Assembly (NCBI RefSeq): GCF_001651855.1
Contig: NZ_LNQC01000049.1
Location: 62,001-126,000, forward strand
Direction: 5' to 3'
DNA length: 64,000 nt
Source of the DNA: Sinorhizobium americanum
GTDB taxonomy: Bacteria; Pseudomonadota; Alphaproteobacteria; Rhizobiales; Rhizobiaceae
The notes beneath the pieces were generated by a model, which saw only the letters and a list, made by a program, of their open reading frames with translations, ran no database searches and was not told the DNA's origin. Positions 1 to 64,000 of the stretch are shown here, one piece after another (positions within the stretch are counted from its first letter, which is position 1; each line of letters starts with the position of its first letter). Both the position numbers and the translations under genes were made by a program.

Positions 1-525
1 CGCAACGTCCTGGCCATGGTCCTCCTCGATCATCGCAAGCGCAAGATCGATGCTCGCCGTCATTCCTGCCGACGTCCACACGCTTCCGTCAACGATGAAG
101 ATGCGATCGTCCTCGACCTTGACCGCGGGGAAGCGCTCCTGGAGCTGGCGGGCGAAGGCCCAATGGGTGGTCGCGCGGCGTCCGTCGAGCAGACCAGCTT
201 CGGCAAGAACGAAGGCGCCGGTGCAGGGCGCGGCCACCCGGCGCGACGTTTCAACCGCGCGGCGCGAAAATGCAATCAGCGCGGGCGTCATTGGCTCGAT
301 CGTCGTGCCGGCGCCAAACATGACGGTCTCATAAGGCGTTTCGTCGAAGGCTTTCGTGAGGACGCCGAAGCCGGCCGACGACTTTACCTCGCCGCCCGCT
401 TCCGAGAGCAGCTCTATCTCATATGCCGGCTCCCCCAGCGCGGAGTTCGCCATCTCGAAGGCGGTTACCGCCGCGAAGCCCATGAGCTGGAATCTTGGAA
501 AGACGACAAAGCCGATCCTATGCAT
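1..525 (-). CDS. GlxA/FtrA-type regulator with DJ-1/PfpI-like N-terminal domain (partial)
   Basis: The minus strand stays open from an ATG at 525 to the left edge, so the C-terminus is missing. The translation begins MHRIGFVVFPRFQLMGFAAV. It contains APCTGAFVLAEAGLLDGRRA and then THWAFAR, which are hallmarks of the amidotransferase-like domain that precedes an AraC-type helix-turn-helix in GlxA/FtrA regulators. The Cys of PCTGAF sits at the nucleophile-elbow position. The AraC DNA-binding half would lie outside the window. An AGGA ribosome-binding sequence about 8 nt upstream favours 525 over an in-frame ATG at 534. The gene lies downstream of, and in the same direction as, the MFS exporter, so it may regulate that gene or be co-transcribed with it. 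Without the C-terminus, a stand-alone isonitrile-hydratase-like DJ-1 protein cannot be excluded. Confidence 0.8.
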   Translation of the reverse strand, partial: MHRIGFVVFPRFQLMGFAAVTAFEMANSALGEPAYEIELLSEAGGEVKSSAGFGVLTKAFDETPYETVMFGAGTTIEPMTPALIAFSRRAVETSRRVAAPCTGAFVLAEAGLLDGRRATTHWAFARQLQERFPAVKVEDDRIFIVDGSVWTSAGMTASIDLALAMIEEDHGQDVA

Positions 526-587
526 GGGCAACATCCTTGCTGGAAATATGCGAGGGTACGATATTCCCGCTGGAGACAAACCGCCAC

Positions 588-2132
588 TCAGTCTCGAGCG
601 GCTTCTTCCTGAGAAATCCGGACCGGACGCGACAATGGCGGCGAACGGCCTATAGCCACAACCGCGACAAAGCCGAGCACCAACATGACGGCAATGGCGA
701 GAAAGCCGTCGCCGAACGCGAGCGCCCAGGCCTGCCGCCGAGCCGCTGACCCAATCTGCACTGCCGCCCGCACCGTGGCGCCGGCGTCGCTCGCAACCCG
801 GCCCGCAACAGCGCCGGCGAGGCTGTAAATCCGCTCGGCGTCGGCGAGTGCGTCCGAATGAACCTTCTGACGCTCGGTAACGATGCTGGAGAGAACCCCG
901 ACGCCGAACGTCGTTCCCGCCAGGTTGCTGATATTGAATGTCAGCGACGCTGTCGGAAGGTCCGCGGGCTTCAAACTGCCCGTGCCGACGACCATGGCGG
1001 GCGTCAACAGCACCAATTGACCGGCCGAATAAAGGGCGAGCCCATAGTGGAAAAGGTCCCCCGCGGACGTTCTGGCTTCGCTGCCCATGAGCACGGTGCC
1101 CAACACCAGGAGGACAAGGCCGGTTCCCATCGCGATGCGCAGATCGAATAGATGCAGAAACCGCCACACCAAGGGGAGAGCGAACAATTGCCCAGCCGCG
1201 GCCCAAAGCATGAGTGCGGAGACATCGAGCGGCCGATGACCCTCTACGGTGGCGAGGAATTGCGGCACAAGGTATGAGCTCACGGCGAGGCCGGCGCGGA
1301 GGAGGAAATTCAACCCAATCGGAAGGCCGAACTTCTGTGTGAGGAGGAGCCGCGGTGCCAAAAGCGGCAGAGCGGACGAGCGGGACACGAAAATGAAACC
1401 CGCCCACGCGGCAACGGACAGGGCCGTGCCCCAGACGATCAACTCGCTTGCGAACCAGAAGCGACGCGCTCCCTGGGCGAGAACCAGCATTAGGCTCGCA
1501 AGCGCGAGCGACAACAGGAGGATGGACGTCCAATGGCCCTTGAGCGCCGACCAGTTCAGGGTCTTGTGCGGAACCCAAAGACGGGCGGCAAGAGCCAGAG
1601 CCGCGCCGATCGCTGCCTGAACGGCGAAAAGCGCGCGCCAACCGAAACTGTCCGAGAGATAGCCGGCAATGGCAGCCCCTGCCGTCCCGGAAAAGAGAAG
1701 GGCAAATGCCAGTATCACCACCACATAGGCGAGACGCGGTCCGCCGGCGACCATGAAGACGGCGACGAATGCCGCCGGCCCGAACCCGCCGGCTGCAAAG
1801 CCTTGCAGCGATCGGAGTGCGACCATGGCGCCAAGGTCGCTCGTCAGGGCACCGGCGAGCGCCGCAGCCGCAAACAGGATGGAGCTCGCAACCAGGTAAC
1901 GGCCGATGCTCAAGGCCCCGATCAGCAGGCCTGAGGTGACAATGCCGGCGCAACTTCCCATCGTATAGGCGGTCAGTATCCAGGAGCCCTCGTCGGCACT
2001 GGACAAGAGCCCGTCCTGGATGTCGGTGATGTTTGCCGAGGCAAATTGGGCCGACAGGTTCACCAGGAATGAGCCTGCCAGCCCGGTCGCGAGGAATAGC
2101 AGATTTTCACGTGTCAGGGTGGGCGTGCTCAT
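588..2132 (-). CDS. MFS transporter, DHA2-like drug exporter
   Basis: A 514-residue polytopic membrane protein with about 14 hydrophobic segments, the usual length and topology of DHA2 (EmrB/QacA-like) proton-driven efflux pumps. The N-terminal half has the first-helix region ending in DIQDGLLSSADEGSWILTAY and the loop SIGRYLV. SDSFGWRALFAVQAAIG resembles the GWRWIF segment of the family. A strong ribosome-binding site (GAGGAGGG) precedes the ATG. The SDR gene lies just upstream in the same orientation (68 nt gap), so the two may share a transcript. The substrate cannot be read from the sequence. No membrane-fusion partner (EmrA-like) is adjacent. Confidence 0.85.
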   Translation of the reverse strand: MSTPTLTRENLLFLATGLAGSFLVNLSAQFASANITDIQDGLLSSADEGSWILTAYTMGSCAGIVTSGLLIGALSIGRYLVASSILFAAAALAGALTSDLGAMVALRSLQGFAAGGFGPAAFVAVFMVAGGPRLAYVVVILAFALLFSGTAGAAIAGYLSDSFGWRALFAVQAAIGAALALAARLWVPHKTLNWSALKGHWTSILLLSLALASLMLVLAQGARRFWFASELIVWGTALSVAAWAGFIFVSRSSALPLLAPRLLLTQKFGLPIGLNFLLRAGLAVSSYLVPQFLATVEGHRPLDVSALMLWAAAGQLFALPLVWRFLHLFDLRIAMGTGLVLLVLGTVLMGSEARTSAGDLFHYGLALYSAGQLVLLTPAMVVGTGSLKPADLPTASLTFNISNLAGTTFGVGVLSSIVTERQKVHSDALADAERIYSLAGAVAGRVASDAGATVRAAVQIGSAARRQAWALAFGDGFLAIAVMLVLGFVAVVAIGRSPPLSRPVRISQEEAARD

Positions 2133-2199
2133 TTGAACCCTCCTCGGCGGTCGAGTAAGTGCCGGTGTTCACGGCGTGGTTTGGGCGATCGTTCGCGCC

Positions 2200-3003
2200 T
2201 TACACGGCCGCAGTGCGGTAGCGAGCGGCCGGCGACCGGAGAGAAAGGTTCGGCATCAGTTTCTGCCGCGCCGCCTCATAGGTTTCCCAATCGGCAACGT
2301 CCGGCAGCGCCGGAATGGTCACTTGTTCGCCGAAATCGAAGCCGGCGAGCGCGGCGTCCACCATGTCTTCGGCGCCCATGACGATCTCGCTCGGGACATG
2401 CTCCAGAGGAGTTCCGGCAATGCCCCAGAAGTCGGTGGCCGTCGCCCCCGGGAGGACCGCCTGAATGCGGATGTTCTTTTCGGAGAGTTCCTTCTGAAGC
2501 GACTGGGTAAAGGCGAGCACATAGGCCTTGCTGCCGCCATAGACGCCGTTCAACAGCTCCGGCGCGATAGCGACGATCGAAGCAATGTTGATGATCGCAC
2601 CGGTCCGACGGGCGACGAAGCCGGGAACCGCTGCATAGGTTAACCGCGTCAGCGCGTTGACGTTCAGCGTGATCATCTCTTCCATCTTGTCGACGTCGGA
2701 GGCGAGCAGCGGGCCGGTTGCACCGACGCCGGCATTGTTGACCAGCAAGGCAATGCTGGCATCGTTCCGAAGTATTTGCTCGACGCGGCCGAGATCGTCC
2801 CCGTTGCCGAGATCTGCCGCAACGGCCTCGATGGCGCGGCCGGTCTCGTCGGTCAGGCGCCTGGCGAGATCGTTGAGGCGGGCCTGGTTGCGTGCGACGA
2901 GGATCAGATCATATCCCCTGCGCGCCAGGCGATCAGCATAGATCGCCCCGATGCCGGAGGAAGCGCCGGTAATCAGCGCGGTACCTTTCGAATGCTGGGT
3001 CAT
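2200..3003 (-). CDS. Short-chain dehydrogenase/reductase (classical SDR)
   Basis: A 267-residue NAD(P)-dependent oxidoreductase with the classical SDR order: cofactor-binding TGASSGIG near the N-terminus, the NNAG motif in mid-protein, and an active site with IINIAS followed by YGGSK, supplying the catalytic Ser, Tyr and Lys. The ARN after the second strand suggests NADP(H) preference, but this is only an indication. I chose the ATG at 3003 because a GGAG lies 7 nt upstream; an in-frame ATG at 3015 has no such site. It stands directly upstream of the MFS exporter gene. The substrate is unknown. The sequence resembles the uncharacterised DltE/YqjQ-like group. Confidence 0.88.
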   Translation of the reverse strand: MTQHSKGTALITGASSGIGAIYADRLARRGYDLILVARNQARLNDLARRLTDETGRAIEAVAADLGNGDDLGRVEQILRNDASIALLVNNAGVGATGPLLASDVDKMEEMITLNVNALTRLTYAAVPGFVARRTGAIINIASIVAIAPELLNGVYGGSKAYVLAFTQSLQKELSEKNIRIQAVLPGATATDFWGIAGTPLEHVPSEIVMGAEDMVDAALAGFDFGEQVTIPALPDVADWETYEAARQKLMPNLSLRSPAARYRTAAV

Positions 3004-3081
3004 GACGGGCTCCATTGGTTGGCTTGGAGCCTTGATAGTAGGGCGAGACCGCCATGTCTCAAATGTCGTATATCCGGCAAT

Positions 3082-3305
3082 TTAGGACATGCTGCCCTCG
3101 TTCGGCCAGTACCCTCGTTCCATCACGCCCTTCAGCGCGACCGGAGTGACAGGCTCGGCGTCGCCTGCATCGGACCCTGATCAGGCGAAGACGTCGGCCC
3201 GCCCACGAGCGCCGCGATCGCCGATGTCTCTCGCGGATCGGTGTCCCATGCACAGGGCGCGACCGCGAGCGCCGTGATGGCCATTGCCACCGCAAAAATC
3301 CGCAT
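3082..3305 (-). pseudogene. Small secreted protein gene, probably frameshifted
   Basis: An ATG at 3305 has a very good ribosome-binding site (AAGGAG, 8 nt). It starts MRIFAVAMAITALAVAPCAW, a convincing signal peptide, but this frame stops at 3132 after 57 residues. In another minus-strand frame the next stretch reads DAGDAEPVTPVALKGVMER and then GYWPNEGSMS before a stop at 3082. That stretch looks more like a natural protein tail than the annotated frame does. The simplest reading is one coding sequence of about 75 residues with a single indel near 3165-3185, either a mutation or a sequencing error. It follows the dipZ-like gene by 42 nt in the same direction and could be a small periplasmic partner. 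The family is not recognised. A genuine 57-residue product remains possible. Confidence 0.5.
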
Positions 3306-3347
3306 TGGCACTCTCCTTTTCTGGGTCTGCCCTATGGATCGCGTTGC

Positions 3348-5108
3348 TCATCCAAACGTGAAAACGAAGGCCTCGACGCCCGGATCAAGGAAGCGGATCT
3401 CGAACGTCCGCTCCCGCACTTCTCCCGACTGGCGCACGAGCTGATAGAGGCGCGTCTCACTCACCGTTCCGTTTCCCTTGGGATTGATGTCTGAACCGTG
3501 ATCCGGCCCCGGTACAGCGCCATCGACCATCACTTGGAAGCGCACTTTCCTGCCGCTCGCCCCTGGTCCGAGGACGAGGTGCAGGTCGCGCGCGCTGAAC
3601 CTGTAGGAGATCGCGCCTCCGGCGCGATTGAGCGTTGCCTGCTCGGCACCGACGGTCCAGTTACCGGCGAGGCCCCACTGATTGAGGCGCGGCTTTCCGA
3701 CCGTGTAGTCGCGCGCCTCGTCGGCAGCCACTGCCTCGGGGGACGCGAAATTGGCGGCACGCATATAGCCGACATAGTCCTCGCCGGACTGAAGATTGGC
3801 GAGATCGGCCGCGACTTCGGCGCCCTTTGTCTCGGGCTGCACAAGACCGCTGCCAGTTCGGCGGCTACCCGCCGCTTCCGCCAGCAGCTCCTGGATGACT
3901 CGTTCCGACTGCGCGTAATCACCCTCGCCGAAGTGATGATGCCTGATCCTTCCCTCGGCATCGATGAGATAGTGGGCCGGCCAGTAGCTGTTGCCGAAGG
4001 CGCGCCAGATCGCGAAGTCGTTGTCGACCGCAACCGGATAACCGATGTTGAAATCCGTGACCGCCTGCTTGACGTTGTCGATGCGCCGCTCGAAGGCGAA
4101 TTCGGGTGCATGTACGCCGATAACCACCAGGCCCTGTTCCCGGTACTTCTCCGCCCAGGCGCGTATATAGGGGATCGTCCGGATGCAATTGATGCAGGAA
4201 TAGGTCCAGAAGTCGACGAGCACCACCTTGCCGCGCAGCTCTTCCACCGTCAGCGGCTTGGAATTCAGCCACTCCACTGCGCCGTCGAGCGGTGGAAAGA
4301 CACCCTCCACCGGCAGATTGCTTCGATAGCCCCGGACCTGACCGTTCACGGCTGGTGTGGCACGATGGTTCGCCGCCGTCTGGGCGGGTTCGCTATGCAG
4401 CCGATCGAGGAGCGACTGCTCGATGCTCGTGGTGCCCGCAAAGGAGAGGCGCGCCAGCAGCCCGGTATCGAGGCCGAGCGCAATTGCCGCGACACCCGCC
4501 AGCACGGCAATGCCGAGGCCCTGCCGGAGACGCTCGCCGAGACCGAGCGACCGCTTCATGGCCGCAAACACTCTTCCGCCGGCGAGCACAGCCAGCGCCA
4601 GCGAGGTCGCCGCGCCGGCCGCATAGGCCGTCAGCAGAAGCGTTGTACCCACATTGGCGCCATGGAGGGCGGCGCCGGTCAGAACCAGCCCGAGGACCGG
4701 GCCGGCGCAAGGGGCCCAGAGAAGCCCGGTTGCGACACCAAGGAGCAATGATGCTCCGACGCTCGCCTTCTGCCCGGCCGTTCGTTGTGAGAGGCGATTG
4801 CCCAGCCCGACTACCGGACGGGTGACCATGGCCGCAACTTGCGGCGACACCAGCATCACGCCGAGGACCGCGAGCACTGCGATTGCTGCAAATCGGCCGG
4901 CCTCGTTTGCATGCACCGCCCAGTCGCCGCCGACCGCGGCAAGCGTTGCTACGCCCGCGAATGTCGCGACCTTGCCGATGAGCATCGGAAGAATGCTCCT
5001 GGCAAATGGCTGACCGGCTCGTGAAAACACGAAGGGCAAGACAGGGAGAATGCAGGGGCTGACGATGGTCAGCACACCGGCGAGATAAGCTATCGTGAAA
5101 AGGATCAT
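3348..5108 (-). CDS. DipZ-type cytochrome c biogenesis / thiol-disulfide interchange protein
   Basis: A 586-residue fusion. Residues 1 to about 220 form a DsbD/CcdA-like membrane domain whose two conserved cysteines appear as SPCILP (Cys19) and APCAGP (Cys134). A periplasmic thioredoxin/TlpA-like domain follows, with the active site YSCINCIR (Cys305 and Cys308), and then a beta-rich C-terminal domain of the kind found in DipZ proteins (LVLGPGASGRKVRFQVMVDG region). The expected role is to carry reducing equivalents from the cytoplasm across the inner membrane to periplasmic thiol targets. A GAGGGACGACG sequence precedes the ATG. A small secreted-protein gene follows in the same direction. The partner specificity is not readable. 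Confidence 0.9.
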   Translation of the reverse strand: MILFTIAYLAGVLTIVSPCILPVLPFVFSRAGQPFARSILPMLIGKVATFAGVATLAAVGGDWAVHANEAGRFAAIAVLAVLGVMLVSPQVAAMVTRPVVGLGNRLSQRTAGQKASVGASLLLGVATGLLWAPCAGPVLGLVLTGAALHGANVGTTLLLTAYAAGAATSLALAVLAGGRVFAAMKRSLGLGERLRQGLGIAVLAGVAAIALGLDTGLLARLSFAGTTSIEQSLLDRLHSEPAQTAANHRATPAVNGQVRGYRSNLPVEGVFPPLDGAVEWLNSKPLTVEELRGKVVLVDFWTYSCINCIRTIPYIRAWAEKYREQGLVVIGVHAPEFAFERRIDNVKQAVTDFNIGYPVAVDNDFAIWRAFGNSYWPAHYLIDAEGRIRHHHFGEGDYAQSERVIQELLAEAAGSRRTGSGLVQPETKGAEVAADLANLQSGEDYVGYMRAANFASPEAVAADEARDYTVGKPRLNQWGLAGNWTVGAEQATLNRAGGAISYRFSARDLHLVLGPGASGRKVRFQVMVDGAVPGPDHGSDINPKGNGTVSETRLYQLVRQSGEVRERTFEIRFLDPGVEAFVFTFG

Positions 5109-5281
5109 CGTCGTCCCTCTGCATTGGACCGGCGCACTTGCATCGGTCGCGCTGTTACGCGCTGCAGGGGATCAGCGTGACGTATCTCGGTTGTGTCCTC
5201 GCTCCAGGGGATCTGTATCAAAGTGCAAGAGGCCGCTTGGGCCTTCTGTTGTCCCCAAAAAGCCGGGAAGCAGCCGCTTCG

Positions 5282-5956
5282 TTACGGAAGTAGCTTGAGC
5301 AGTTCCTTCGCTGCCGAGGTGGACGAAGACGGGTTCTGTCCGGTGACCAAACGACCATCCACGACCGTGAAATCGGCCCAGTCGGCAGCCCTTTCAAAGC
5401 GGCCGCCGAGGCGCTTCAGCTCGTCTTCGACGAGGAACGGCACGACCTCGGTCAGTTGTACCGCCTTCTCCTCGGAATTGGTGAAGCCGGTGACGCGCTT
5501 TCCCTTGACGATGGGCTCGCCTTGATAGGTGACCTGTCGCAGGACAGCCGGGCCGTGGCAGACGGCCGCGACCGGCTTGCCGGCGTGGTAGAAATCCTCG
5601 ATCAGGGCAATCGAGTTCGTGTCGCCGGCGAGGTCCCACAACGGCCCGTGACCGCCCGGATAGAATATCGCGTCGAACCCGTCCGCCGTCACGTCTGCAA
5701 GCTTCGAGGTATTCGCCAGTGCCCGCTGCGCCGCGGGGTCCGTCTTGAAACGCTCCATCGCTTCGGTCTGGTCGCCCGGCTCATCGCTCTTCGGGTCGAT
5801 CGGCGGTTGACCACCTTTCGGAGACGCGAGCGTGACCTCCGCCCCGGCATCCTTGAATACGTAATAGGGCGCTGCGAACTCCTCGAGCCAGAAGCCCGTC
5901 GGCTTGCCGGTGTTCCCGAGCTGGTCATGCGAGGTCAGAACCATCAGAATTTTCAT
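5282..5956 (-). CDS. Type 1 glutamine amidotransferase-like DJ-1/PfpI protein (HchA-like)
   Basis: A 224-residue protein of the DJ-1/PfpI superfamily. The nucleophile elbow is AVCHGPAVL, with the reactive Cys followed by His, and the acidic partner lies in GFWLEEFAAPYYVF. This spacing matches the Hsp31/HchA-like glyoxalase III and chaperone subgroup and its fungal and bacterial relatives. YPGGHGPLWDL is also typical. The second ATG is preferred because AGAAGGAG lies about 8 nt before it and only 1 nt before the first ATG (5962). The gene diverges from a LysR-type gene at 6118, which may regulate it. The likely function is detoxification of reactive carbonyls, but this is inferred only from the family. 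Confidence 0.88.
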   Translation of the reverse strand: MKILMVLTSHDQLGNTGKPTGFWLEEFAAPYYVFKDAGAEVTLASPKGGQPPIDPKSDEPGDQTEAMERFKTDPAAQRALANTSKLADVTADGFDAIFYPGGHGPLWDLAGDTNSIALIEDFYHAGKPVAAVCHGPAVLRQVTYQGEPIVKGKRVTGFTNSEEKAVQLTEVVPFLVEDELKRLGGRFERAADWADFTVVDGRLVTGQNPSSSTSAAKELLKLLP

Positions 5957-6117
5957 CGCCATGCTCCTTCTCTTTGAGCCGCGTCCCCAGGCGGGCCTGC
6001 CGAGGCCTGCCTTGCTCGATCATGCGCCGCTTCAGCCTGCCGCCATTCTTTACCTGACGCCGTTTTCGGGCGAATACTCGCATTCTGGCAGTCACTATAC
6101 CGAAAGGCGGCAGAATA

Positions 6118-7048
6118 TTGGATCGTATCGATGCAATGAGAGTGTTCGTGACAGCGATCGACGAAGGCAGTCTCGCCGGTGCCGCCCGGCGGCTGAAGCG
6201 CTCGCCGACGGCGGTCAGCCGGGCGCTGAGTTTACTGGAGGCGCATGTCGGCGTCGAGCTATTGCACCGGACGACCCGCACGCTGAAACTCAGCGAAGCC
6301 GGCGAGCGCTATGCCGCCGCCTGCCGGCGGGTGCTGCTCGACCTCGAGGAGGCCGACATGCTCGCCGGCGGCGAACGCTCGGCTCCGCGTGGAAGACTGA
6401 CGATCTCGGCGCCGCCAATCCTTGGGGAGGAAGTGCTTCGTCCTATTCTCGACGATTTCCTCGATCTCCACCCCGCCGTTTCGACCCAGCTCCTGTTGCT
6501 CGATCGCTTCGCCAACCTGGTGGATGAAGGCATCGACATTGCCCTGCGCGTCGGGCAACTGGCGGATTCGTCACTCATCTCCACCCGGGTGGGTGGGGAC
6601 GTCAGGCGCGTCGTGGTCGCTTCGCCCGGCTATCTTGCCAATCAGCCGCGCATCGAGGAGCCCGCCGACCTCGCGAAACACCAGATCGTCGCTTTCAGCA
6701 ATTTTGGACTGGACTCCTGGAGCTTTACGCCGGCGAAGGGCGTCCATCCCCAGGACGGTTCAATTCTCGCCGCGGTGCATCGTCAACAGCGTGCGCGCTG
6801 CTGCCGCTTCTGCAGTCGCTGGCCATGGCATCACCAGGCTCTATTCCTACCATGTGGCTGCCCACGTAAGAGACGGTAGCCTGATGGTCCTACTCGCCGA
6901 AGCCGAGCATCCGCCCCTGTCGGCGCATCTGCTCTCACCATCAGGGCGCATGTCGGTCCCGAAGGTCCGCGCCTTCGTCGACTTCGCCGCCCCACGCCTG
7001 CGCTCTGAATTTTCGCGTTTGGCGGCAGAGGCCGGTACGCTCCGCTGA
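6118..7048 (+). pseudogene. LysR-type regulator interrupted by a frameshift
   Basis: The first frame starts with TTG at 6118 (MDRIDAMRVFVTAIDEGS, the standard beginning of this LysR group). It gives a full winged helix with LKRSPTAVSRALSLLE and most of the effector domain, but after about residue 215 it becomes an arginine/cysteine-rich nonsense tail ending at 6879. The proper C-terminus continues in the next frame as CIVNSVRAAAASAVAGHGIT and onward to a stop at 7048. The junction is near 6748-6765, by a CCCC run. One extra base, or a two-base loss, therefore separates two halves of a normal ~305-residue LTTR. This could be a true mutation or a sequencing error. It faces the DJ-1 gene divergently. 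Confidence 0.85.
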
Positions 7049-7225
7049 TTATACCGGTTTGCGGCGGAGTGTCCGTCGCACGCCGGCAATTCTCCCGATT
7101 CTCAGATCACTGTAGTTTCGACTGCAGAAGCCGCCTCCGCACCGGGGTGAACGACTGAGCGGCAATCATTCGACCGGCCGGACCTCGTCCCGCCGTTAAC
7201 GAAGCTATGCCTGGAAGGACAGGAA

Positions 7226-8227
7226 ATGGACAAGAGATTCTCTATCGGCGTTTTCGCCGCATTGTTCGCGGCCTTTGCCTTTTCGCTCAATTTCGTCGTG
7301 CCATTCATCATCGGTGACTACTCCACCTTTGATTTTGCCCTTGTCCGCCACGTCATATCCGCTCTGGTCGGCCTTTGCATTCTGTTTTCGCGAACAGGAG
7401 TGTGGCAGCATCTCACGCTTCGAAATTGGCTTTCGACGATCTGGCTCGCCTTCATCGGCTATGTCGGCTACTTCCTGACGGTGACCGGGTCCGCCATATT
7501 TGCCGGTCCGGTGATCGCTCCCGCCTTTCTTGGGCTGGTGCCGATCGTTCTCGCAGTCATCGGCAACCAGCGGCAGGAATCGGTGCCGTGGCGATTCCTG
7601 ATGATGCCGCTCATGCTGGTGCTGATCGGTCTTGTTCTCATCAACGGCGCGGCATTCACGGTCGAGGGATTGAGCTCTGTTCATTCCCTCTGGATCGGCA
7701 TTCCGCTGGCACTCGCAGCCGTGGCCTTGTGGGTCTCGTTCGCCATTGCCAACGAGGCTGCAATGGCCGCCCGACCCGAAATGCCTTCGGCCGTGTGGTC
7801 GGCGCTCACGCTGGTCGGCGGAGGCGTCTTGATGCTCGCCTTCTACCCTGTCGGTGCAGCGATGGACCTCTTCCAGCTTCCGCAACTCGGTTTCGGGTGG
7901 GACGCCGCTGGCTCGCTCTATCTTTGGGGCTCATCCCTCGCATTGCTGGCGACGGTATGCGGTGTATGGGCGTGGAATGTCGCCTCACGAAACCTGCCCG
8001 TCGCCCTGACCGCGCAATTGATCGTCGCGGAAACCGCCTTCGGCGTCATTGGCGGACTCATCGTTCATGGGCGGTGGCCGACCGCAATGGAATGCGCTGG
8101 GGTTGCTATCCTGATCGCCGGAGTTGTTCTATCGATCCGGGTTTTCCACAAAAGCCGGACTCGATCGAGCAAGGCTTTGTCGCAAAAACTCAGCGGTTTA
8201 CCGCGAGGCCTGACCGCCGCGTCCTGA
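7226..8227 (+). CDS. EamA/DMT-superfamily permease
   Basis: A 333-residue protein with about ten hydrophobic helices in two EamA-type repeats. The first begins FAALFAAFAFSLNFVVPF and the second AALWVSFAIANEAA. This is the usual arrangement of drug/metabolite transporters of the RhaT/YdcZ-like kind. A GGACAGGA sequence precedes the ATG. The last 35 residues form a basic cytoplasmic tail. It stands alone, with the broken LysR gene upstream on the same strand and the patatin gene convergent downstream. The direction of transport and the substrate (often amino acids or metabolites in this family) cannot be told. Confidence 0.85.
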   Translation: MDKRFSIGVFAALFAAFAFSLNFVVPFIIGDYSTFDFALVRHVISALVGLCILFSRTGVWQHLTLRNWLSTIWLAFIGYVGYFLTVTGSAIFAGPVIAPAFLGLVPIVLAVIGNQRQESVPWRFLMMPLMLVLIGLVLINGAAFTVEGLSSVHSLWIGIPLALAAVALWVSFAIANEAAMAARPEMPSAVWSALTLVGGGVLMLAFYPVGAAMDLFQLPQLGFGWDAAGSLYLWGSSLALLATVCGVWAWNVASRNLPVALTAQLIVAETAFGVIGGLIVHGRWPTAMECAGVAILIAGVVLSIRVFHKSRTRSSKALSQKLSGLPRGLTAAS

Positions 8228-8279
8228 TCCAGAAACCGCTTGCGCGACGACTGTGGACCCAAACTGTGCGGTAGCCTCG

Positions 8280-9242
8280 TTATTTGCTGGCGGGCCACAA
8301 GGATCGGCTGTCGAAAAACCATTCTGCGCGCTCCTGGCCGGTTCGCAGCAGGGGCTCGATCGTCGCGCTGGAGCGGTCCAGTTTCGAGGCATAGTCTAAG
8401 TCAGCTTCGAGTTCGACGGCTCGGATGGTGATGGGTTTGTAGCGTGCGCCGAGTGAAGGGTATTCGACGAGAAGCTCATTTATTTTCGCAATAAAGTATA
8501 ATTCCTGACTGAGCGCCAGATTGCCAGATAGCTCATTCCGGCGGTCGATAATCTCCGGCATCGCCCGCGGCTCGAGTTTACGCTGCTGCGGGTTGATCTG
8601 CACCACCCAGATTTCGTCTGGCCTCTCGGGCAACTCGGTGAATTCGCGGACAGGCGGATTGCGGCTGAAGAGCCCGTCCCAAAAGAGAGAGTCATGCGTG
8701 TGCACGGCGCGAAAGAGCGGGGGGACTGCCGCCGAGGCGACAAGCTCATCATAGATCAAGGTCTCGCCCTCAAACGCCACCCCGACGCCGCGAGTGATGT
8801 CCGTGGCCCCGATCAGAAGTTTCGGCTTGGCGCGACGATGCGGCTCGCTCGGCAGCGACGCAAGGTCGAGATGGCGACTGAGAAGGTCCCGCAACCGGGG
8901 CTCGGCCACAGGGCTATAGAGGTAAGGACTGATCTCGGCGCTGACTGGCAGCCGTGCTGACGACACCGCCCAGAAGTTTGCCACCGCATCGAGGGCGTCC
9001 TGCACCTCGACGTCGCGCCAAAAACCCATCAGGCGGCGTCCGGCCTCGTCCGCTCCACCGCGGATCAAGCCGGACCATACCAATGCCGCGCATACAGCGC
9101 CGCCCGACGTCCCACTCAAGGCAAGCAGCTGGTAGCGGTCGCGGAACTGCGGCGCCAGGAGGGCACGAAGCACACCGGCCGCGAACGCAGCATGGCTGCC
9201 TCCTCCTTGGCAGGCGATCGCAATTTTTGGCACCGGCCACAT
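8280..9242 (-). CDS. Patatin-like phospholipase/acyl hydrolase
   Basis: A 320-residue protein with the complete patatin signature: the oxyanion glycine-rich CQGGGSHAAFAAGVL near the N-terminus, the nucleophile elbow GTSGG (Ser), and the dyad aspartate in WDGLFSRNP. Enzymes of this family hydrolyse acyl chains from phospholipids or other lipids. I chose the ATG at 9242 (MWPVPKIAIACQGGG), because this family normally starts only a few residues before the glycine motif; extending to 9380 adds an atypical basic leader. No signal peptide is visible, so a cytoplasmic or membrane-associated enzyme is likely. A palindromic repeat (9323-9373) separates it from eutE. Confidence 0.85.
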   Translation of the reverse strand: MWPVPKIAIACQGGGSHAAFAAGVLRALLAPQFRDRYQLLALSGTSGGAVCAALVWSGLIRGGADEAGRRLMGFWRDVEVQDALDAVANFWAVSSARLPVSAEISPYLYSPVAEPRLRDLLSRHLDLASLPSEPHRRAKPKLLIGATDITRGVGVAFEGETLIYDELVASAAVPPLFRAVHTHDSLFWDGLFSRNPPVREFTELPERPDEIWVVQINPQQRKLEPRAMPEIIDRRNELSGNLALSQELYFIAKINELLVEYPSLGARYKPITIRAVELEADLDYASKLDRSSATIEPLLRTGQERAEWFFDSRSLWPASK

Positions 9243-9322
9243 CAGAAATACAACTTCCGTCAAGTCCCTCAACGGACCTGACCGCGATAGTAGCGACCGT
9301 ATGCGTCGAAGACTACTGCAAA

Positions 9323-9373
9323 GTGCCACAGCGACCTTTGCGCGTCTGCTAGGACGCGGCGCTGCAGGGGCAC
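9323..9373. repeat. Interspersed palindromic repeat, copy 1
   Basis: A nested inverted repeat lies between the 3' end of eutE and the patatin gene. Paired segments are GTGCC with GGGCAC, CAGCG with CGCTG, and GCGTC with GACGC. The core CAGCGACCTTTGCG is shared with the copy at 34982-35029. Short palindromic elements with this core recur in intergenic regions of rhizobial genomes (recalled, not checked). It could act as a transcript-end stabiliser or terminator. Confidence 0.75.
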
Positions 9374-9399
9374 CGTGCAAGCACCAGCGATGATGTCGT

Positions 9400-10404
9400 C
9401 TAAACTGCCACGGCCAACACCGCGCAGCAGTCGCCGGCCTTGATCAGTCCGGGAAAGTGGCGGGCAACCAGCATCCCGGCCATGTTGGCCTGAACTTCGA
9501 TCGGCTCGGCGCCGGTGCGCCCAATCGGATGGATCCGCGCGATAACGGAGCCGGATTCGACGGCCTCGCCGAGATCGACCAGGAACTCGACAAGCCCGCC
9601 ATCTTCGGCAAAGGCGAAACAATCATCGCTCGGCATGTCCAGCCACTGCGTCGGTTGGGCGTCGATCGCGCCCTTGATGATCCCGGCGTGGCGCAGCACA
9701 TTCATCGCGCCGCGTTTGGCAATCGCAGCGCTTTTCGCCGTCGCCGAACCGCCGCCCCCGAGTTCCGTAGTGATGAAGATCTTGCCCATCTCCTCGGCCG
9801 CCGTGTCGTACATGCCGACCGCATCGATCTCGAGCATCTTCATGGAAAACGGCGCTCCGAAGGCTCTGACAAAGTCGAAGGCGCTTGCTTCCTGCTCCTT
9901 GTCGTGAAGGATGTGGGCGGCGCAGAAGGGCAGGAAGTCGAGCGTCTTGCCCCCGGAATGGAAGTCGAGGACGATGTCTGCCAGCGGCAGAAGAACGCGC
10001 TGGAAATAATCGGCGATCTTCTCGGTCACCATACCGTCCGGCCGGCCCGGAAAGCTGCGGTTCATATTGCCCTTGTCGATCGGCGACGTCCGTGTCCCGC
10101 CGAGGAATGCCGGATAATTCATCGCCGGAACGATGATCACCCGCCCCTGAACCTCAGCGGCATCGAGCCTCCGGGCCAGATCGAAGAGCGCGATCGGCCC
10201 CTCATACTCGTCGCCGTGATTGCCGCCGGTGAAGAGGGCCGTCGGCCCTACCCCGTTCTTGACGACGGTGATCGGAATCATCACCGAACCCCAGGCGGAA
10301 TCGTCGCGACTATAGGGCAGGCGCAGGAAGCCGTGCTGGACGCCGTCCGCCTCGAAGTCGACCGTGGCGCTGATCGGCGACGGCCGCAAATGCTGCTCCC
10401 TCAT
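9400..10404 (-). CDS. eutE: N-alpha-acetyl-L-2,4-diaminobutyrate deacetylase (ectoine catabolism)
   Basis: A 334-residue zinc deacylase of the succinylglutamate desuccinylase/aspartoacylase (M14-like) family, equivalent to DoeB. GGNHGDEYEGP supplies a zinc-binding His and Glu, and LDFHSGG a further His. It removes the acetyl group from N-alpha-acetyl-diaminobutyrate released by EutD, giving L-2,4-diaminobutyrate. The ATG is only 4 nt after the eutD stop, so the two are translationally linked. It is the last gene of the minus-strand ehu-eut operon, and the next gene downstream (patatin) is separated by a palindromic repeat. The assignment rests on the family and on its position beside eutD. 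Confidence 0.92.
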   Translation of the reverse strand: MREQHLRPSPISATVDFEADGVQHGFLRLPYSRDDSAWGSVMIPITVVKNGVGPTALFTGGNHGDEYEGPIALFDLARRLDAAEVQGRVIIVPAMNYPAFLGGTRTSPIDKGNMNRSFPGRPDGMVTEKIADYFQRVLLPLADIVLDFHSGGKTLDFLPFCAAHILHDKEQEASAFDFVRAFGAPFSMKMLEIDAVGMYDTAAEEMGKIFITTELGGGGSATAKSAAIAKRGAMNVLRHAGIIKGAIDAQPTQWLDMPSDDCFAFAEDGGLVEFLVDLGEAVESGSVIARIHPIGRTGAEPIEVQANMAGMLVARHFPGLIKAGDCCAVLAVAV

Positions 10405-10408
10405 GTCC

Positions 10409-11590
10409 TCAGTCCTTGACCATCAGCTTGCGCGGCACGGAGGCGAGGCATTCGACGCCGCTCTCGGTGATCAGAATGCTCTCTGTCGTTTCGAAGCCCA
10501 TGTCCTCGAGCCATAGCCCGGTCATGAAATGGAAGGTCATGCCCGGCTTCAGCTCGGTCCTGTCGCCGGGACGCAGGCTCATCGTGCGCTCGCCCCAATC
10601 CGGCGGATAGGAGAGACCGATCGGGTAGCCGGTGCGGTTGTCCTTGACGATCCCGTATTTCTTCAAGACCGCGAAGAAGGCGTTGGCGATGTCCTCGCAG
10701 GTATTGCCGGGCTTCGCCACGGCGAGGCCGGCCTCCATGCCCTCGAGCGTCGCCTTTTCGGCATCCAGAAAGGCCTGGGTCGGCTTGCCCAAAAAGACTG
10801 TACGCGACAGCGGCAGGTGATAGCGGTTGTAGCAGCCGGCGATCTCGAAGAAGGTCCCCTCGCCCCGCTTCATCGGCCGGTCGTCCCAGGTGAGATGCGG
10901 AGCGGAAGCTTCGACGCCCGAGGGAAGCAGCGGCACGATTGCCGGGTAGTCGCCGCCGATCCCGTCGACGCCGCGCGTGCCGGCATCGTAAATCTCTGCG
11001 ACAAGATCGCATTTGCGCATGCCGACCTCGATCTTGTCGAAGATGCGCTGATGCATCGCCTCGACGATCCGGGCGGCGTTGCGCATGTATTTGATTTCCG
11101 TCTCGCTCTTGACGGCGCGCTGCCAGTTGACGAGCGCCGTCGCGTCGACGAAGCGGGCATTCGGCAGATGCTTCTGCAGCGAAGCGAAGGCTGCCGCCGA
11201 GAACCAGTAATTGTCCATCTCGACGCCGATCCGGAGCGACCCCCAGCCGCGATCGGCGAGGATGCCGGAGAGATGATCCATCGGGTGACGCTCGGTCGAC
11301 TGAACATAGTGGTCGGGATAGCCTATGATATTCCCGTGATTGAGATAGGCGGTGAGCTTGGCGCCATTGGCGTCCTGACCGCGGCCGAACCAGATCGGCT
11401 CGCCGGCAGGCGGCACGATCACCGCCTGGTGCACATAGAAAGACCAGCCGTCATAGCCGGTAAGCCAGGCCATGTTGGACGGGTCGCTGACGATTAGGAG
11501 CTCGATGCCCTTGGCTTCCATCGCCTGACGGGTCTTATCGAGGCGCGCTTCATATTCCCCAAGGGAGAATTTGAGGTTGGGTTGGGTCAT
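10409..11590 (-). CDS. eutD: Ectoine hydrolase (M24 peptidase-like)
   Basis: A 393-residue member of the pita-bread M24 (aminopeptidase P/creatinase) fold, equivalent to DoeA. An N-terminal creatinase-like domain carries LLIVSDPSNMAWLTGYDGWS and precedes the catalytic domain. Ectoine hydrolase opens the ectoine ring to N-acetyl-diaminobutyrate isomers. The ATG at 11590 (MTQPNLKFSLGEYE) is chosen because GAGGGAAGA lies just upstream; an upstream in-frame start at 11626 would overlap eutC. It is directly followed by eutE, its metabolic successor. Substitution of some M24 metal ligands is known in this enzyme group; I did not check each position. Confidence 0.92.
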   Translation of the reverse strand: MTQPNLKFSLGEYEARLDKTRQAMEAKGIELLIVSDPSNMAWLTGYDGWSFYVHQAVIVPPAGEPIWFGRGQDANGAKLTAYLNHGNIIGYPDHYVQSTERHPMDHLSGILADRGWGSLRIGVEMDNYWFSAAAFASLQKHLPNARFVDATALVNWQRAVKSETEIKYMRNAARIVEAMHQRIFDKIEVGMRKCDLVAEIYDAGTRGVDGIGGDYPAIVPLLPSGVEASAPHLTWDDRPMKRGEGTFFEIAGCYNRYHLPLSRTVFLGKPTQAFLDAEKATLEGMEAGLAVAKPGNTCEDIANAFFAVLKKYGIVKDNRTGYPIGLSYPPDWGERTMSLRPGDRTELKPGMTFHFMTGLWLEDMGFETTESILITESGVECLASVPRKLMVKD

Positions 11591-11622
11591 GGTTCTTCCC
11601 TCGTTTTCCGGACTTGCCGGCT

Positions 11623-12612
11623 TCAACTCTCGAAAGTGCTTCCGGCGTTTGCCGCGTTGGCGCGCGCGAAGGCGAGCGTAGCGATGGCGGTGTCCTGAAT
11701 GCCGGTTCCGGTCAGGTCGGCGATGGTGATCTCGTTGGCGCTCGTGCGTCCCGCCCTCAGACCGGCGATCACCTGGCCGAGCTCCGCGAACTCGGCATCC
11801 GGCCCCACCACGCCGGCGGCAATCGCGTGATGCAGTTCGCCGAGACGGCGCGTCTGCTTCAGGCTGTCGGCGACATAGGTGGCGCGGGCGATCGCCCGCG
11901 GATCGAGCTCGTTCTTGTGCTCCGCATCCGAGCCCATGACGGTGACATGCTGGCCCGGCTCAAGCCAGGCGGCCTCGAGGATCGGCTTCTCCGCCGGCGT
12001 GGTCGTAACGACGATATCGGCGTCCGCGACAGCTGCCTGCGGATCGATAGATGCTTTGACCGGAAAGCCGAGCTTTACGGTCAGCGCGGTCGCCGCCGCT
12101 TCGGCCTTGGCGGCATCGCGGGCCCAGAGCCGCGCCTCGCGGATCGGGCGGACGAGGGTCAGCGCTTCGAGCTGCAGCCTTGCTTGCATGCCGGCGCCGA
12201 AGATCGCAGCGACGGAAGAATTCTCCCGTGAGAGGTGCTTTGCCGCGACTGCGCCGGCCGCGGCCGTGCGCACATCGGTGAGATAGCCATTGTCGAGCAA
12301 CACGGCCTGCACGAGCCCGGTCTGGCTCGACAGCAGCACCATCATCCCATTGGTGCTCGGCAGGCCGATTTTTGGATTTTCGAAGAAGCCGGGGCTGATC
12401 TTGATGGCAAAACCGTCGAGACCGGGGACATAGGCCGTCTTGACGTCGACCTCGCCGCGATGCTCGGGAATGTCGAGCCTCAGGATCGGAGGCATCGCCA
12501 CGGCCCGGGTGGCGAGCGAATGGAAGGCATTCTCGACGCAGGCGACCGCCTCGCGATCGAGCACCACGATACGGCGTAGCTCCGCCTCGGTGAGAATCGT
12601 CATCCTGGTCAT
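11623..12612 (-). CDS. eutC: EutC, ornithine cyclodeaminase-like protein (hydroxyectoine utilisation)
   Basis: A 329-residue protein of the ornithine cyclodeaminase/mu-crystallin family. A nucleotide-binding segment around AAIFGAGMQARLQLEAL begins the Rossmann domain, and FEN and STNGMMVLL fall in the substrate half. In ectoine clusters the eutABC genes are thought to convert hydroxyectoine to ectoine, with EutC as the reductase-like or cyclodeaminase-like step. The ATG overlaps the eutB stop by 4 nt (ATGA), showing translational coupling. Ornithine metabolism is unlikely given the context. Confidence 0.9.
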   Translation of the reverse strand: MTRMTILTEAELRRIVVLDREAVACVENAFHSLATRAVAMPPILRLDIPEHRGEVDVKTAYVPGLDGFAIKISPGFFENPKIGLPSTNGMMVLLSSQTGLVQAVLLDNGYLTDVRTAAAGAVAAKHLSRENSSVAAIFGAGMQARLQLEALTLVRPIREARLWARDAAKAEAAATALTVKLGFPVKASIDPQAAVADADIVVTTTPAEKPILEAAWLEPGQHVTVMGSDAEHKNELDPRAIARATYVADSLKQTRRLGELHHAIAAGVVGPDAEFAELGQVIAGLRAGRTSANEITIADLTGTGIQDTAIATLAFARANAANAGSTFES

Positions 12613-13622
12613 GCGGCTGCCTCCTTGCGAAACGGATCCGTTTCACCGTTCATGACGCTGAGATGAAGACCCATGTGGACATTGCGGCCGGAGAGAATGA
12701 CCGCGATTGGACCGTCGATGTCGTTGATCTTGCCGGCGAGAAGCGCCGCGATCCCGACGGCGCCGGCGCCCTCGACGATTTCGCGCTCCTCGGCATAGGC
12801 GTGGCGCATGCCGGCGGCGATTTCGCCCTCCGTCAGGAGGATGATGTCGTCGAGGAGCTCCCGGCACATGCGGAACGTCACGCGATTGTCGAGCCCGATG
12901 CCGCCGCCGAGCGAATCCGCAAGGCTTGGCTGTTCCTCGACGAGCACGGGCTTGCCGGCGGCAAGGCTCGCCTGCATGGCAGCGCCGCGCTCCATCGTAA
13001 GTCCGATCACCCGCGTCGCCGGCCTGCGCGCCTTGACCGCCGCCGCCACCCCGGCCGCCAGGCCGCCGCCCGAAACCGGCACGAGCACGAGGGCGACGTC
13101 CGGCATCTGCTCGACGATTTCGAGGCCAAGGGTCCCCTGCCCTGCGACGACCGCCGGATGGTCGAAGGGCGGCACCATCACGAGACCTTTTTCCGCGACC
13201 AGCCGTTCGACCTCTTCCTGCGCCTCGTCCTGCGAGCTGCCGACAATCCGCACATCCGCGCCAAGACGCCGGATTTCGGAGACCTTGTTTTCCGGCACGA
13301 GGTGCGACATGCAGATTGTCGCCAGCGAGCCTTCCGCCCTTGCCGCATGGGCGAGCGCCCGGCCATGATTGCCGGTCGAGGCCGCAACGACACCGCGCGC
13401 CCGCTCCTCGTTGGAGAGTGAAAGCACCGCATTGGTGGCGCCGCGCAGTTTGAAGCTGCCGGTCGTCTGGTGATGCTCGAGCTTGAGGCCGACAGGCACG
13501 CCGCAGCGTTTACTGAGCGATGGCGAAGCAACCAGCGGCGTCGTCAGCACGCGTCCGGAAAAACGCCGCGCGGCCGCTTCGATATCCTCGATCGTCACGG
13601 GGAGAGACGCTTTCACGGCCAT
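12609..13622 (-). CDS. eutB: EutB, threonine dehydratase-like PLP enzyme (hydroxyectoine utilisation)
   Basis: A 337-residue fold-type II PLP enzyme close to threonine/serine dehydratases. The Schiff-base lysine is in SFKLRGATNAV, and the phosphate-cradle glycine loop is PVSGGGLAAGV. In the ectoine island it is believed to act on hydroxyectoine, with elimination of water, ahead of EutC. It overlaps eutA upstream by 10 nt and eutC downstream by 4 nt. An ATG at 13622 has AAGGGGGA almost touching it, so a GTG at 13616 with better spacing (7 nt) may be the real start. A biosynthetic threonine deaminase would usually carry a C-terminal ACT domain, which is absent. Confidence 0.9.
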   Translation of the reverse strand: MAVKASLPVTIEDIEAAARRFSGRVLTTPLVASPSLSKRCGVPVGLKLEHHQTTGSFKLRGATNAVLSLSNEERARGVVAASTGNHGRALAHAARAEGSLATICMSHLVPENKVSEIRRLGADVRIVGSSQDEAQEEVERLVAEKGLVMVPPFDHPAVVAGQGTLGLEIVEQMPDVALVLVPVSGGGLAAGVAAAVKARRPATRVIGLTMERGAAMQASLAAGKPVLVEEQPSLADSLGGGIGLDNRVTFRMCRELLDDIILLTEGEIAAGMRHAYAEEREIVEGAGAVGIAALLAGKINDIDGPIAVILSGRNVHMGLHLSVMNGETDPFRKEAAA

Positions 13623-14398
13623 TCCCCCTTAAGTGGCAGCGCCATCAGTCGTCCGAGCCGCGGACGTGCCTCCTGATCGCCGCAGAGGCGCAGGCAGGCC
13701 CAGGCGGTAGCGTAATTGCTGCTGACCACGGGCTTGCCGATCGCCGTCTCGATTTCCCCGATCACGCCGGCCGCGCGAACGGCCGTGCAGGAGATGAACA
13801 GTGCATCCGATTCCGGCGCCATGGCTTCCTTCGCAAAGGCGACGATCTCCTCGGGCGCGATCCGCGCCATCTCCCGGTCGTCGGAAAGCCCCAGGCAGGT
13901 GAAGCGGTCGATCTCGAAACCGAGTGCCGCAAAATAGTCCGCCATCGGCTGGCTGGTCTCGATCGTATAGGGAGTGAGGACGGAAATGCGCCTGGCGCCG
14001 AGCGTCCGCAGGCCTTCGACCGCCGCCGCGGTCGGCGTCACCACGGCAGCCCCGGGCTTGGCGGCCTCGATCGCTGCAGCGATCTCCTTGTCACCGATGA
14101 TGACGGATGCCGAAGTGCAGGAATACATCACGACGTCGAGCGTTTCGTCGGGCAGGATCAGGCCTGCCGCGGCCGTTAGCGACGGCTGCATCGCCCGCAG
14201 GTTCTCCGGCGTCACCGGATTGGCATAGGGAATGCGCGCGACATAGACGCCAATCCGATCCGAGGCCACCAGTCGGCGAAAGTCGACTTCCGTGGTGTGG
14301 TCGGTGGCAAGGATGACGAGACCGATGCGCTTTTCCAGCGGCCGGTCGTCGAGGCGCGGTGTGCGCGCTGCCAAAGAAAGAGCGACAGGCGTTTCCAT
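13613..14398 (-). CDS. eutA: EutA, Asp/Glu racemase-superfamily protein (hydroxyectoine utilisation)
   Basis: A 261-residue protein of the maleate isomerase/arylmalonate decarboxylase branch of the Asp/Glu racemase superfamily. The two catalytic cysteines fall in VMYSCTSASVIIG and LFISCTAVRAAG. It is assumed to act in converting hydroxyectoine to a form usable by EutD. Its ATG shares one base with the ehuD stop (TGATG), so it is translated right behind the permease. Its end overlaps eutB by 10 nt. The exact reaction is not established to my knowledge. Confidence 0.88.
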   Translation of the reverse strand: METPVALSLAARTPRLDDRPLEKRIGLVILATDHTTEVDFRRLVASDRIGVYVARIPYANPVTPENLRAMQPSLTAAAGLILPDETLDVVMYSCTSASVIIGDKEIAAAIEAAKPGAAVVTPTAAAVEGLRTLGARRISVLTPYTIETSQPMADYFAALGFEIDRFTCLGLSDDREMARIAPEEIVAFAKEAMAPESDALFISCTAVRAAGVIGEIETAIGKPVVSSNYATAWACLRLCGDQEARPRLGRLMALPLKGEWP

Positions 14399-15066
14399 CA
14401 GCGTTCATCCACCCGTGCGTAGCGCTCTTCCAGCCAGCGCAGGAAGAAGACCGAAATCAGGCTCATGATCAGGAAGAACACGCCGACCAGCGTCATCGGC
14501 TCGATATAGCGATAATTGCTGTTGGCGATGCTTTTCGCCTGGTTCATCAATTCCAACACCGTGATTGCCGAAAGCAGCGGCGTCTCCTTGAACATGGCGA
14601 TCAGGTAGTTGGCGAGCGCCGGGATCATCGGCGGGATCGCCTGCGGCAGGATCACGTGGACCCAGGTCTGCCGGGCCGTGAGGTTGGTCGCCTTGGCGGC
14701 TTCCCACTGGCCGCGCGCCACGTTCTCGATGCCGGCCCGGTAGACCTCGGCGGCGTAGGTGCCGTAATGGATGCCGAGGCCGATGACGCCGGCGAGCAGT
14801 GCCGGCAGACGGATGCCGATATCCGGCAGCACGTAGAAAATGAAATAGAGCTGCACGAGCAGTGGCGTTCCGCGGATGAACTCGACCGCGAAGCTCGTGG
14901 TGCGCGCGATCGGCGCCGGCGCCACCATGCGCAGGATCGCGAAGACGAGGCCGACGACGGCGGCGACCGCCGCGCCGAGGATGGTGGCGAGAATGGTGAT
15001 CTGCAGCCCCTCGATGAGCGTCGGCATAATCTGGCGGACGAATTCCCAATCCCATTCCATGATCAA
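14398..15066 (-). CDS. ehuD: Ectoine/hydroxyectoine ABC transporter permease EhuD
   Basis: A 222-residue inner-membrane permease of the polar amino acid ABC family (HisM/GlnP type). There are about five hydrophobic segments and the cytoplasmic EAA loop GQWEAAKATNLTARQTWVHV, which contacts the ATPase. FIRGTPLLVQLYF is the usual motif after the first helices. It overlaps ehuC by 4 nt and eutA by 1 nt. With EhuC it forms the membrane heterodimer for ectoine import. Confidence 0.93.
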   Translation of the reverse strand: MIMEWDWEFVRQIMPTLIEGLQITILATILGAAVAAVVGLVFAILRMVAPAPIARTTSFAVEFIRGTPLLVQLYFIFYVLPDIGIRLPALLAGVIGLGIHYGTYAAEVYRAGIENVARGQWEAAKATNLTARQTWVHVILPQAIPPMIPALANYLIAMFKETPLLSAITVLELMNQAKSIANSNYRYIEPMTLVGVFFLIMSLISVFFLRWLEERYARVDER

Positions 15067-15722
15067 GCCCTCACGCCGTCAAGGCCGCGGGTGACGCGTC
15101 GCTCCAACCAGCGCATGCCGAGCGATATCAGCCAGGCCATGACGAAATAGAGCACCAGGATCGTGGCGAAGGGGATCAGCGTGCTGCCGGTTTGCGCCCG
15201 CACCACCTGGGCCTGGAAGGTCATGTCGGTGAGCGATATCAGCGAGACGACCGCCGTCCCCTTGAGGAGTTCGATCGCATTGTTGCCGAAGGTCGGCAGC
15301 ATCAGCGGCAGCGCCTGCGGCAGGATGATGTGACGCATCGCCTGGTAGCGCGAAAGATTGAGCGCGATGCATGCCTCTCGCTGCTCGCGGCCGATCGCCT
15401 TCACCGCACCGCGCACCACTTCCGCGCCATAGGCGCCGACATTCAAGCCCAGTGCCAGTACGCCGACCTGCAGCGGCGTCAGGGTGATGCCGGCAAAGGG
15501 CAGCACGAAATAGACCCAGAAGAGCTGGACGAAGATCGAGGTGCCGCGGAAGAACTCGATATAGGTCGTGGCAAGCGCGCGCACCGCCATGAACCGGCTG
15601 ATGCGCCCGAGCCCCGCCGCAAAGGCGACCACGACGGCAAGCGCCGAGCCCATCAGGGTGAGCTGGACGGTCACCCAGGCGCCCTCAAAGATCAATCCGA
15701 TATAGCCGGACCAGTCGATCAT
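15063..15722 (-). CDS. ehuC: Ectoine/hydroxyectoine ABC transporter permease EhuC
   Basis: A 219-residue permease paralogous to EhuD. It carries FFRGTSIFVQLFWVYFVLPF after the second helix and an EAA loop beginning GREQREACIALNLSRYQAM. Five membrane helices are predicted. Its ATG lies 109 nt downstream of the ehuB stop, a gap wide enough for the stem-loop noted at 15774-15812, and its end overlaps ehuD by 4 nt. The ribosome-binding sequence (GGAAC) is weak, which would further lower permease expression relative to the binding protein. Confidence 0.93.
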   Translation of the reverse strand: MIDWSGYIGLIFEGAWVTVQLTLMGSALAVVVAFAAGLGRISRFMAVRALATTYIEFFRGTSIFVQLFWVYFVLPFAGITLTPLQVGVLALGLNVGAYGAEVVRGAVKAIGREQREACIALNLSRYQAMRHIILPQALPLMLPTFGNNAIELLKGTAVVSLISLTDMTFQAQVVRAQTGSTLIPFATILVLYFVMAWLISLGMRWLERRVTRGLDGVRA

Positions 15723-15773
15723 CGTTCAATTGTTCCAGTCAGATTGCGGGCTTGGTTCGACGCGGCCTTGCGT

Positions 15774-15812
15774 GCCGCCCTCCCCCCGGTGTCGCTCCGA
15801 TGGAAAGGCGGC
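15774..15812 (-). promoter_or_regulatory. Stem-loop candidate between ehuB and ehuC
   Basis: Complementary arms GCCGCC and GGCGGC, with a 27-nt interior that is itself partly paired, lie in the 109-nt gap between ehuB and ehuC. The position, 3' of a solute-binding-protein gene, matches the stronger stems at 49701 and 59291. It may limit readthrough into the permease genes or protect ehuB mRNA. It is the weakest of the three. Confidence 0.4.
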
Positions 15813-15830
15813 GGGAAGCCCAGCTCAGGC

Positions 15831-16682
15831 TTACTTGGCGGCGCAGAGTTTTTCGCGTGTCGTCGACATCGCAGCCTTGGCCGAGAAGCCATAAGGTTCG
15901 ATGATCTTGGCGAACTCGCCGGATTCCTTCATCTTGGCGAGCTCGACGTCGAAGGCATCGCGCAGCGCCTCGTCGCCCTTCCTGAAGGCGGCACCGTCGC
16001 AATAGACCGGTGCCCCTTCGACCGGAGCGACCACTTCGATATTCGGGTCGCTGGCCTTCGAGACGAGGTCGTTGATCGAAAGCACCGGCAGCGAATAGAC
16101 GTCGATGCGCCCGTCCTGCAGCATCTTCATGCCGCTCTGGCCGTCCGGCACGACGATGACGCGGTCGCGCGGCACGCCGGCTTCGAGCGCCAGCTTCTCC
16201 TCGGTGCCGCCGCCCGGCGCGCCGATCTTCGCATCCGGATTGTCGGCGATGTCCTTGTAGCTCTTCAACTTCAGCGGATTGCCCTTTTTCAGCGCAAACG
16301 CCTCGGCGTCGCAGAGGATCGGCTGCGAATAGGCGACCGCGGCACAGCGCTCCGGCTTCATGAAAAGCCCGGCGGTGATCGCGTCATGGCGGCCGGCCTG
16401 CAGGCCGGGGATCATGGCGCCATATTCGGAGATCGAGGCAACGATTTCCGGCACGCCAAGGCGCTTGAAGATCTCGCGGGCGACGTCCGGCGCAGCACCG
16501 GAAACCTTGCCATCGGCGCCAACGGCGGTAAAGGGCGGCTCGTTGGCGATGGCGACGCGCGCAAAGCCCTGCTCCTTCAGTTCCTCGAGCTTGTTTTCAT
16601 CCGCCGCGACGGGCGTCGTCACGGCAATTGCGATCAAGGCTGTCGCGCCTGCCGCCATTGCCATCAAAGCATTGAGTTTCAT
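15831..16682 (-). CDS. ehuB: Ectoine/hydroxyectoine-binding periplasmic protein EhuB
   Basis: A 283-residue solute-binding protein (family 3, HisJ/GlnH type). A signal peptide (MKLNALMAMAAGATALIAIA..., cleavage after PVAA) exports it to the periplasm. The mature protein has the two-lobe SBP core, with VAIANEPPFTAVGADGKVSG at the first ligand-facing loop, and cysteines in CAAVAY, LCDAEAF and YCDGAAF. The ATG at 16682 has GAGGAG at suitable spacing; an upstream in-frame TTG (16691) is unlikely. Ligand identity as ectoine comes from the operon, not from individually checked residues. Confidence 0.93.
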   Translation of the reverse strand: MKLNALMAMAAGATALIAIAVTTPVAADENKLEELKEQGFARVAIANEPPFTAVGADGKVSGAAPDVAREIFKRLGVPEIVASISEYGAMIPGLQAGRHDAITAGLFMKPERCAAVAYSQPILCDAEAFALKKGNPLKLKSYKDIADNPDAKIGAPGGGTEEKLALEAGVPRDRVIVVPDGQSGMKMLQDGRIDVYSLPVLSINDLVSKASDPNIEVVAPVEGAPVYCDGAAFRKGDEALRDAFDVELAKMKESGEFAKIIEPYGFSAKAAMSTTREKLCAAK

Positions 16683-16744
16683 CGTTCCCAACTCCTCTGT
16701 TGTTCTCTTCCCGTCGTTCCTTGAGGCAATGTCGGCCCGAGAGC

Positions 16745-17530
16745 TCAGACGCGGTGCCCTGCCGCTATGATCTTGCGCAGGAAGGTCTGCGTGCGTTCCT
16801 GTTTCGGGTGCCGGAAGATGTCTTCGGGCCTTCCCGCCTCGACGATCTTGCCGCGGTCGAAGAAAAGCACCCGATCGGCGAAGTCATGGGCGAAGCCCAT
16901 TTCGTGGGTGACGAGCAGCATCGTCATGTCCGTCTCGGCCGCCAGCTTGCGCATGACGTTCAGGACTTCCTCGACGAGCTCCGGGTCGAGCGCGGAGGTC
17001 ACCTCGTCGAAGAGCATGATCTTCGGTGACAGCGCCAACGCCCGGGCGATTGCGACACGCTGCTTCTGGCCGCCGGAAAGCTGTGCCGGCATGCTCTTCG
17101 CCTTGTCGGCGAGCCCGACCATGTCGAGAAGCTCCATCGCCCGCTTTTCCGCCGCGGCGCGCGGAACGCCCTTCGTCAGCATCGGCGCCAAAGTGACGTT
17201 GTCGAGCACGCATTTGTGGGGAAACAGGTTGAAGTGCTGAAAGACCATGCCGATCTTCTCGCGCATCTTGTGGAGATGCCGCTCGTCGGCCGGAACGAGG
17301 CTCCCCGCCTTCTTCATGTGATAGAGCTGATCGCCGTCGACCTGGACAAAGCCATCACTGATCGTCTCCAGCGTCATCAGGATGCGCAGAATTGTCGTCT
17401 TGCCAGAGCCGGACGGACCGATGAGGGCAAGCTTCTCGCCCGGCATCACCTCCATCGACAAACCGTCGAGCACGGTCAGCGGACCGTATCTCTTGACGAT
17501 GTTGTCGATGCGGATGATCGGCTCGGGCAT
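16745..17530 (-). CDS. ehuA: Ectoine/hydroxyectoine ABC transporter ATPase EhuA
   Basis: A 261-residue polar amino acid-type ABC ATPase. Walker A is GPSGSGKTT, the signature is LSGGQKQR, Walker B is IMLFDE and the switch His lies in LLVTHEMG. After the Walker B Glu the sequence is [10 protein letters not shown], where DEPTSALDPE is commoner. The ATG at 17530 ([13 protein letters not shown]) has GGGAGAG 8 nt upstream and is preferred over an extended start at 17590. It is the first gene of the transporter operon, 63 nt before ehuB. The repeats at 17637-17670, between it and enuR, are probable operators. Confidence 0.94.
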
Positions 17531-17636
17531 TCGCGTCTCTCCCTGTGAGACTACGGAAGCGCATGGCATCTGCCCAAAACCGCTCAACACGTTTGGACGC
17601 CATGCGTTAATGTCCTAACGATGATCCGGTTCCAAA

Positions 17637-17670
17637 ATCATGTCAATGTGAATAATAATATCATGACAAT
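17637..17670. promoter_or_regulatory. Tandem EnuR operator candidates upstream of ehuA
   Basis: ATCATGTCAAT (17637-17647) and ATCATGACAAT (17660-17670) form a direct repeat with a 23-bp period in the AT-rich gap between enuR and ehuA. A third match, in reverse orientation, overlaps the enuR start (19083-19093). MocR-type regulators commonly bind direct repeats two helical turns apart, so these fit EnuR sites. No binding data are available here. Confidence 0.6.
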
Positions 17671-17704
17671 TATTCCGGCAGTACCCAACACTCGGGCATC
17701 CGGA

Positions 17705-19090
17705 TCAGATTGCAAGAAGCAATGCCTCCGGGTCGCCAAGGGCCAGCGAGGCGACGATACCGAGCCCGGTTTTGAGTTCCTGTTCGCTGGTCGAGCCGAG
17801 CGAGATGCGCACGGCCGGACGCCAGCCGCTGTCGGCGGTGCGGAACGACGCGCCCGGCGCGATCGCCACACCGCGCAGGCGCGCCTGGGAGACGAAAGCC
17901 TCCTCCGCGTGACCCTCGGGAAGCGGCAGCCAGACATGCAGGCTCTGTGGATGGCTGCGGTGGGGAAGTCTGCCGAATGTCTCCGTGGCGATCGCCTGGC
18001 GGGCGGCGAGAGCCCGGCGCTGCCAATTGACGAGGTCTATCGCCGTGCCGTCGCTCACCCAACGGGTGGCGATCTCGGCGATCGAGGGCGTCGCCATCCA
18101 GTTCGAGACGAGATGCCGGTTGGCGACCGCCGCCACATAGCGGTCCGGCGCCACGAGATAGCCGATCCTGAGGCCCGGCACGGTGATCTTGGTGAAGCTC
18201 GTCACGTAAAGGGTGCGTTCCGGCGCCAGCGCCGCGAGCGGCGGCAAGCGCTCCTCTACCAGCGGACCCAGGATATCGTTTTCGATGATGGCGATGTCGT
18301 GCCGGCGCGCCATCTCCGCAAGGGCGGCCCGGCGCCCGGGGCTCATCAGGGTCGCTGTCGGATTGATCACCGAGGGCTGCAGGAAGATTGCGCGTATGAC
18401 GCCCTTGCGGCAGGCCTCATCCAGTGCTTCCGGAACCATCCCGTCGTCATCGATCGCGATGCCATGGAGATGAATGCCGAGATAGGTCGACAGCGGCACC
18501 AGCGTATGATGGCTGATCGCCTCCGTCGCGATTGTCGAGCCGGGCGGAGCGACGCTCATCAGGGCGACGGTCATGGCCGAGGTCGCGCCGTTGGTGAGGC
18601 TGATATTGAGCGGCGAGACGTCCAGCCCGCAGCGCGAAAGCCATTCCGCCGCTATGGTTCGGTGGCGCGGAAACACCATGTTCGGCCGGAAGGAAAGCGC
18701 CGAGCTTGCCGGCAGATTCTCGGCAAGCCAAGCGAAGGCCTGCCGCATCTTTTCGAGATGGATCTGCTCGCAGACCGGCTTCAGGATCGAAAGGTCGATC
18801 AATTCGCCGAGCCGCTCCGGCAGATACGGCGGATCCGGCTCGCGCGGCCGCGTCTGCACGAAGCTGCCGCGCCCGACCTCGCCCGAGATCAGCCCGCGAC
18901 GGATGAGCTCGTCATAGGCGCGGCTCACCGTTTGCACCGAAAGCTGCAAATCGTCGGCGAGCTTGCGATGCGTCGGCAGCCGCGTACCGTTCTGCAGCCG
19001 GCCCTCCTCGATCGCACGGGCGATTTGATCCGCCAGCGAGAGATAGGCCGGGCGGCGCAGAAGCGTTGTGTCTGGCATCCAATTTGTCAT
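17705..19090 (-). CDS. enuR: EnuR, MocR/GntR-type regulator of ectoine utilisation
   Basis: About 461 residues. An N-terminal GntR winged helix (LADQIARAIEEGRLQNGTRLP, then DLQLSVQTVSRAYDEL) is fused to a fold-type I aminotransferase-like domain with the PLP lysine in SFTKITVPGLRIGY. EnuR/EhuR proteins are repressors that bind a diaminobutyrate-derived PLP aldimine as inducer. It lies just upstream of ehuA on the same strand and back to back with the AsnC gene. The start is uncertain: the ATG at 19090 lacks a clear ribosome-binding site, 19078 is also possible, and a further upstream start at 19126 would intrude on the divergent promoter. Confidence 0.92.
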   Translation of the reverse strand: MTNWMPDTTLLRRPAYLSLADQIARAIEEGRLQNGTRLPTHRKLADDLQLSVQTVSRAYDELIRRGLISGEVGRGSFVQTRPREPDPPYLPERLGELIDLSILKPVCEQIHLEKMRQAFAWLAENLPASSALSFRPNMVFPRHRTIAAEWLSRCGLDVSPLNISLTNGATSAMTVALMSVAPPGSTIATEAISHHTLVPLSTYLGIHLHGIAIDDDGMVPEALDEACRKGVIRAIFLQPSVINPTATLMSPGRRAALAEMARRHDIAIIENDILGPLVEERLPPLAALAPERTLYVTSFTKITVPGLRIGYLVAPDRYVAAVANRHLVSNWMATPSIAEIATRWVSDGTAIDLVNWQRRALAARQAIATETFGRLPHRSHPQSLHVWLPLPEGHAEEAFVSQARLRGVAIAPGASFRTADSGWRPAVRISLGSTSEQELKTGLGIVASLALGDPEALLLAI

Positions 19091-19125
19091 GATTTGAACA
19101 GTGATCAAAATCAGCTCAATTGACA
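19083..19125. promoter_or_regulatory. Divergent enuR/asnC control region with operator-like repeats
   Basis: TTTGTCATGAT (19083-19093, the reverse complement of the ehuA-upstream repeats) overlaps the enuR start codon, suggesting autoregulation. Next to it, GATTTGA and TCAAAATC form an imperfect inverted repeat (19091-19112). A TTGACA hexamer at 19120-19125 could be the -35 of the plus-strand asnC promoter, although its -10 (CAATGT) is poor. Confidence 0.5.
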
Positions 19126-19185
19126 ATGCAAAAGTGAGAATCCAATGTCTTTTCCCGGATTTCGACTTCAGGAAGGGCGCCCCGC

Positions 19186-19668
19186 ATGAAACTCGACGCG
19201 ATCGACCTGCGCATTCTCGAGGCGATCCAGGCCGATGGACGCATCACCAAGCTGGCGCTTGCCGAGAAGGCCGGCCTGTCGCCGACGCCGTGCTGGATGC
19301 GGCTGAGAAAACTGGAAAAGGCCGGCATCGTCGCCGGCTACCATGCCCGCGTGGCGCTGCGTCGCGTCGCTCCTGTCGCAAGTGTCATGATGGAGGTGAC
19401 CCTTGCCAACCACCGGCAGGCCGATTTCGACCGCTTCGAACGCGCCATAGCGGCTATTCCCGAGATCGTCGCCTGCTGGTCGGTCGGCGGCGGCGTCGAC
19501 TATATCCTCAAGGTGGTGGCGGCTGACATCGACGCCTATCAGCGTCTGGTCGACGAGCTTCTCGGCCGCGAACTCGGCATCGATCGCTATTTCACCTATA
19601 TCGTCACCAAGACGGTCAAGGAGGAGACCGTATTGCCGCTTGGCGCGTTGTTGCCGGTGACAAGTTAA
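19186..19668 (+). CDS. doeX: Lrp/AsnC-family regulator, DoeX-like
   Basis: A 160-residue feast/famine regulator. The N-terminal helix-turn-helix contains ILEAIQADGRITKLALAEKA and SPTPCWMRLRKLEKAGIV, and a C-terminal RAM/AsnC effector domain follows (VACWSVGGGVDYILKVVAAD). AsnC-type DoeX proteins accompany ectoine degradation genes in several proteobacteria. Here the gene is divergent from enuR and lies upstream of doeC-doeD on the same strand, separated by a small oppositely oriented gene. The good ribosome-binding site (GGAAGGG) fixes the start. The effector is probably an ectoine-derived amino acid, by analogy. Confidence 0.88.
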   Translation: MKLDAIDLRILEAIQADGRITKLALAEKAGLSPTPCWMRLRKLEKAGIVAGYHARVALRRVAPVASVMMEVTLANHRQADFDRFERAIAAIPEIVACWSVGGGVDYILKVVAADIDAYQRLVDELLGRELGIDRYFTYIVTKTVKEETVLPLGALLPVTS

Positions 19669-19695
19669 GCGATTGAGCGGAAAATGGGAGGCGCC

Positions 19696-19917
19696 TCAGC
19701 TTTCGGGTTCGCCCGTCTCAAGAACTTCGTGCCGCTTCAACTCATCGATCGCCTCAAGCGCTTCGTCAGCGGACCAGCCTGCCGAAACCGCTGCCTGCAC
19801 CAACCTGGTTTCCACCTCCTGCTCAAGCTCCATATACAAGGGCTCTAACGCTTCCTGCACGGTCAGGACGTGTTCCCCGGCTGTAATGACAGGGCGTTTG
19901 GGCGATGCGGCAGTCAT
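19696..19917 (-). CDS. Small acidic protein of unknown function
   Basis: 73 residues, rich in Glu, with a predicted helical C-terminal half (ELEQEVETRLVQAAVSAGWS then ADEALEAIDELKRHEVLE) that resembles a UBA-like or three-helix domain. A very strong ribosome-binding site (AAGGAGGGAG) precedes the ATG, which supports a real gene. It lies in the opposite orientation between asnC/doeX and doeC, breaking the plus-strand series. I do not recognise the family. No signal peptide or membrane segment is present. Confidence 0.7.
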   Translation of the reverse strand: MTAASPKRPVITAGEHVLTVQEALEPLYMELEQEVETRLVQAAVSAGWSADEALEAIDELKRHEVLETGEPES

Positions 19918-20001
19918 GGCACAGTTCTCCCTCCTTCACACGGGCGTGTCTTTCGACAACGTGTGCATTGATCTTCTGTTCCACGCGCGTACGTAGATAT
20001 T

Positions 20002-20057
20002 GAGAAAAGGAGATGAAGCTTGCGCGTGCACACGTATAACTGCACGCACCTTTTCTC
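20002..20057. promoter_or_regulatory. Long two-part inverted repeat upstream of doeC
   Basis: Outer arms GAGAAAAGG (20002-20010) and CCTTTTCTC (20049-20057), and inner arms GCGTGCA (20024-20030) and TGCACGC (20041-20047) around a 10-nt loop, are all perfectly complementary. The element sits in the 280-bp gap between the 73-residue gene and doeC. It could be a structured 5' leader, a small RNA, a terminator-like element or an operator. No T-run follows on the plus strand. Confidence 0.65.
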
Positions 20058-20089
20058 ACCCGATCCAGAACCATGACCAGACAATCTCT

Positions 20090-20177
20090 CTCGCGCGGGA
20101 CGCTCCTTTAGTCAAAGTCTCTGCCGTGAAGCAGCCGAATGGACAATCTCTCGCGCTAACGGTGTCAATCTCTTCGC
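20090..20177 (+). promoter_or_regulatory. Triplicate CAATCTCT repeat upstream of doeC
   Basis: GACAATCTCTC (20090-20100), GACAATCTCTC (20152-20162) and GTCAATCTCTTCGC (20164-20177) repeat within 110 bp before the doeC start; the first two are each followed by a CGCGC-like tail. Clustered direct repeats directly upstream of the catabolic genes are plausible binding sites for DoeX or EnuR. The last copy is 22 nt before the start codon. Confidence 0.45.
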
Positions 20178-20198
20178 AACGGACGAGGAGACTTGGAC

Positions 20199-21695
20199 AT
20201 GACCGCTATTTTTGCGCGCACCGCCTTCCACGAAGCCTTGAAACATCTCACCGACCGGCAATTGCTGCGGGAGCTCGCCTATGTCGGCGGCCGCTGGATT
20301 GCCGGGCGCAACGGCAAGTGCCTGGAAGTGAGCGATCCCGCGAGCGGTGCGGCTCTTGCCTTCGTCGCTTCGCTGGATGCGGCGCAAACCTCCGAGGCGG
20401 TCGATGCGGCGGAAAAGGCGTTCAAGTCGTGGCGCGAAACTCTGCCGCAAACACGTGCCGCGATTCTGCGCAAATGGCACGACCTGATGCTCGCGGCCCG
20501 CGAGGACCTCGCTCTCTTAATGACTTTGGAGCAAGGAAAGCCGCTTGCCGAGTCGCGTGGAGAGATCGACTACGCCGCTTCCTTCATCGAGTGGTATGCC
20601 GAGGAGGGCAAGCGCCTCAATGCCGAAGGCGTGACGAGCCATCTCGCCGGCGCCGAGATGATCGTGCGCCGCGAAGCACTCGGCGTCGTCGGCATCGTCA
20701 CACCCTGGAACTTTCCCTCCGCCATGATCACCCGCAAGGCGGCCGCCGCACTCGCCGCCGGCTGCACCGTGGTGGCGCACCCCTCCTCCGAGACACCGCT
20801 TTCCGCTCTCGCCCTTGCCGAACTCGGCGAACGCGCCGGCCTGCCCTCCGGGGTCTTCAACGTCGTCACTGGCAATGCGGCGACGATTGTCGGGCGCATG
20901 TGCGAAGACGCGCGCGTCCGTGCCGTGAGCTTCACCGGCTCGACCGAGATCGGCCGACTGATCGCGGGCCAATGCGCGCCGACGATGAAGCGGCTGGTGA
21001 TGGAGCTCGGCGGTCATGCGCCGCTGATCGTCTTTGCCGATGCAAATGTGGAGAAGGCGGCGGATACCGCCGTTGCCGCGAAGTTCGCGACCTCCGGCCA
21101 AGACTGCCTTGCTGCCAACCGCATCTATGTCGAACGGCCGCTCCTCCGAGCCTTCCAGGAGGCTTTTGCCGCCCGCATTGAGCGCCTGGAGGTCGGAGCC
21201 GGGCTCGAGCCGGGCACCGACATCGGTCCGCTGATGCACGAACGCGCCGTCGCCAAGGTCGAGGAGCAGGTCGCGGACGCGTTGAAACGGGGCGCGAAGC
21301 TCGCCGTCGGCGGCAAGCGCCACCCGGCCGGACCGCTGTTCTTCGAGCCGACGCTTTTGACCGAAGTCCCCGACGACGCACTGATCATGCGCGAGGAAAC
21401 TTTCGGCCCGGTAGCTGCCGTCTCCGCCTTCGATAGCGAGGAGGAAGTCATCGCCCGGGCGAACGACACGGAATACGGCCTCGTCGCCTATGTCGTCACC
21501 GAAAACGGCGCCCGCCAGCTGCGGCTTGCGCGCGCCCTCGAATACGGGATGGTGGCCATCAACCGGGTGAAGATCACCGGTGGGCCGATCCCCTTCGGCG
21601 GCTGGAAGCAATCTGGCCTCGGCCGGGAGGGTTCGCGTCACGGCATGGAGGCCTTCACCGAGCTCAAATATCTCTGCATCGACACCGCCGCCTGA
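20199..21695 (+). CDS. doeC: NAD(P)-dependent aldehyde dehydrogenase DoeC (aspartate-semialdehyde to aspartate)
   Basis: A 498-residue aldehyde dehydrogenase of the succinate-semialdehyde dehydrogenase group. It contains TPWNFPSAM (cofactor site), FTGSTEIGR, MELGGHAPLI with the general-base Glu, and SGQDCLAANR with the catalytic Cys. In ectoine degradation DoeC oxidises L-aspartate-beta-semialdehyde to aspartate. GAGGAG lies 8 nt before the ATG at 20199; an in-frame TTG at 20193 is less likely. The aminotransferase doeD follows 26 nt downstream and supplies the substrate. A 4-aminobutyrate pathway enzyme (GabD) would look similar, but context favours DoeC. Confidence 0.9.
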   Translation: MTAIFARTAFHEALKHLTDRQLLRELAYVGGRWIAGRNGKCLEVSDPASGAALAFVASLDAAQTSEAVDAAEKAFKSWRETLPQTRAAILRKWHDLMLAAREDLALLMTLEQGKPLAESRGEIDYAASFIEWYAEEGKRLNAEGVTSHLAGAEMIVRREALGVVGIVTPWNFPSAMITRKAAAALAAGCTVVAHPSSETPLSALALAELGERAGLPSGVFNVVTGNAATIVGRMCEDARVRAVSFTGSTEIGRLIAGQCAPTMKRLVMELGGHAPLIVFADANVEKAADTAVAAKFATSGQDCLAANRIYVERPLLRAFQEAFAARIERLEVGAGLEPGTDIGPLMHERAVAKVEEQVADALKRGAKLAVGGKRHPAGPLFFEPTLLTEVPDDALIMREETFGPVAAVSAFDSEEEVIARANDTEYGLVAYVVTENGARQLRLARALEYGMVAINRVKITGGPIPFGGWKQSGLGREGSRHGMEAFTELKYLCIDTAA

Positions 21696-21721
21696 CCACG
21701 AATTCGACGAAAGGAAAGACA

Positions 21722-23098
21722 ATGCTCGACAGAAGCAACGAACTCACCGCCTGGGATCGCGACCACTTCTTCCATCCCTCGACCCACATGGGAGCGCATG
21801 CGCGCGGCGAGAGCCCGACGCGCGTCATCGGCGGAGGCGAAGGCGTCTACATCACCGATACTAGCGGCAAGCGAAGCCTCGATGCATTCGCCGGACTTTA
21901 TTGCGTTAATGTTGGCTATGGCCGGCAGAAGATCGCCGATGCGATCGCCGAACAGGCAAAAAGCCTCGCCTATTACCACGCCTATGTCGGGCATGGCACG
22001 GAAGCCTCGATCCGGCTTTCGAAGATGATCATCGACCGGGCCCCGGAAGGGATGAGCCGCGTCTATTTCGGCCTCTCCGGTTCCGATGCCAACGAAACCA
22101 ACATCAAGCTGATCTGGTACTACAACAATATTCTCGGGCGGTCGGAGAAGAAGAAGATCATCTCGCGCTGGCGCGGCTATCACGGGTCGGGCGTGATGAC
22201 CGGCTCTCTGACCGGCCTGCACCTCTTCCACAATGCCTTCGACCTGCCGCGTGCACCGATCCTGCACACGGAAGCGCCCTATTACTTCCGCCGTCCCGAC
22301 CGCTCGATGAGCGAGGAGCAGTTCTCGAACCATTGCGCCGAGAAGCTCGAGGAGATGATCCTTGCCGAAGGACCCGACACCGTTGCCGCCTTCATCGGCG
22401 AACCGATTCTCGGCACCGGCGGCATCGTGCCGCCGCCCAAGGGCTACTGGCAGAAAATCCAGGCGGTGCTTGAGAAATACGACGTCCTGCTCGTCGCCGA
22501 CGAGGTCGTGACCGGTTTCGGCCGTCTCGGCAGCATGTTCGGTTCCGACCACTACGGCATCAAGCCGGACCTGATCACCATCGCCAAGGGCCTGACCTCG
22601 GCCTATGCGCCGCTTTCGGGCACGATCGTTTCGGACAAGGTCTGGCAGGTGCTGGTGAAGGGTTCGGACGAGCTTGGCGCCATCGGCCACGGCTGGACCT
22701 ATTCGGCGCACCCGATTTGTGCTGCCGCCGGCATCGCCAATCTCGAGCTGATCGACGAGCTCGGCATCGTCGAGAATGCCGGTTCGACGGGCGCCTATTT
22801 CCGAGCCGAGCTCAAGAAGGCGGTCGGCGATCATCGCCATGTCGGCGAGGTGCGCGGCGACGGGCTGATGGCGGCGATCGAATTCGTCGAGGACCGGGAC
22901 GACCGCAAGTTCTTCGATCCGGCCCGCAAGATCGGCCCGCAGGTGGCGGCAGCACTCCTCGAGCGCGGCGTCATCGGCCGCGCCATGCCGCAGGGCGATA
23001 TTCTTGGCTTCGCCCCGCCGCTCTGCCTGACGCGCGAGGAAGCGGACGTCGTCGTCAAGGCGGCGGCCGACGCGATCGAGTCCGTACTCGGCCGCTGA
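21722..23098 (+). CDS. doeD: Aminotransferase DoeD (diaminobutyrate to aspartate semialdehyde)
   Basis: A 458-residue class III (omega) PLP aminotransferase. The pyridoxal lysine is in LITIAKGLTSAYAPLSG. The preceding LLVADEVVTGFGRLG holds the Asp that binds the pyridine nitrogen, and SGSDANETNIKL the phosphate loop. DoeD transfers the terminal amino group of L-2,4-diaminobutyrate to an oxo-acid, giving aspartate semialdehyde for DoeC. GAAAGGAAAG precedes the ATG. The long-chain taurine/beta-alanine-pyruvate type (OmpA-like transaminase) is the closest subgroup by eye, as expected for DoeD. Confidence 0.9.
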   Translation: MLDRSNELTAWDRDHFFHPSTHMGAHARGESPTRVIGGGEGVYITDTSGKRSLDAFAGLYCVNVGYGRQKIADAIAEQAKSLAYYHAYVGHGTEASIRLSKMIIDRAPEGMSRVYFGLSGSDANETNIKLIWYYNNILGRSEKKKIISRWRGYHGSGVMTGSLTGLHLFHNAFDLPRAPILHTEAPYYFRRPDRSMSEEQFSNHCAEKLEEMILAEGPDTVAAFIGEPILGTGGIVPPPKGYWQKIQAVLEKYDVLLVADEVVTGFGRLGSMFGSDHYGIKPDLITIAKGLTSAYAPLSGTIVSDKVWQVLVKGSDELGAIGHGWTYSAHPICAAAGIANLELIDELGIVENAGSTGAYFRAELKKAVGDHRHVGEVRGDGLMAAIEFVEDRDDRKFFDPARKIGPQVAAALLERGVIGRAMPQGDILGFAPPLCLTREEADVVVKAAADAIESVLGR

Positions 23099-23110
23099 AG
23101 GAGAACGCCC

Positions 23111-24184
23111 ATGATGCATTCGGTTCCGAAGACCATGGCGGCCGTGCTGCTCACCGGCCACGGCGGCTTGGACAAGCTCGTCCATAGCCGGGACGTCCCG
23201 GTCCCGGCTCCAGCTCCTGGCGAGGTGCTGATCAAGGTCAGCGCCTGCGGCATGAACAATACCGATGTCTGGGTGCGCGAAGGCGCCTATGGCACCGAGG
23301 ATGATCCCGCCGCTGTCTCCACCTGGCGGCGTCACGGCAACACACTCACCTTCCCACGCATCCAGGGCACCGACACCGTCGGGCTTGTCGTCGCCGTCGG
23401 CGAGAGCGTCGACAAGACCCGCATCGGCGAACGCGTCATGGTCGATTTCTCGATCTACAACCGCGACGACGACAGCCTCGCCGACATCGACTATATGGGC
23501 CACGGCCGCGATGGCGGCTATGCCGAATACATGGCACTGCCCGCCGAGAATGCCCATGTGGTTGCGACCGATCTCACCGACGTCGAACTCGCGACCTTCT
23601 GCTGCGCCTATCTGACCGGCGAACGCATGCTGGGACGGGCGCGACTTGCGGCCGGCGAACGCGTGCTGGTCACCGGCGCCTCCGGCGGCGTTGGATCGGC
23701 AATCATCCAGCTCGCCCGCGCCCGCGGCGCCATTCCGATCGCGGTTGCCGGTCCGGGCAAGGAAGCCGCCATGCTCGACATCGGCGCCGAGGCGGTCGTC
23801 ACCCGCGGCCGCGGCGATCTCTTCGAAGCCGTCAATGAAGCCGTGCACGGCGCGCCGATCGACGTCGTCGCGGATCTCGTCGGCGGTCCCCTCTTCAACG
23901 ATCTCTTGAAGATCCTGCGTCCGGAGGGCCGCTACACGACGGCGGGCGCGATCGCCGGACCGGTCGTTAAGCTCGATCTGAGAACCATGTATCTGAAACA
24001 ACTGGAGCTGCACGGATCGAGCCAGGGCAGCCGTGCCGATTTCCGCCGGCTGGTCCGCTACATAGAAGAGAAGAAGATCCGCCCTCTCGTCGGGGGCGTT
24101 TATCCGCTGTCGGAATTCCATCGGGCACAGACGGAATTCATGGCCAAGAACTTTGTCGGCAAGCTGGTGATCGTTCCGGATTGA
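23111..24184 (+). CDS. Zinc-type alcohol dehydrogenase/quinone oxidoreductase-like MDR protein
   Basis: A 357-residue medium-chain dehydrogenase/reductase. The N-terminal GroES-like domain contains ACGMNNTDVWVREGAYG. The Rossmann glycine motif is VTGASGGVGSAIIQLARARG. The usual catalytic-zinc ligands are not all present (NNTD where GICGTD would be), so it is closer to the zinc-free quinone oxidoreductase/crotonyl-CoA reductase-like branch. It follows doeD by 12 nt with AAGGAG before the ATG and so is the third gene of this operon. A gene at this position occurs in the S. meliloti ectoine island (recalled). Its role in the pathway is unclear. Confidence 0.85.
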   Translation: MMHSVPKTMAAVLLTGHGGLDKLVHSRDVPVPAPAPGEVLIKVSACGMNNTDVWVREGAYGTEDDPAAVSTWRRHGNTLTFPRIQGTDTVGLVVAVGESVDKTRIGERVMVDFSIYNRDDDSLADIDYMGHGRDGGYAEYMALPAENAHVVATDLTDVELATFCCAYLTGERMLGRARLAAGERVLVTGASGGVGSAIIQLARARGAIPIAVAGPGKEAAMLDIGAEAVVTRGRGDLFEAVNEAVHGAPIDVVADLVGGPLFNDLLKILRPEGRYTTAGAIAGPVVKLDLRTMYLKQLELHGSSQGSRADFRRLVRYIEEKKIRPLVGGVYPLSEFHRAQTEFMAKNFVGKLVIVPD

Positions 24185-24372
24185 CGGGGCCACATCTGGC
24201 ACGAGCCGCGCGCATATTGCCTATCAGGTCCCGCGCCACACCTCCGGCTCGTTGAAATCCACCCTGCATTGAGTCAAGAATAGGTGGCGCCATCCTAAGT
24301 AAGGATTCCAAAGCTGTGCCACGAAGCACACGAACGCATTCCCGCTGACCAACACTGAGTGCGAGGCAACCG

Positions 24373-25935
24373 ATGGGACCATTGTTCAGGAACGCCGGGC
24401 TCCCGGCCTACCATGAAGCAATGTTGTTCGTCCGCATGAAGCCTCAGCCGCTCCAGCCAAGCTTCGAAGCCACCTTCGAGGCGGCACGCGCGTCGTTCGG
24501 CAGCGGGCTTCAGGCCCTGTCCTTTTTCGAGCGGGCTGGGCTGGTGAAACGCGTTACGCCCATATCACGGGAGTCTCCCCATTACGCCAGCCGGATGCTG
24601 GTGCGGCCAAGCCGTGACGGCAGCGCCAAGCCGGAACTGCTCGGGGTGCCCGAAAATGAGGGGGACGGGTGGTCGGCACCCGCCCTGAACTTGAACGCTG
24701 CCATCGATCTGCGAACACCGGGCGGAGCTGCGAGCCTGGTCGAGTTGGTGAGCGACGTCGACTTGCGGCAGCTTCAGCTGGCTCTCGCGGGAGATCCGAC
24801 CGTTGCATCCGTATCGCGGGTGCCGCTGCGCTACCTGGTGGCAAAATCGCCGCGAAAACCCGCACGGCGCGCCTCCAAGTCAGCGACACCCGGGGCTCGC
24901 GGGCGCATTGCCACGGAACCGCCGCCGACCCATACGATGTGGAACCTCCGCAAGATCCGGTGGGACGAAGCCCGCAATCTGAGCGGCTTCGACGACGCCG
25001 GCAGGATCAAGGTCGCAGTGCTCGATACAGGTATCGACGCGGATCACCCGGACCTTAAAGACCAGATTGGTGGATATGTATACGAGCACCCCGATCTTCC
25101 GGCGGCGAGCTCGGTCCAGGATCTGGTCGGCCATGGCACGCATGTGGCAGGGACGATCGCGGCGACCATCAACAACGATCTCGGGATCAATGGAATATCG
25201 CGAGCCCAGATCCACGCCTTCAAGATTTTCGATGATCGCCCCGACCTGCTGGCCTATCCTGACGGAACGGCGGAGTTCGCCTATTTCGTCGATCCGGTGA
25301 TGTATCTGCGGGCGCTGCTCGACTGCGCCGATGCGGGCATTGACGTCGTCAACCTCTCGATCGGCGGCGGCGGCGCGCCCGACCCGACGGAGAGTGCAGC
25401 CTTCGAGGCGTTGCTTGCCAATGGAACGACCATCGTTGCGGCGATGGGGAACGAGCGGCGCGACGGCAGTCCGATCTCCTACCCTGCGGCGATACCGGGG
25501 GTCATCGCCGTGGGCGCAACAAATCTACAGGACCGGATCACCAGCTTTTCAAACCGCGGCAACCACATAACGATCACCGCGCCCGGTGACGCGATCTGGT
25601 CTACCCTGCCGACCTATCGCGGTCAGATGCGTTGGAGAGCGGAGCGAGGGCCCGACGGGCGCTGGAGGCAGGGAAAGCCGGATATACGCGAGACGGACTA
25701 TGATGCATGGCCCGGAACATCGATGGCTTCTCCGCATGTCGCTGCCGCCGCGGCGCTCTATATCGCAAATGGTGGCGCGAGGGATCCCGCGGTCATCCGC
25801 GGCGCATTGGCTTCGAGCGCCGACAAGGTGCCGGCCATGAGCGGCCAAGACTTCACGCCCGATTTCGGCTATGGTCGTCTGAACTTGGAGCAGCTCATTG
25901 GCGGCATAGGCACCAGGGGCTCGGGCAATGACTGA
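24373..25935 (+). CDS. Subtilisin-like serine protease (S8) with ~180-residue N-terminal domain
   Basis: A 520-residue S8 peptidase with the complete triad: Asp218 in VAVLDTGIDADHPD, His254 in GHGTHVAGT and Ser450 in GTSMASPHVAAA. The oxyanion Asn is Asn360 in AAMGNERRDG. The first ~180 residues show no signal peptide. They contain an I9-propeptide-like stretch (DVDLRQLQLALAGDPTVASV) and then a basic linker. The protein is therefore probably cytoplasmic or secreted by an unusual route. The ATG is preceded by only a weak GAGGCAACC. A small gene overlaps its last 8 nt and is likely co-translated. The target is unknown. Confidence 0.9.
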   Translation: MGPLFRNAGLPAYHEAMLFVRMKPQPLQPSFEATFEAARASFGSGLQALSFFERAGLVKRVTPISRESPHYASRMLVRPSRDGSAKPELLGVPENEGDGWSAPALNLNAAIDLRTPGGAASLVELVSDVDLRQLQLALAGDPTVASVSRVPLRYLVAKSPRKPARRASKSATPGARGRIATEPPPTHTMWNLRKIRWDEARNLSGFDDAGRIKVAVLDTGIDADHPDLKDQIGGYVYEHPDLPAASSVQDLVGHGTHVAGTIAATINNDLGINGISRAQIHAFKIFDDRPDLLAYPDGTAEFAYFVDPVMYLRALLDCADAGIDVVNLSIGGGGAPDPTESAAFEALLANGTTIVAAMGNERRDGSPISYPAAIPGVIAVGATNLQDRITSFSNRGNHITITAPGDAIWSTLPTYRGQMRWRAERGPDGRWRQGKPDIRETDYDAWPGTSMASPHVAAAAALYIANGGARDPAVIRGALASSADKVPAMSGQDFTPDFGYGRLNLEQLIGGIGTRGSGND

Positions 25936-26191
25936 CATCATGTTCACGATCCGCGCCGACGTCAGCGTCGAAGAGCGCGAACGCCTGTTGATCAGGATCC
26001 AAGCCATTCCGGGTGTCGAGCTGGCGGCCCCGGTCAAACGCGACAGTGGCAGCCAGACCTTGCGGCGGATTCATTTCGCTCGTTTGAGAAGACATTCCGA
26101 AGCGACCGATTGCCTGTCGGTAATCAGAGGGATGCCGGAGGTGGAGGACGCAAACATACCGGCCCGACGAGGTGGCGCCAACGGAACGTAG
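25928..26191 (+). CDS. Small protein coupled to the subtilase, possible I9-like inhibitor/chaperone
   Basis: 87 residues; the ATG lies inside the last codons of the subtilase gene (8-nt overlap), so translation is coupled. The pattern is beta-alpha-beta repeated: FTIRADVSVEERERLLIRIQ AIPGVELAAPV, then IHFARLRRHSEATDCLSVIR with GMPEVEDANIP. The xIPGVxxA and GMPEVEDA ends resemble those of peptidase-inhibitor-I9 or propeptide modules, where two halves pack as a ferredoxin-like fold. A protease inhibitor or folding helper acting in trans is a reasonable hypothesis, unsupported by a search. No signal peptide is seen. Confidence 0.65.
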   Translation: MTDIMFTIRADVSVEERERLLIRIQAIPGVELAAPVKRDSGSQTLRRIHFARLRRHSEATDCLSVIRGMPEVEDANIPARRGGANGT

Positions 26192-26251
26192 CGTCCCCGA
26201 ACCGTTACGCCATTGGTGGTAGACGGCAGCCATTATTCCGCCTGCTTCTTA

Positions 26252-26268
26252 ATTCCTTGTTAAGGAAT
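26252..26268. promoter_or_regulatory. Inverted repeat upstream of the membrane/coiled-coil gene
   Basis: ATTCCTT and AAGGAAT around GTT form a perfect 7-bp inverted repeat 24 nt before the start of the 26293 gene. A further ATTCCTT half-site follows immediately. This looks like an operator placed over a promoter or leader; the regulator is unknown. Confidence 0.45.
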
Positions 26269-26292
26269 ACATTCCTTCGCGGAGATTTGGCC

Positions 26293-27600
26293 ATGGCAGT
26301 CGGCGCATCCCAACGTTTGCACGACGGCGTCGCGGCTGTCGAAACCATGACGCGCTTTGCGCTTGCGGTGCTGGCGCTCGCCTCCGGCGTCTATACCTAT
26401 CTCGGCGTGCGCAGCATTCTCGACGGCTCGGCGACCGCGGTCTTCTTCGCAGCGATGATCTATTCGGCTTCGGTGTCCGTCGGAATCTACGCCTTCTGGA
26501 CCTATATGGCCCGCTTCTACCCGCATGTGACCACCCATACGGGCCGGGCCGCGATGCTGGGCGTCATGGCTTTGGGCGCGGCCATGATCATCGCCATGTC
26601 GAGCTGGCTCAATGCGGCGGCGCTGGCCGGTTCGGCCGCGCTCGAACAGCATCTGGCGCAAACGGTGGAGGACTATACGGCCGATCTCGACCAGGCGCAC
26701 CAGAACGCCCTTGCCGCCCAGAGCCTGCTGCCGGACATCCAGCGTGCCTCCGAACGCTTCGCCCAGCTTGCCGCCTCCGAACGGCAGACTGGCGCGCTCA
26801 CCGGGACGACGGGCTCGGGAAGCGTGGTACAGCTCTTGTCGCAAATGTCGGCGCAGATGAAGGAGCTCGAAAACGGCATCAACGCCTCGCGCGAACAGGT
26901 GACGACGCTCTTCAACGAGGGGCAAAAACGGCTTGAAACGATGCGCACACTGGTCTCCGCGCCAGGAGCGATCGAACCGCGCGCCGACCAGTTCTCCTCG
27001 GAAGTGGTGGCGCTCACGGGCGTCATCGCTTCGCTCGGCCAGACCTCGATCGCGCCTTCGATCCGGCGCGCCGCGGACGACCTGTCGCTCGGCTTCATCG
27101 CCCCGGTGGCCGACGGCGGCGATGCCGATCTCGTCAACCGCCAGGACCAGGTGATGGAGACGGTGCGGGCCTCGGTGGCGGCGCAGTCCAAGGTGCTCTC
27201 AGAAGCGGCCGACGAAATCCTCGCCCGGGCGTTGGTGGCCGAGCGGCGCTTCGTCCCGCTCTCCTCCGCCGAGGCGGTGTTGCGCTATGCGGCTGATTTC
27301 ATTCCGGCCTGGGCCGGGGCGATTTCCATCGACCTTTTGCCGGGCGTGCTGGTGTTCATTCTCGCTGCCGTGCACGGGGCAATCCGCAAACAGGAGGAGA
27401 AGCTGCCCTTTGCCGAGCGCATCACGGCGGCCGAACTTCTGCAGGCGCTGGACGTGCAGCGAGCGGTAACGAAGAACGGCACCAATCTCGGGGAAATGGT
27501 CAGGCAAGCGGAGGCCGAAAGCAAAGCGGAGGAAACGAACAACATCACCAATCTCGACCCGAGAACGCGTACAAAGGAGCGCGCGCATGAGGATCGATGA
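26293..27600 (+). CDS. Membrane protein with long periplasmic or cytoplasmic helical region, unknown function
   Basis: About 435 residues from the ATG at 26293 (GGAG 8 nt upstream). Hydrophobic segments lie near residues 20-42, 48-70 and 86-106 and again near 343-364 (SIDLLPGVLVFILAAVHGAI). Between them is a ~235-residue Gln/Glu/Ala-rich region likely to be helical or coiled coil (DLDQAHQNALAAQSLLPDI, SQMSAQMKELENGINASREQ). The last 70 residues are charged and hydrophilic. The stop lies inside the next gene (14-nt overlap), implying a joint function with the ClpP-fold protease. I do not recognise the family. Confidence 0.75.
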   Translation: MAVGASQRLHDGVAAVETMTRFALAVLALASGVYTYLGVRSILDGSATAVFFAAMIYSASVSVGIYAFWTYMARFYPHVTTHTGRAAMLGVMALGAAMIIAMSSWLNAAALAGSAALEQHLAQTVEDYTADLDQAHQNALAAQSLLPDIQRASERFAQLAASERQTGALTGTTGSGSVVQLLSQMSAQMKELENGINASREQVTTLFNEGQKRLETMRTLVSAPGAIEPRADQFSSEVVALTGVIASLGQTSIAPSIRRAADDLSLGFIAPVADGGDADLVNRQDQVMETVRASVAAQSKVLSEAADEILARALVAERRFVPLSSAEAVLRYAADFIPAWAGAISIDLLPGVLVFILAAVHGAIRKQEEKLPFAERITAAELLQALDVQRAVTKNGTNLGEMVRQAEAESKAEETNNITNLDPRTRTKERAHEDR

Positions 27601-28378
27601 CCCTTTCAAGGCGCTGATGCGCCTCGACGACGGCGTGCTGATGCGCGGCGCGTTCTACGCACTGCTATCGGCTGCTGCGGTCTTCCTGCTGATCGACATG
27701 CGCGACCTGACGGCCATGAACGCCGAGCTGCCGGCGTTCGATCCGTTCCATGAGAACCGGCCCATCCTGCCGCCGGCCCTGACCGAAGGCGGGGCGACTC
27801 CGCGCGTGAAACCCGCAAGCCCGGATGAAGTGCTGCGACGATCGATGACATTCGAACTCGCTTCCGGCGGCGTCTTGCTCGCCGAGGGCACGATGGATCC
27901 CGGCGCCAGCGGGCGTTTCGCCGAGGAGATCGCGGCGCGCGGCGAATATGTAAAGACGGTGGCGCTCAATTCTCCCGGCGGTTCGGTAGACGACGCCTTG
28001 GCGATTTCGAGCCTGATCCGCGAAAGAAAGCTTGCGACCAAGGTGGCATCGCGAGCGCTCTGCGCCTCCTCCTGCCCGATCGTCTTTGCGGGCGGCGTCA
28101 GCCGTATCGCCGAGAAGGACGCGATCGTCGGTGTGCACCAGGTCTTCAATGGCGGCAGCGGCCGGCAAACGGCAGATGAAGCGATGTCTGCGGCACAATC
28201 CACCACGGCCCGGGTGACCCGCCATCTCGACACGATGGGGATCGGCGCCGGCCTTTGGATCAACGCGCTCGAAACACCGCCGGACCGGCTCTATTATCTG
28301 ACATCGGCGGAAATGGCCAAGTTCAAGCTAACAACGCAGCCGCTCGCCACCGCCAGGAAGAAGGCCGGGGCAGGATAA
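27587..28378 (+). CDS. Membrane-anchored ClpP/SppA-fold serine protease-like protein
   Basis: 263 residues. An N-terminal hydrophobic anchor (about 20-37) is followed by a domain with ClpP-like landmarks: LNSPGGSVDDAL (oxyanion loop), ALCASSCPIVFAGG with the presumed nucleophile Ser161, and VGVHQVFNGG with His184 at the ClpP histidine position. This is the pattern of predicted periplasmic ClpP-like proteins (COG3904 type). The two cysteines flanking the serine may form a periplasmic disulfide. It begins within the preceding membrane-protein gene, so the two are translationally coupled. Substrates are unknown. Confidence 0.8.
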   Translation: MRIDDPFKALMRLDDGVLMRGAFYALLSAAAVFLLIDMRDLTAMNAELPAFDPFHENRPILPPALTEGGATPRVKPASPDEVLRRSMTFELASGGVLLAEGTMDPGASGRFAEEIAARGEYVKTVALNSPGGSVDDALAISSLIRERKLATKVASRALCASSCPIVFAGGVSRIAEKDAIVGVHQVFNGGSGRQTADEAMSAAQSTTARVTRHLDTMGIGAGLWINALETPPDRLYYLTSAEMAKFKLTTQPLATARKKAGAG

Positions 28379-28388
28379 CCTGCCTTTT
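28369..28388 (+). terminator. Rho-independent terminator after the ClpP-fold gene
   Basis: GGCAGG and CCTGCC pair around the 4-nt loop ATAA and are followed by TTTT. The stem overlaps the stop codon of the preceding gene, so the operon with the 26293 gene ends here. Confidence 0.8.
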
Positions 28389-28457
28389 CCCGAGGGAATT
28401 CGGATTTGACAAAGTTTTGCCAAAGAGCGTCATCCTGGCCGAAGTATGGAGGCTGAC

Positions 28458-28709
28458 ATGGCCACGATGAACGTATCTTTGCCCGATCCTCTGAAGGACT
28501 GGGTGGAAGCACAAACGCGGACAGGCCGCTATGCGAAAGCCAGTGCCTATGTGCGGGATCTCATCCGCAGGGATCAAGAGCGCAATGACAAGATTGCCAT
28601 CATGCAGCGCTTTGTCGATGACGGGCTGAAAAGCGGCGATGGAAACCGCTCAAAGGACGAGCTTTTCTCGGCGGACGTAGCGCGGGAAATGCGGCGCGAC
28701 CCCAAGTAA
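28458..28709 (+). CDS. ParD-family antitoxin, apparently without its toxin
   Basis: 83 residues in the form of a ParD/CopG ribbon-helix-helix antitoxin: MATMNVSLPDPLKDWVEAQT is the N-terminal DNA-binding strand-helix, and ASAYVRDLIRRDQERND is the second helix and dimer core. TGGAGG precedes the ATG at 28458; an upstream in-frame ATG at 28446 is poorly placed. A TTGACA hexamer lies 46 nt upstream. ParE normally overlaps the parD stop. Here a TAATG junction opens a frame beginning MGFRLVA that soon loses any ParE resemblance and runs into the next small gene. The toxin appears deleted or decayed. Confidence 0.8.
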   Translation: MATMNVSLPDPLKDWVEAQTRTGRYAKASAYVRDLIRRDQERNDKIAIMQRFVDDGLKSGDGNRSKDELFSADVAREMRRDPK

Positions 28710-28816
28710 TGGGATTTCGCCTTGTTGCGGCCAACGGTTTCCCGTTTCTTTCGACGAAAGCACCGGTCAGGAACCATCATCTCCCATGGTCGTTGTCTCT
28801 TCGAAAGGAGACCGCC

Positions 28817-28999
28817 ATGCCGAAGCAAGATCCTATTCCCGCACCTGCCGAAACACCGAGAGAGCCGCAAGGAATCCCCGGCCGACCGGATCGCGGCTTT
28901 GAGAAGTCCCCCGATCCGCCGATCAAGAAGCCGGAGGACACCAAAGACCCGACCGATCCGGCGCTTCTGCCGATCGGCGATCCGGCCGGAATGGCTTAG
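28817..28999 (+). CDS. Small proline-rich hydrophilic protein
   Basis: 60 residues, about a quarter Pro, with repeated P-E-T-P and D-P-P-I-K-K-P elements and no hydrophobic core, so probably disordered. AAAGGAG precedes the ATG at good distance, supporting translation. The open frame continues upstream to 28709 but that part looks non-coding. I do not recognise a function. Confidence 0.6.
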   Translation: MPKQDPIPAPAETPREPQGIPGRPDRGFEKSPDPPIKKPEDTKDPTDPALLPIGDPAGMA

Positions 29000-29058
29000 C
29001 TCATGCCTCCGATTCGGTTGGGAGTCATATCGATGCCTCCCTGAGAGGAGAGATGCAC

Positions 29059-29319
29059 ATGCTGATCCAACGGTTGCCCGAGAGGCCGGTGCCGGGCGCA
29101 ATCATCGTCAAGCTCTACCGCTACGGCGACGACATCCGGGGGTATGTACGGCAGGCCGTCGACCCGTCGGAGGACGACGTCATCTTCCCCGGCGAGGAAA
29201 TGGAACCGGAAGCCGCCTTCCGGCTTGCGAGGGCCCATAGCGAGGGTGAGGCGCCGATCTATGTGGAACTGGTCGAGGACGTTCAATGGGATCCCCGCTG
29301 GGGCACCTTGATAAGCTAG
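29059..29319 (+). CDS. Small hypothetical protein
   Basis: 86 residues with a mixed alpha-beta appearance: a strand (GAIIVKLYRYGDDIRGYVRQ), a helix (EPEAAFRLARAHSEGE) and a strand (PIYVELVEDVQWDP). AGAGGAG lies 8 nt before the ATG at 29059 and only 2 nt before the ATG at 29053, so the later start is chosen. It is soluble and acidic. The family is not recognised; comparable short proteins of unknown function are common in rhizobia. Confidence 0.65.
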   Translation: MLIQRLPERPVPGAIIVKLYRYGDDIRGYVRQAVDPSEDDVIFPGEEMEPEAAFRLARAHSEGEAPIYVELVEDVQWDPRWGTLIS

Positions 29320-29559
29320 CCTCACGATTGGCTCAGCGAAGCTCGGCTCGAACGCATCAAGCCGCATTTCCCGAGGTTCAGCTCAGCGACAGACACTGTT
29401 CGCTTCAAATAGGCCGGGGCTCAACGCTTTAATTGAAAGCAGGTGAGCGAATGGCTCGATTGAAGTATCTACGAGAAGCCTCGGTCCATCACGGAGCGAG
29501 CTTAGACGCTGGCGGTGACCGTTCATCCTCGCGTAAAACGCGAAACCCGTGGGAGGCTT

Positions 29560-29979
29560 TCATTGATAGGCCCATGGATTCACGACGGGAAGTCCCGCCG
29601 CTTCGAAGGGACTGACATCGCGCGTCGCGACGAGGAATCCACGCGAGGCGGCAATGGCGGCAATATATCCGGCGGGCGTAGGAAATCCCTTCCCCGCCGC
29701 TCGCGCTCTCACGGCCAGTTCTGCGTAATGCCGGGCAGCTCCGATGTCGAACGGCAATACACGATCACCAAACAGTTCGACGACGCCGTGAAGCGTTTCG
29801 GTCAGAGCCTTCTTGCGCCGACCATCGGGCAACGCACCGACCCCAAATAGCAGTTCGGCCATTGTCACACTGGACAGGTACAAGCTTTCAGCGACCTGTT
29901 CGTTCAACCAGGAGCGCACGGCCGGATCGGGAGATGGTTTCATCGCTTCGGAGACGACATTCGTATCCAAGACGATCAT
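29560..29979 (-). CDS. PIN-domain toxin (VapC/FitB type) lacking an expected acidic residue
   Basis: 139 residues forming a PIN domain: MIVLDTNVVSEAMKP gives Asp5, SSVTMAELLFG gives Glu42 and LVATRDVSPFEAAG gives Asp121. The third acid of the metal site normally lies in a TPDGYIAA- or ADAQIAA-like segment; here the sequence is FPTPAGYIAA with Ala103. PIN toxins cleave RNA using these acids and Mg2+, so activity may be reduced or lost. The change needs only GAC to GCC. Its ATG overlaps the antitoxin stop by 4 nt. The remaining fold looks complete. Confidence 0.88.
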   Translation of the reverse strand: MIVLDTNVVSEAMKPSPDPAVRSWLNEQVAESLYLSSVTMAELLFGVGALPDGRRKKALTETLHGVVELFGDRVLPFDIGAARHYAELAVRARAAGKGFPTPAGYIAAIAASRGFLVATRDVSPFEAAGLPVVNPWAYQ

Positions 29980-30230
29980 TCAAACCTCACTGGCTCTGCC
30001 GGCGTCTTGTCACGTACCTGCTCAAACACGACGAAATCGTCGTTCGTCAGGCCCAGTCGCCGGCCGAGTTCGGCCAAGGCATCCCCCATGCGAACGCGCT
30101 GCGCGGGCTTCACCACACTTTCCAGAATATCGCGGACTTCCGCCTCGGTGCTGCGACCGTGCGTCGCCGCCCGCACGCGCAAAGCGCGATGCACTTCCTC
30201 GGGTACATTCCGAACTGTCAAGATGGCCAT
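29976..30230 (-). CDS. FitA/VapB-type ribbon-helix-helix antitoxin
   Basis: 84 residues starting MAILTVRNVPEEVHRALRVR, the FitA-like ribbon-helix-helix pattern, followed by STEAEVRDILESVV. The C-terminal part (NDDFVVFEQVRDKTPAEPV) would wrap around and block the PIN toxin. The stop overlaps the toxin start (ATGA), as in functional type II pairs. An in-frame TTG 6 nt upstream of the chosen ATG is an alternative start. These complexes usually bind their own promoter. Confidence 0.87.
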   Translation of the reverse strand: MAILTVRNVPEEVHRALRVRAATHGRSTEAEVRDILESVVKPAQRVRMGDALAELGRRLGLTNDDFVVFEQVRDKTPAEPVRFE

Positions 30231-30377
30231 AGTCAAACCCCGAACCCGCTTTCAATGACAGCAATATGGCTAGTGCGCAGTCATGCCGCAAGTCTACTAA
30301 TTGGACTTCGCAATCAAACCGTGGAAAAGCAGTGGCGGGAAGGCTCATGCCTCAGCCAATAGCGCCAACGCGAGCAA

Positions 30378-30404
30378 TGTGAGACGATCGGCGTTCGTCT
30401 CACA
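30378..30404 (-). terminator. Stem-loop terminator after the HtrA gene
   Basis: TGTGAGACG and CGTCTCACA, perfectly complementary with a 9-nt loop, lie 40 nt after the stop of the minus-strand HtrA gene. The following minus-strand bases are TTGCTC, so there is only a short T stretch. Confidence 0.6.
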
Positions 30405-30443
30405 CTCCGATCTTATCCGACAAAGCCTCTGCCATCTGCCTCG

Positions 30444-31925
30444 TCATGCATGGCCGAGCGGCAGGGCGACGAACCGCGTCGCACCGCTCGACTGGATGCG
30501 GAGCAGCGCGGCCAATTTGCCTTCTTTTCGAAGCGACACGAGATCGCGGCGGAAGTCTCTGGCGTTCGAAACCGCCTTGCCGCCGACGTCGAGAATGATG
30601 TCGCCCGCCTCAAGCCCATGTTGCGCCGCCGCTCCCTTCGGATCGATGGCGACGACGACCATGCCTTTTTCGGCGGCGCCGGCCACCTTGCTTGCCGGCG
30701 CAAGCAGCAGCCCGAAGTCTTGCCCGCCGCTAGGAGCAGCGCCGCCGTCGCTTGCAGCCTCGATCGGGGCCGCTCGCTCTTCCGGCATCGTTGCCAGATC
30801 CAAGGTGATCTCCATTGGCGCGCCATTGCGGACGATGCTCACCGTGACGGAGGTGCCTGGAGCCTTCGCGCCGACCTTCTGGGCCAGTTCACGCGGATCA
30901 TCGATCGTCGCTCCGTCGACCGCGGTAATGAGATCGCCGGATCGCATACCGGCTTTGCCGGCCGGGCCGGCCGGATCCGCCTCGTCGACGAGCGCGCCCT
31001 TGGCTTCTTTCAGTCCTAGGCCCTCGGCGATGTCGGGAGTGACCTGCTGTTCCTTGATGCCGAGCCAGCCGCGCGTCACATGGCCCTTGGCCTTCAACTC
31101 GGCGATAACGGCTTTTGCCGTGTCGGCCGGAATGTCGAAGCCGATGCCGACCGAACCGCCGGAGGGCGAGAAGATCGCCGTGTTGACGCCGATCACATCG
31201 CCGTTGACGTCGAAGGCCGGCCCGCCCGAATTGCCGCGATTGATCGGCGCATCGATCTGGATGAAATCGTCATAGGGACCGGCGCCGATGTCGCGGCCTT
31301 CGGCCGAAACGATTCCCGCCGTTACCGTGCCGCCGAGGCCATAGGGATTGCCGATCGCGATCACCCAATTGCCGACGCGCGGCCGCTGATCGGCAAAGCG
31401 CACATGCGGGAAATCCCGGCCGTCGACCTTGATCAGGGCGAGGTCGGTCTTCGGGTCGGTACCGACGACTGTCGCCTCGTAGCTCCGGCCGTCGCTGGTC
31501 ATCACCTCGAGCGAATGGGCATGATCGACGACGTGATTGTTGGTCACGGCATAGCCGTCGGCGGAGATGAAGAAGCCTGAACCCTCGCCCACAAGCGGAC
31601 CCTGCCCGTCATCGGGATCGGGAGCGCCGCCGTCATCCTGGGCTGCGGCCTGTTGCTGCGCAGCATCAATCTCGACGCGCACCGAGATGACCGCCGGCTT
31701 CACCCGGGCGACGATGTCGGCAAAGTCGCCGGGCTCCGCCGCCGATGGCGGCTGTACGGCATTCGGCGCCGCCCGCACGGTCGAGCCCGCACCATTCGTT
31801 GCGTGCATGGCGACAGGTTCCGCGACGAGAGCTGCAAGGCTGAGTGCGGAAACGGAGGACAGGGCTGCTAGGACGGCGGTCAGGCGGCCCGCACGCGAGC
31901 CTTTTTGGGCTGAAGAACTGGCCAT
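30444..31925 (-). CDS. degP: Periplasmic HtrA/DegP-type serine protease
   Basis: 493 residues. An N-terminal signal anchor (RLTAVLAALSSVSALSLAAL) is followed by a trypsin-like domain with the triad His in NNHVVDHA, Asp in KTDLALIKV and Ser in RGNSGGPAFD. Two PDZ domains follow, the first starting at RGWLGIKEQQV and the second near the C-terminus (GLEAGDIILDVGGKAVSNA). DegP proteins degrade or refold misfolded periplasmic proteins. The ATG at 31925 has AAGGAG 8 nt upstream; the frame extends to 31982 without a better site. It is a single-gene unit ending at the 30378 stem-loop. Confidence 0.94.
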   Translation of the reverse strand: MASSSAQKGSRAGRLTAVLAALSSVSALSLAALVAEPVAMHATNGAGSTVRAAPNAVQPPSAAEPGDFADIVARVKPAVISVRVEIDAAQQQAAAQDDGGAPDPDDGQGPLVGEGSGFFISADGYAVTNNHVVDHAHSLEVMTSDGRSYEATVVGTDPKTDLALIKVDGRDFPHVRFADQRPRVGNWVIAIGNPYGLGGTVTAGIVSAEGRDIGAGPYDDFIQIDAPINRGNSGGPAFDVNGDVIGVNTAIFSPSGGSVGIGFDIPADTAKAVIAELKAKGHVTRGWLGIKEQQVTPDIAEGLGLKEAKGALVDEADPAGPAGKAGMRSGDLITAVDGATIDDPRELAQKVGAKAPGTSVTVSIVRNGAPMEITLDLATMPEERAAPIEAASDGGAAPSGGQDFGLLLAPASKVAGAAEKGMVVVAIDPKGAAAQHGLEAGDIILDVGGKAVSNARDFRRDLVSLRKEGKLAALLRIQSSGATRFVALPLGHA

Positions 31926-32258
31926 GGCATGTCTCCTTCTTTGAACTCGGAGGTTTATTACCTGGCGACGGTGGATTGACATCAGTTTTCCAGAACAAAT
32001 TCTGGTCTTCTGGTCGAAACCACCGCGTCGTCATGACCAGATAACGCCACGACAAAAGTCAAAATGTGATATTCGCCTCATTCTTCAGATTAAATTTCGT
32101 TCATGAATTTACGTTCATCTGCATGCGACCGGCAGCCGTCATTTCGTAGCTCAGATGAGCAGAATTTCTTGAAGAATATCACCGGCGATTTTTGGAAACG
32201 GACTTAAGGTCTCCGGGTCCGGGCTGCGGCGCTCGGACCCCGCCCACCGGCCTGCAGA
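31926..32258. other. Intergenic region with short palindromes between HtrA and OsmC genes
   Basis: No coding sequence is supported here. It holds a perfect inverted repeat CCAGAA-CAAA-TTCTGG (31990-32005), a CGTTCAT direct repeat near 32098-32118 and the palindrome TTCTTGAAGAA (32166-32176). It must contain the promoter of the minus-strand HtrA gene; the first palindrome is about 65 nt from its start codon. Confidence 0.5.
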
Positions 32259-32693
32259 TCAGTCCGGCGAAGCGACAGAGGTATCGACGACCTCGAAGTC
32301 GTGAGTGATCGTGGCTGTCCTGGCGAGCATCGCCGATGCCGAGCAGTATTTCTCGATCGACAGTGCAATGGCGCGTTCGACCTTGCTCTCTGCAAGCCCC
32401 CGCCCCTTGACCACGAAATGCATGTGAATGCGGGTAAACACGCGCGGATCCTGGTCCGCACGCTCGGCGCTGAGCTCGACGATACAATCTTCGACCGGCT
32501 GGCGGCCCTTTTCGAGGATATGGACGACGTCGAAGGCCGAGCAACCGCCGGTGCCGATCAGCACCAGTTCCATCGGGCTCGGCCCGGGAGTGCTCCCTTC
32601 CGGCCCGAAAGCCGTGCCGAGCACGACATTGTGACCGCTACCGGACTGGCCGACGAAGGTCCTCCCTTCGACCCATTTGATACGCGCCTTCAT
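32259..32693 (-). CDS. OsmC-family protein (YhfA-like)
   Basis: 144 residues with the OsmC signature: GPSPMELVLIGTGGCSAFDVV contains the first conserved Cys, and IEKYCSASAMLA the second. These peroxiredoxin-like proteins use the Cys pair to reduce organic hydroperoxides. The relaxed YhfA subgroup is less well characterised. AGGAGG precedes the ATG at 32693; the frame extends far upstream, but that part is the antisense of an intergenic stem and is not plausible protein. It is separated from the upstream MFS gene by the terminator at 32757-32790. Confidence 0.9.
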   Translation of the reverse strand: MKARIKWVEGRTFVGQSGSGHNVVLGTAFGPEGSTPGPSPMELVLIGTGGCSAFDVVHILEKGRQPVEDCIVELSAERADQDPRVFTRIHMHFVVKGRGLAESKVERAIALSIEKYCSASAMLARTATITHDFEVVDTSVASPD

Positions 32694-32756
32694 GATCGCC
32701 TCCTGTCGCAATATGTCGCTCTTTGTCCGACGTTGATAACCTGAATGGTCGCGCAA

Positions 32757-32790
32757 GAACATGCCGCGCGGAGGGGAGCGCGGCATGTTC
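32757..32790 (-). terminator. Strong stem-loop terminator after the MFS gene
   Basis: GAACATGCCGCGC and GCGCGGCATGTTC form a perfect 13-bp stem around an 8-nt loop. It follows the stop of the minus-strand MFS gene by 67 nt, before the OsmC gene. On the minus strand TTCTTGC follows, so termination is likely. Confidence 0.75.
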
Positions 32791-32856
32791 CTACCAAATT
32801 CGCCAATCCGACGACGCGGCCCTTTCGATATGGCGTGCGTACGCCCTCCACCTCCG

Positions 32857-34080
32857 CTATTCGGCTGGTTGGGCAAGCGGGTCCACGGGGCATTCCGCCG
32901 TGGTTCCGGCGAGGCTCCGCTGGCCCAGACCGATGATCGCCACGGTCGCCGCGCTTGCGACAACGGACACCCAGAAGCCGTTCTCAGCCCCGAAACTGTC
33001 GACGACCCAGCCTGCGACGAAGGCACCGAGCGCCATACCGATGCCGATGCCGGTCGTCACCCACGTGACGCCTTCCGTCAGCATCGAGGCGGGCACACGG
33101 CGCTCGATCAGGCCGAAGGCCGTGATGAAGGTCGGCGAGATGGCGATGCCGCTGACAAAGACAGTGAGTGCCAGAAGCGGTACGGTGGCGGCCATCAGCA
33201 GCGGCCAGGACGTGATGGCAAGCGCACTCACGGCGATGAACATTTGCCGATGCAAAGGCATCGTCGGGTTGAAGGCGCCGAGGATGAGGCCAAGCACAAA
33301 GGAGCCTATTGCATAGACGCCGATGACGATGGTTGCCGCGTTCGGCTGGCCGAGTTCCTTGGTGATTGCAACGGCACTGACTTCGGCGGTCGCGAAGGTG
33401 GAGCCCACGAATACAAGGGCGAGCGTGATGATCTGGACGGCACGCAGGCGGATCGCCGAGCCTTGCGACACTTCGACATCCGTATGGCGCAGCCGCGGCT
33501 CGGTCGAGCGCTGCACGATGAATGCCAGCGTTCCGAGAGCGAGGAAAATCGTGCTCGCGAGCATGCCGGCCTCCGGGAAGAGTGCGACCCCCAAGCCCAC
33601 CGAGAGCGAGGCCCCCGCGATATAGACCAGCTCGTCAGCCGATGATTCAAAGGCAAAAGCGGTGTTGAGTTCGGGCCGGTCGCGGAATATCTCGGTCCAA
33701 CGGGCGCGCAGCAATGCCGGCATGCTGGGCATGGCGGCAGCCAGGAAGGCCGTGACGAAGAGCGTCCAGTCGGGCCAATTCTGATTGGCCGCCGCAATGA
33801 GCGCGAAAAAGGCAAAGACCGAAACCGTGGTGGTCGGGACGACGACGGCCGTTTGCCCGAGGCGATCCACCATCCGGGAAACATGGGGAGAAATCAGCGC
33901 ATTGGTCAGCGCGAAGGTCGCCGACACCGCGCCCGCCAACCAGTATTCCCCATGCGTCTGCGACAACATTGCGACGATACCGATCGGAGCCATGGCGATC
34001 GGCAGGCGGGCGAGAAAGCCGGCGGCAGAAAAGCCTTTGGCTCCCGGCGCTCTGAAAATCTCTGCGTAAGGATTGGACAT
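32857..34080 (-). CDS. MFS transporter controlled by a divergent TetR gene
   Basis: 407 residues with about 12 hydrophobic helices, beginning MSNPYAEIFRAPGAKGFSAA. The typical interdomain break lies around residue 200. The ATG at 34080 has GGAAC upstream; a longer frame to 34146 would run through the operators and is rejected. The divergent TetR gene and the palindromes between them indicate inducer-dependent efflux. The sequence resembles sugar or drug exporters of the YfcJ/YbjJ-like group, but the substrate is unknown. Confidence 0.87.
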   Translation of the reverse strand: MSNPYAEIFRAPGAKGFSAAGFLARLPIAMAPIGIVAMLSQTHGEYWLAGAVSATFALTNALISPHVSRMVDRLGQTAVVVPTTTVSVFAFFALIAAANQNWPDWTLFVTAFLAAAMPSMPALLRARWTEIFRDRPELNTAFAFESSADELVYIAGASLSVGLGVALFPEAGMLASTIFLALGTLAFIVQRSTEPRLRHTDVEVSQGSAIRLRAVQIITLALVFVGSTFATAEVSAVAITKELGQPNAATIVIGVYAIGSFVLGLILGAFNPTMPLHRQMFIAVSALAITSWPLLMAATVPLLALTVFVSGIAISPTFITAFGLIERRVPASMLTEGVTWVTTGIGIGMALGAFVAGWVVDSFGAENGFWVSVVASAATVAIIGLGQRSLAGTTAECPVDPLAQPAE

Positions 34081-34114
34081 GAGACGTTCCTTGTAAGGAC
34101 CCGGTTCACCACTT

Positions 34115-34182
34115 ACATACGCGGCGTATGTCCTAGTTAGTTGCATACGCGCCGTATGTCAAATAAAATACGCGTCGTATGT
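34115..34182. promoter_or_regulatory. Three TetR operators in the MFS/TetR divergent region
   Basis: ACATACGCGGCGTATGT (34115-34131, perfect palindrome), GCATACGCGCCGTATGT (34143-34159) and AAATACGCGTCGTATGT (34166-34182) share the form NNATACG-CGN-CGTATGT. Centres are 28 and 23 bp apart. The third ends 15 nt before the TetR start, giving autoregulation as well as control of the MFS gene. Confidence 0.88.
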
Positions 34183-34197
34183 AAATTAGGAGAGCGC

Positions 34198-34854
34198 ATG
34201 CGCAGACAGCGGCACGACATGATTGCCGAAACACGGGCGAAGCTGATTGCGGCCGCGCGGCAGGCCTTCGGAACGGTCGGATATGCCGAGGCTTCGATGG
34301 ACGATTTCACCGCCGGGGCGGGGCTGACGAGAGGCGCGCTCTACCACCATTTCGGCGACAAGAAGGGCCTACTGCAGGCCGTGATCGAGGAGATCGATGC
34401 GGAGATGACCGCCCGGCTCAACCGCGTTTCGGCCGCCGCGCCGAGCCGCTGGGAGGGGTTTGTGGAGGAGTGTGTCGCCTATATCCAGATGGCGCTCGAG
34501 CCGGAAATCCAGCGCATCATGTTCCGCGACGGACCGGCGGTCCTCGGAGACATATCGCAATGGCCGAGCAACAACGGCTGCATCGCTGCTCTCAGCGAGA
34601 GCCTGCGCCAACTCAGGACAGAGGGCGCCATCGTCGACATCGACGAGGAGGTGGCGGCACGCCTGATCAATGGCGCCAGCAGCCACGCTGCCCTGTGGAT
34701 CGCCAATTCCGACAAACCCGAGGAAACTTCGCAAAGAGCCGTAGACGGCTTCCGGGCGCTGCTTGAAGGATTGCGCGTCGACAATTCGAGGGGACCGGTT
34801 GACGTTATGGGCGGTCGAGAGCAGTCCGCGCAACAGGAGCACGAAACCCCATAG
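34198..34854 (+). CDS. TetR-family repressor
   Basis: 218 residues starting MRRQRHDMIAETRAKLIAAA. The HTH is complete: GYAEASMDDFTAGAGLTRGA then LYHHFGDKKGLLQAVI. The C-terminal ligand domain resembles the TetR_C_6/AcrR-like type. AGGAG precedes the ATG at 34198; the frame opens earlier (34141), but that part is operator DNA. It is divergent from an MFS pump and surrounded by three copies of the same palindrome, so it very probably represses both genes. Confidence 0.92.
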   Translation: MRRQRHDMIAETRAKLIAAARQAFGTVGYAEASMDDFTAGAGLTRGALYHHFGDKKGLLQAVIEEIDAEMTARLNRVSAAAPSRWEGFVEECVAYIQMALEPEIQRIMFRDGPAVLGDISQWPSNNGCIAALSESLRQLRTEGAIVDIDEEVAARLINGASSHAALWIANSDKPEETSQRAVDGFRALLEGLRVDNSRGPVDVMGGREQSAQQEHETP

Positions 34855-34981
34855 CCCGTAGCAAGACAGGTCCCTTTGCAGATCGGCGCAACTGGTGAAA
34901 CGTCGATCCGGAAGCACGGGCCCACCGCATGTGTCCTTGGATCGGTAGCGATGCAAGGACAAAAGCATGCAGCAGCTCACA

Positions 34982-35029
34982 GTGCTACAGCGACCTTTGC
35001 GCCTCTGCTGAGACGCGGCGCTGCAGGCG
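34982..35029. repeat. Interspersed palindromic repeat, copy 2
   Basis: The core CAGCGACCTTTGCG and the end CGGCGCTGCAGG match the element at 9323-9373 almost base for base, with compensating arm differences. It lies between the convergent TetR and PilZ genes. A short stretch at about 5158-5175 (GCGCTGCAGGGGATCAGC) resembles the 3' end of this copy and its flank. Confidence 0.7.
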
Positions 35030-35030
35030 A

Positions 35031-35339
35031 TCAGCTCTGGAAGAACTTGTAGTACGAGGCGATCTGGGCGGCCGTGTTGGATGAGAGCTTGAGCTTGATT
35101 CCGATACGGTCGCCCCTGTTCCACCGGACAATGCCGCTCAAGAGGCCCAGCTCTTGGCTGCGGATCGTGACCTCCTGTCCGGTGCGCGCGCCGATGTCGA
35201 AAAAGAGCTGAAAGCAGATACCCTCTTCAGAAAGATCCTTGACGACCCCGTTGCTCGATCCGGTCTTGCAGCTGACGTTTCCGGTTATCTGGGTCTGCGT
35301 TCTCGCAGAAACACGCTGAACACTGTCCTTGTAAGGCAT
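35031..35339 (-). CDS. PilZ-domain protein (c-di-GMP receptor candidate)
   Basis: 102 residues. The PilZ arginine region is QRVSARTQT, and the second motif appears as VKDLSEEGICFQL (the D/N-x-S-x-x-G pattern). A single PilZ domain binds cyclic di-GMP and usually acts on motility, secretion or polysaccharide partners. GAGGAAGCT precedes the ATG. It follows a degenerate GGDEF gene in the same direction, about 275 nt downstream, which suggests a shared signalling theme. The first motif is RxxxR-like, but its exact spacing should be checked by alignment. Confidence 0.85.
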   Translation of the reverse strand: MPYKDSVQRVSARTQTQITGNVSCKTGSSNGVVKDLSEEGICFQLFFDIGARTGQEVTIRSQELGLLSGIVRWNRGDRIGIKLKLSSNTAAQIASYYKFFQS

Positions 35340-35613
35340 AGCTTCCTCGCGACGTTATTTTGACTCTTTATAGCAGTAACTGAAAATCGTGAATTAACTT
35401 ATAATGCGTCATCGTATTCTATACTTGAGCACAGCGACATCACGAAATAGACCACGATAGAGCGTGATATACTTCTGTTCACGCCTACTCCCAGCTCTAT
35501 CTTCTCGCCCTACTCTCAACAATGCTTTTGCCCTTGCCGCTTTTGCAAGAGACGTGGCCGCGCCACTGACGCATCGATGAGGCGCTGCCTTGAAGCTGCG
35601 CGCTCCGCACCGG

Positions 35614-36690
35614 TCAGCGGCGATAGAGCATCCAATCCTTGCGGGCGCCACCGGCGCCACCCGCAGAGAAGAACACAACCTTGTCGCATGCCGTCTCTGT
35701 GGCGGTCTGCAGCGCCTTTTCCGCCTGCCCCACCAGTTCCGAGGCCGTGCCGCCGTCATAGGTGGTGCTGCAGCCGAACCGCGCAATGATGGCAGGCATC
35801 TTCCCCTGGCGGCTGTCAAAGGCCGCAAGGCAGCTTTTTCGAAGTTGGTCCGCCATCTTCTGGATCTCCGCCTCCGCCGTCGTCCAGACGAGGATGCCGA
35901 TTTGTGGCCGTTCCAGCCAGGCAGAAAAATCGGTGGCCTGGACGGCCCGCGTCACGGCGAAGCCGAGGCGTTCCAGGATGGCTTCCTTGACCTTGATGAG
36001 TTCCTTGGCTTCGAACGCGTCGAGGGCCAGCAGATTGCAGAGAAGAAGTGACACGCCGTCGGGGTAGGTTTCGCCGCCATAGAGCTCCGCCAGCTTCTTG
36101 TTGAAGCCGCGCCGGTTGGCAAGATTGGTAAGGAGGTGCGTGAACTTTGTCCGCTCGAAAGCCTCCACGTCACTGACGATCGCCGCGACGGCCGACATCT
36201 GGTCCGATACACGCTCAAGGATCTGCGTGCTCGCCGAGTGCTGAACTTCCGTCATCTGGCGGATCGCCTGAAGCTGCGACTGGATCGTATTCATGTCGCG
36301 CGGGTCGGCGGAGGATATCTTGCCCGTCGCCTGGCCAAGCATGCTGGTGTAGTTGGACAGCGAGTTTTGACCCGACATCAACGACTCCTTCAGCGTCGTC
36401 AATTCGCTCTGCAGGCGATTTGCCGACTGGTCATGAATCGATTTGCCAAAGTGATGCGGTAGATAGACACGCGCCAGCGCATCGAGCTCCTCTTCGCAGA
36501 TCGGCTTGCTCAACCGCGAAAATTTCTCGCGAAGTTCCGGATTGTTGCCGCTGACGATCTCGTACATGAGTTCGTAGTTGACCGGAGAGGCGTCGATCTC
36601 CAGCCGGTTCAGGGTCGCAAATACATTATAGAAAAGTTCCTTGCGGTTCTGTAGCGCAAGCTGTTTGGAAGAATTCACAATTGCCATCAT
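35614..36690 (-). CDS. Degenerate GGDEF-domain protein
   Basis: 358 residues. An N-terminal helical region of about 180 residues (NRKELFYNVFATLNRLEIDA, with coiled-coil-like QSQLQAIRQMTEVQHSASTQ) precedes a GGDEF-fold domain recognisable from LTNLANRRGFNKKLAELYG. The catalytic GGDEF motif is missing: at its expected place the sequence is AWLERPQIGILVW. The protein therefore probably does not make cyclic di-GMP and may serve as a sensor or scaffold. Two ATGs (36690 and 36687) follow an AAGG sequence; the frame continues to 36951 without a plausible start. A PilZ gene follows. Confidence 0.8.
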   Translation of the reverse strand: MMAIVNSSKQLALQNRKELFYNVFATLNRLEIDASPVNYELMYEIVSGNNPELREKFSRLSKPICEEELDALARVYLPHHFGKSIHDQSANRLQSELTTLKESLMSGQNSLSNYTSMLGQATGKISSADPRDMNTIQSQLQAIRQMTEVQHSASTQILERVSDQMSAVAAIVSDVEAFERTKFTHLLTNLANRRGFNKKLAELYGGETYPDGVSLLLCNLLALDAFEAKELIKVKEAILERLGFAVTRAVQATDFSAWLERPQIGILVWTTAEAEIQKMADQLRKSCLAAFDSRQGKMPAIIARFGCSTTYDGGTASELVGQAEKALQTATETACDKVVFFSAGGAGGARKDWMLYRR

Positions 36691-36874
36691 GCAGCGCCTT
36701 TCAAGAAACGTCGCAGGCGATTGCGCGCGTGACGACGTCGAATAGGTAGGCGAGAGGTCAGGACCTCGCATAGAATTTGCGGCGGTAGGAATTATCGTGT
36801 CCGACCCCGCGTTCATGCGGTTGTATTTGGCGCTAGCACACCCGATCAGACAACTCAGAGTAAAATTAGCCGAG

Positions 36875-37192
36875 TTAAGAATCGGTGAAAGAAACCCCCT
36901 CTCGTCTCCTGTCGAGCGTGTTATGAGCGGCCTGCATGATGTCCAGGTCATAGATGTAACCGATGGCCGCCAGTTCGCCCATCAGATCGCCGATAACCAA
37001 ATCGATACGCCGAGGCGTTTCCGGCTCATCGCGCATGAGGATCGCCTCGAGCTGATCAAACGACCCGCCGAGGGCACGGTAAAGTTCGAAGGACGTAAAC
37101 AGGAGTTTCCTCTGGCGCTCTATAAGATCACTCAGGGAGTCTTCTCCGTGGCCGGCCATCAGCCGAACAGCTTTGTTCTGAAATTCGCTCAT
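36875..37192 (-). CDS. Small helical protein of unknown function
   Basis: 105 residues starting MSEFQNKAVRLMAGHGEDSL, with helical segments IERQRKLLFTSFELYRAL and LVIGDLMGELAAIGYIYDLD. It has no signal peptide or membrane helix. No strong ribosome-binding site is seen, so translation may start at an upstream TTG (37201). It lies upstream of the degenerate GGDEF gene on the same strand, 185 nt away. The family is not recognised. Confidence 0.6.
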   Translation of the reverse strand: MSEFQNKAVRLMAGHGEDSLSDLIERQRKLLFTSFELYRALGGSFDQLEAILMRDEPETPRRIDLVIGDLMGELAAIGYIYDLDIMQAAHNTLDRRREGVSFTDS

Positions 37193-37323
37193 CAAAATCA
37201 ACTCGGATGGAAATCAACAATACAGGCACCAATAACGCCGAAAGTTGAACGCTGGTTTAATTTCAACCAGGTCGGCCGGCTCGCGGACCTTTCGTTCTTC
37301 GATGCAGCTGGTGCAGGACCTCG

Positions 37324-37680
37324 TCAAATAGTGTCTGGTGGCGCGAAGAAGCAGTTTACGTTGTCTTCGGTCGGATGAAGACAGATGTGATAATCGCCGT
37401 CTCCTGACGGGATCTCATTTCCATAGGGGATGAAGAACCAGTGGTTTCTCGTGGCGAGGGGGTGGTCCCCAGGTCGGAGCGTCACGGAGAATCCGCGTGT
37501 GCCCTTGCGTACACCGGCGGCCGGTATTGCGTCGCAGTCTCCTCCGAGATCCTTGCCCTTGCAACAGGCCGGAGGATAGGTCCAACCGCTGCCGGCCTGG
37601 TGGGCGTCGCTCGGCACGACAAGGACCATCGATAAAAGCACAATGGCGATGACCGGCACTGATAACGATGTGGAAGTCAT
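37324..37680 (-). CDS. Secreted protein of unknown function
   Basis: 118 residues. The N-terminal signal peptide (MTSTSLSVPVIAIVLLSMVL, cleavage after SDAH or nearby) is followed by a small domain rich in Cys and aromatic residues: WTYPPACCKGKDLGGDCDAI and YHICLHPTEDNVNCFFAP, six cysteines in all, probably three disulfides. The pattern is typical of small periplasmic or extracellular proteins found across rhizobia. AAGGGG precedes the ATG at 37680. It stands alone, convergent to nothing; ohr lies upstream on the other strand. Confidence 0.75.
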   Translation of the reverse strand: MTSTSLSVPVIAIVLLSMVLVVPSDAHQAGSGWTYPPACCKGKDLGGDCDAIPAAGVRKGTRGFSVTLRPGDHPLATRNHWFFIPYGNEIPSGDGDYHICLHPTEDNVNCFFAPPDTI

Positions 37681-37868
37681 CGACGCCGCCCCTTCGACGA
37701 AGCTGCTGTCACCGCCAGACAAGACGACCTGGCAAGCATAAACATCCATCAGCGACTTCTAATTTACCATTCATCGGGACTTTTGGGCAGCCACGCAGCT
37801 CCGAGCACGGCCCTCCAAGCCCAAGCGGCTCGCCGCGCGTCCATTCATGCGACTTTCGCATTAAGGTG

Positions 37869-37944
37869 TCGCGATTAAATCGGATGCGCTTGACTTTGCC
37901 GTTCGCTTGGGCTATTTCGCTCGCATCCGCTTAAATCGGATGCG
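37869..37944 (+). promoter_or_regulatory. ohr promoter with two OhrR operators
   Basis: TTGACT (37890-37895) and TATTTC (37913-37918), 17 bp apart, form a plausible sigma-70 promoter. It is flanked by TCGCGATTAAATCGGATGCG (37869-37888) and by the inverted repeat CGCATCCG-CTTAAAT-CGGATGCG (37922-37944). The same core occurs upstream of ohrR (39334-39353). This is the arrangement expected for OhrR repression released by hydroperoxides. Confidence 0.8.
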
Positions 37945-37973
37945 CCTATTAACTTACCAGAAAGGATTTCACC

Positions 37974-38369
37974 ATGACCGAGAAGCTTCTTTTCACCGGC
38001 AAGACTCATAATACTGGCGGCCGCAATGGCGGCACCCGCAGCAGCGACGGTCAGCTCGACCTGAGGCTGCCGCAGCCGCACCCAGCCGCGGAAAATCTCT
38101 TCGGCGCCGCCTGGTCGGCCTGCTTCATCGCAGCAGTCGGGGTCGCCGCCGCGCAGCGAAAGATCAAGCTACCCGCCGACGCGGAGATCGATGCCGAGAT
38201 CGACCTGAACGTCGACGACGGCTCCTACTTCCTGCGGGCGCGTCTGAATGTCAGCGTGCCCGGCGTCGATCGCGAACTCGCGCGCGAACTCGTCGATGCG
38301 GCGCACGACATCTGCCCCTACTCCAAGGCGACGCGCGGCAACATCGACGTCGAGGTCAACCTCGTCTGA
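37974..38369 (+). CDS. ohr: Organic hydroperoxide resistance protein Ohr
   Basis: 131 residues of the Ohr/OsmC family. The peroxidatic and resolving cysteines are Cys50 (AAWSACFIAAVG) and Cys114 (AHDICPYSKATRGN), and the conserved Arg falls in GGRNGG (Arg17). Ohr reduces organic hydroperoxides, using lipoyl-dependent reductants, in the cytoplasm. AAAGGAT precedes the ATG. Two OhrR-type operators lie in its promoter. The regulator ohrR is downstream in the opposite orientation, separated by 439 nt. Confidence 0.93.
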   Translation: MTEKLLFTGKTHNTGGRNGGTRSSDGQLDLRLPQPHPAAENLFGAAWSACFIAAVGVAAAQRKIKLPADAEIDAEIDLNVDDGSYFLRARLNVSVPGVDRELARELVDAAHDICPYSKATRGNIDVEVNLV

Positions 38370-38807
38370 ACCGGCTCGGTCGGGTCTGCCTACGAACCGA
38401 GTTCCGCAACAACATGTGCAACGTTTTCCGTCCGGAACTTTAGGGTTTCCAAGAGTGAGGGCGACCCGACCACCTTCCCCAGGCTGCGCAGGCTGCGGGA
38501 ACGCGGCAACCGGGAGAACAAGAAGTGCTCACGAGCCACCCACAGTCCCGAACCGCCTATATCGAGTTTTCGCACGTGCTCGAACCGACCATCTACGAGC
38601 CCCGTGATCTCACATTGCGCACCGGCTTGCTGCCCGTCAGTGCCAAGGCGCCTAGATGATGGAGGCGAGCGAGCAGGCTCCGGCGTCCTAGCGCTACCGC
38701 GAAGAGATCGAGGTGCTGTCGCTGCGATTTTAGAGACGCGCCTGCGCACTTTGAGCGGCGGCCGGCGACTGGCAGACGCCGCCGCGCCTCCGCCGGGCCG
38801 CCTACCC
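38370..38807. other. 438-nt gap between convergent ohr and ohrR
   Basis: I see no supported gene. A weak stem-loop (CTCGGT at 38375-38380 with ACCGAG at 38396-38401) follows the ohr stop and may end its transcript. Open frames exist on both strands, but none has a ribosome-binding site or recognisable domain. The minus-strand one (38390-38749) has some protein-like stretches and could be decayed coding sequence. ohr and ohrR are usually closer together, so this may be a deletion scar or an insertion remnant. Confidence 0.5.
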
Positions 38808-39296
38808 CTACGGTTTCTCCGCTCCGGCAGTGCTACGCAACAGATTGTCGCGCAGCCTCGTCACGTTCTGCTGGACTTCCTCAAAATCGTCGCCGAGCCC
38901 GGTCGCGTCGGCCAGCGATGCGGCCGGATCGGACTCGAGCAGGGTGCGGCCGGCGGGGGTCAGCCTCACCCGAACCTGCCGCTCGTCCGCGGGGTCGCGG
39001 CGGCGGTTGATGAAGCCGATCTGCTCGAGCCTCTTAAGGATGGGCGTCAGCGTGTTGGATTCGAGGAACATCTTCTCGCCGAGTTCCCCGACGGTCTGAT
39101 CGTCCTCTTCGGAAAGGGCGACCAGGGCGATGTACTGGGTGTAGGTCAGGCCGAGCTCGTCGAGAATCGGCTTATAGGCCCGGCCGAAGGCGAGGTTTGC
39201 CGAGTAGATCGCGAAGCACAGAAAATTCGAAAGCTTCCGTCCTTCGCTGCCTTGCGACACGGACGGGGCCTTCGAGGCCTTTCGGGACGTGGTCAT
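38808..39296 (-). CDS. ohrR: OhrR, MarR-family organic hydroperoxide sensor
   Basis: 162 residues with a MarR winged helix (VGELGEKMFLESNTLTPILK and RLEQIGFINRRRDPADERQV). The redox-sensing cysteine is Cys27 in LSNFLCFAIYSANLAF, matching the OhrR signature. It is the only Cys in the chain, so this is a 1-Cys type OhrR, sensing through mixed disulfide or sulfenamide formation. The ATG at 39296 is favoured over 39308. A copy of the shared operator lies 38 nt upstream, implying autorepression. Confidence 0.92.
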   Translation of the reverse strand: MTTSRKASKAPSVSQGSEGRKLSNFLCFAIYSANLAFGRAYKPILDELGLTYTQYIALVALSEEDDQTVGELGEKMFLESNTLTPILKRLEQIGFINRRRDPADERQVRVRLTPAGRTLLESDPAASLADATGLGDDFEEVQQNVTRLRDNLLRSTAGAEKP

Positions 39297-39333
39297 GGGC
39301 AAATCCAATGCAGTTCCAGCTGCAGCTTATAAA

Positions 39334-39353
39334 GCGGATGCGATTAAATCGCA
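39334..39353 (-). promoter_or_regulatory. OhrR operator upstream of ohrR
   Basis: GCGGATGCGATTAAATCGCA contains the palindrome GCGATT-A-AATCGC and shares GATTAAATCG with the ohr-upstream site at 37869. It lies 38 nt before the ohrR start. Confidence 0.75.
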
Positions 39354-39454
39354 AGTTCATCGAGTTGGCACTACAGAAGCGGCCCGTTTCAACGGGAACG
39401 GCGAGTGCATGATCTCCAGGCCTTGCGCGGCTGCACAAGGCCCGGAGAAGAGGC

Positions 39455-41581
39455 TTATTGTGCGGTCGCCTCGAGCTCGATCTTGTCGAGAAGAAGCAAC
39501 GGGTTCTTTGAAGCCGCAACGAGATCAAATGCGCCGATGCCGTTTTCGGCCTTCGACCTCACCGTCAGGCTGAAGGTTCCTGGCTTGGCGATGAACCGCG
39601 ACGCCGCGTCAACGGCGCCCTTGAGCTTCGGCTGGTCGACAGCGAACTGCTGTAACATCGCTGCTGCCATCATCGTGAACATGCCGCGCGCCTGGTCCTC
39701 GGTCATGCCGTTTTGCCCGGCATAGAACTTGAGACCTTTGGCCATGCCGCCCCAATCCTTGAGCTTGAGTTTAACATTCCGCGCCGTCAGGCCGAAAAGC
39801 GCCACCTGAGTCATGGCCGGGTCGCCGGAGAAGAAATCCTTGGTGAAGCCCCCCATCAAGCCGGAAAGGGAGAGGCTGCCCACATCCTTGCCGCTGACCG
39901 AAATGTCTTCGATCACCAGCGCCTGATTGGGCTCATCCCAGGCCGCTTGTATGTTCGAGGAGAGGACCAGTTCTTCGAAACCCAATTTGCGGAGTTCCGC
40001 TAAGGCCTCGTCCTGCGCGTCCGCCGGGAGCGGCACGCTCAGATCCTCGTAGCTGACGCGGACATTGGTCGGAATGCCGTTATAGGGCTTGGTGAGCGCT
40101 AGCTCATAATTCTTCAGCGTGAAGCGGATGCGTTCGAGAACGGCGGCGGCAGGCTCATTCGTCTGCTGATCCGCCCCGTCGGCCTGCTCCGTATCAGGCA
40201 CGAGGCCCTCTTCGGCAAGCGCGTCCGGGTCATCGGTTTCGGCGTAGCCTTCCGCACCGGCGTTGTCCGTGCCCGTCTCGGGGTTAGGCAGGTCGACGTC
40301 AATTCCTGCGACGCGAAATGTGCCGAACTCCGGCAACAGCGTGGTGAAGGGGAAGGTTTCGAGCTGTTGCTCGTCGAGCGCAGCCATCTCCTGCAGCGCC
40401 TTGAGCGTCGAATCCCACGAAAAGCCGGTAATGCTCGCTTCGGAGAACTTGACGTAGTCGCCGCCCTCGCCCATCGACAGGCCGTTAAGCGCCGCATCGA
40501 ACGTCCGGCCGTCGAGCCGGACTGCCATGCGATCGATTGCAAGCTTGATCCTCTCGCCCTCGGTTTCGGCGTTCTTGTCCGGCACGTCGATCTTCAGTCC
40601 AAGCATCTCCATGTCGCCCTTGCCGACCACGTCGGCCAGCGACAGGAGCCGGGCGAAGAAGGCTCGCCGCTCCTCCGGAGCAAGCTCTTCGGGGTTTGAG
40701 ACCGATGACAACTTCTCCAGCAATTCGAAAAGCGGCTCGGCCGGCATGCGCATGCTGAACCCGTTGCTGCGCATTTCGTCATAGGCGAAACGCGTCTGGC
40801 TGTTCGAGAAGGCGATGGCCTTGACCGAAAGGGGACCGTAGAGCGGCTTCGCCTCCTTGTCCTGCGGCCCGGCCTTTTCCGTATAGAGGCGCGCCATGTA
40901 GGCCGCGTCGAAATCCTGTCCCGCCATTGCACCGATCGAACCGGTCATGCGCTCCTGCTTCGTATCTCCGAGACCGTCGGGGATCTCCATGGCGAATTCG
41001 AAGCTGGCGCCGTCGGCGGAGTAGCGCGCGACGCGGCCATTTGCGATGTCGGCGAGGGCCACGTTCCTGTATACCGTCTTCTGCTCGCTGCCGGCAATCG
41101 CCTGGCTGACGGTGACCTCGGGCGCCGACACGTGTTTTACTGCCAGGCCTTCGATACGCTTGGACAGTGACGCACTGCTTTTCCTGCTGACGAGTTCGGC
41201 CAGCACTCCAGGATCGAGATTGGCGTCCTTGACGCTTGCGTGCGGCACGGAGATCTTGCCCGTTGACGACTCGACGCTGAGGCCGCTTACCTCGAGCATC
41301 CCGCCCAGGAAGAAAATCTTGGGTCGTCCGTCGATCGCCGTGACACGGATATTCACGCGGTTGGTGAGCGGCAGCGTCACGTCGCGCAGATGCATGCGTC
41401 CCAGGAGATCCACATCGACGGAGGCCGCCGTGCCGCCGCGCGCGGCGACCAGTTCGTTGACTTTCCTTTCGAGCACGATCTTGCCGCCGATTGCACTCGC
41501 CGCAACGATCGCGACAATCGCAACCGCCGCCCAAAGCGCCCTGCGGCCGCCCTTGCCGCTTTCCTTCCCTGCCTGCTCCAC
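39455..41581 (-). CDS. AsmA-like envelope protein, unknown function
   Basis: 708 residues from a GTG at 41581 (AAGGAC just upstream); the frame stays open to 41671, so a longer form is possible. One N-terminal membrane anchor (ALWAAVAIVAIVAASAIGGKIV) is followed by a large soluble domain of repeated beta-strands and helices (LHLRDVTLP-like and ISVSGKDVGSLSLSGLMGGF) without Cys. The anchor plus extended beta-rich periplasmic body recalls AsmA or YdgA-type proteins that affect outer-membrane assembly or lipid transport. The match is by shape only. An acidic patch lies around residue 460. Confidence 0.65.
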   Translation of the reverse strand: MEQAGKESGKGGRRALWAAVAIVAIVAASAIGGKIVLERKVNELVAARGGTAASVDVDLLGRMHLRDVTLPLTNRVNIRVTAIDGRPKIFFLGGMLEVSGLSVESSTGKISVPHASVKDANLDPGVLAELVSRKSSASLSKRIEGLAVKHVSAPEVTVSQAIAGSEQKTVYRNVALADIANGRVARYSADGASFEFAMEIPDGLGDTKQERMTGSIGAMAGQDFDAAYMARLYTEKAGPQDKEAKPLYGPLSVKAIAFSNSQTRFAYDEMRSNGFSMRMPAEPLFELLEKLSSVSNPEELAPEERRAFFARLLSLADVVGKGDMEMLGLKIDVPDKNAETEGERIKLAIDRMAVRLDGRTFDAALNGLSMGEGGDYVKFSEASITGFSWDSTLKALQEMAALDEQQLETFPFTTLLPEFGTFRVAGIDVDLPNPETGTDNAGAEGYAETDDPDALAEEGLVPDTEQADGADQQTNEPAAAVLERIRFTLKNYELALTKPYNGIPTNVRVSYEDLSVPLPADAQDEALAELRKLGFEELVLSSNIQAAWDEPNQALVIEDISVSGKDVGSLSLSGLMGGFTKDFFSGDPAMTQVALFGLTARNVKLKLKDWGGMAKGLKFYAGQNGMTEDQARGMFTMMAAAMLQQFAVDQPKLKGAVDAASRFIAKPGTFSLTVRSKAENGIGAFDLVAASKNPLLLLDKIELEATAQ

Positions 41582-41904
41582 GGTCCTTCGTCCTTTCGCG
41601 CGCAAACTGATCGACTGCGCTGAGTAGACAGCCGGCGATGGCCTCGCAAGTTTTGCGGTAGTTCTATTCACCGGTTTCTTCTATCGGCTGCAGCATTTCG
41701 CGACCAGGAATACATATTATGACTTTGATAATAGGTCCCTTCAGCGACCGATTTGAAGGGCCGCCGCTCCCGGGTTCGACACTATCCTGCGCCGTCATGT
41801 ACGGACGTTGCTGCGAGGGACGCCGGCAAGTTCGGCGATTGACTCCTCTGTGCGGTCATCATATGACTGGCGGTGACATCATATCAATTCATGGAGAAGG
41901 TCCT

Positions 41905-42810
41905 TTGTCGCCAGATGAGATCAAGTCTCGCATCGCTTCGGGGCTATTGTCGTTTCCCGTCACCCACTTCCATGAAGACCTCAGCCTCAATCTCGAAAGC
42001 TATCGCGGCCATGTCGAGTGGCTTGCCGGCTTCGGCGCGGCAGCCCTCTTCGCCGCCGGCGGCACTGGCGAATTCTTTTCCCTCTCGCCGGAAGAGGTCG
42101 GCGATGTGACACGCGCGGCGAAGGAAGCCTCGGGGAACGTGCCGATCATTGCCGGCTGCGGCTACGGCACGGCGCTTGCCAGGGAGACGGCCCGCCGGGC
42201 CGAAGCGGCGGGTGCCGACGCCCTTCTGCTTCTGCCGCACTATCTCATGGAAGCACCGCAGGAGGGTATCTACCGGCATGTGAAAACCGTCTGCGACTCC
42301 ACCGGCCTCGGGGTGATCATCTACAACCGTGCGAACTCGATCGCCAATACCGAAACGGTCGCCCGCCTGGCAGAAGCCTGCCCCAATCTGATCGGCTTCA
42401 AGGACGGCACCGGCAAGGTCGATCTCGTCCGCCACGTCACTGCCAAGCTCGGCCATCGGCTCTGCTACATCGGTGGCATGCCGACGCACGAGCTCTTTGC
42501 CGAAGGCTTCAACGGCGTCGGGGTGACGACCTACTCGTCGGCCGTTTTCAACTTCGTGCCCAAGCTGGCGCAGCGCTTCTACAAGGCGATGCGGGCCGGT
42601 GACCGCGCGACGATGGAAGAGATCCTGCACGCATTCTTCTTCCCCTTCGCGGCTTTGCGCGACCGCGAGCAGGGCTATCCAGTCTCGATCATCAAGGCGG
42701 GCGTCGAACTGATCGGTCGGACACCGGGCCCCGTGCGTCCGCCGCTGACCGACCTGAAGCCGAAGGAAAAGGAACTGCTCTGGACGATGATCGAAAGGAC
42801 CGCGGCATAG
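41905..42810 (+). CDS. kdgD: 5-dehydro-4-deoxyglucarate dehydratase
   Basis: 301 residues of the dihydrodipicolinate synthase/N-acetylneuraminate lyase fold. The Schiff-base lysine is Lys166 in [12 protein letters not shown], and Tyr140 lies in [26 protein letters not shown] is the carboxylate-binding loop with the KdgD signature. The enzyme dehydrates and decarboxylates 5-keto-4-deoxyglucarate to 2-oxoglutarate semialdehyde in glucarate/galactarate catabolism. A TTG at 41905 with GGAGAAGG upstream gives exactly the normal family length; ATG starts at 41863 or 41719 would add unrelated sequence. No glucarate dehydratase or transporter gene is adjacent. Confidence 0.88.
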
Positions 42811-42994
42811 GAGCCGAGGTCCTCAAACGGGAACATGAGTCCGGCAATGCACCAGCCCGAAGCCGACCGGTGTGACCCCAGTCCCCTAGCTAACTAAAAT
42901 GTGAATACTTTCTGTAGCACGTATCTGTCGCGAAACTCCAACTTTTGCGCGTGAGTTTCGCGACAAGCCATCCTCGTGGAACGGCAGCGCCGGC

Positions 42995-43447
42995 CTACAG
43001 TGGCTTTCGGAAGAATACGACGCGCTGCGTCTCCTCAAATCCTAAAGCGGTGTGGAGCGCATGGCTGGCTGAATTCTCAAGCAGCGCATCAGAGCCAAAC
43101 TCAACGCACCCAAGCGACTTCCCCCAATCGGCGACCGCCTTGCAAAGCAATCGCGCAATACCCTTTCGCCTGTCGACGGGCCGAACATAAATCCCTTCGA
43201 GGAATAGAACGGGCGAGCTGCTGCATCCATTCACATAATCATGTCGCAAAGTGGCCTCAGCAAACGCGACAGCTTCATTTGCAGCATTTCGAGCGATGAA
43301 CGCGACGGCTTCTCCACTTTCTGAAAGAAATGCCCGGCCCAACTCAGCTCGATGATCTTCAATAGAGTGATGCGGCCACAGCGCAGCGCGAAGCTGCGCC
43401 CATGGCTCAACGTCTTTTATAGTCCCAATCTCAATAAACGGTTCCAT
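42995..43447 (-). CDS. GNAT acetyltransferase resembling aminoglycoside 6'-N-acetyltransferases
   Basis: 150 residues. EGIYVRPVDRRKGIARLL is the acetyl-CoA binding motif of GNAT enzymes. The C-terminal FGSDALLENSASHALHTALG followed by FEETQRVVFFRK is strikingly like chromosomal AAC(6')-I enzymes, as is the N-terminal WAQLRAALWPHHS. The likely reaction is acetylation of a 6'-amino group of an aminoglycoside or similar amine; many chromosomal relatives have other natural substrates. Base composition here is about 52% GC against 60-63% around it, suggesting acquisition. GAGGGACC precedes the ATG. Confidence 0.85.
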   Translation of the reverse strand: MEPFIEIGTIKDVEPWAQLRAALWPHHSIEDHRAELGRAFLSESGEAVAFIARNAANEAVAFAEATLRHDYVNGCSSSPVLFLEGIYVRPVDRRKGIARLLCKAVADWGKSLGCVEFGSDALLENSASHALHTALGFEETQRVVFFRKPL

Positions 43448-43617
43448 ATCACGGTCCCTCTTGTCGCAAAAACCTCAAAGCGACAGTAGGTGAGTGCGCA
43501 GACTGCTTCACGAAGAGACTTCCAGCAAGATAGACCGCCCAAACAACCAGGCCACAAGGGGATTCGGCACCAGCATCTGCTTGGATTCCACATTTCGGTT
43601 AGGGGCTGGGGCGTGAC

Positions 43618-43651
43618 CCACCCTTCGCCGCTCGACACAGGAGAAGGGTGG
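43618..43651 (-). terminator. Stem-loop terminator after the aconitase gene
   Basis: CCACCCTTC (43618-43626) and GAAGGGTGG (43643-43651) pair perfectly with a 16-nt loop. The stem begins 7 nt after the aconitase stop. No T-run follows, so termination may be factor-assisted. Confidence 0.65.
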
Positions 43652-43657
43652 CAAACC

Positions 43658-46300
43658 TCATGGAAGGGAAGTTTCCGCGGACCTTGGCTTGCCGCCAGAC
43701 CTCAGCACTTCATCGAGGATGAAGGGCAGAAGACCGCCGGCTTTGAGCGTGCGGATTTCGACATTGGTCTCCACCGCCGCGCCTGCCTCGAAGGAAAAAC
43801 TGCTGCCGTCTTTCCTCAGGATCGTCACCGGCACCGGGCAACGCGGAGAAATCGCCGCCGGATCCGCCGAGACAAGGACGATGTCTCCCGGCTGCAGCTT
43901 CAGCCGGTCGGGCCCGAACTTAGCCGGCAATCGCAACGGCAGAATGCCCATGCCGATCAGGTTGGAGCGGTGAATGCGTTCGAAGCTCAAGGCGAGCACG
44001 GCGCGGACCCCGAGCAGCGACACGCCTTTCGCTGCCCAGTCGCGCGACGAGCCCATGCCGTAACGCTCACCGGCAACGACGACGACCGACTGGCCGTCGG
44101 CGCGATAGCGGCGTGCCGCGTCCAGGAGCGGCAGGACCTCGCCCGACCCCGCGTGAATGGTCGAGCCCGGCGGAACGTCGCCGAGCATGTTGCGCACCGT
44201 CTTGTTGGTGAACAGCCCGCGCACCATCACCTCCCAATTGCCGCGCCGCGAGGCGAAGACATTGAGGTCCGCCGGATTCTCGCCGCGCTCGACGAGATAT
44301 CGGCCGGCCGTGCCGCTCGCGGGGATGGCGCCCGCCGGCGAGATGTGGTCGGTGGTGATGTCGTCGCCAAGCACAAGGAGCGGATGCGCCTCGTAGCGGC
44401 CGAGCACGGTGCCGTCGCCGAAACCGGCGAAGGGGGGCCTGCGGATATAGGTGGAGGCTTCGTCCCACGGGAAGAGCGTCGTAATCGGGCAATCGAGCTT
44501 GCCCCAGACCAGGCTTGCCTCCGCCTCGTCATAGGCCGGCTTGAAGTCGCGCGCGCTCGATGCCTGCGCCAGGACTTCGTCGATCTCGGCGCCGGTCGGC
44601 CAAAGCATGGAGAGGGTGACCTTTCTGCCGTCGGCGGTCGTCCCGATCGGATCGGTCAGGACATCGAGCTTCACCGTACCGGCGAGCGCAAAGGCGACGA
44701 CCAGCGGCGGCGAGGCCAGGAAGCCGGCTTCGAGCTGCGGATGAACCCGGCCCGGAAAGTTGCGATTTCCCGACAGCACCGCGACCGGCACGATGCCGCG
44801 TTCTTCAATAGCAGCGGCAATCGGTGCCGTCAGCGGACCGGAATTGCCGATGCAGGTGGTGCAGCCATAGCCAACGATGCCGAAGCCGACGGCCTCCAGG
44901 TCTTTGAGCAGACCGGCGCGCCTGAGATAACGCTCCGCCGTCGGCGAGCCGGGTGCGAGCGAGGTCTTCACCCAATGGGGCGGCTTCAGCCCGAAACTCC
45001 TCGCCTTGCGCGCAAGAAGTCCGGCCGCGACGACGAGCCGCGGATCGGAGGTGTTCGTACAGCTGGTGATCGCTGCAATCGCCACCGCGCCGTCCTGTGG
45101 TCTGTCCGTCTTCTCCCCCGCGTCGCGTTCCGCGAGCATTGGCGCGATCGCCCGGAGGGTGGCCCCGGCGGCGATGCGGTCCTGCGGCCGCGTCGGTCCG
45201 GCAACGCTCACCTCGACCGTGGAGAGATCGAGTTCCACGGTGGCCGTGTAGCGCGGGTCTGTATGCGGATCGAACCACAGACCGGTACGCTTCGCATAGG
45301 CCTTGACGAAGGCGACCTGGTCGCGCGAGCGTCCCGTCATCTCGAGGTATTTGAGCGTCTGCTGATCGATCGGGAAGTAACCGCTGTTGCCGCCAAATTC
45401 CGGCGTCATATTGGCAACGACGGCCCGGTCTCCGGCAGTCAACGTCGAGACACCGGGGCCGAAGAATTCGACATAGCGGTCCTGCAGGTCGATTTTGCGC
45501 AGCATTTCGGTGACGGTGAGCGCCAGATCGGTCGCCAGCACGCCGCTCTGCAACGCTCCGGTGAGTTTCACCCCGACGACGTCCGGGACCCGGAGCGTCA
45601 CCGGCATGCCGAAGAACACGCTCTCCGCCTCGAGCCCGCCAACGCCCCAGGCAAGGACGCCGATGCCGTTGATCATCGGCGTGTGGCTGTCGGTGCCGAT
45701 CAGCGTATCGGGCATCGCCCAAAGAACGCCGTCGACGAGCTTGCTCGTCGCGACGGTCGCGAGCCTTTCGAGATTGAGCGTATGCATGATCCCGGTACCG
45801 GGCGGGTGCACGGTAAAGCCGCTCAGCGTGTTCGTCGCCCATTTCATGAAGCGATAGCGCTCGGCGTTGCGCTCGAACTCGCGCGCCATGTTCCTTTCGA
45901 GCGAACCCGCCTGCCCGAAGAAATCGACACCCACAGAATGGTCCGTCGAGACGTCCACCGGCACGACGGGATTGAGAAGAGCGGGATCGCCGCCGGCCTC
46001 CGCCATCGCCGAGCGCATGCCGGCAATGTCGACCAGTGCCGGACCACAGGTCGTGTCGTGCATGAGAACGCGGTTGGGGAGAAAGGGGATTTCCTGCTCG
46101 CTCGTTCCGGTATGGAGCCAGGCCAGGACCGCCTCCTTCGCCCTCGCCACATCCTGGCCGCCAGTACGCAGCACGTTTTCAAGCAGGATGCGATGAACGT
46201 AGGGAAGGCACTTCAGCGCCTCGCCTGCTTCCGCGGGAAGATCCACTATCGCATAATCAACGCCGTTGACGCCGAGATGTGCCAGCTTTGTCTCCGGCAT
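43658..46300 (-). CDS. acnA: Aconitate hydratase (AcnA/IRP1 type)
   Basis: 880 residues, beginning MPETKLAHLGVNGVDYAIVD. The 4Fe-4S cysteines appear as AITSCTNTSDP and YGCTTCIGNSG. Active-site segments include GTDSHTPMINGIGVLAWG and YGMGSSRDWAAKG in the swivelling C-terminal domain. It interconverts citrate, cis-aconitate and isocitrate; a related tricarboxylate (for example methylcitrate) is possible. GGGAGG precedes the ATG. A motif shared with the tct promoter lies upstream at 46363. It is at the end of a tricarboxylate-uptake region, so it is probably a second, substrate-induced aconitase rather than the housekeeping one. Alternative paralogues (AcnD type) are not excluded. Confidence 0.88.
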   Translation of the reverse strand: MPETKLAHLGVNGVDYAIVDLPAEAGEALKCLPYVHRILLENVLRTGGQDVARAKEAVLAWLHTGTSEQEIPFLPNRVLMHDTTCGPALVDIAGMRSAMAEAGGDPALLNPVVPVDVSTDHSVGVDFFGQAGSLERNMAREFERNAERYRFMKWATNTLSGFTVHPPGTGIMHTLNLERLATVATSKLVDGVLWAMPDTLIGTDSHTPMINGIGVLAWGVGGLEAESVFFGMPVTLRVPDVVGVKLTGALQSGVLATDLALTVTEMLRKIDLQDRYVEFFGPGVSTLTAGDRAVVANMTPEFGGNSGYFPIDQQTLKYLEMTGRSRDQVAFVKAYAKRTGLWFDPHTDPRYTATVELDLSTVEVSVAGPTRPQDRIAAGATLRAIAPMLAERDAGEKTDRPQDGAVAIAAITSCTNTSDPRLVVAAGLLARKARSFGLKPPHWVKTSLAPGSPTAERYLRRAGLLKDLEAVGFGIVGYGCTTCIGNSGPLTAPIAAAIEERGIVPVAVLSGNRNFPGRVHPQLEAGFLASPPLVVAFALAGTVKLDVLTDPIGTTADGRKVTLSMLWPTGAEIDEVLAQASSARDFKPAYDEAEASLVWGKLDCPITTLFPWDEASTYIRRPPFAGFGDGTVLGRYEAHPLLVLGDDITTDHISPAGAIPASGTAGRYLVERGENPADLNVFASRRGNWEVMVRGLFTNKTVRNMLGDVPPGSTIHAGSGEVLPLLDAARRYRADGQSVVVVAGERYGMGSSRDWAAKGVSLLGVRAVLALSFERIHRSNLIGMGILPLRLPAKFGPDRLKLQPGDIVLVSADPAAISPRCPVPVTILRKDGSSFSFEAGAAVETNVEIRTLKAGGLLPFILDEVLRSGGKPRSAETSLP

Positions 46301-46362
46301 TGATAGCCTCCCGTTTCGAGAATGAGCGGCCCTTAAGGCGCGAGCGTACAAATTACATATTG

Positions 46363-46380
46363 TAATTATAAAATGCAATA
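46363..46380. promoter_or_regulatory. Regulatory motif upstream of the aconitase gene, shared with tctC
   Basis: TAATTATAAAATGCAATA is identical to 50770-50787 upstream of tctC. It lies 63 nt before the aconitase start within an imperfect palindrome with ATATTG and CAATAT ends (46358-46382). A binding site for the local GntR regulator is the likely explanation. Confidence 0.7.
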
Positions 46381-46490
46381 TCGATCTCGTCAGGAAAGAT
46401 GCGCGCACCTCCTTTCGCGGGCGCCGCCGATGACCGGTCGGAACATACCCGCGAAGAAGTCCGTTTGATTGCTCATGAAAGGAGTGAGCG

Positions 46491-46565
46491 ATGAATCAGA
46501 TAATCTACCTGGTTGGACTGGTTGTGGTCGTGCTCGCCATATTGGCGTTCTTCGGGTTGGGCTAA
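46491..46565 (+). CDS. 24-residue single-span membrane protein
   Basis: A short frame beginning MNQIIYLVGLVVVVLAIL consists almost entirely of one membrane helix and ends after FFGLG. AAAGGAGTGAGCG gives an excellent ribosome-binding site, and codon choice is normal. Very similar tiny proteins are present across rhizobia (recalled, unverified), with no known function. It lies between the aconitase and GntR genes on the opposite strand. Confidence 0.7.
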   Translation: MNQIIYLVGLVVVVLAILAFFGLG

Positions 46566-46712
46566 TCGGCAAGGCCAAACGCCAATAGGCCAACGCCGGG
46601 TGTTGAACGCCAACGCAGCGTCACTCAAATAGAGGCTAAGTAGAGGCCGATCCGGGAACCGCGGCCAGATAAGCCTTCGAGAAAATAAAGGACCTACCGG
46701 GTCCCTGCGGTC

Positions 46713-47597
46713 CTACACCCGCGGCGTCTTGATTCGGCTCGCACCCATGATGTGGGTGTAGAGAAAAGCCGCCGCTTCCGTTCGGCGCCCCGCCTCGACG
46801 AGGTCGAGAATATGCAGGTGCTCGCTGGTCTGCCGGGGCAGCCGGCTTCGGTCGATGGTGATGTGATACTCGATCAGACGGCGCAGCCGGTTGATGCGCT
46901 TGATCGCGTCGAGGAAGAAGTCGTTCTGCGAGCAGGCAACGAGCATTTCGTGAAACTCGTTGTTCGCTTTGAAGATCTCGGCGCGCGACCACGTCTCGTA
47001 GCCGCCCTCTCCCAAGGCGGTCTGCACGGCGCGCGCCTTCCTGAATTCTTCCTCGTTCGGGCGGAACGTCGGCAGGAGCATCGCCTGCTGCTCGATGACC
47101 GCGCGGAAGACGTAGCCCTCCTCGTAACTCCTGCGCGACGTCAGCGTCTCGCGGAAGGCCCAGCCATTGCCGGGCAGACGTTCGATCCAGCCCTCTTCGG
47201 CGATCCGGTGGAGCGACTTCAACAGGCGGCTGCGGGCGACGTCATAGAGGCGCATCAGCTCGTTCTCGCTGACGCGCTCCTCAAGCTTGCCGGCAAGACG
47301 GTCCTCGGCGATGCGGAAATAGAGCGGGTCCTCCTCCTCGCGCTGCGGCTCGCCTGCGGGCGTTTCCGTCTCGACCTTGGCCGCGTCCATGGTCAGGAAA
47401 TAGCCGCGGTTCGGTTCCGCCCGCACGACCCCCATCGTCTCGAGCTTCTTCAGGGCGGCATTGACCGGCGCGCGCGAGACGCGGAACGCGTCGGCGAGCA
47501 TTTGACAGGGCAGATGCTCGCCGGCGCGCATCTCGTTCGTCTTCACGAATTCCAGGATGCTTGCCGTGATCTGCGGGGATACGCTTTGTCTTGCCAT
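46713..47597 (-). CDS. GntR-family regulator with two winged-helix domains and an FCD domain
   Basis: 294 residues. The first winged helix is ITASILEFVKTNEMRAGEHL with SRAPVNAALKKLETMGVVRA. A second similar module follows (VSENELMRLYDVARSRLLKS and RIAEEGWIERLPGNGWAFRE). The C-terminal FCD-type effector domain has the helical pattern around VFRAVIEQQAM and NNEFHEMLVACSQND. Tandem winged helices are unusual for GntR proteins. It lies between tctA and the aconitase gene on the same strand and is the natural candidate for the repeated motif at 46363 and 50770. There is no ribosome-binding site close to the ATG. It probably responds to a tricarboxylate. Confidence 0.85.
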   Translation of the reverse strand: MARQSVSPQITASILEFVKTNEMRAGEHLPCQMLADAFRVSRAPVNAALKKLETMGVVRAEPNRGYFLTMDAAKVETETPAGEPQREEEDPLYFRIAEDRLAGKLEERVSENELMRLYDVARSRLLKSLHRIAEEGWIERLPGNGWAFRETLTSRRSYEEGYVFRAVIEQQAMLLPTFRPNEEEFRKARAVQTALGEGGYETWSRAEIFKANNEFHEMLVACSQNDFFLDAIKRINRLRRLIEYHITIDRSRLPRQTSEHLHILDLVEAGRRTEAAAFLYTHIMGASRIKTPRV

Positions 47598-47695
47598 GGG
47601 TCGTCGTATGGTTTCGGGTTCGGAAGCGAGCGCGCTCAACGTTCGATTTATGCATTCGCCATCGCGTTTGCAAAAGGCGTTTTTCTGTCCAGGCG

Positions 47696-49195
47696 TCAAT
47701 CCTCGTCCTGCTGGAAGCGCGACAATCCCTTGAAGACGAAGGGGGCGATCAGCGCGATGGTGGCGACCGCGATCATGATGGCCGAACTCGGATGCTGCAG
47801 GAAGATCATCGGGTCGCCGAGGCTCATCTGCAGCGAGCGCCTGAGGGCGTTGTCCGCCAGGGGGCCGAGGATCAATCCGACCACGGCCGGTGCCACAGGA
47901 TAATCGTAGCGCCGCATCAGGAAGCCGATCACGCCGAAGGCGCTGAGCAGCAGCAGTTCGACGACCGACGGATTGGCGGCGATCGTTCCCATCGAGGCAA
48001 AGACCAGGATGCCGCCATAGAGCCAAGGGAGCGGAATGCGCAGGAGCTTCACCCACAGGCCGACGAGCGGCAGATTCAGCACCAAGAGCATCACATTGGC
48101 GATGAATAGGCTGGCGACGAGGCCCCAGACGAGATCGGCATGCTGGGTGAAGAGCAACGGCCCCGGCTGGATATTGTACTGCTGGAAACCCGCCAGCATG
48201 ACGGCGGCGGTCGCCGAAGTCGGCAGGCCGAGGGTCAGCAGCGGCACCAGCGTGCCGGCGGCCGAAGCGTTGTTCGCCGCCTCAGGACCGGCCACCCCCT
48301 CGATCGCACCCGAACCGAATTCCTCGGGCTTGCGGCTCAGCTTCTTCTCCATCGTGTAGCTCAGGAAGGTCGGGATTTCGGCGCCGCCGGCCGGCAGGGC
48401 ACCGATCGGAAAGCCGATCACCGTGCCGCGCAGCCAGGCCTTCCAGGAGCGTCCCCAGTCTTCCCTGGTCATCCAGATCGAACCTTTGACGGGAATGGGC
48501 TTTTCCGGCTTGTAGAGGTGGCGCGAGGCCACATGAAGGGCTTCGCCGATCGCAAACAGTCCCACCGCGAGCGTCGTCACCTCGACGCCGTCGAGCAGTT
48601 GCGCCACGCCGAAGGTCAGGCGGGCTTGCCCGGTCAGTTGGTCGAGCCCCATCAGGCCGAGCCACAGGCCGAAGGCGAGGCTGGTGAGTCCGCGGAGCGG
48701 CGACGAGCCGAACGTCGCTGAGACGGTGACGAAGGCGATCAGCATCAGGCCGAAATAGTCCCAAGGGGCGAACTTGACCGCGACCTTGACGAGCGGCGGC
48801 GCCAGGAACGCCAAGGCAAAGGTAGCGACCAGGGCGGCCACGAAGGAACCGATCGCCGCCGTCGCGAGCGCCGGACCGCCGCGCCCGGAGCGGGCCATCT
48901 TGTTTCCCTCGAGCGCGGTGACGACGGCGGCACTTTCGCCCGGCGTGTTCAACAGGATGGCGGTGGTCGAGCCGCCATACATGCCGCCGTAATAGATGCC
49001 GGCGAACATGATGATCGAACCGCCCGGATCGAGCTTGAAGGTCACCGGCAGCAGTAGCGCGACGGTGAGCGCAGGACCAATGCCCGGGAGCACGCCGACG
49101 GCCGTTCCGATGAACACGCCGATCGCCGCGAATATCAGGTTGGCCGGCTGGACCGCCAGCGAGAAACCCTCGATGAGCAGATTGATTGCGTCCAT
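47696..49195 (-). CDS. tctA: Tripartite tricarboxylate transporter, large membrane subunit TctA
   Basis: 499 residues with about 12 membrane helices. The hallmark [20 protein letters not shown] and [21 protein letters not shown] motifs of the TctA family are complete. [20 protein letters not shown] matches the second repeat. TctA is the main ion-coupled channel of the tripartite tricarboxylate transporter, working with TctB and the periplasmic TctC. It begins 10 nt after tctB on the same strand. Citrate, tricarballylate or other carboxylates are possible substrates; the adjacent aconitase favours citrate or aconitate. Confidence 0.94.
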
Positions 49196-49205
49196 GACCC
49201 GGCCC

Positions 49206-49679
49206 CTAGAGCAGCCGCTCGAACGGGCCCTGCGGCAAGGCGAGGCTCAGGAGCTTGTTGAACACGAGAAAGATGATAACGCCCATGACGAGGCCGATCA
49301 CCCCGTCGACGACCAGCGACTTGCGGCCGAAGGCGCGAGCGGTGAAGGCGAACAGCAAGGCCGACCCGAGGACGAAGCCGGCGCCGAGCCAGATCGAGCC
49401 GATCAGCCCCGACAGGGCGACTGCGATCCAGCCGATCGCCTTCCAGTCGGCGTCTTCAGCCTTGTCGGCGGAGGTCTGGAAAGCGGCGAACAAATGCCCG
49501 ACGCTGAGCACGACCAGGAAGAGACAGATGAAATAGGAGGCGGCATTGGCGCCCATGCCATAGGTGGCGCGGGCGGTCATCCGGCTCGCATCCCAGTAGG
49601 TCACCGCCGCCACGGTGAACAGCACCATGGCAACAACCACCGCCGGGCGGTTTGCCGGTTTCAAGCTTCTCTCGGTCAT
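49206..49679 (-). CDS. tctB: Tripartite tricarboxylate transporter, small membrane subunit TctB
   Basis: 157 residues with four hydrophobic helices, as usual for Tct[55 protein letters not shown] and the last helix around [14 protein letters not shown]. TctB is poorly conserved and recognised by size and place between tctC and tctA. GAGGAA precedes the ATG at 49679; the longer frame to 49862 overlaps tctC and is rejected. Confidence 0.9.
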
Positions 49680-49700
49680 AAGTTCCTCAATCGCGCAGTC

Positions 49701-49722
49701 GGGGGAGGCGATCGCCTCCCCC
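49701..49722 (-). promoter_or_regulatory. Perfect 22-bp palindrome between tctC and tctB
   Basis: GGGGGAGGCGA is followed directly by its reverse complement. As RNA it makes a very stable stem just after the tctC stop (49733) and 22 nt before the tctB start. It probably stabilises the abundant binding-protein mRNA and reduces readthrough into tctBA. Confidence 0.75.
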
Positions 49723-49732
49723 ATGCCGGTCA

Positions 49733-50701
49733 TTACTGGGCAAGGCCGATCGACGTCAGGATCGCCCGGACCCGTTCGGTTTCGGAGGCGATGAAGCCCT
49801 TGAACTCGTCGGACGGAGCATAGTAGTCGGTCCAGCCGCGCGCCTTGACGATGTCCTTCCACTGTTGCGACTTGACGGTGTTGTCGACGGCCGCTTGGAG
49901 CGTCTCGAGATCCTCGCCTTCGACGCCGGGAGGAGCGAAGATGCCGCGCCAGTTGACGAGCTCGATGTCGAGCCCCTGCGCCTTGAGCGGCTTGGCTTCG
50001 ATGCCGTCAATCGGCTCCGGATAGGAGATGGCGAGCGCCCTGAGGTCGCCCGACTTGATCTGCCCTTCCCATTCGCCGTAGCCGGAGACGCCGGCGGTCG
50101 CTTGGCCGCCGAGCATGGCGGCCAGCGCCTCGCCGCCGCCGGAATAGGCGACATAGTTGATCTTGCTCGGATCGGCACCGGCCGACTTGGTGATCAGCGC
50201 CGCCAGGATATGGTCGGCACCGCCGGCCGATCCACCCACCCAGATGGTGGTCGCCACGTCCTTCTTGATCGTCGCGAGCAGATCGTCGATCGACTTGATC
50301 GGCGAGTCCTTCGGCACAACGACGACGAGGGGATCACCCGTCAGGCGGGCCAGCGGCGTGACCTGGGTGAGGTCGACCGGCGAATTGTTGGAGATGCTCG
50401 CACCGACGAGGGTGATGCCGGCGACAAGCAACTGATCGGCCGCACCCTTGGCGCTGCCGACGAACTGGGCGAGACCCACGGTGCCACCGGCACCGGGCAC
50501 GTTGACGACCTGAACGCTCTTGGCCTCGCCCGTCGCCATCATCGCCTCCTGCAGCGAGCGCGCCGCCGAATCCCAGCCGCCGCCCGCGCCGGCCGGCGCC
50601 GTGATGGTCAATTCGAGGTCACTGGCCGCCGAGACGGCAGGATAAACGGCAGTGCCGGCCAAGACAGCCAGGCAAAGGGCAGTTTTCAGAAATTGTCGCA
50701 T
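49733..50701 (-). CDS. tctC: Tripartite tricarboxylate transporter, substrate-binding protein TctC
   Basis: 322 residues with a signal peptide (MRQFLKTALCLAVLAGTAVY, cleavage after SAAS). The mature body has the TctC/Bug pattern: TITAPAGAGGGWDSAARSLQ, VNVPGAGGTVGLAQF, LVAGITLVGASISNN and the YSGGGEALAAMLGG loop. Bug-type proteins capture carboxylates in the periplasm. GGAGGAG precedes the ATG at 50701. It is the first gene of the tct unit, and a palindromic AT-rich operator lies 60 nt upstream. Confidence 0.93.
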   Translation of the reverse strand: MRQFLKTALCLAVLAGTAVYPAVSAASDLELTITAPAGAGGGWDSAARSLQEAMMATGEAKSVQVVNVPGAGGTVGLAQFVGSAKGAADQLLVAGITLVGASISNNSPVDLTQVTPLARLTGDPLVVVVPKDSPIKSIDDLLATIKKDVATTIWVGGSAGGADHILAALITKSAGADPSKINYVAYSGGGEALAAMLGGQATAGVSGYGEWEGQIKSGDLRALAISYPEPIDGIEAKPLKAQGLDIELVNWRGIFAPPGVEGEDLETLQAAVDNTVKSQQWKDIVKARGWTDYYAPSDEFKGFIASETERVRAILTSIGLAQ

Positions 50702-50760
50702 GCGATTGCTCCTCCCAATGGAAAACGAACGGCAAGCCTCCTGGCCGTTGTCGGGCAATC

Positions 50761-50787
50761 TGCATTAAATAATTATAAAATGCAATA
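50761..50787. promoter_or_regulatory. Palindromic operator upstream of tctC
   Basis: TGCATT (50761) and AATGCA (50784) bound an AT-rich near-palindrome. TAATTATAAAATGCAATA (50770-50787) inside it is identical to the motif before the aconitase gene. It lies about 60 nt before tctC, fitting repressor control by the GntR protein. Confidence 0.72.
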
Positions 50788-50896
50788 GTGAAGTAGCCCA
50801 CGCTGCCCAGGGGAATGTATCAGCCACGTCCTTTGTAAATGTGACCTGGTGAGTGGCGGCCTGACGGCCAGCTGCGATCCCGTATCCGCTGGTTCA

Positions 50897-51035
50897 TTTT
50901 CGAAATTATCGAGATCGCCGCACCGTCACCGCAAATCCTCTGTTTCGGGGCCGTGTTTTGCGCATTACCGGCCGATGAAGAGGGAGGCGCACCGCGCGAC
51001 TGGCAAAGGCCTGTTTGATCTTTTCGAAATTATCG
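50897..51035. promoter_or_regulatory. Direct repeats in the 50.7-51.1 kb intergenic region
   Basis: TTTTCGAAATTATCG occurs twice (50897-50911 and 51021-51035), 124 bp apart, upstream of the plus-strand GntR gene. The 400-nt gap between tctC and that gene holds no supported coding sequence. TTTCGAAA at the core is palindromic. These may be operators of the 51099 GntR protein. Confidence 0.55.
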
Positions 51036-51098
51036 GTATCTTGTGAGCCTATTAGAATCTCCTGCCTGTATCGACCTTCGAAGAGGATTGCTTAAGAC

Positions 51099-51821
51099 AT
51101 GACCGACGGCCGGAAACCATCGGGAGAAACGCGCGCCGGCGACGTGCTGCAGCGCATGCGCCTCGACATAATCTCCTGCGTGCTGAAGCCAGGCTCCAAG
51201 CTGCGCTTCGAACCGCTCAAGGACATGTATGCGGTCAGTTTTTCGACCCTGCGCGAGGCGCTTTCACGCCTTGTTGCCGAGGGCCTGGTTATCGCCGAAG
51301 GCCAGCGCGGCTTCATCGTAGCCCCCCTCTCGCTTGCCGATCTCATCGACCTGACCGACGTGCGGGTTCTGATCGAGCGCGAGGCGCTTCGCCTTGCCAT
51401 CGAAAAGGGCGACGACCGCTGGGAGGCCGAGATCATCGGCACCTATCACCGCATGGACAGGCTGCAGAGCCGGCTCGGTCACGAATATTACCTGTCCGAG
51501 GACTGGTCCAAGGTTCACGGCGAATTCCACTATGCCCTCGTTTCCGCTTGCGGATCGCCAAATCTCTTGGAGATCCGCCAGAAGCTTTTCGAGCGGGCGC
51601 ATCGATATCGGCGCATGTCCTCGCAGTTCCGGCCGAAATGGCGCGAGAAGGACGTCGAGCACCGCACGATCATGGAAGCGGTCCTGGCCCGCGACCCGAA
51701 ACGGTCGAGCGACCTGATCGAGCGGCACATTCGCGAGACCACCGAGAATGTCGTGGAGCATGCCGGCCACCTGTTCAGCGGCGGGATCCCGAGAGCCGGG
51801 GCGGACGTCGCTGCCGAGTAA
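51099..51821 (+). CDS. GntR-family (FadR/FCD) regulator
   Basis: 240 residues. The winged helix is GDVLQRMRLDIISCVLKPGS with VSFSTLREALSRLVAEGLVI. The FCD domain has the metal/ligand pattern around DVRVLIEREALRLAI, EDWSKVHGEFHYALVSACGS and DVEHRTIMEAVLARD. FCD regulators normally control catabolism of organic acids. It is monocistronic, convergent with the LysR gene at 51833 and divergent from tctC across a 398-nt gap, and may regulate either tct or genes elsewhere. The ATG at 51099 has GAGGA somewhat distant. Confidence 0.9.
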   Translation: MTDGRKPSGETRAGDVLQRMRLDIISCVLKPGSKLRFEPLKDMYAVSFSTLREALSRLVAEGLVIAEGQRGFIVAPLSLADLIDLTDVRVLIEREALRLAIEKGDDRWEAEIIGTYHRMDRLQSRLGHEYYLSEDWSKVHGEFHYALVSACGSPNLLEIRQKLFERAHRYRRMSSQFRPKWREKDVEHRTIMEAVLARDPKRSSDLIERHIRETTENVVEHAGHLFSGGIPRAGADVAAE

Positions 51822-51832
51822 CTTCACCTCTA

Positions 51833-52768
51833 TTATTGGGATGCCGCGGCGGAACCAGCTCCGTCCGGCCGCGACCGGGCGACCTCGGCGAGCAACTGTC
51901 TTGCCCAGCGATGCAGGCCGGACTGCGCGGTGCGTGCCGTCCAGTACATGTCGATATGAATCGGCACCTCGAGCGGAAATTCCGCCACGCTCAACCGGTC
52001 GCCCAATGCCTGCGCAAGCCGGGCGGGAATCGTCGCGATGAGATCGCTTCCGGCGATGATGCGTTCGAGATTGTCGTGGCTCGGAAGGACGACGCTCGAC
52101 TCGAACGGAACACCCTTTGCCTCCAGCGCCGCGATATAGAGCCCCTGCCATTCGCCATTGTGATTCACCTGGATGTGCCGCGCCGACCGATAGGCCCCGA
52201 GATCAAGCGGCGCCCGCGTCAAAGGGTTCTCCGGATCCATCACGCAGACATAACGGTCGGTGAAGAGGTGCGTGCGGAAATAGGCCTCGCCGAAGATCTC
52301 GATCGGCCCGAGCACGATGTCGCATTCGTTCCGCTTCAGCTGCCGCTTGCCGTGCACCGCGGACTCGAGCACCACGAGACGGACATTCGGCGCCGCCCGC
52401 CTGAGGCGCGCGCAGAATTCCGGCACGACGATCTGCCGTTCGTGGAAGTTGCAGGACACCGTGACCGATCCGGTCGCCGAGACCGGATCGAAGGCCTGCT
52501 CGGCCGTGAAGGCGGCGAGCTGATCGAGCATGCGGCGGGCGGTTTCGGTCAGCTCCGAGCACTTTTCCGTCGGCAGCATACGATTGCCCTGCCTGAGAAA
52601 CAAAGGGTCGCGGAACACCGCCCTCAGCCGCTCCACCGTATAGCTGACAGTCGACTGGTTGACGTCGAGGCGGTTCGCCGCCGCCGAGAAGGAGCCGAGA
52701 TCCGACACCAGCACGAGAACCTTGAGGCTCCCGAGATCGATCCCGTCCAGCTGCTGCTTCTGACCCAT
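51833..52768 (-). CDS. LysR-type regulator of the P450 cluster
   Basis: 311 residues. The HTH reads LGSLKVLVLVSDLGSFSAAA, then NRLDVNQSTVSYTVERLRAV, with the NodD/LeuO-like feature of a short N-terminal extension. The effector domain (ILHERQIVVPEF-like, then ESAVHGKRQLKRNECDIVLG) is complete. GGAGGGACGA precedes the ATG. It is divergent from the P450 gene across 150 nt and is therefore its likely activator. The inducer may be the P450 substrate or a plant compound; this is inference from context. Confidence 0.9.
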   Translation of the reverse strand: MGQKQQLDGIDLGSLKVLVLVSDLGSFSAAANRLDVNQSTVSYTVERLRAVFRDPLFLRQGNRMLPTEKCSELTETARRMLDQLAAFTAEQAFDPVSATGSVTVSCNFHERQIVVPEFCARLRRAAPNVRLVVLESAVHGKRQLKRNECDIVLGPIEIFGEAYFRTHLFTDRYVCVMDPENPLTRAPLDLGAYRSARHIQVNHNGEWQGLYIAALEAKGVPFESSVVLPSHDNLERIIAGSDLIATIPARLAQALGDRLSVAEFPLEVPIHIDMYWTARTAQSGLHRWARQLLAEVARSRPDGAGSAAASQ

Positions 52769-52918
52769 TCGTCCCTCCGCGCCTCGTGAAGGATATGTTC
52801 AGCACGCAGGTTATGCAATTGGTACATATCCTCAATCGAAGTCATCGAATTGTAGGGTGATCTCGCTCCGCGCTAACGTCCTCCCATCGAGTGCAACGGA
52901 TTGTCAGGGAGGGACAAG

Positions 52919-54100
52919 ATGGCGCACGCCGTTCTCGTGGTGTCGGACATTGCCTTTTCGGATCTGCTGAGCGATCCCTATCCCATCTACAAGCGCCTGC
53001 GCGACATGGCTCCGGCCGTCTATGTGGAGGCCGCCCGGCTGGCGCTCGTGACGCGTTTCGACGACATCATGACGATCGAGCGCGACTGCGAGACCTTCGC
53101 CTCGAGCAATCCGGGCTCGCTCGTCAACAAGGTGATGGGCCACACCATGATGCGCAAGGACGGCGAAGCGCATGCCATGGAACGCCGGGCGATTGAGGTG
53201 AGCTTCCGGCCCGGCACCATCAAGAACCACTGGGCGGCACGATTCGAGGCGATCAGCGACCGGCTGATCTCTCAGATCGAAAGTGACGGCGAGGCGGATC
53301 TGTTCGACGCGCTGGCAGCACCCATGGCATCGCTTGCCCTCATCGAGCTCCTCGGCCTCAAGGACGTTTCCTGGCAGACGCTGGCGCGCTGGTCGCAGGC
53401 GCTGATGGATGGCGCCGGCAACTACTCCGGCGACCCGGAGATTTCCGCTCGGGCGACGGAAGCGGCCGCCGGCGTCGATGCGGCGATCGATGCGGTCCTC
53501 GCCTGGCATCGCGAGAACCCCAATCCGGCGGTGCTGTCGTCGATGGTCAATGCCGAGCACCCGATGAACCTCGAGCAGATCCGCGCCAATATCAAGGTGA
53601 TCATCGGCGGCGGCCTCAACGAGCCGCGCGATTCCATTCTTTCGCTAACGCTCGGGCTTCTGTCCAACCCGCTCCAGCGGGCCGAGGTCATGGCCAATCC
53701 GGATCTCTGGCCGCTCGCCTTCGAGGAGGCTGTGCGCTGGATCTCGCCGATCGGCATGTATCCGCGCCGCGTCACCCGCGATGTCGAGCTCTCCGGCGTA
53801 AAATTGCGCGCCGGCGACCAGATCGGCCTTTGCGTCGCCGCCGCCAATCGCGACGACCGGCGTTTCGCAAACCCCGACAACTTCGACGTCTTCCGCCCGA
53901 AGCAGCCGCATCTCGCCTTCGGTGCCGGCCCGCATTTCTGCGCCGGCGCCTGGGTCGCCCGCCAGTTGGTCGGCCGGATCGTCGTGCCGATGCTCTTTTC
54001 GCGCCTCAAGAACCTGCGGCTCAGACCCGACGCACCGGCACGGATCCACGGGTGGGTGTTCCGCGGGCCAGTTTCCCTGCCGGTCGCCTGGGACCTTTAA
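52919..54100 (+). CDS. Cytochrome P450, class I bacterial type
   Basis: 393 residues. The haem-ligand motif is FGAGPHFCAGAW with Cys341. The K-helix ExxR is EEAVR (Glu270-Arg273). The I-helix segment IIGGGLNEPRDSI has Glu235 at the acid position but Pro in place of the usual Thr. P450s of this type insert one oxygen atom with electrons from a ferredoxin. GGGAGGGA lies just before the ATG at 52919. Ferredoxin and reductase genes follow at once, so the electron chain is complete. The substrate is unknown; a terpenoid, aromatic or N-methyl compound is possible. Confidence 0.93.
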   Translation: MAHAVLVVSDIAFSDLLSDPYPIYKRLRDMAPAVYVEAARLALVTRFDDIMTIERDCETFASSNPGSLVNKVMGHTMMRKDGEAHAMERRAIEVSFRPGTIKNHWAARFEAISDRLISQIESDGEADLFDALAAPMASLALIELLGLKDVSWQTLARWSQALMDGAGNYSGDPEISARATEAAAGVDAAIDAVLAWHRENPNPAVLSSMVNAEHPMNLEQIRANIKVIIGGGLNEPRDSILSLTLGLLSNPLQRAEVMANPDLWPLAFEEAVRWISPIGMYPRRVTRDVELSGVKLRAGDQIGLCVAAANRDDRRFANPDNFDVFRPKQPHLAFGAGPHFCAGAWVARQLVGRIVVPMLFSRLKNLRLRPDAPARIHGWVFRGPVSLPVAWDL

Positions 54101-54142
54101 ACCAACCGGCACCACCATTTTCATCCAACAGGAGGACCGTCG

Positions 54143-54463
54143 ATGCCGACCATCACCTTCATCACCGCCGAAGGCAAGCAACATGCCGTAACCGCCGAGA
54201 TCGGCCGATCGGTCATGGAGATCGCGTTGGAGAAGAACATTCCCGGCGTCGTCGCCGAGTGCAACGGATCGGCCGCCTGCGCCACCTGCCATTGCTATTT
54301 CGATCCGGCCTTTGCTGCGGCGATCGGCCCGATCGGCGAGCACGAGAGCGACATGCTCGACTTCACCGCCTCGCCGCGCCGGCCGGAAAGCCGGCTGAGC
54401 TGTCAGGTCCGCGTCGCCGACGCGCTCGACGGCATGACTGTGCACATTCCGGCCGTGCAGTAG
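54143..54463 (+). CDS. 2Fe-2S ferredoxin, adrenodoxin/putidaredoxin type
   Basis: 106 residues with the cysteine pattern AECNGSAACATCHCYF and, near the end, RLSCQVRVADALDGM, giving the four cluster ligands of a vertebrate-type (ISC-like) ferredoxin. It passes single electrons from the FAD reductase to the P450. It lies 42 nt after the P450 gene and 21 nt before the reductase gene on the same strand, confirming the functional link. Confidence 0.93.
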   Translation: MPTITFITAEGKQHAVTAEIGRSVMEIALEKNIPGVVAECNGSAACATCHCYFDPAFAAAIGPIGEHESDMLDFTASPRRPESRLSCQVRVADALDGMTVHIPAVQ

Positions 54464-54484
54464 GCCAGAAGCGAGGAAGGCGTC

Positions 54485-55675
54485 ATGCGTCACGTGGCGA
54501 TCATCGGGGCGGGCCAGGCCGGCAGCAATCTCGCAGCGAAGCTCAGGGAGCTCGGCTTCGATGGCCGCATCACTTTGATCGGCGACGAATCCCATCCGCC
54601 CTATCAGCGGCCGCCGCTTTCGAAGGCCTATCTCACAGGCAAGCTCGCCGCCGACCGGCTTGCACTTCGCGGCCCGTCCTTCTACGCCGAACGCTGCATC
54701 GATCTCAGGCTCGCAACGAAGGTCACGAGGATCTTGCCGGCTGACAAGCGCATCGAACTCGGTCCGGAGAGCCTCGCCTATGATGGTCTCGTGCTTGCGA
54801 CGGGTGCGGCGCCCATCCCTCTGCCGGAGGCGATCGGCGGAAGCCTTGCCAATGTCTTCACTCTGCGCACGATCGGCGACGTCGAAGCGATCACGCCGCA
54901 TATCGCCGCCGGCAAGCGCGCCTTGATCGTCGGCGGCGGCTATATCGGGCTGGAAGTCGCTGCGGCCCTCAACCAGGCGGCTGTCGATGTCACGCTCGTC
55001 GAGCTTCAGGAGCGCATCCTCGGGCGCGTCGCCGCCGCCGAGACCGCCGCCTATTTCCGGACGCTGCACGCCGAACGCGGCGTCAAACTCCTCGAAGGCG
55101 TCGGACTTGTTGCCCTGGAAGGCCAGGGCAGCGTCGGTAAGGCACAGCTCTCAGATGGCTCATTCGTCGACGTTGACTTCGCAATCGTCGGCATCGGCGT
55201 CCGCCCGAACGTGGCTCTTGCCGAGGCGGCCGGACTGGCGGTCGAGAACGGCGTTTCGGTCGATGCCCAGGGCAGGACGTCTGAAGCCGGGATCTGGGCG
55301 GCCGGCGATTGCGCCTCGTTCCTGTGGAATGGCCGACGCATTCGCATCGAAAGCGTGCCGCATGCGATTGACCAGGCCGAAACAGTCGCCGCCAACGTGC
55401 TCGGCGCGAAACGCGATTACCGCCCGCGGCCGTGGTTCTGGTCGGATCAGTTCGACGTCAAGCTGCAGATCGCCGGCCTCAACGGCGGCTACGACCGGAT
55501 CGTCGAGAGAAAGGGCGCCAAGCCGGGCTCCTGCTCCTATTGGTATTTCGCCGGCGAGACATTGCTGGCCTGCGACGCGATCAACGATGCGCGCGCCTAT
55601 ATGACGGCCAAGAAACTGATCGACGCGGGTCGATCGCCCTCGCCCGCCGATGTCGCCGACGGCGTGCTCGCCTGA
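54485..55675 (+). CDS. FAD-dependent ferredoxin reductase (putidaredoxin/rhodocoxin reductase type)
   Basis: 396 residues of the pyridine nucleotide-disulfide oxidoreductase fold. The FAD motif is VAIIGAGQAGSNLAAKLREL, the NAD(P) motif is ALIVGGGYIGLEVAAALNQA, and IWAAGDCASF binds the FAD ribityl chain. PPYQRPPLSKAYL is typical of oxygenase-coupled reductases. It takes electrons from NAD(P)H to the upstream ferredoxin. GAGGAAGG precedes the ATG. This is the last gene of the P450 operon; AlkB-like and phosphoesterase genes follow on the other strand. Confidence 0.93.
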   Translation: MRHVAIIGAGQAGSNLAAKLRELGFDGRITLIGDESHPPYQRPPLSKAYLTGKLAADRLALRGPSFYAERCIDLRLATKVTRILPADKRIELGPESLAYDGLVLATGAAPIPLPEAIGGSLANVFTLRTIGDVEAITPHIAAGKRALIVGGGYIGLEVAAALNQAAVDVTLVELQERILGRVAAAETAAYFRTLHAERGVKLLEGVGLVALEGQGSVGKAQLSDGSFVDVDFAIVGIGVRPNVALAEAAGLAVENGVSVDAQGRTSEAGIWAAGDCASFLWNGRRIRIESVPHAIDQAETVAANVLGAKRDYRPRPWFWSDQFDVKLQIAGLNGGYDRIVERKGAKPGSCSYWYFAGETLLACDAINDARAYMTAKKLIDAGRSPSPADVADGVLA

Positions 55676-55713
55676 ACGACTGGGCAGGCGCGATGCTCCG
55701 GTTCGTGACGCGC

Positions 55714-56295
55714 TCAACGCCGGCCGTATTTCAGAAGCAACTGCCGGAACGTGATCGAATATCGCAGCCGGCTAACCGGCGGTATGGAATGTTCCCATTC
55801 CGTCCTTGAGGAACCGGAAAGCAGATATGCGGAGCCGGGCTCGAGAACGATCGAAGCCCGCTCCCACTTCCCACCGGCTCTGCGGCGCAGCCTGAATGTA
55901 CAGGCGGACCGGAGCGAGATCCCGACGACGTTTCCGAAAACCCCCTTGTCTTTGTGCCACCCGATCGGCGCCCCGGCATCGTACTCCGTGACCAATGCCT
56001 GTTCCAATCCCTGTGCGGGCAATCCTGCGAAATCCGCGGCCAACTGGCGCACCGGCAGGAGCATCGCCGGGATAGGATCGATTTTGCGAAGCGATTCCGT
56101 GCTGAAATCGTATTTCCAGCCGAAGGAGATTACCCGTCTCTTGCCCTCAAAACCGTGAAAATCGAAGGGCCGGAGAGAAAGTTGAGGTATTGCCTCGAGG
56201 AGGCGGTCCTGAAGTGCTTGCGGAATGATATCCGCTTCGTAACGAAAGCCATCCGGCAGCTTGCTGGTCGGATTTCCGAACAGATCTTCTTGCAT
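55714..56295 (-). CDS. AlkB-like 2-oxoglutarate/Fe(II) dioxygenase
   Basis: 193 residues. The iron ligands are His and Asp in GWHKDKGVFG and the distal His in EWEHSIPPV. RYSITFR contains the 2-oxoglutarate-binding arginine. This compact form without an N-terminal extension resembles the AlkB homologue group common in alphaproteobacteria, whose role in repair of methylated nucleic acids is likely but unproven. GAGGGGCTC precedes the ATG. It is monocistronic and convergent with the P450 operon. Confidence 0.9.
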   Translation of the reverse strand: MQEDLFGNPTSKLPDGFRYEADIIPQALQDRLLEAIPQLSLRPFDFHGFEGKRRVISFGWKYDFSTESLRKIDPIPAMLLPVRQLAADFAGLPAQGLEQALVTEYDAGAPIGWHKDKGVFGNVVGISLRSACTFRLRRRAGGKWERASIVLEPGSAYLLSGSSRTEWEHSIPPVSRLRYSITFRQLLLKYGRR

Positions 56296-56447
56296 GAGCC
56301 CCTCGTCACGGAAATGCGCTCCTCGCAGCGATAAGGCAGGCTGCGGCTACCGGCATGGACCATCGGCTCTGCATATCGGCCGCGCGGGTCATGGGAAAAC
56401 GATCTGACGCGGCAGTCGTTCCGAGTTGGAATGCCGGGCACTCCGGT

Positions 56448-56936
56448 TCAGGCTCGCCGGAGAAGATTAGCGAGGCTGACCGGCCGCAGGCCCCTGGCAT
56501 CGACGCCCACGTCGAACTGGCGCGGCAGCGGCTTCAAGCGGCCATGGGAGTGGCCGTGCAGGTTGACCGAGCGCTTTCCCATCTGGTTCCAGGTCCGAAA
56601 AGGATAGTGGCAGAGAATGAGGCATTGGCCGTCGACTGTGAGTTCCGCATAGTGCTGTATGCTCTGCCAGCCGCTCGCTTCGACCGTGGCGGGCGGATCG
56701 TTGTTGCCGACGATCAGGTGTTTGCTGCCGTTCAGCTGAGAGAGCAAATCTTCCGCAAAGCCTTTTTTCTTCGATGCGAAATCGCCGAGGTGCCAGATTT
56801 CGTCCTCCGGCGAGACCGTGTCGTTCCAGTTGGCAATCAGCGCCGCGTCGTGCTCCGCCAGACTGGAGAAGGGCCGGCGATCAATGTTGAGCACCCGCTG
56901 TTCGCCGAAATGCGTGTCGCTCGTAAAGTATATCAT
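56448..56936 (-). CDS. Metallophosphoesterase
   Basis: 162 residues of the calcineurin-like phosphoesterase fold. The metal ligands are in FTSDTHFGEQ (D-x-H), EIWHLGDFAS (G-D), LIVGNNDPP (G-N-N-D in place of G-N-H-D/E), ILCHYPF and NLHGHSHG. The third motif has Asn for His, as in several small members. The fold hydrolyses phosphomono- or diesters; the natural substrate is unknown. A moderate ribosome-binding site (CCAGG) precedes the ATG. It is a single gene between alkB-like and Lrp-like genes, all on the minus strand. Confidence 0.88.
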   Translation of the reverse strand: MIYFTSDTHFGEQRVLNIDRRPFSSLAEHDAALIANWNDTVSPEDEIWHLGDFASKKKGFAEDLLSQLNGSKHLIVGNNDPPATVEASGWQSIQHYAELTVDGQCLILCHYPFRTWNQMGKRSVNLHGHSHGRLKPLPRQFDVGVDARGLRPVSLANLLRRA

Positions 56937-56965
56937 CCTGGCAACCGCTGCTTTCCGGATGCGAG

Positions 56966-57439
56966 TTAGTCGGAAGTCACCGGAACGAACATCCCGAGCT
57001 TCACGTCCTTGAGCACGACATTCGTGTGAATTCGCTTGATCTGAGGATTCTGCGACATGATCCGCGCAGTGATCTCGTCGTATTGTGCGACATCCTGGGC
57101 GGTGATGATCGCCACGAGATCGACGGACCCGGTCACGTAATAGACCTGCTGGATATGATCCTGCTTGTCGACCCAGGTGCGGAATTTCGCCAGGGCATCG
57201 TAGTTCTCACGCTCGATCTCCATGCCGGCGATGAAGGTCATCGGATTTCCGGCGACCTTGCGGTCGACAAGGGCGATCTCGGCGGAAATGATGCCGTCCT
57301 CGCGCATCCTCTTGAGGCGGCGTTGAACAGCAGACGCCGACAGGCCGATGATGTCGCCGATCGCCTCGGCCTTGAGCTGACAGTCGCGCTGCACGATCTC
57401 GAGGATCTTCCGATCGAATTGATCCACTGGCTCCGTCAT
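56966..57439 (-). CDS. Lrp/AsnC-family regulator of the sulfur amino acid cluster
   Basis: 157 residues starting MTEPVDQFDRKILEIVQRDC. The HTH continues as AEAIGDIIGLSASAVQRRLK and the effector domain is of the RAM type (YYVTGSVDLVAIITAQDVAQ). GAGGAAACC precedes the ATG at 57439; the frame extends upstream without another good start. It is divergent from the ABC-transporter operon across 260 nt holding direct TGCGGCAAA repeats, so it probably controls that operon in response to an imported amino acid. Confidence 0.9.
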   Translation of the reverse strand: MTEPVDQFDRKILEIVQRDCQLKAEAIGDIIGLSASAVQRRLKRMREDGIISAEIALVDRKVAGNPMTFIAGMEIERENYDALAKFRTWVDKQDHIQQVYYVTGSVDLVAIITAQDVAQYDEITARIMSQNPQIKRIHTNVVLKDVKLGMFVPVTSD

Positions 57440-57596
57440 GGTTTCCTCGTGTTGGTGATTTGCCGTAGCTAATATCTCAGGCAGCTTTGTCGTGAGCACG
57501 CTTTCCGCTTCCGAAGCTTTCACCTGCGCACGAACGCACTATCTCTCAAAAATCAAGGACAGAAAGCGCAGTAAGTCCGCATCTTTTAGCGTGTTC

Positions 57597-57635
57597 TGCG
57601 CAAAATCCGCGTCACTGCGGCAAATGTGCGGCAAA
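57597..57635. promoter_or_regulatory. Repeated TGCG(G)CAAA motif between lrp-like gene and ABC operon
   Basis: TGCGCAAAA (57597), TGCGGCAAA (57616-57624) and TGCGGCAAA (57627-57635) form an array; the last two are 11 bp apart, one helical turn. Lrp-type octamers often bind such phased sites. The array lies 65 nt before the transporter operon's start. Confidence 0.5.
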
Positions 57636-57699
57636 ACCGCAAGGCGTGTCCATATTATCGCGGACCAAATAACCATAAAAACCGCCAGGAACGACAGGA

Positions 57700-58476
57700 A
57701 TGATGCGAAGCGCCGCCGCCTTGCTGGTGGAAGACGTCCATAAGAGCTATGGGCAGCACGAGGTGCTGAAGGGCGTATCGGTATCGGCGCAAAACGGCGA
57801 CGTCATTTCGCTGATCGGATCGTCGGGCTCGGGGAAGAGCACCTTTCTCCGCTGCATCAACTTTCTCGAGATCCCCGACCGCGGCCGTTTCGTCTTCGGC
57901 GGCGAAGAGGTTCTGATGAAGCCGGGCCGCGAAGGGCGCGCCCATCCCGCCAATTGGCGGCAAATCGAACGGATCCGCACCGGCCTCGGCATGGTGTTCC
58001 AGAGCTTCAACCTTTGGGCCCACAGGACCGTGCTCGAAAATGTCATCGAGGCCCCAATTCATGTGCTGCGGCAGAACCGCAGGGAAGCGACCGAACGGGC
58101 CGAGGCTCTTCTGTCCAAGGTGGGGCTCTACGACAAACGGCACGCCTATCCGGCGTTCCTGTCGGGCGGCCAGCAGCAGCGCGCCGCGATCGCCCGCGCG
58201 CTCTGCGTCGACCCGGCGGTGATGCTGTTCGACGAGCCCACCTCGGCGCTCGATCCCGAGCTTGTCGGCGAGGTGCTGAAGGTCATCCGCGGGTTGGCGG
58301 AAGAAGGGCGCACGATGCTCCTCGTCACGCACGAGATGAAATTCGCCCGGGACGTCTCCACTCACGTGATGTTCCTTGATCAGGGGCGCGTCGAGGAAGA
58401 GGGGCCGCCCGCCCAGGTCTTCGGTGCGCCGCTTAGTGCGCGCTGCCGCGAATTCACCGGCAGTCTCAGCCATTGA
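57700..58476 (+). CDS. Polar amino acid ABC transporter ATPase
   Basis: 258 residues. Walker A GSSGSGKST, signature LSGGQQQR, Walker B VMLFDEP and the switch LLVTHEMK are complete, and the length is that of HisP/GlnQ-type ATPases. The insertion MKPGREGRAHPANWRQIERI is as in HisP/ArtP relatives. It powers the permease pair encoded downstream. The operon order ATPase, SBP, permease, permease is as usual for the PAAT family. The start may be at 57700 or 57703; a poor ribosome-binding sequence (AGGAACGACAGGA) precedes both. Confidence 0.93.
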   Translation: MMRSAAALLVEDVHKSYGQHEVLKGVSVSAQNGDVISLIGSSGSGKSTFLRCINFLEIPDRGRFVFGGEEVLMKPGREGRAHPANWRQIERIRTGLGMVFQSFNLWAHRTVLENVIEAPIHVLRQNRREATERAEALLSKVGLYDKRHAYPAFLSGGQQQRAAIARALCVDPAVMLFDEPTSALDPELVGEVLKVIRGLAEEGRTMLLVTHEMKFARDVSTHVMFLDQGRVEEEGPPAQVFGAPLSARCREFTGSLSH

Positions 58477-58514
58477 TCCGTTTCCATTCCGACGAAAACA
58501 GAAGGGGTAGTCGA

Positions 58515-59282
58515 ATGAAGTTGATGTCCATCCTGATGGCCGGCGTGGCCTTCTCACTTGCAGGTGCGGCCAATGCGGAGGTGCGCTTCGGCATCATGAA
58601 CGAGGCCTACCCGCCCTTCTTCACGAAGGACCCGTCCGGCAAATGGATCGGTTGGGAAATCGAGCTGATGGACGCGGTCTGCGCCGAGATGAAGGAGACC
58701 TGCTCGATTGTCGACATGTCCTGGGACGGCCTGATCCCGGGTCTCGAGGCGAAGAAGTTCGACGTCATCTGGTCGTCGATGTCGATCACCGACGAGCGCA
58801 AGAAGACCATCGACTTCACCGATAAATATTACAACACCCCGAGCAAGCTGATCGGCGCCAAAGACGGCAAGTTGGGAGCAGCGGCCGATGACGTTGCCGA
58901 CAAGACCATCGGCATCCAGGTCTCGACGATCCAGTCCGAATATTACAAGAAGTATTTCGCCGACAAGGCATCGGAACAGACCTATGCGACGCTCGACGAA
59001 GCCTTCCAGGACCTCGCGGCCGGCCGGATCGACTATGTCTTCGGCGATGCCATTCCGCTGGCGGAGTTCCTGAAATCGGACTTCGGCAAGGATTGCTGCG
59101 AAGACAAGGGCAACGTCAAGGACGACCCGGCGATCCTCGGAACCGGCATCGGCGGCGGGCTGCGCAAGGACGACACGGCGCTGCGCGACAAGCTCAACGC
59201 GGCAATCGCCGCCGTCAGGGCCAGCGGCAAATATGCCGAAATCTCCAAGAAGTACTTCGACTTCGATCCCTATGGCGAATGA
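58515..59282 (+). CDS. Polar amino acid ABC transporter substrate-binding protein
   Basis: 255 residues. The signal peptide MKLMSILMAGVAFSLAGAAN precedes a family 3 SBP body: VRFGIMNEAYPPFFTKDPSG, then WEIELMDAVCAEMKETC and the classic TIGIQVSTIQSEYYKKYF hinge. Cysteines at AVCAEMKETC and KDCCEDKG may form two disulfides. GAAGGGG precedes the ATG. The gene follows the ATPase by 38 nt, and a perfect 12-bp stem-loop lies just after its stop. The ligand is probably a sulfur-containing amino acid, judged only from the downstream enzymes. Confidence 0.92.
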   Translation: MKLMSILMAGVAFSLAGAANAEVRFGIMNEAYPPFFTKDPSGKWIGWEIELMDAVCAEMKETCSIVDMSWDGLIPGLEAKKFDVIWSSMSITDERKKTIDFTDKYYNTPSKLIGAKDGKLGAAADDVADKTIGIQVSTIQSEYYKKYFADKASEQTYATLDEAFQDLAAGRIDYVFGDAIPLAEFLKSDFGKDCCEDKGNVKDDPAILGTGIGGGLRKDDTALRDKLNAAIAAVRASGKYAEISKKYFDFDPYGE

Positions 59283-59290
59283 CCGGAGGA

Positions 59291-59318
59291 GCGATCGGCG
59301 CCTGACGGCGCCGATCGC
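59291..59318 (+). promoter_or_regulatory. Stem-loop between the SBP gene and the first permease gene
   Basis: GCGATCGGCGCC (59291-59302) and GGCGCCGATCGC (59307-59318) pair perfectly around TGAC. The stem starts 8 nt after the SBP stop and is followed by CCTTTGCC. It is likely an intra-operon attenuator or mRNA-stabilising element. Confidence 0.8.
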
Positions 59319-59352
59319 CCTTTGCCTATGAACTCGATCAAATAGGCCTCGG

Positions 59353-60075
59353 ATGTCGTCCAGCCAATCGCTCCTGGAACTGCTCTCCCCTTATCCCCCC
59401 GGCTGGGGAGGCGTGCTTCTTGCCGGCGCGCTCTCGACCGTGCTGATTTCGCTTGGCGCCTATCTCGTCGGCATCGCCATCGGCCTGGTCGGCGCAATCG
59501 GCAAGCTGAAAGGCAATCGCCCGGTTCGCTTCGTCCTCGACCTCTATACGACCGCCGTTCGCGCCATTCCGGAACTGATCCTGATCATCGGCCTCTATTA
59601 TGCGGGAACCGACGGGCTGAACCGCATCCTCTCCGCCCTCGGGCTTCCGGCGGTCGAGATCAACGGCTTCGTTGCCGCCGTCGCGGTGCTCGGCATTGTC
59701 CAGGGCGCCTATATGACCGAAGTGTTTCGCGGCGCGATCCTCGCCATTCCGGTCGGACAGATCGAAGCGGCGGCCGCCTTCGGCATGCGGCCGCGGCTGC
59801 GCTTCCGCCGCATCGTGCTGCCAGCCCTGTTGCCGAATGCGCTGCCGGGCCTTGCCAATCTCTGGATGTCGGTTACCAAGGACAGCGCACTGATCGCCGT
59901 CGTCGGCTATCAGGAACTGGCGCTCGCGACCCGCATCGCCGCCGGCAACACCAAGCACTACTTCCTGTTTTTTCTCGCCTCCGCCGCCCTCTACCTCGCC
60001 ATAACGCTGATTTCCAACGTCGTGTTCGCGGCGCTCGAAAGCCGCTTCCGGCGCGGCCAGCCGACGACAGCATAG
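59353..60075 (+). CDS. Polar amino acid ABC transporter permease 1
   Basis: 240 residues with five or six membrane helices. The EAA loop is PVGQIEAAAAFGMRPRLRFR, and AVRAIPELILIIGLYYAGTD is the family's RGTP-like segment with an Ala-Ile-Pro-Glu variation. It belongs to the HisQ/ArtQ-type half of the PAAT permease heterodimer. It comes 70 nt after the SBP gene, past the stem-loop, and 9 nt before the second permease gene. Confidence 0.92.
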   Translation: MSSSQSLLELLSPYPPGWGGVLLAGALSTVLISLGAYLVGIAIGLVGAIGKLKGNRPVRFVLDLYTTAVRAIPELILIIGLYYAGTDGLNRILSALGLPAVEINGFVAAVAVLGIVQGAYMTEVFRGAILAIPVGQIEAAAAFGMRPRLRFRRIVLPALLPNALPGLANLWMSVTKDSALIAVVGYQELALATRIAAGNTKHYFLFFLASAALYLAITLISNVVFAALESRFRRGQPTTA

Positions 60076-60084
60076 GAGGGGCGC

Positions 60085-60774
60085 GTGGATTTTTCGTGGA
60101 TCTTTTCCTATTGGCCGCTGCTTGCCGCCGGCGCGGTCCAGACCGTGCTGCTGCTGGTGATTTCGGTCGTCTTCGGCTTCATTCTGGCGATCGGTCTCGC
60201 GCTCGCGCAGGTGATCGGCCCGCGCTGGCTCAAACTCTTCGCGCGCGGGTACTGCACCTGCCTGCGCGGCACGCCGCTGCTGATCCAGCTGTGGCTGCTC
60301 TATTACGGCGTCGGCTCGCTGCTGCCGATGATCCCCGGCCTGCGCGCGAGCTTTCTCTGGCCGATCCTGCGCGAAGGTTTCTTCTTCGCAGCCGTGAGCT
60401 TCACCCTGAACTATGCCGCTTACGAGGCCGAGGTGCTGCGCGGCGCGCTTCTCGCCGTGCCCAAGGGCGAGCTCGAGGCCGGCCGGTCCTTCGGCATGTC
60501 TTCCTCAACCCTACTCAGGCGTATCTGGCTGCCGCGCGCCGTTCGCATCGCCTTGCCGACGATCGCCGGCGAAGTCGTGCTGCAATTGAAGGCAACGCCT
60601 CTCGCCTTCACCGTGACCGTGATGGACCTCTATGCGGTGGCCTACAAGGTGCGGCAGGACACGCTGCTGGTCTACGAGCCCCTGATGGTGGTGACCGTCT
60701 TCTATGTCTGCCTGACGCTTATCATCACCCGCGCCTTCAAGGTCGTCGAAGCGCAAGTGCCGGTACGGCGCTAG
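60085..60774 (+). CDS. Polar amino acid ABC transporter permease 2
   Basis: 229 residues starting with GTG, with AGGAGG right before it. The RGTPLLIQLWLLYYGVGSLL segment and the EAA loop VPKGELEAGRSFGMSSSTLL identify the HisM/ArtM-type partner. It pairs with the previous gene product to form the membrane channel. The gap of 138 nt to the next gene suggests possible separate control of the PLP-enzyme gene. Confidence 0.92.
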   Translation: MDFSWIFSYWPLLAAGAVQTVLLLVISVVFGFILAIGLALAQVIGPRWLKLFARGYCTCLRGTPLLIQLWLLYYGVGSLLPMIPGLRASFLWPILREGFFFAAVSFTLNYAAYEAEVLRGALLAVPKGELEAGRSFGMSSSTLLRRIWLPRAVRIALPTIAGEVVLQLKATPLAFTVTVMDLYAVAYKVRQDTLLVYEPLMVVTVFYVCLTLIITRAFKVVEAQVPVRR

Positions 60775-60912
60775 CGCGATGACTGCTTCGTCGATTTGGC
60801 GGCGCCCGAGGTCCTCATCGCGCCTTTTCTCGGCGGATTGGCAGCCGCTGAGCGGCCAAAAACATTCGGAGAACACTAGAGTCGCGGTCGAACGCATCTC
60901 GAAAGGTCTCCC

Positions 60913-62187
60913 ATGTCCCTGAATCGATCGAACAGCACGGCCTTAGCGGATCGCCTCAGCCAGGCGAAGGTCCGGCCGCATTCTGACGACCGCCCGTTGC
61001 ATTGGGAGACCCTGGCGCTCGACGGCGGCTTGGTCATCGATCCGACGACGAAGGCGATCGCCCCCAATATCTCGATGTCGGTCAACAATCTGCTTGCCCC
61101 GGGCGATGGCGCCTTTTCGGCCGACGGCGTCGAGGATCTGACGGCGCTGCCATATCTCTATGCGCGCTGGACCAATCCCACCGTGCGGCAGCTCGAGCAG
61201 CGCATGGCAGCACTCGAAGGCGCCGACGACGCGCTCGCGACCGCGACCGGTCTCGCAGCGATCGCCGCCATGTTCCTGACCTGTCTCAAGGCCGGCGATC
61301 ACCTGATCATCAGCGATGTCTGCTACGCAGGCGCCAGCGAGCTGGCCCGCCGGATCCTGCCCGACTACGGCATCGAGGTGACCGCCGTGAACATGTCGCG
61401 GCTGGATGCGGTTGCCGCGGCCTTCCGGCCCAACACACGGCTTGTGCATTGCGAAAGCCCCTGCAACCCAATCCTGCGATTGACCGATCTTTCCGCCGTG
61501 GCGGCACTCGCCCACCAGCGCGATGCACTCGTTTCGGTCGATTCCACGCTGGCCACGCCGGTCGCGACAAGGCCGCTCTCCCTTGGCGTCGACCTCGTGA
61601 TCCACTCGCTCACGAAGTTCATCAACGGCCATGGCGACGCGCTCGGCGGGATCGTCTGCGGCCGCAAGCAGATTGTCGAGAAAATCCGCTCGCGCGCCGG
61701 CGTCTATCTCGGCGCTTCGCTCTCGGCCCACAGTGCCTGGCTCATTATGCGCGGCATCGACACGCTCTTTCCGAGGATGCGGGCAGTATCGGATTCGGCG
61801 CTGCGGCTTGCCCGCTTTCTTGACGGCCATCCGGGCGTCAAATCGGTCACCTATCCCGGATTGGACACGCATCCCCAGCACGCGCTGGCGCGGCGCCAGA
61901 TGAATGCCTTCGGCGGCATCCTCACATTCCAGACGGACGCCCCGCAGAAGATGGCAATCCAACTCGCCGACCGGCTACGCGTCGTGCACTACGCCTTCTC
62001 GCTCGGCCACCAGCGCAGCATCGTCGTGCTTCTCGATACGAACGAGATGATGACGTCGACCTATGGGCTCAAAGGAGCGTCGCTCGACGATTACCGCGCC
62101 TTTGCCGGCGATGGCGTCTTCCGCCTGTCGGTCGGCCTGGAGTCCGTCGAGGACATCATCGACGACCTCGATCAGGCGCTCCGATGA
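60913..62187 (+). CDS. Cys/Met metabolism PLP-dependent enzyme
   Basis: 424 residues of the fold-type I gamma-family (cystathionine gamma-synthase/lyase, methionine gamma-lyase). The PLP lysine lies in IHSLTKFINGHGDALGG. YARWTNPTVRQLEQRMAALE and ATGLAAIAAMFLTCLKAGDH are the usual N-terminal and phosphate-loop segments. The reaction could be gamma-elimination from methionine-type substrates or transsulfuration; the sequence alone does not decide. AAAGG precedes the ATG. Next comes a homocysteine methyltransferase gene, so sulfur amino acid catabolism or S-methylmethionine use is likely. Confidence 0.9.
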   Translation: MSLNRSNSTALADRLSQAKVRPHSDDRPLHWETLALDGGLVIDPTTKAIAPNISMSVNNLLAPGDGAFSADGVEDLTALPYLYARWTNPTVRQLEQRMAALEGADDALATATGLAAIAAMFLTCLKAGDHLIISDVCYAGASELARRILPDYGIEVTAVNMSRLDAVAAAFRPNTRLVHCESPCNPILRLTDLSAVAALAHQRDALVSVDSTLATPVATRPLSLGVDLVIHSLTKFINGHGDALGGIVCGRKQIVEKIRSRAGVYLGASLSAHSAWLIMRGIDTLFPRMRAVSDSALRLARFLDGHPGVKSVTYPGLDTHPQHALARRQMNAFGGILTFQTDAPQKMAIQLADRLRVVHYAFSLGHQRSIVVLLDTNEMMTSTYGLKGASLDDYRAFAGDGVFRLSVGLESVEDIIDDLDQALR

Positions 62188-62299
62188 AGACCCGCAACAA
62201 AATCCCGACCGAACACCCGAGCGCCCGGGACCGGCTGACGGCATTTGCGCCGTCGGCGGCCCTCCGGCGCTGAACCAGCAAAGTTGGAGTCGATCATCA

Positions 62300-63208
62300 A
62301 TGAACCACATACGTATTCTCGACGGCGGCATGAGCCGGGAGCTGATCCGGCTCGGCGCCGAACTCAGGCAGCCGGAATGGTCCGCGCTGGCCTTGATGGA
62401 AACGCCGGAGATCGTCGGGCGTGTCCATAGGGAATTCATCGACGCCGGCGCCGATGTGATCACCACCAACAGCTATGCGCTGGTGCCGTTCCACATCGGC
62501 GAGGAGCGTTTCCGCTCCGAAGGACGCTCGCTGATCGAATTGGCCGGAAGACTCGCCCGGGAGGCCGCCGATGACATGACCGATCGTAAGATCCTAGTCG
62601 CTGGCTCATTGCCGCCGATCTTCGGCTCCTACGAGCCCGAGCGCTTCGACCCCTCGCGCGTGCAGGACTATCTGAAGGTCCTCGTCGAGGGATTGGCGCC
62701 CTATGTCGATGTCTGGCTCGGCGAAACGCTGAGCTTGATCGCCGAAGGCGATGCGGTGCGCGCCGCAGTTGCGGCGACCGGCAAGCCGTTCTGGATCTCG
62801 TTCACCCTGGCCGATGATGCAGGAGCTCCGGAGGGCGACGAGCCGAGGCTCCGATCCGGGGAAACCGTGGCCGCGGCCGCCGCCTGGGCGGCCGGCTCTG
62901 GTGCCGAGGCGCTCCTGTTCAACTGCAGCCATCCGGAAGTCATGGCGCGCGCCGTCACTGTCGCGGCTCACACGTTTAGGGAAAGGCAGGCGGTTATCGG
63001 CATTGGCGTCTATGCCAACGCCTTCGAGGCGGAAGAGACGGAGGGCGCTGCCAATGAGACGCTTCACCACACCCGCACCGACCTGACCGCCGACCGCTAT
63101 TCACGCTTTGCCTGTGATTGGGTCGAGGCCGGCGCCTCCATCGTCGGCGGCTGCTGCGGCATCGGCGCTCGCCACATTCACAACCTGGCACGCTGCTTGA
63201 GGGGCTAA
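62300..63208 (+). CDS. Homocysteine S-methyltransferase-family protein (MmuM-like)
   Basis: 302 residues. ILDGGMSRELIRLGAELRQP is the N-terminal signature. Zinc ligands are the Cys in LLFNCSHPE and the pair in IVGGCCGIGARH, as in homocysteine and betaine-homocysteine methyltransferases. It methylates homocysteine (or a similar thiol) with S-methylmethionine or another onium donor. The ATG at 62300 gives the normal family length; upstream in-frame starts lie within the preceding gene. The 112-nt gap to that gene holds a small stem (GACGGC and GCCGTC). It belongs with the ABC transporter for sulfur amino acids. Confidence 0.9.
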   Translation: MNHIRILDGGMSRELIRLGAELRQPEWSALALMETPEIVGRVHREFIDAGADVITTNSYALVPFHIGEERFRSEGRSLIELAGRLAREAADDMTDRKILVAGSLPPIFGSYEPERFDPSRVQDYLKVLVEGLAPYVDVWLGETLSLIAEGDAVRAAVAATGKPFWISFTLADDAGAPEGDEPRLRSGETVAAAAAWAAGSGAEALLFNCSHPEVMARAVTVAAHTFRERQAVIGIGVYANAFEAEETEGAANETLHHTRTDLTADRYSRFACDWVEAGASIVGGCCGIGARHIHNLARCLRG

Positions 63209-63242
63209 GCGGCAAGGGCCGGGACGGCTACCCGCCCCCGGC

Positions 63243-64000
63243 TCACTGCGCCTCTTGGGATTTTGACCTCACCACAACAGCGTGGCTTGCCACTGCGACG
63301 GCGATCGCCATGACCACCAGAACCGTGGCGACGGCGAAAGTGACGCGCATGCCGGCGGCGGCGGCTGCCTCGGACTCACTCGCCGCGGCGAAGGAGAAGA
63401 CCGCACCCATCATCGATGCGCCGGTGATCAGCCCGAGATTGCGCGAGAGGTTCAAGAGCCCGGAGACGGTGCCCCGCTGCTCCGGCTTCGCGTTCTTCAT
63501 CACAGCGGTATTGTTGGCCGCCTGGAAGAGCGCATAGCCGCCGGTGAGGATGACGAGCGGCATGATATAGCCGGCGACTCCGAGCGCTTTTTGAACGAGC
63601 GAGAGTGCGAGACAACCGGCCACCATGGCGCCGAGGCCGGTGGCCGCCATGCACCACACGCCGAAGCGATCGACGAGCCGACCCGCCGGGACTCCGGTCA
63701 GCGCCGAGACGACCGGTCCGGCCGACATCACCAGGCCGACAAGTGCCGCATCAAGCCGCAGACCGAGCGACAGGTAAAACGGCCCCACAACCAAGGTCGC
63801 CATCATCACCGTCGCGACCAACATGCTCGTGGCAAGTCCCGAGCGCAACGACGACTGACGCAGCATCGCGAAATCGACCAAGGGTGACCCAGTCCGAGAC
63901 TCCACCAATAGGAAGAGATACATGCCGAAGACGGCCGCCAGCAGCAGAACCAGGTTGGTCGCACCGAAGCTGCCGCGCCCGATGGTCATGGCGAGCGCGT
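63243..64000 (-). CDS. MFS transporter, DHA2-like (partial, N-terminus beyond the window)
   Basis: The minus-strand frame is open through the right edge, and only the C-terminal half (about 250 residues) is present. It has roughly seven hydrophobic segments, including FGMYLFLLVESRTGSPLVDF, the RQSSLRSGL loop and SAGPVVSALTGVPAGRLVDR, typical of the second half of 14-helix exporters. An internal ATG (63989) is not the real start because the frame continues upstream as coding. It is convergent with the homocysteine methyltransferase gene. The substrate is unknown. Confidence 0.85.
   Translation of the reverse strand, partial: ALAMTIGRGSFGATNLVLLLAAVFGMYLFLLVESRTGSPLVDFAMLRQSSLRSGLATSMLVATVMMATLVVGPFYLSLGLRLDAALVGLVMSAGPVVSALTGVPAGRLVDRFGVWCMAATGLGAMVAGCLALSLVQKALGVAGYIMPLVILTGGYALFQAANNTAVMKNAKPEQRGTVSGLLNLSRNLGLITGASMMGAVFSFAAASESEAAAAAGMRVTFAVATVLVVMAIAVAVASHAVVVRSKSQEAQ

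What the first reader, a model, noticed from the sequence alone, without database searches (positions are those of the whole stretch)
24373..26191. Leaderless subtilase with an overlapping small I9-like partner
The S8 protease has a full triad but no visible signal peptide and a ~180-residue N-terminal domain. An 87-residue protein with an apparent two-half I9-like pattern starts inside its last codons. A protease-inhibitor or protease-chaperone pair encoded this way is uncommon in bacteria and may be a self-contained intracellular system.
Basis: partly seen in the sequence, partly recalled or inferred. Interest (0 to 1): 0.7.

Follow-up and report, generated by a model that had tools for sequence, protein, structure and literature searches.

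The report
Subtilase gene pair with separate prodomain-like partner
A soil and root-nodule bacterium carries a protein-cutting enzyme that seems to stay inside the cell, and right after it, overlapping by eight bases, a small protein that may resemble the enzyme's own built-in safety catch; the two genes stay together in distantly related bacteria, which suggests a portable enzyme-plus-guard unit.

Summary
A 520-residue subtilase (24373-25935) with intact triad, no signal peptide and a ~185-residue N-terminal domain is followed by an 87-residue protein (25928-26191) overlapping it by 8 nt. The small gene is real: dN/dS 0.07-0.19 in five comparisons. Its predicted fold (pLDDT 80) has subtilisin-prodomain topology, which many other families share. 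Its C-terminal half matches that of the protease's own N-terminal domain better than any of 1,300 column shuffles, though hhalign's own probability is only 12-14%. The genes are adjacent in all five lineages found: Sinorhizobium, Methylobacterium, another Hyphomicrobiales family, a Pirellulaceae, a Deinococcus plasmid. The family is rare and patchy. In 9 of 25 plasmid loci read, a set enriched for such cases, the protease is broken; the small gene is open in all 25. Best reading: a cytoplasmic pro-subtilase with a free-standing prodomain-like partner that binds its active site as inhibitor, perhaps folding helper. Trans-acting prodomain mimics and external chaperones are known, so this is a new variant of a known kind. 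Interface, inhibition and expression were not tested.

The parts
24373..25935 (+). S8 subtilase gene, 520 aa, no signal peptide seen (P1)
24373..24852 (+). N-terminal prodomain-like region of P1 (about residues 1-160). In the low-confidence model: strand 16-21, helix 45-54, strand 58-64, long loop, strand 120-125, helix 128-139. It ends in the stretch DPxV...SRVPxRYLxA (residues 141-157), conserved in six of six aligned members; the diverged G048 protein keeps only its VPxRYLxA part.
24730..24840 (+). part of the P1 N-terminal domain (residues 120-156) that aligns with the C-terminal half of P2
24937..25902 (+). catalytic domain of P1: Asp218 (25024-25026), His254 (25132-25134), Asn360 (25450-25452), Ser450 (25720-25722)
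25928..25935 (+). 8-nt overlap of the two genes
25928..26191 (+). [quoted passage not shown]
26069..26179 (+). P2 residues 48-84, the half that aligns with P1 residues 120-156

Best explanation
P1 is a cytoplasmic pro-subtilase: a catalytic S8 domain behind its own N-terminal prodomain-like domain. P2 is a free-standing protein probably derived from, or convergent with, that prodomain. P2 is encoded right after P1, overlapping it, so the two are probably translationally coupled. It most likely docks on the protease as a subtilisin prodomain does, with its C-terminal tail ([I/L]PARR in Sinorhizobium) in or near the active-site cleft. There it keeps the enzyme silent after the built-in prodomain is cut or displaced, and may also help it fold. 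The unit is self-contained and portable. Shown: genes, triad, lack of a hydrophobic N-terminus, selection on P2, linkage in five lineages, profile similarity of the two C-terminal halves. Inferred: common origin, docking, inhibition, coupling, cytoplasmic site. Not known: the protease's substrate and the trigger.
Confidence: 0.55

Rival explanations
1. P2 is mainly a folding helper (external chaperone) for P1, as ORF2 is for Aeromonas sobria ASP. Inhibition is only a passing step.
For: ASP/ORF2: the chaperone gene lies just downstream, its C-terminal tail sits at the catalytic site, and it also inhibits (IC50 84.3 nM) (PMC5638518, passages). The gene order is the same here.
Against: ASP is propeptide-deficient (title of the cited 2015 paper), whereas P1 keeps a conserved N-terminal domain. 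ASP is extracellular; P1 and P2 show no hydrophobic N-terminus. P2 stays open in 8 Sinorhizobium records where P1 is broken, though such decay may simply be recent.
Confidence: 0.25
2. The pair is a peptide-maturation unit: P1 cuts the leader off a ribosomally made peptide and P2 tunes it.
For: In Deinococcus sp. QL22 the pair follows, in a tight row, a phosphotransferase and a HopA1+LanC fusion (Pfam 2e-41 and 3.5e-53), after a Ser/Cys-rich small ORF.
Against: No such genes were recognised beside the pair in the other lineages, from annotation, ORF lists and a few Pfam scans; no directed search for LanC or HopA1 was made there, and M. nodulans has several unnamed neighbours. One lineage of five may be chance or later recruitment.
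Confidence: 0.1
3. P2 is an unrelated small protein of ferredoxin-like fold with another role, such as a stress or signal sensor, that merely shares the operon.
For: The fold is common and other families match it better. No Pfam or NCBIfam family matches it.
Against: Linkage in 5 of 5 lineages, and the profile match to the P1 domain.
Confidence: 0.1

Closest known systems
Aeromonas sobria serine protease (ASP) with external chaperone ORF2 (PMC5638518, passages seen)
   Same: Subtilase with a partner encoded just downstream; the partner's C-terminal tail lies at the active site and inhibits.
   Different: ASP is secreted and propeptide-deficient. P1 shows no signal peptide and keeps a prodomain-like domain. 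P2 has no significant match among solved chains (best E 0.67 and 0.13); whether ORF2 is in that set was not checked, and P2 was not compared with ORF2 directly.
Stand-alone subtilisin-propeptide-like proteins: Plasmodium SUB1-ProM, Pleurotus peptidase A inhibitor 1, yeast peptidase B inhibitor, Arabidopsis propeptide-like inhibitor 1, Toxoplasma MIC5 (PMC6993865, passages seen)
   Same: Small separate gene product with prodomain topology; SUB1-ProM lies in a locus adjacent to subtilase genes.
   Different: The named examples are eukaryotic. Here the pair is bacterial, overlapping and leaderless. I9 membership by sequence was not met; the paper notes that three such mimics lack significant sequence similarity too.
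Bacillus subtilis intracellular protease inhibitor IPI with Isp1 (PMC3901451, start of abstract in search listing only)
   Same: Intracellular bacterial subtilisin with a protein inhibitor.
   Different: IPI is an all-beta immunoglobulin-like fold, not prodomain-like.
Vibrio vulnificus VvsA/VvsB (PMC11272048, passages seen)
   Same: Serine protease and a small downstream partner in one operon; co-expression of the partner lowers activity.
   Different: Both carry signal peptides and VvsA is described as chymotrypsin-like. The relation of VvsB to P2 was not tested.

Membership tests
Peptidase family S8 (subtilases) | S8 catalytic domain with Asp-His-Ser triad and oxyanion Asn | tested here: met
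   Pfam PF00082 163 bits, cut-off 21.8; triad and Asn in four of four proteins compared
Peptidase inhibitor I9 / subtilisin prodomain (for P2) | sequence match to the I9 profile | tested here: not met
   no Pfam I9 match in any of 6 homologues at E<=10, with HMMER filters on; own-genome I9 search gave two weak hits, neither at this locus
[quoted passage not shown]
   topology met in the model, but shared by many unrelated families
Peptidase inhibitor I9 / subtilisin prodomain (for P1 residues 1-160) | sequence match to the I9 profile | tested here: not met
   no Pfam I9 match in 6 homologues at E<=10, with HMMER filters on
Peptidase inhibitor I9 / subtilisin prodomain (for P2) | tight inhibition of a subtilase | not testable with these tools
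   needs protein
External chaperone of ASP/ORF2 type | partner gene directly downstream of a subtilase | tested here: met
External chaperone of ASP/ORF2 type | protease lacks its own propeptide | tested here: not met
   P1 has a ~185-residue conserved N-terminal domain; that it acts as a propeptide is inferred
Known anti-phage defence proteases (PADLOC subtilase, IetS) | profile match together with the system's partner genes | tested here: inconclusive
   PADLOC 'subtilase' 1e-23 and IetS 6e-4 match within the catalytic domain; P2 and the two genes downstream have no PADLOC match; other neighbours not scanned

The most novel reading that the evidence does not exclude
A mobile, cytoplasmic protease-guard cassette in bacteria: the protease is locked twice, once by its own prodomain and once by a separate second copy of that prodomain that has become a gene of its own. 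Once the built-in lock is spent, only the free copy protects the cell, so the unit works like a proteolytic toxin with its antitoxin, or like a dedicated peptide-maturing enzyme with a resettable lock.
Probability: 0.35. Interest if true: 0.75.

Novelty: new variant of a known kind. Interest (0 to 1): 0.55.

Why it matters
If P2 is a split-off prodomain, this is a bacterial case of how a cis-acting lock becomes a trans-acting inhibitor, with the original still in place for comparison. It would also add a leaderless, two-gene subtilase-inhibitor unit that appears to move between phyla and is easy to test in a laboratory strain. The reference strain S. meliloti 1021 carries a stop codon in the protease, so that strain would not show its effect.

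Full report
What is there. P1 (24373-25935, + strand) is a 520-residue S8 protease (Pfam PF00082, 163 bits, residues 212-501). Asp218, His254, Asn360 and Ser450 are present in all four proteins compared across lineages. The open frame upstream of the ATG allows at most 8 further codons. The first 70 residues hold no hydrophobic segment (highest 19-residue Kyte-Doolittle mean 0.75, against 2.16 in the HtrA-like protein at 30444-31982). P2 (25928-26191) starts inside the last codons of P1, overlapping by 8 nt in another frame.

P2 is a real gene. In the 13 Sinorhizobium loci the overlap is 8 or 4 nt; for nine the script printed the small frame, and for the other four, which its motif filter missed, the 4-nt overlap is seen in the printed junction. 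In comparisons of the window with six relatives, P2 has dN/dS 0.071, 0.119, 0.114, 0.192 and 0.167; one pair was not computable. Synonymous distances above 1 in most pairs make these rough. P1 as a whole has 0.06-0.11, its N-terminal part 0.08-0.21.

Where the pair occurs. Sixty genomes (own and relatives) were searched with P2 at E<=0.001 and 36 of them with P1 at E<=1e-20. The same 10 of 33 own-genus genomes have both, and none has one alone. Further matches in these ten are scraps: decayed extra copies in G012 and G030, and one weak 37% match in G027. No genome outside the genus matched; G048, whose pair is too diverged for a single-sequence query, was among the misses. Among 72,556 plasmid records the P2 query finds 69, all Sinorhizobium, 67 of them typed conjugative. 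The closest is an S. americanum plasmid, identical in both proteins. Outside the genus: Deinococcus sp. QL22 plasmid (P1 47% identical over 96%; partner 57 nt downstream), a Pirellulaceae metagenome genome (48%; partner 165 nt downstream), Methylobacterium nodulans (protease split, apparently by an inversion, its C-terminal half still directly before the small gene, 4 nt apart), and G048, a Hyphomicrobiales genome of another family (44-nt overlap; small ORF found by the P2 profile at E=0.001 among the reading frames of that locus, next best 1.8). So the genes are adjacent in 5 of 5 lineages.

The family is rare: 1 of 343 Planctomycetota genomes with the P2 profile, 1 of 337 and 1 of 149 with the P1 profile, 1 of 398 of the window's phylum, 2 of 397 of its order and 1 of 255 of its class, each count including the seed genome itself. 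These searches scored at most 3-15 candidates per genome, so the counts are lower bounds. The Deinococcus and Pirellulaceae catalytic domains (56% and 58%) are closer to Sinorhizobium than that of G048 from the same order (49%), which suggests transfer between phyla; no tree was built.

Context. Flanking ORFs of 90 aa or more were compared between 12 regions: the window, nine other Sinorhizobium/Ensifer regions, Pirellulaceae and Deinococcus. Only the protease recurs in all. Close strains share more; the window and S. fredii NGR234 share four downstream ORFs. M. nodulans and G048 were not in that comparison and were viewed by annotation or ORF list only. In Deinococcus the pair follows a phosphotransferase and a HopA1+LanC fusion protein in a tight row, after a Ser/Cys-rich 189-residue ORF without a Pfam match, like a lanthipeptide cluster. 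This clue to function stands in one lineage only.

The P1 N-terminal domain shows a similar order of elements in a low-confidence model (strand 16-21, helices 31-38 and 45-54, strand 58-64, strand 120-125, helix 128-139, no last strand called; pLDDT of its ten-residue blocks 24-58). It ends in a stretch, DPxV...SRVPxRYLxA, that is invariant at 11 positions in six of six members and partly kept in G048, where a prodomain would be cut or would enter the active site.

Decay. Twenty-five plasmid loci were read: 24 Sinorhizobium and M. nodulans. Seven were chosen because searches showed their proteases in pieces, so the set is enriched. P1 is broken in 9 (a stop at aligned codon 161 in S. meliloti 1021, frameshifts, an IS30 insertion, a deletion, the M. 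nodulans split). P2 is open in all 25 (in two it runs on to 142 residues), and 16 of 16 intact proteases have an intact P2. This fits a guard that outlasts its protease, but P2 is six times shorter, the broken records share ancestry and some frameshifts may be sequencing errors, so the asymmetry is not significant by itself.

Mechanism. Most likely P2 binds P1 in trans as a prodomain does and keeps it silent in the cytoplasm, possibly also helping it fold. Precedents: ORF2 of Aeromonas sobria, encoded just downstream of asp, whose C-terminal tail sits at the catalytic site and which inhibits with IC50 84.3 nM (PMC5638518, passages), and SUB1-ProM, a stand-alone prodomain mimic adjacent to subtilase genes in Plasmodium (PMC6993865, passages). 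The difference here is a bacterial, leaderless enzyme that keeps its own prodomain-like domain and has a second one as a separate gene that, in the window, overlaps it. Interface, inhibition, processing, site and substrate are all untested.

Verdict.

Noticed in passing
L148:11499-17508 (Deinococcus sp. QL22 plasmid NZ_CP097150): A Ser/Cys-rich 189-residue ORF ending in a Cys-rich tail, then a phosphotransferase, a HopA1+LanC fusion, the S8 protease and the P2 homologue: looks like a lanthipeptide-type cluster containing the pair.
   Followed up: partly
L034 (S. meliloti 1021 pSymA, NC_003037 near 1,080,265-1,082,038): The reference strain 1021 has a premature stop at aligned codon 161 of the protease, at the end of the prodomain-like part, with P2 open.
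   Followed up: partly
L030, L011 (S. fredii NGR234, G012:C2 near 898,700-899,330): A second, decayed copy of the pair: a fragment of the P1 N-terminal domain followed by a P2-like frame, the catalytic part missing. A third scrap of P2 lies at 886,733-886,804.
   Followed up: no
28446-28709 and 29560-30236 (window): A ParD-like antitoxin ORF (Pfam 2.8e-4) and, on the - strand, what looks like a VapB/VapC-type pair (recalled from the sequence, not searched), close to the protease pair.
   Followed up: no
27587-28378 (window): A ClpP-related protein (Pfam CLP_protease 1.6e-4) overlapping the preceding gene of unknown family (26293-27600); both are also next to the pair in S. fredii NGR234.
   Followed up: no
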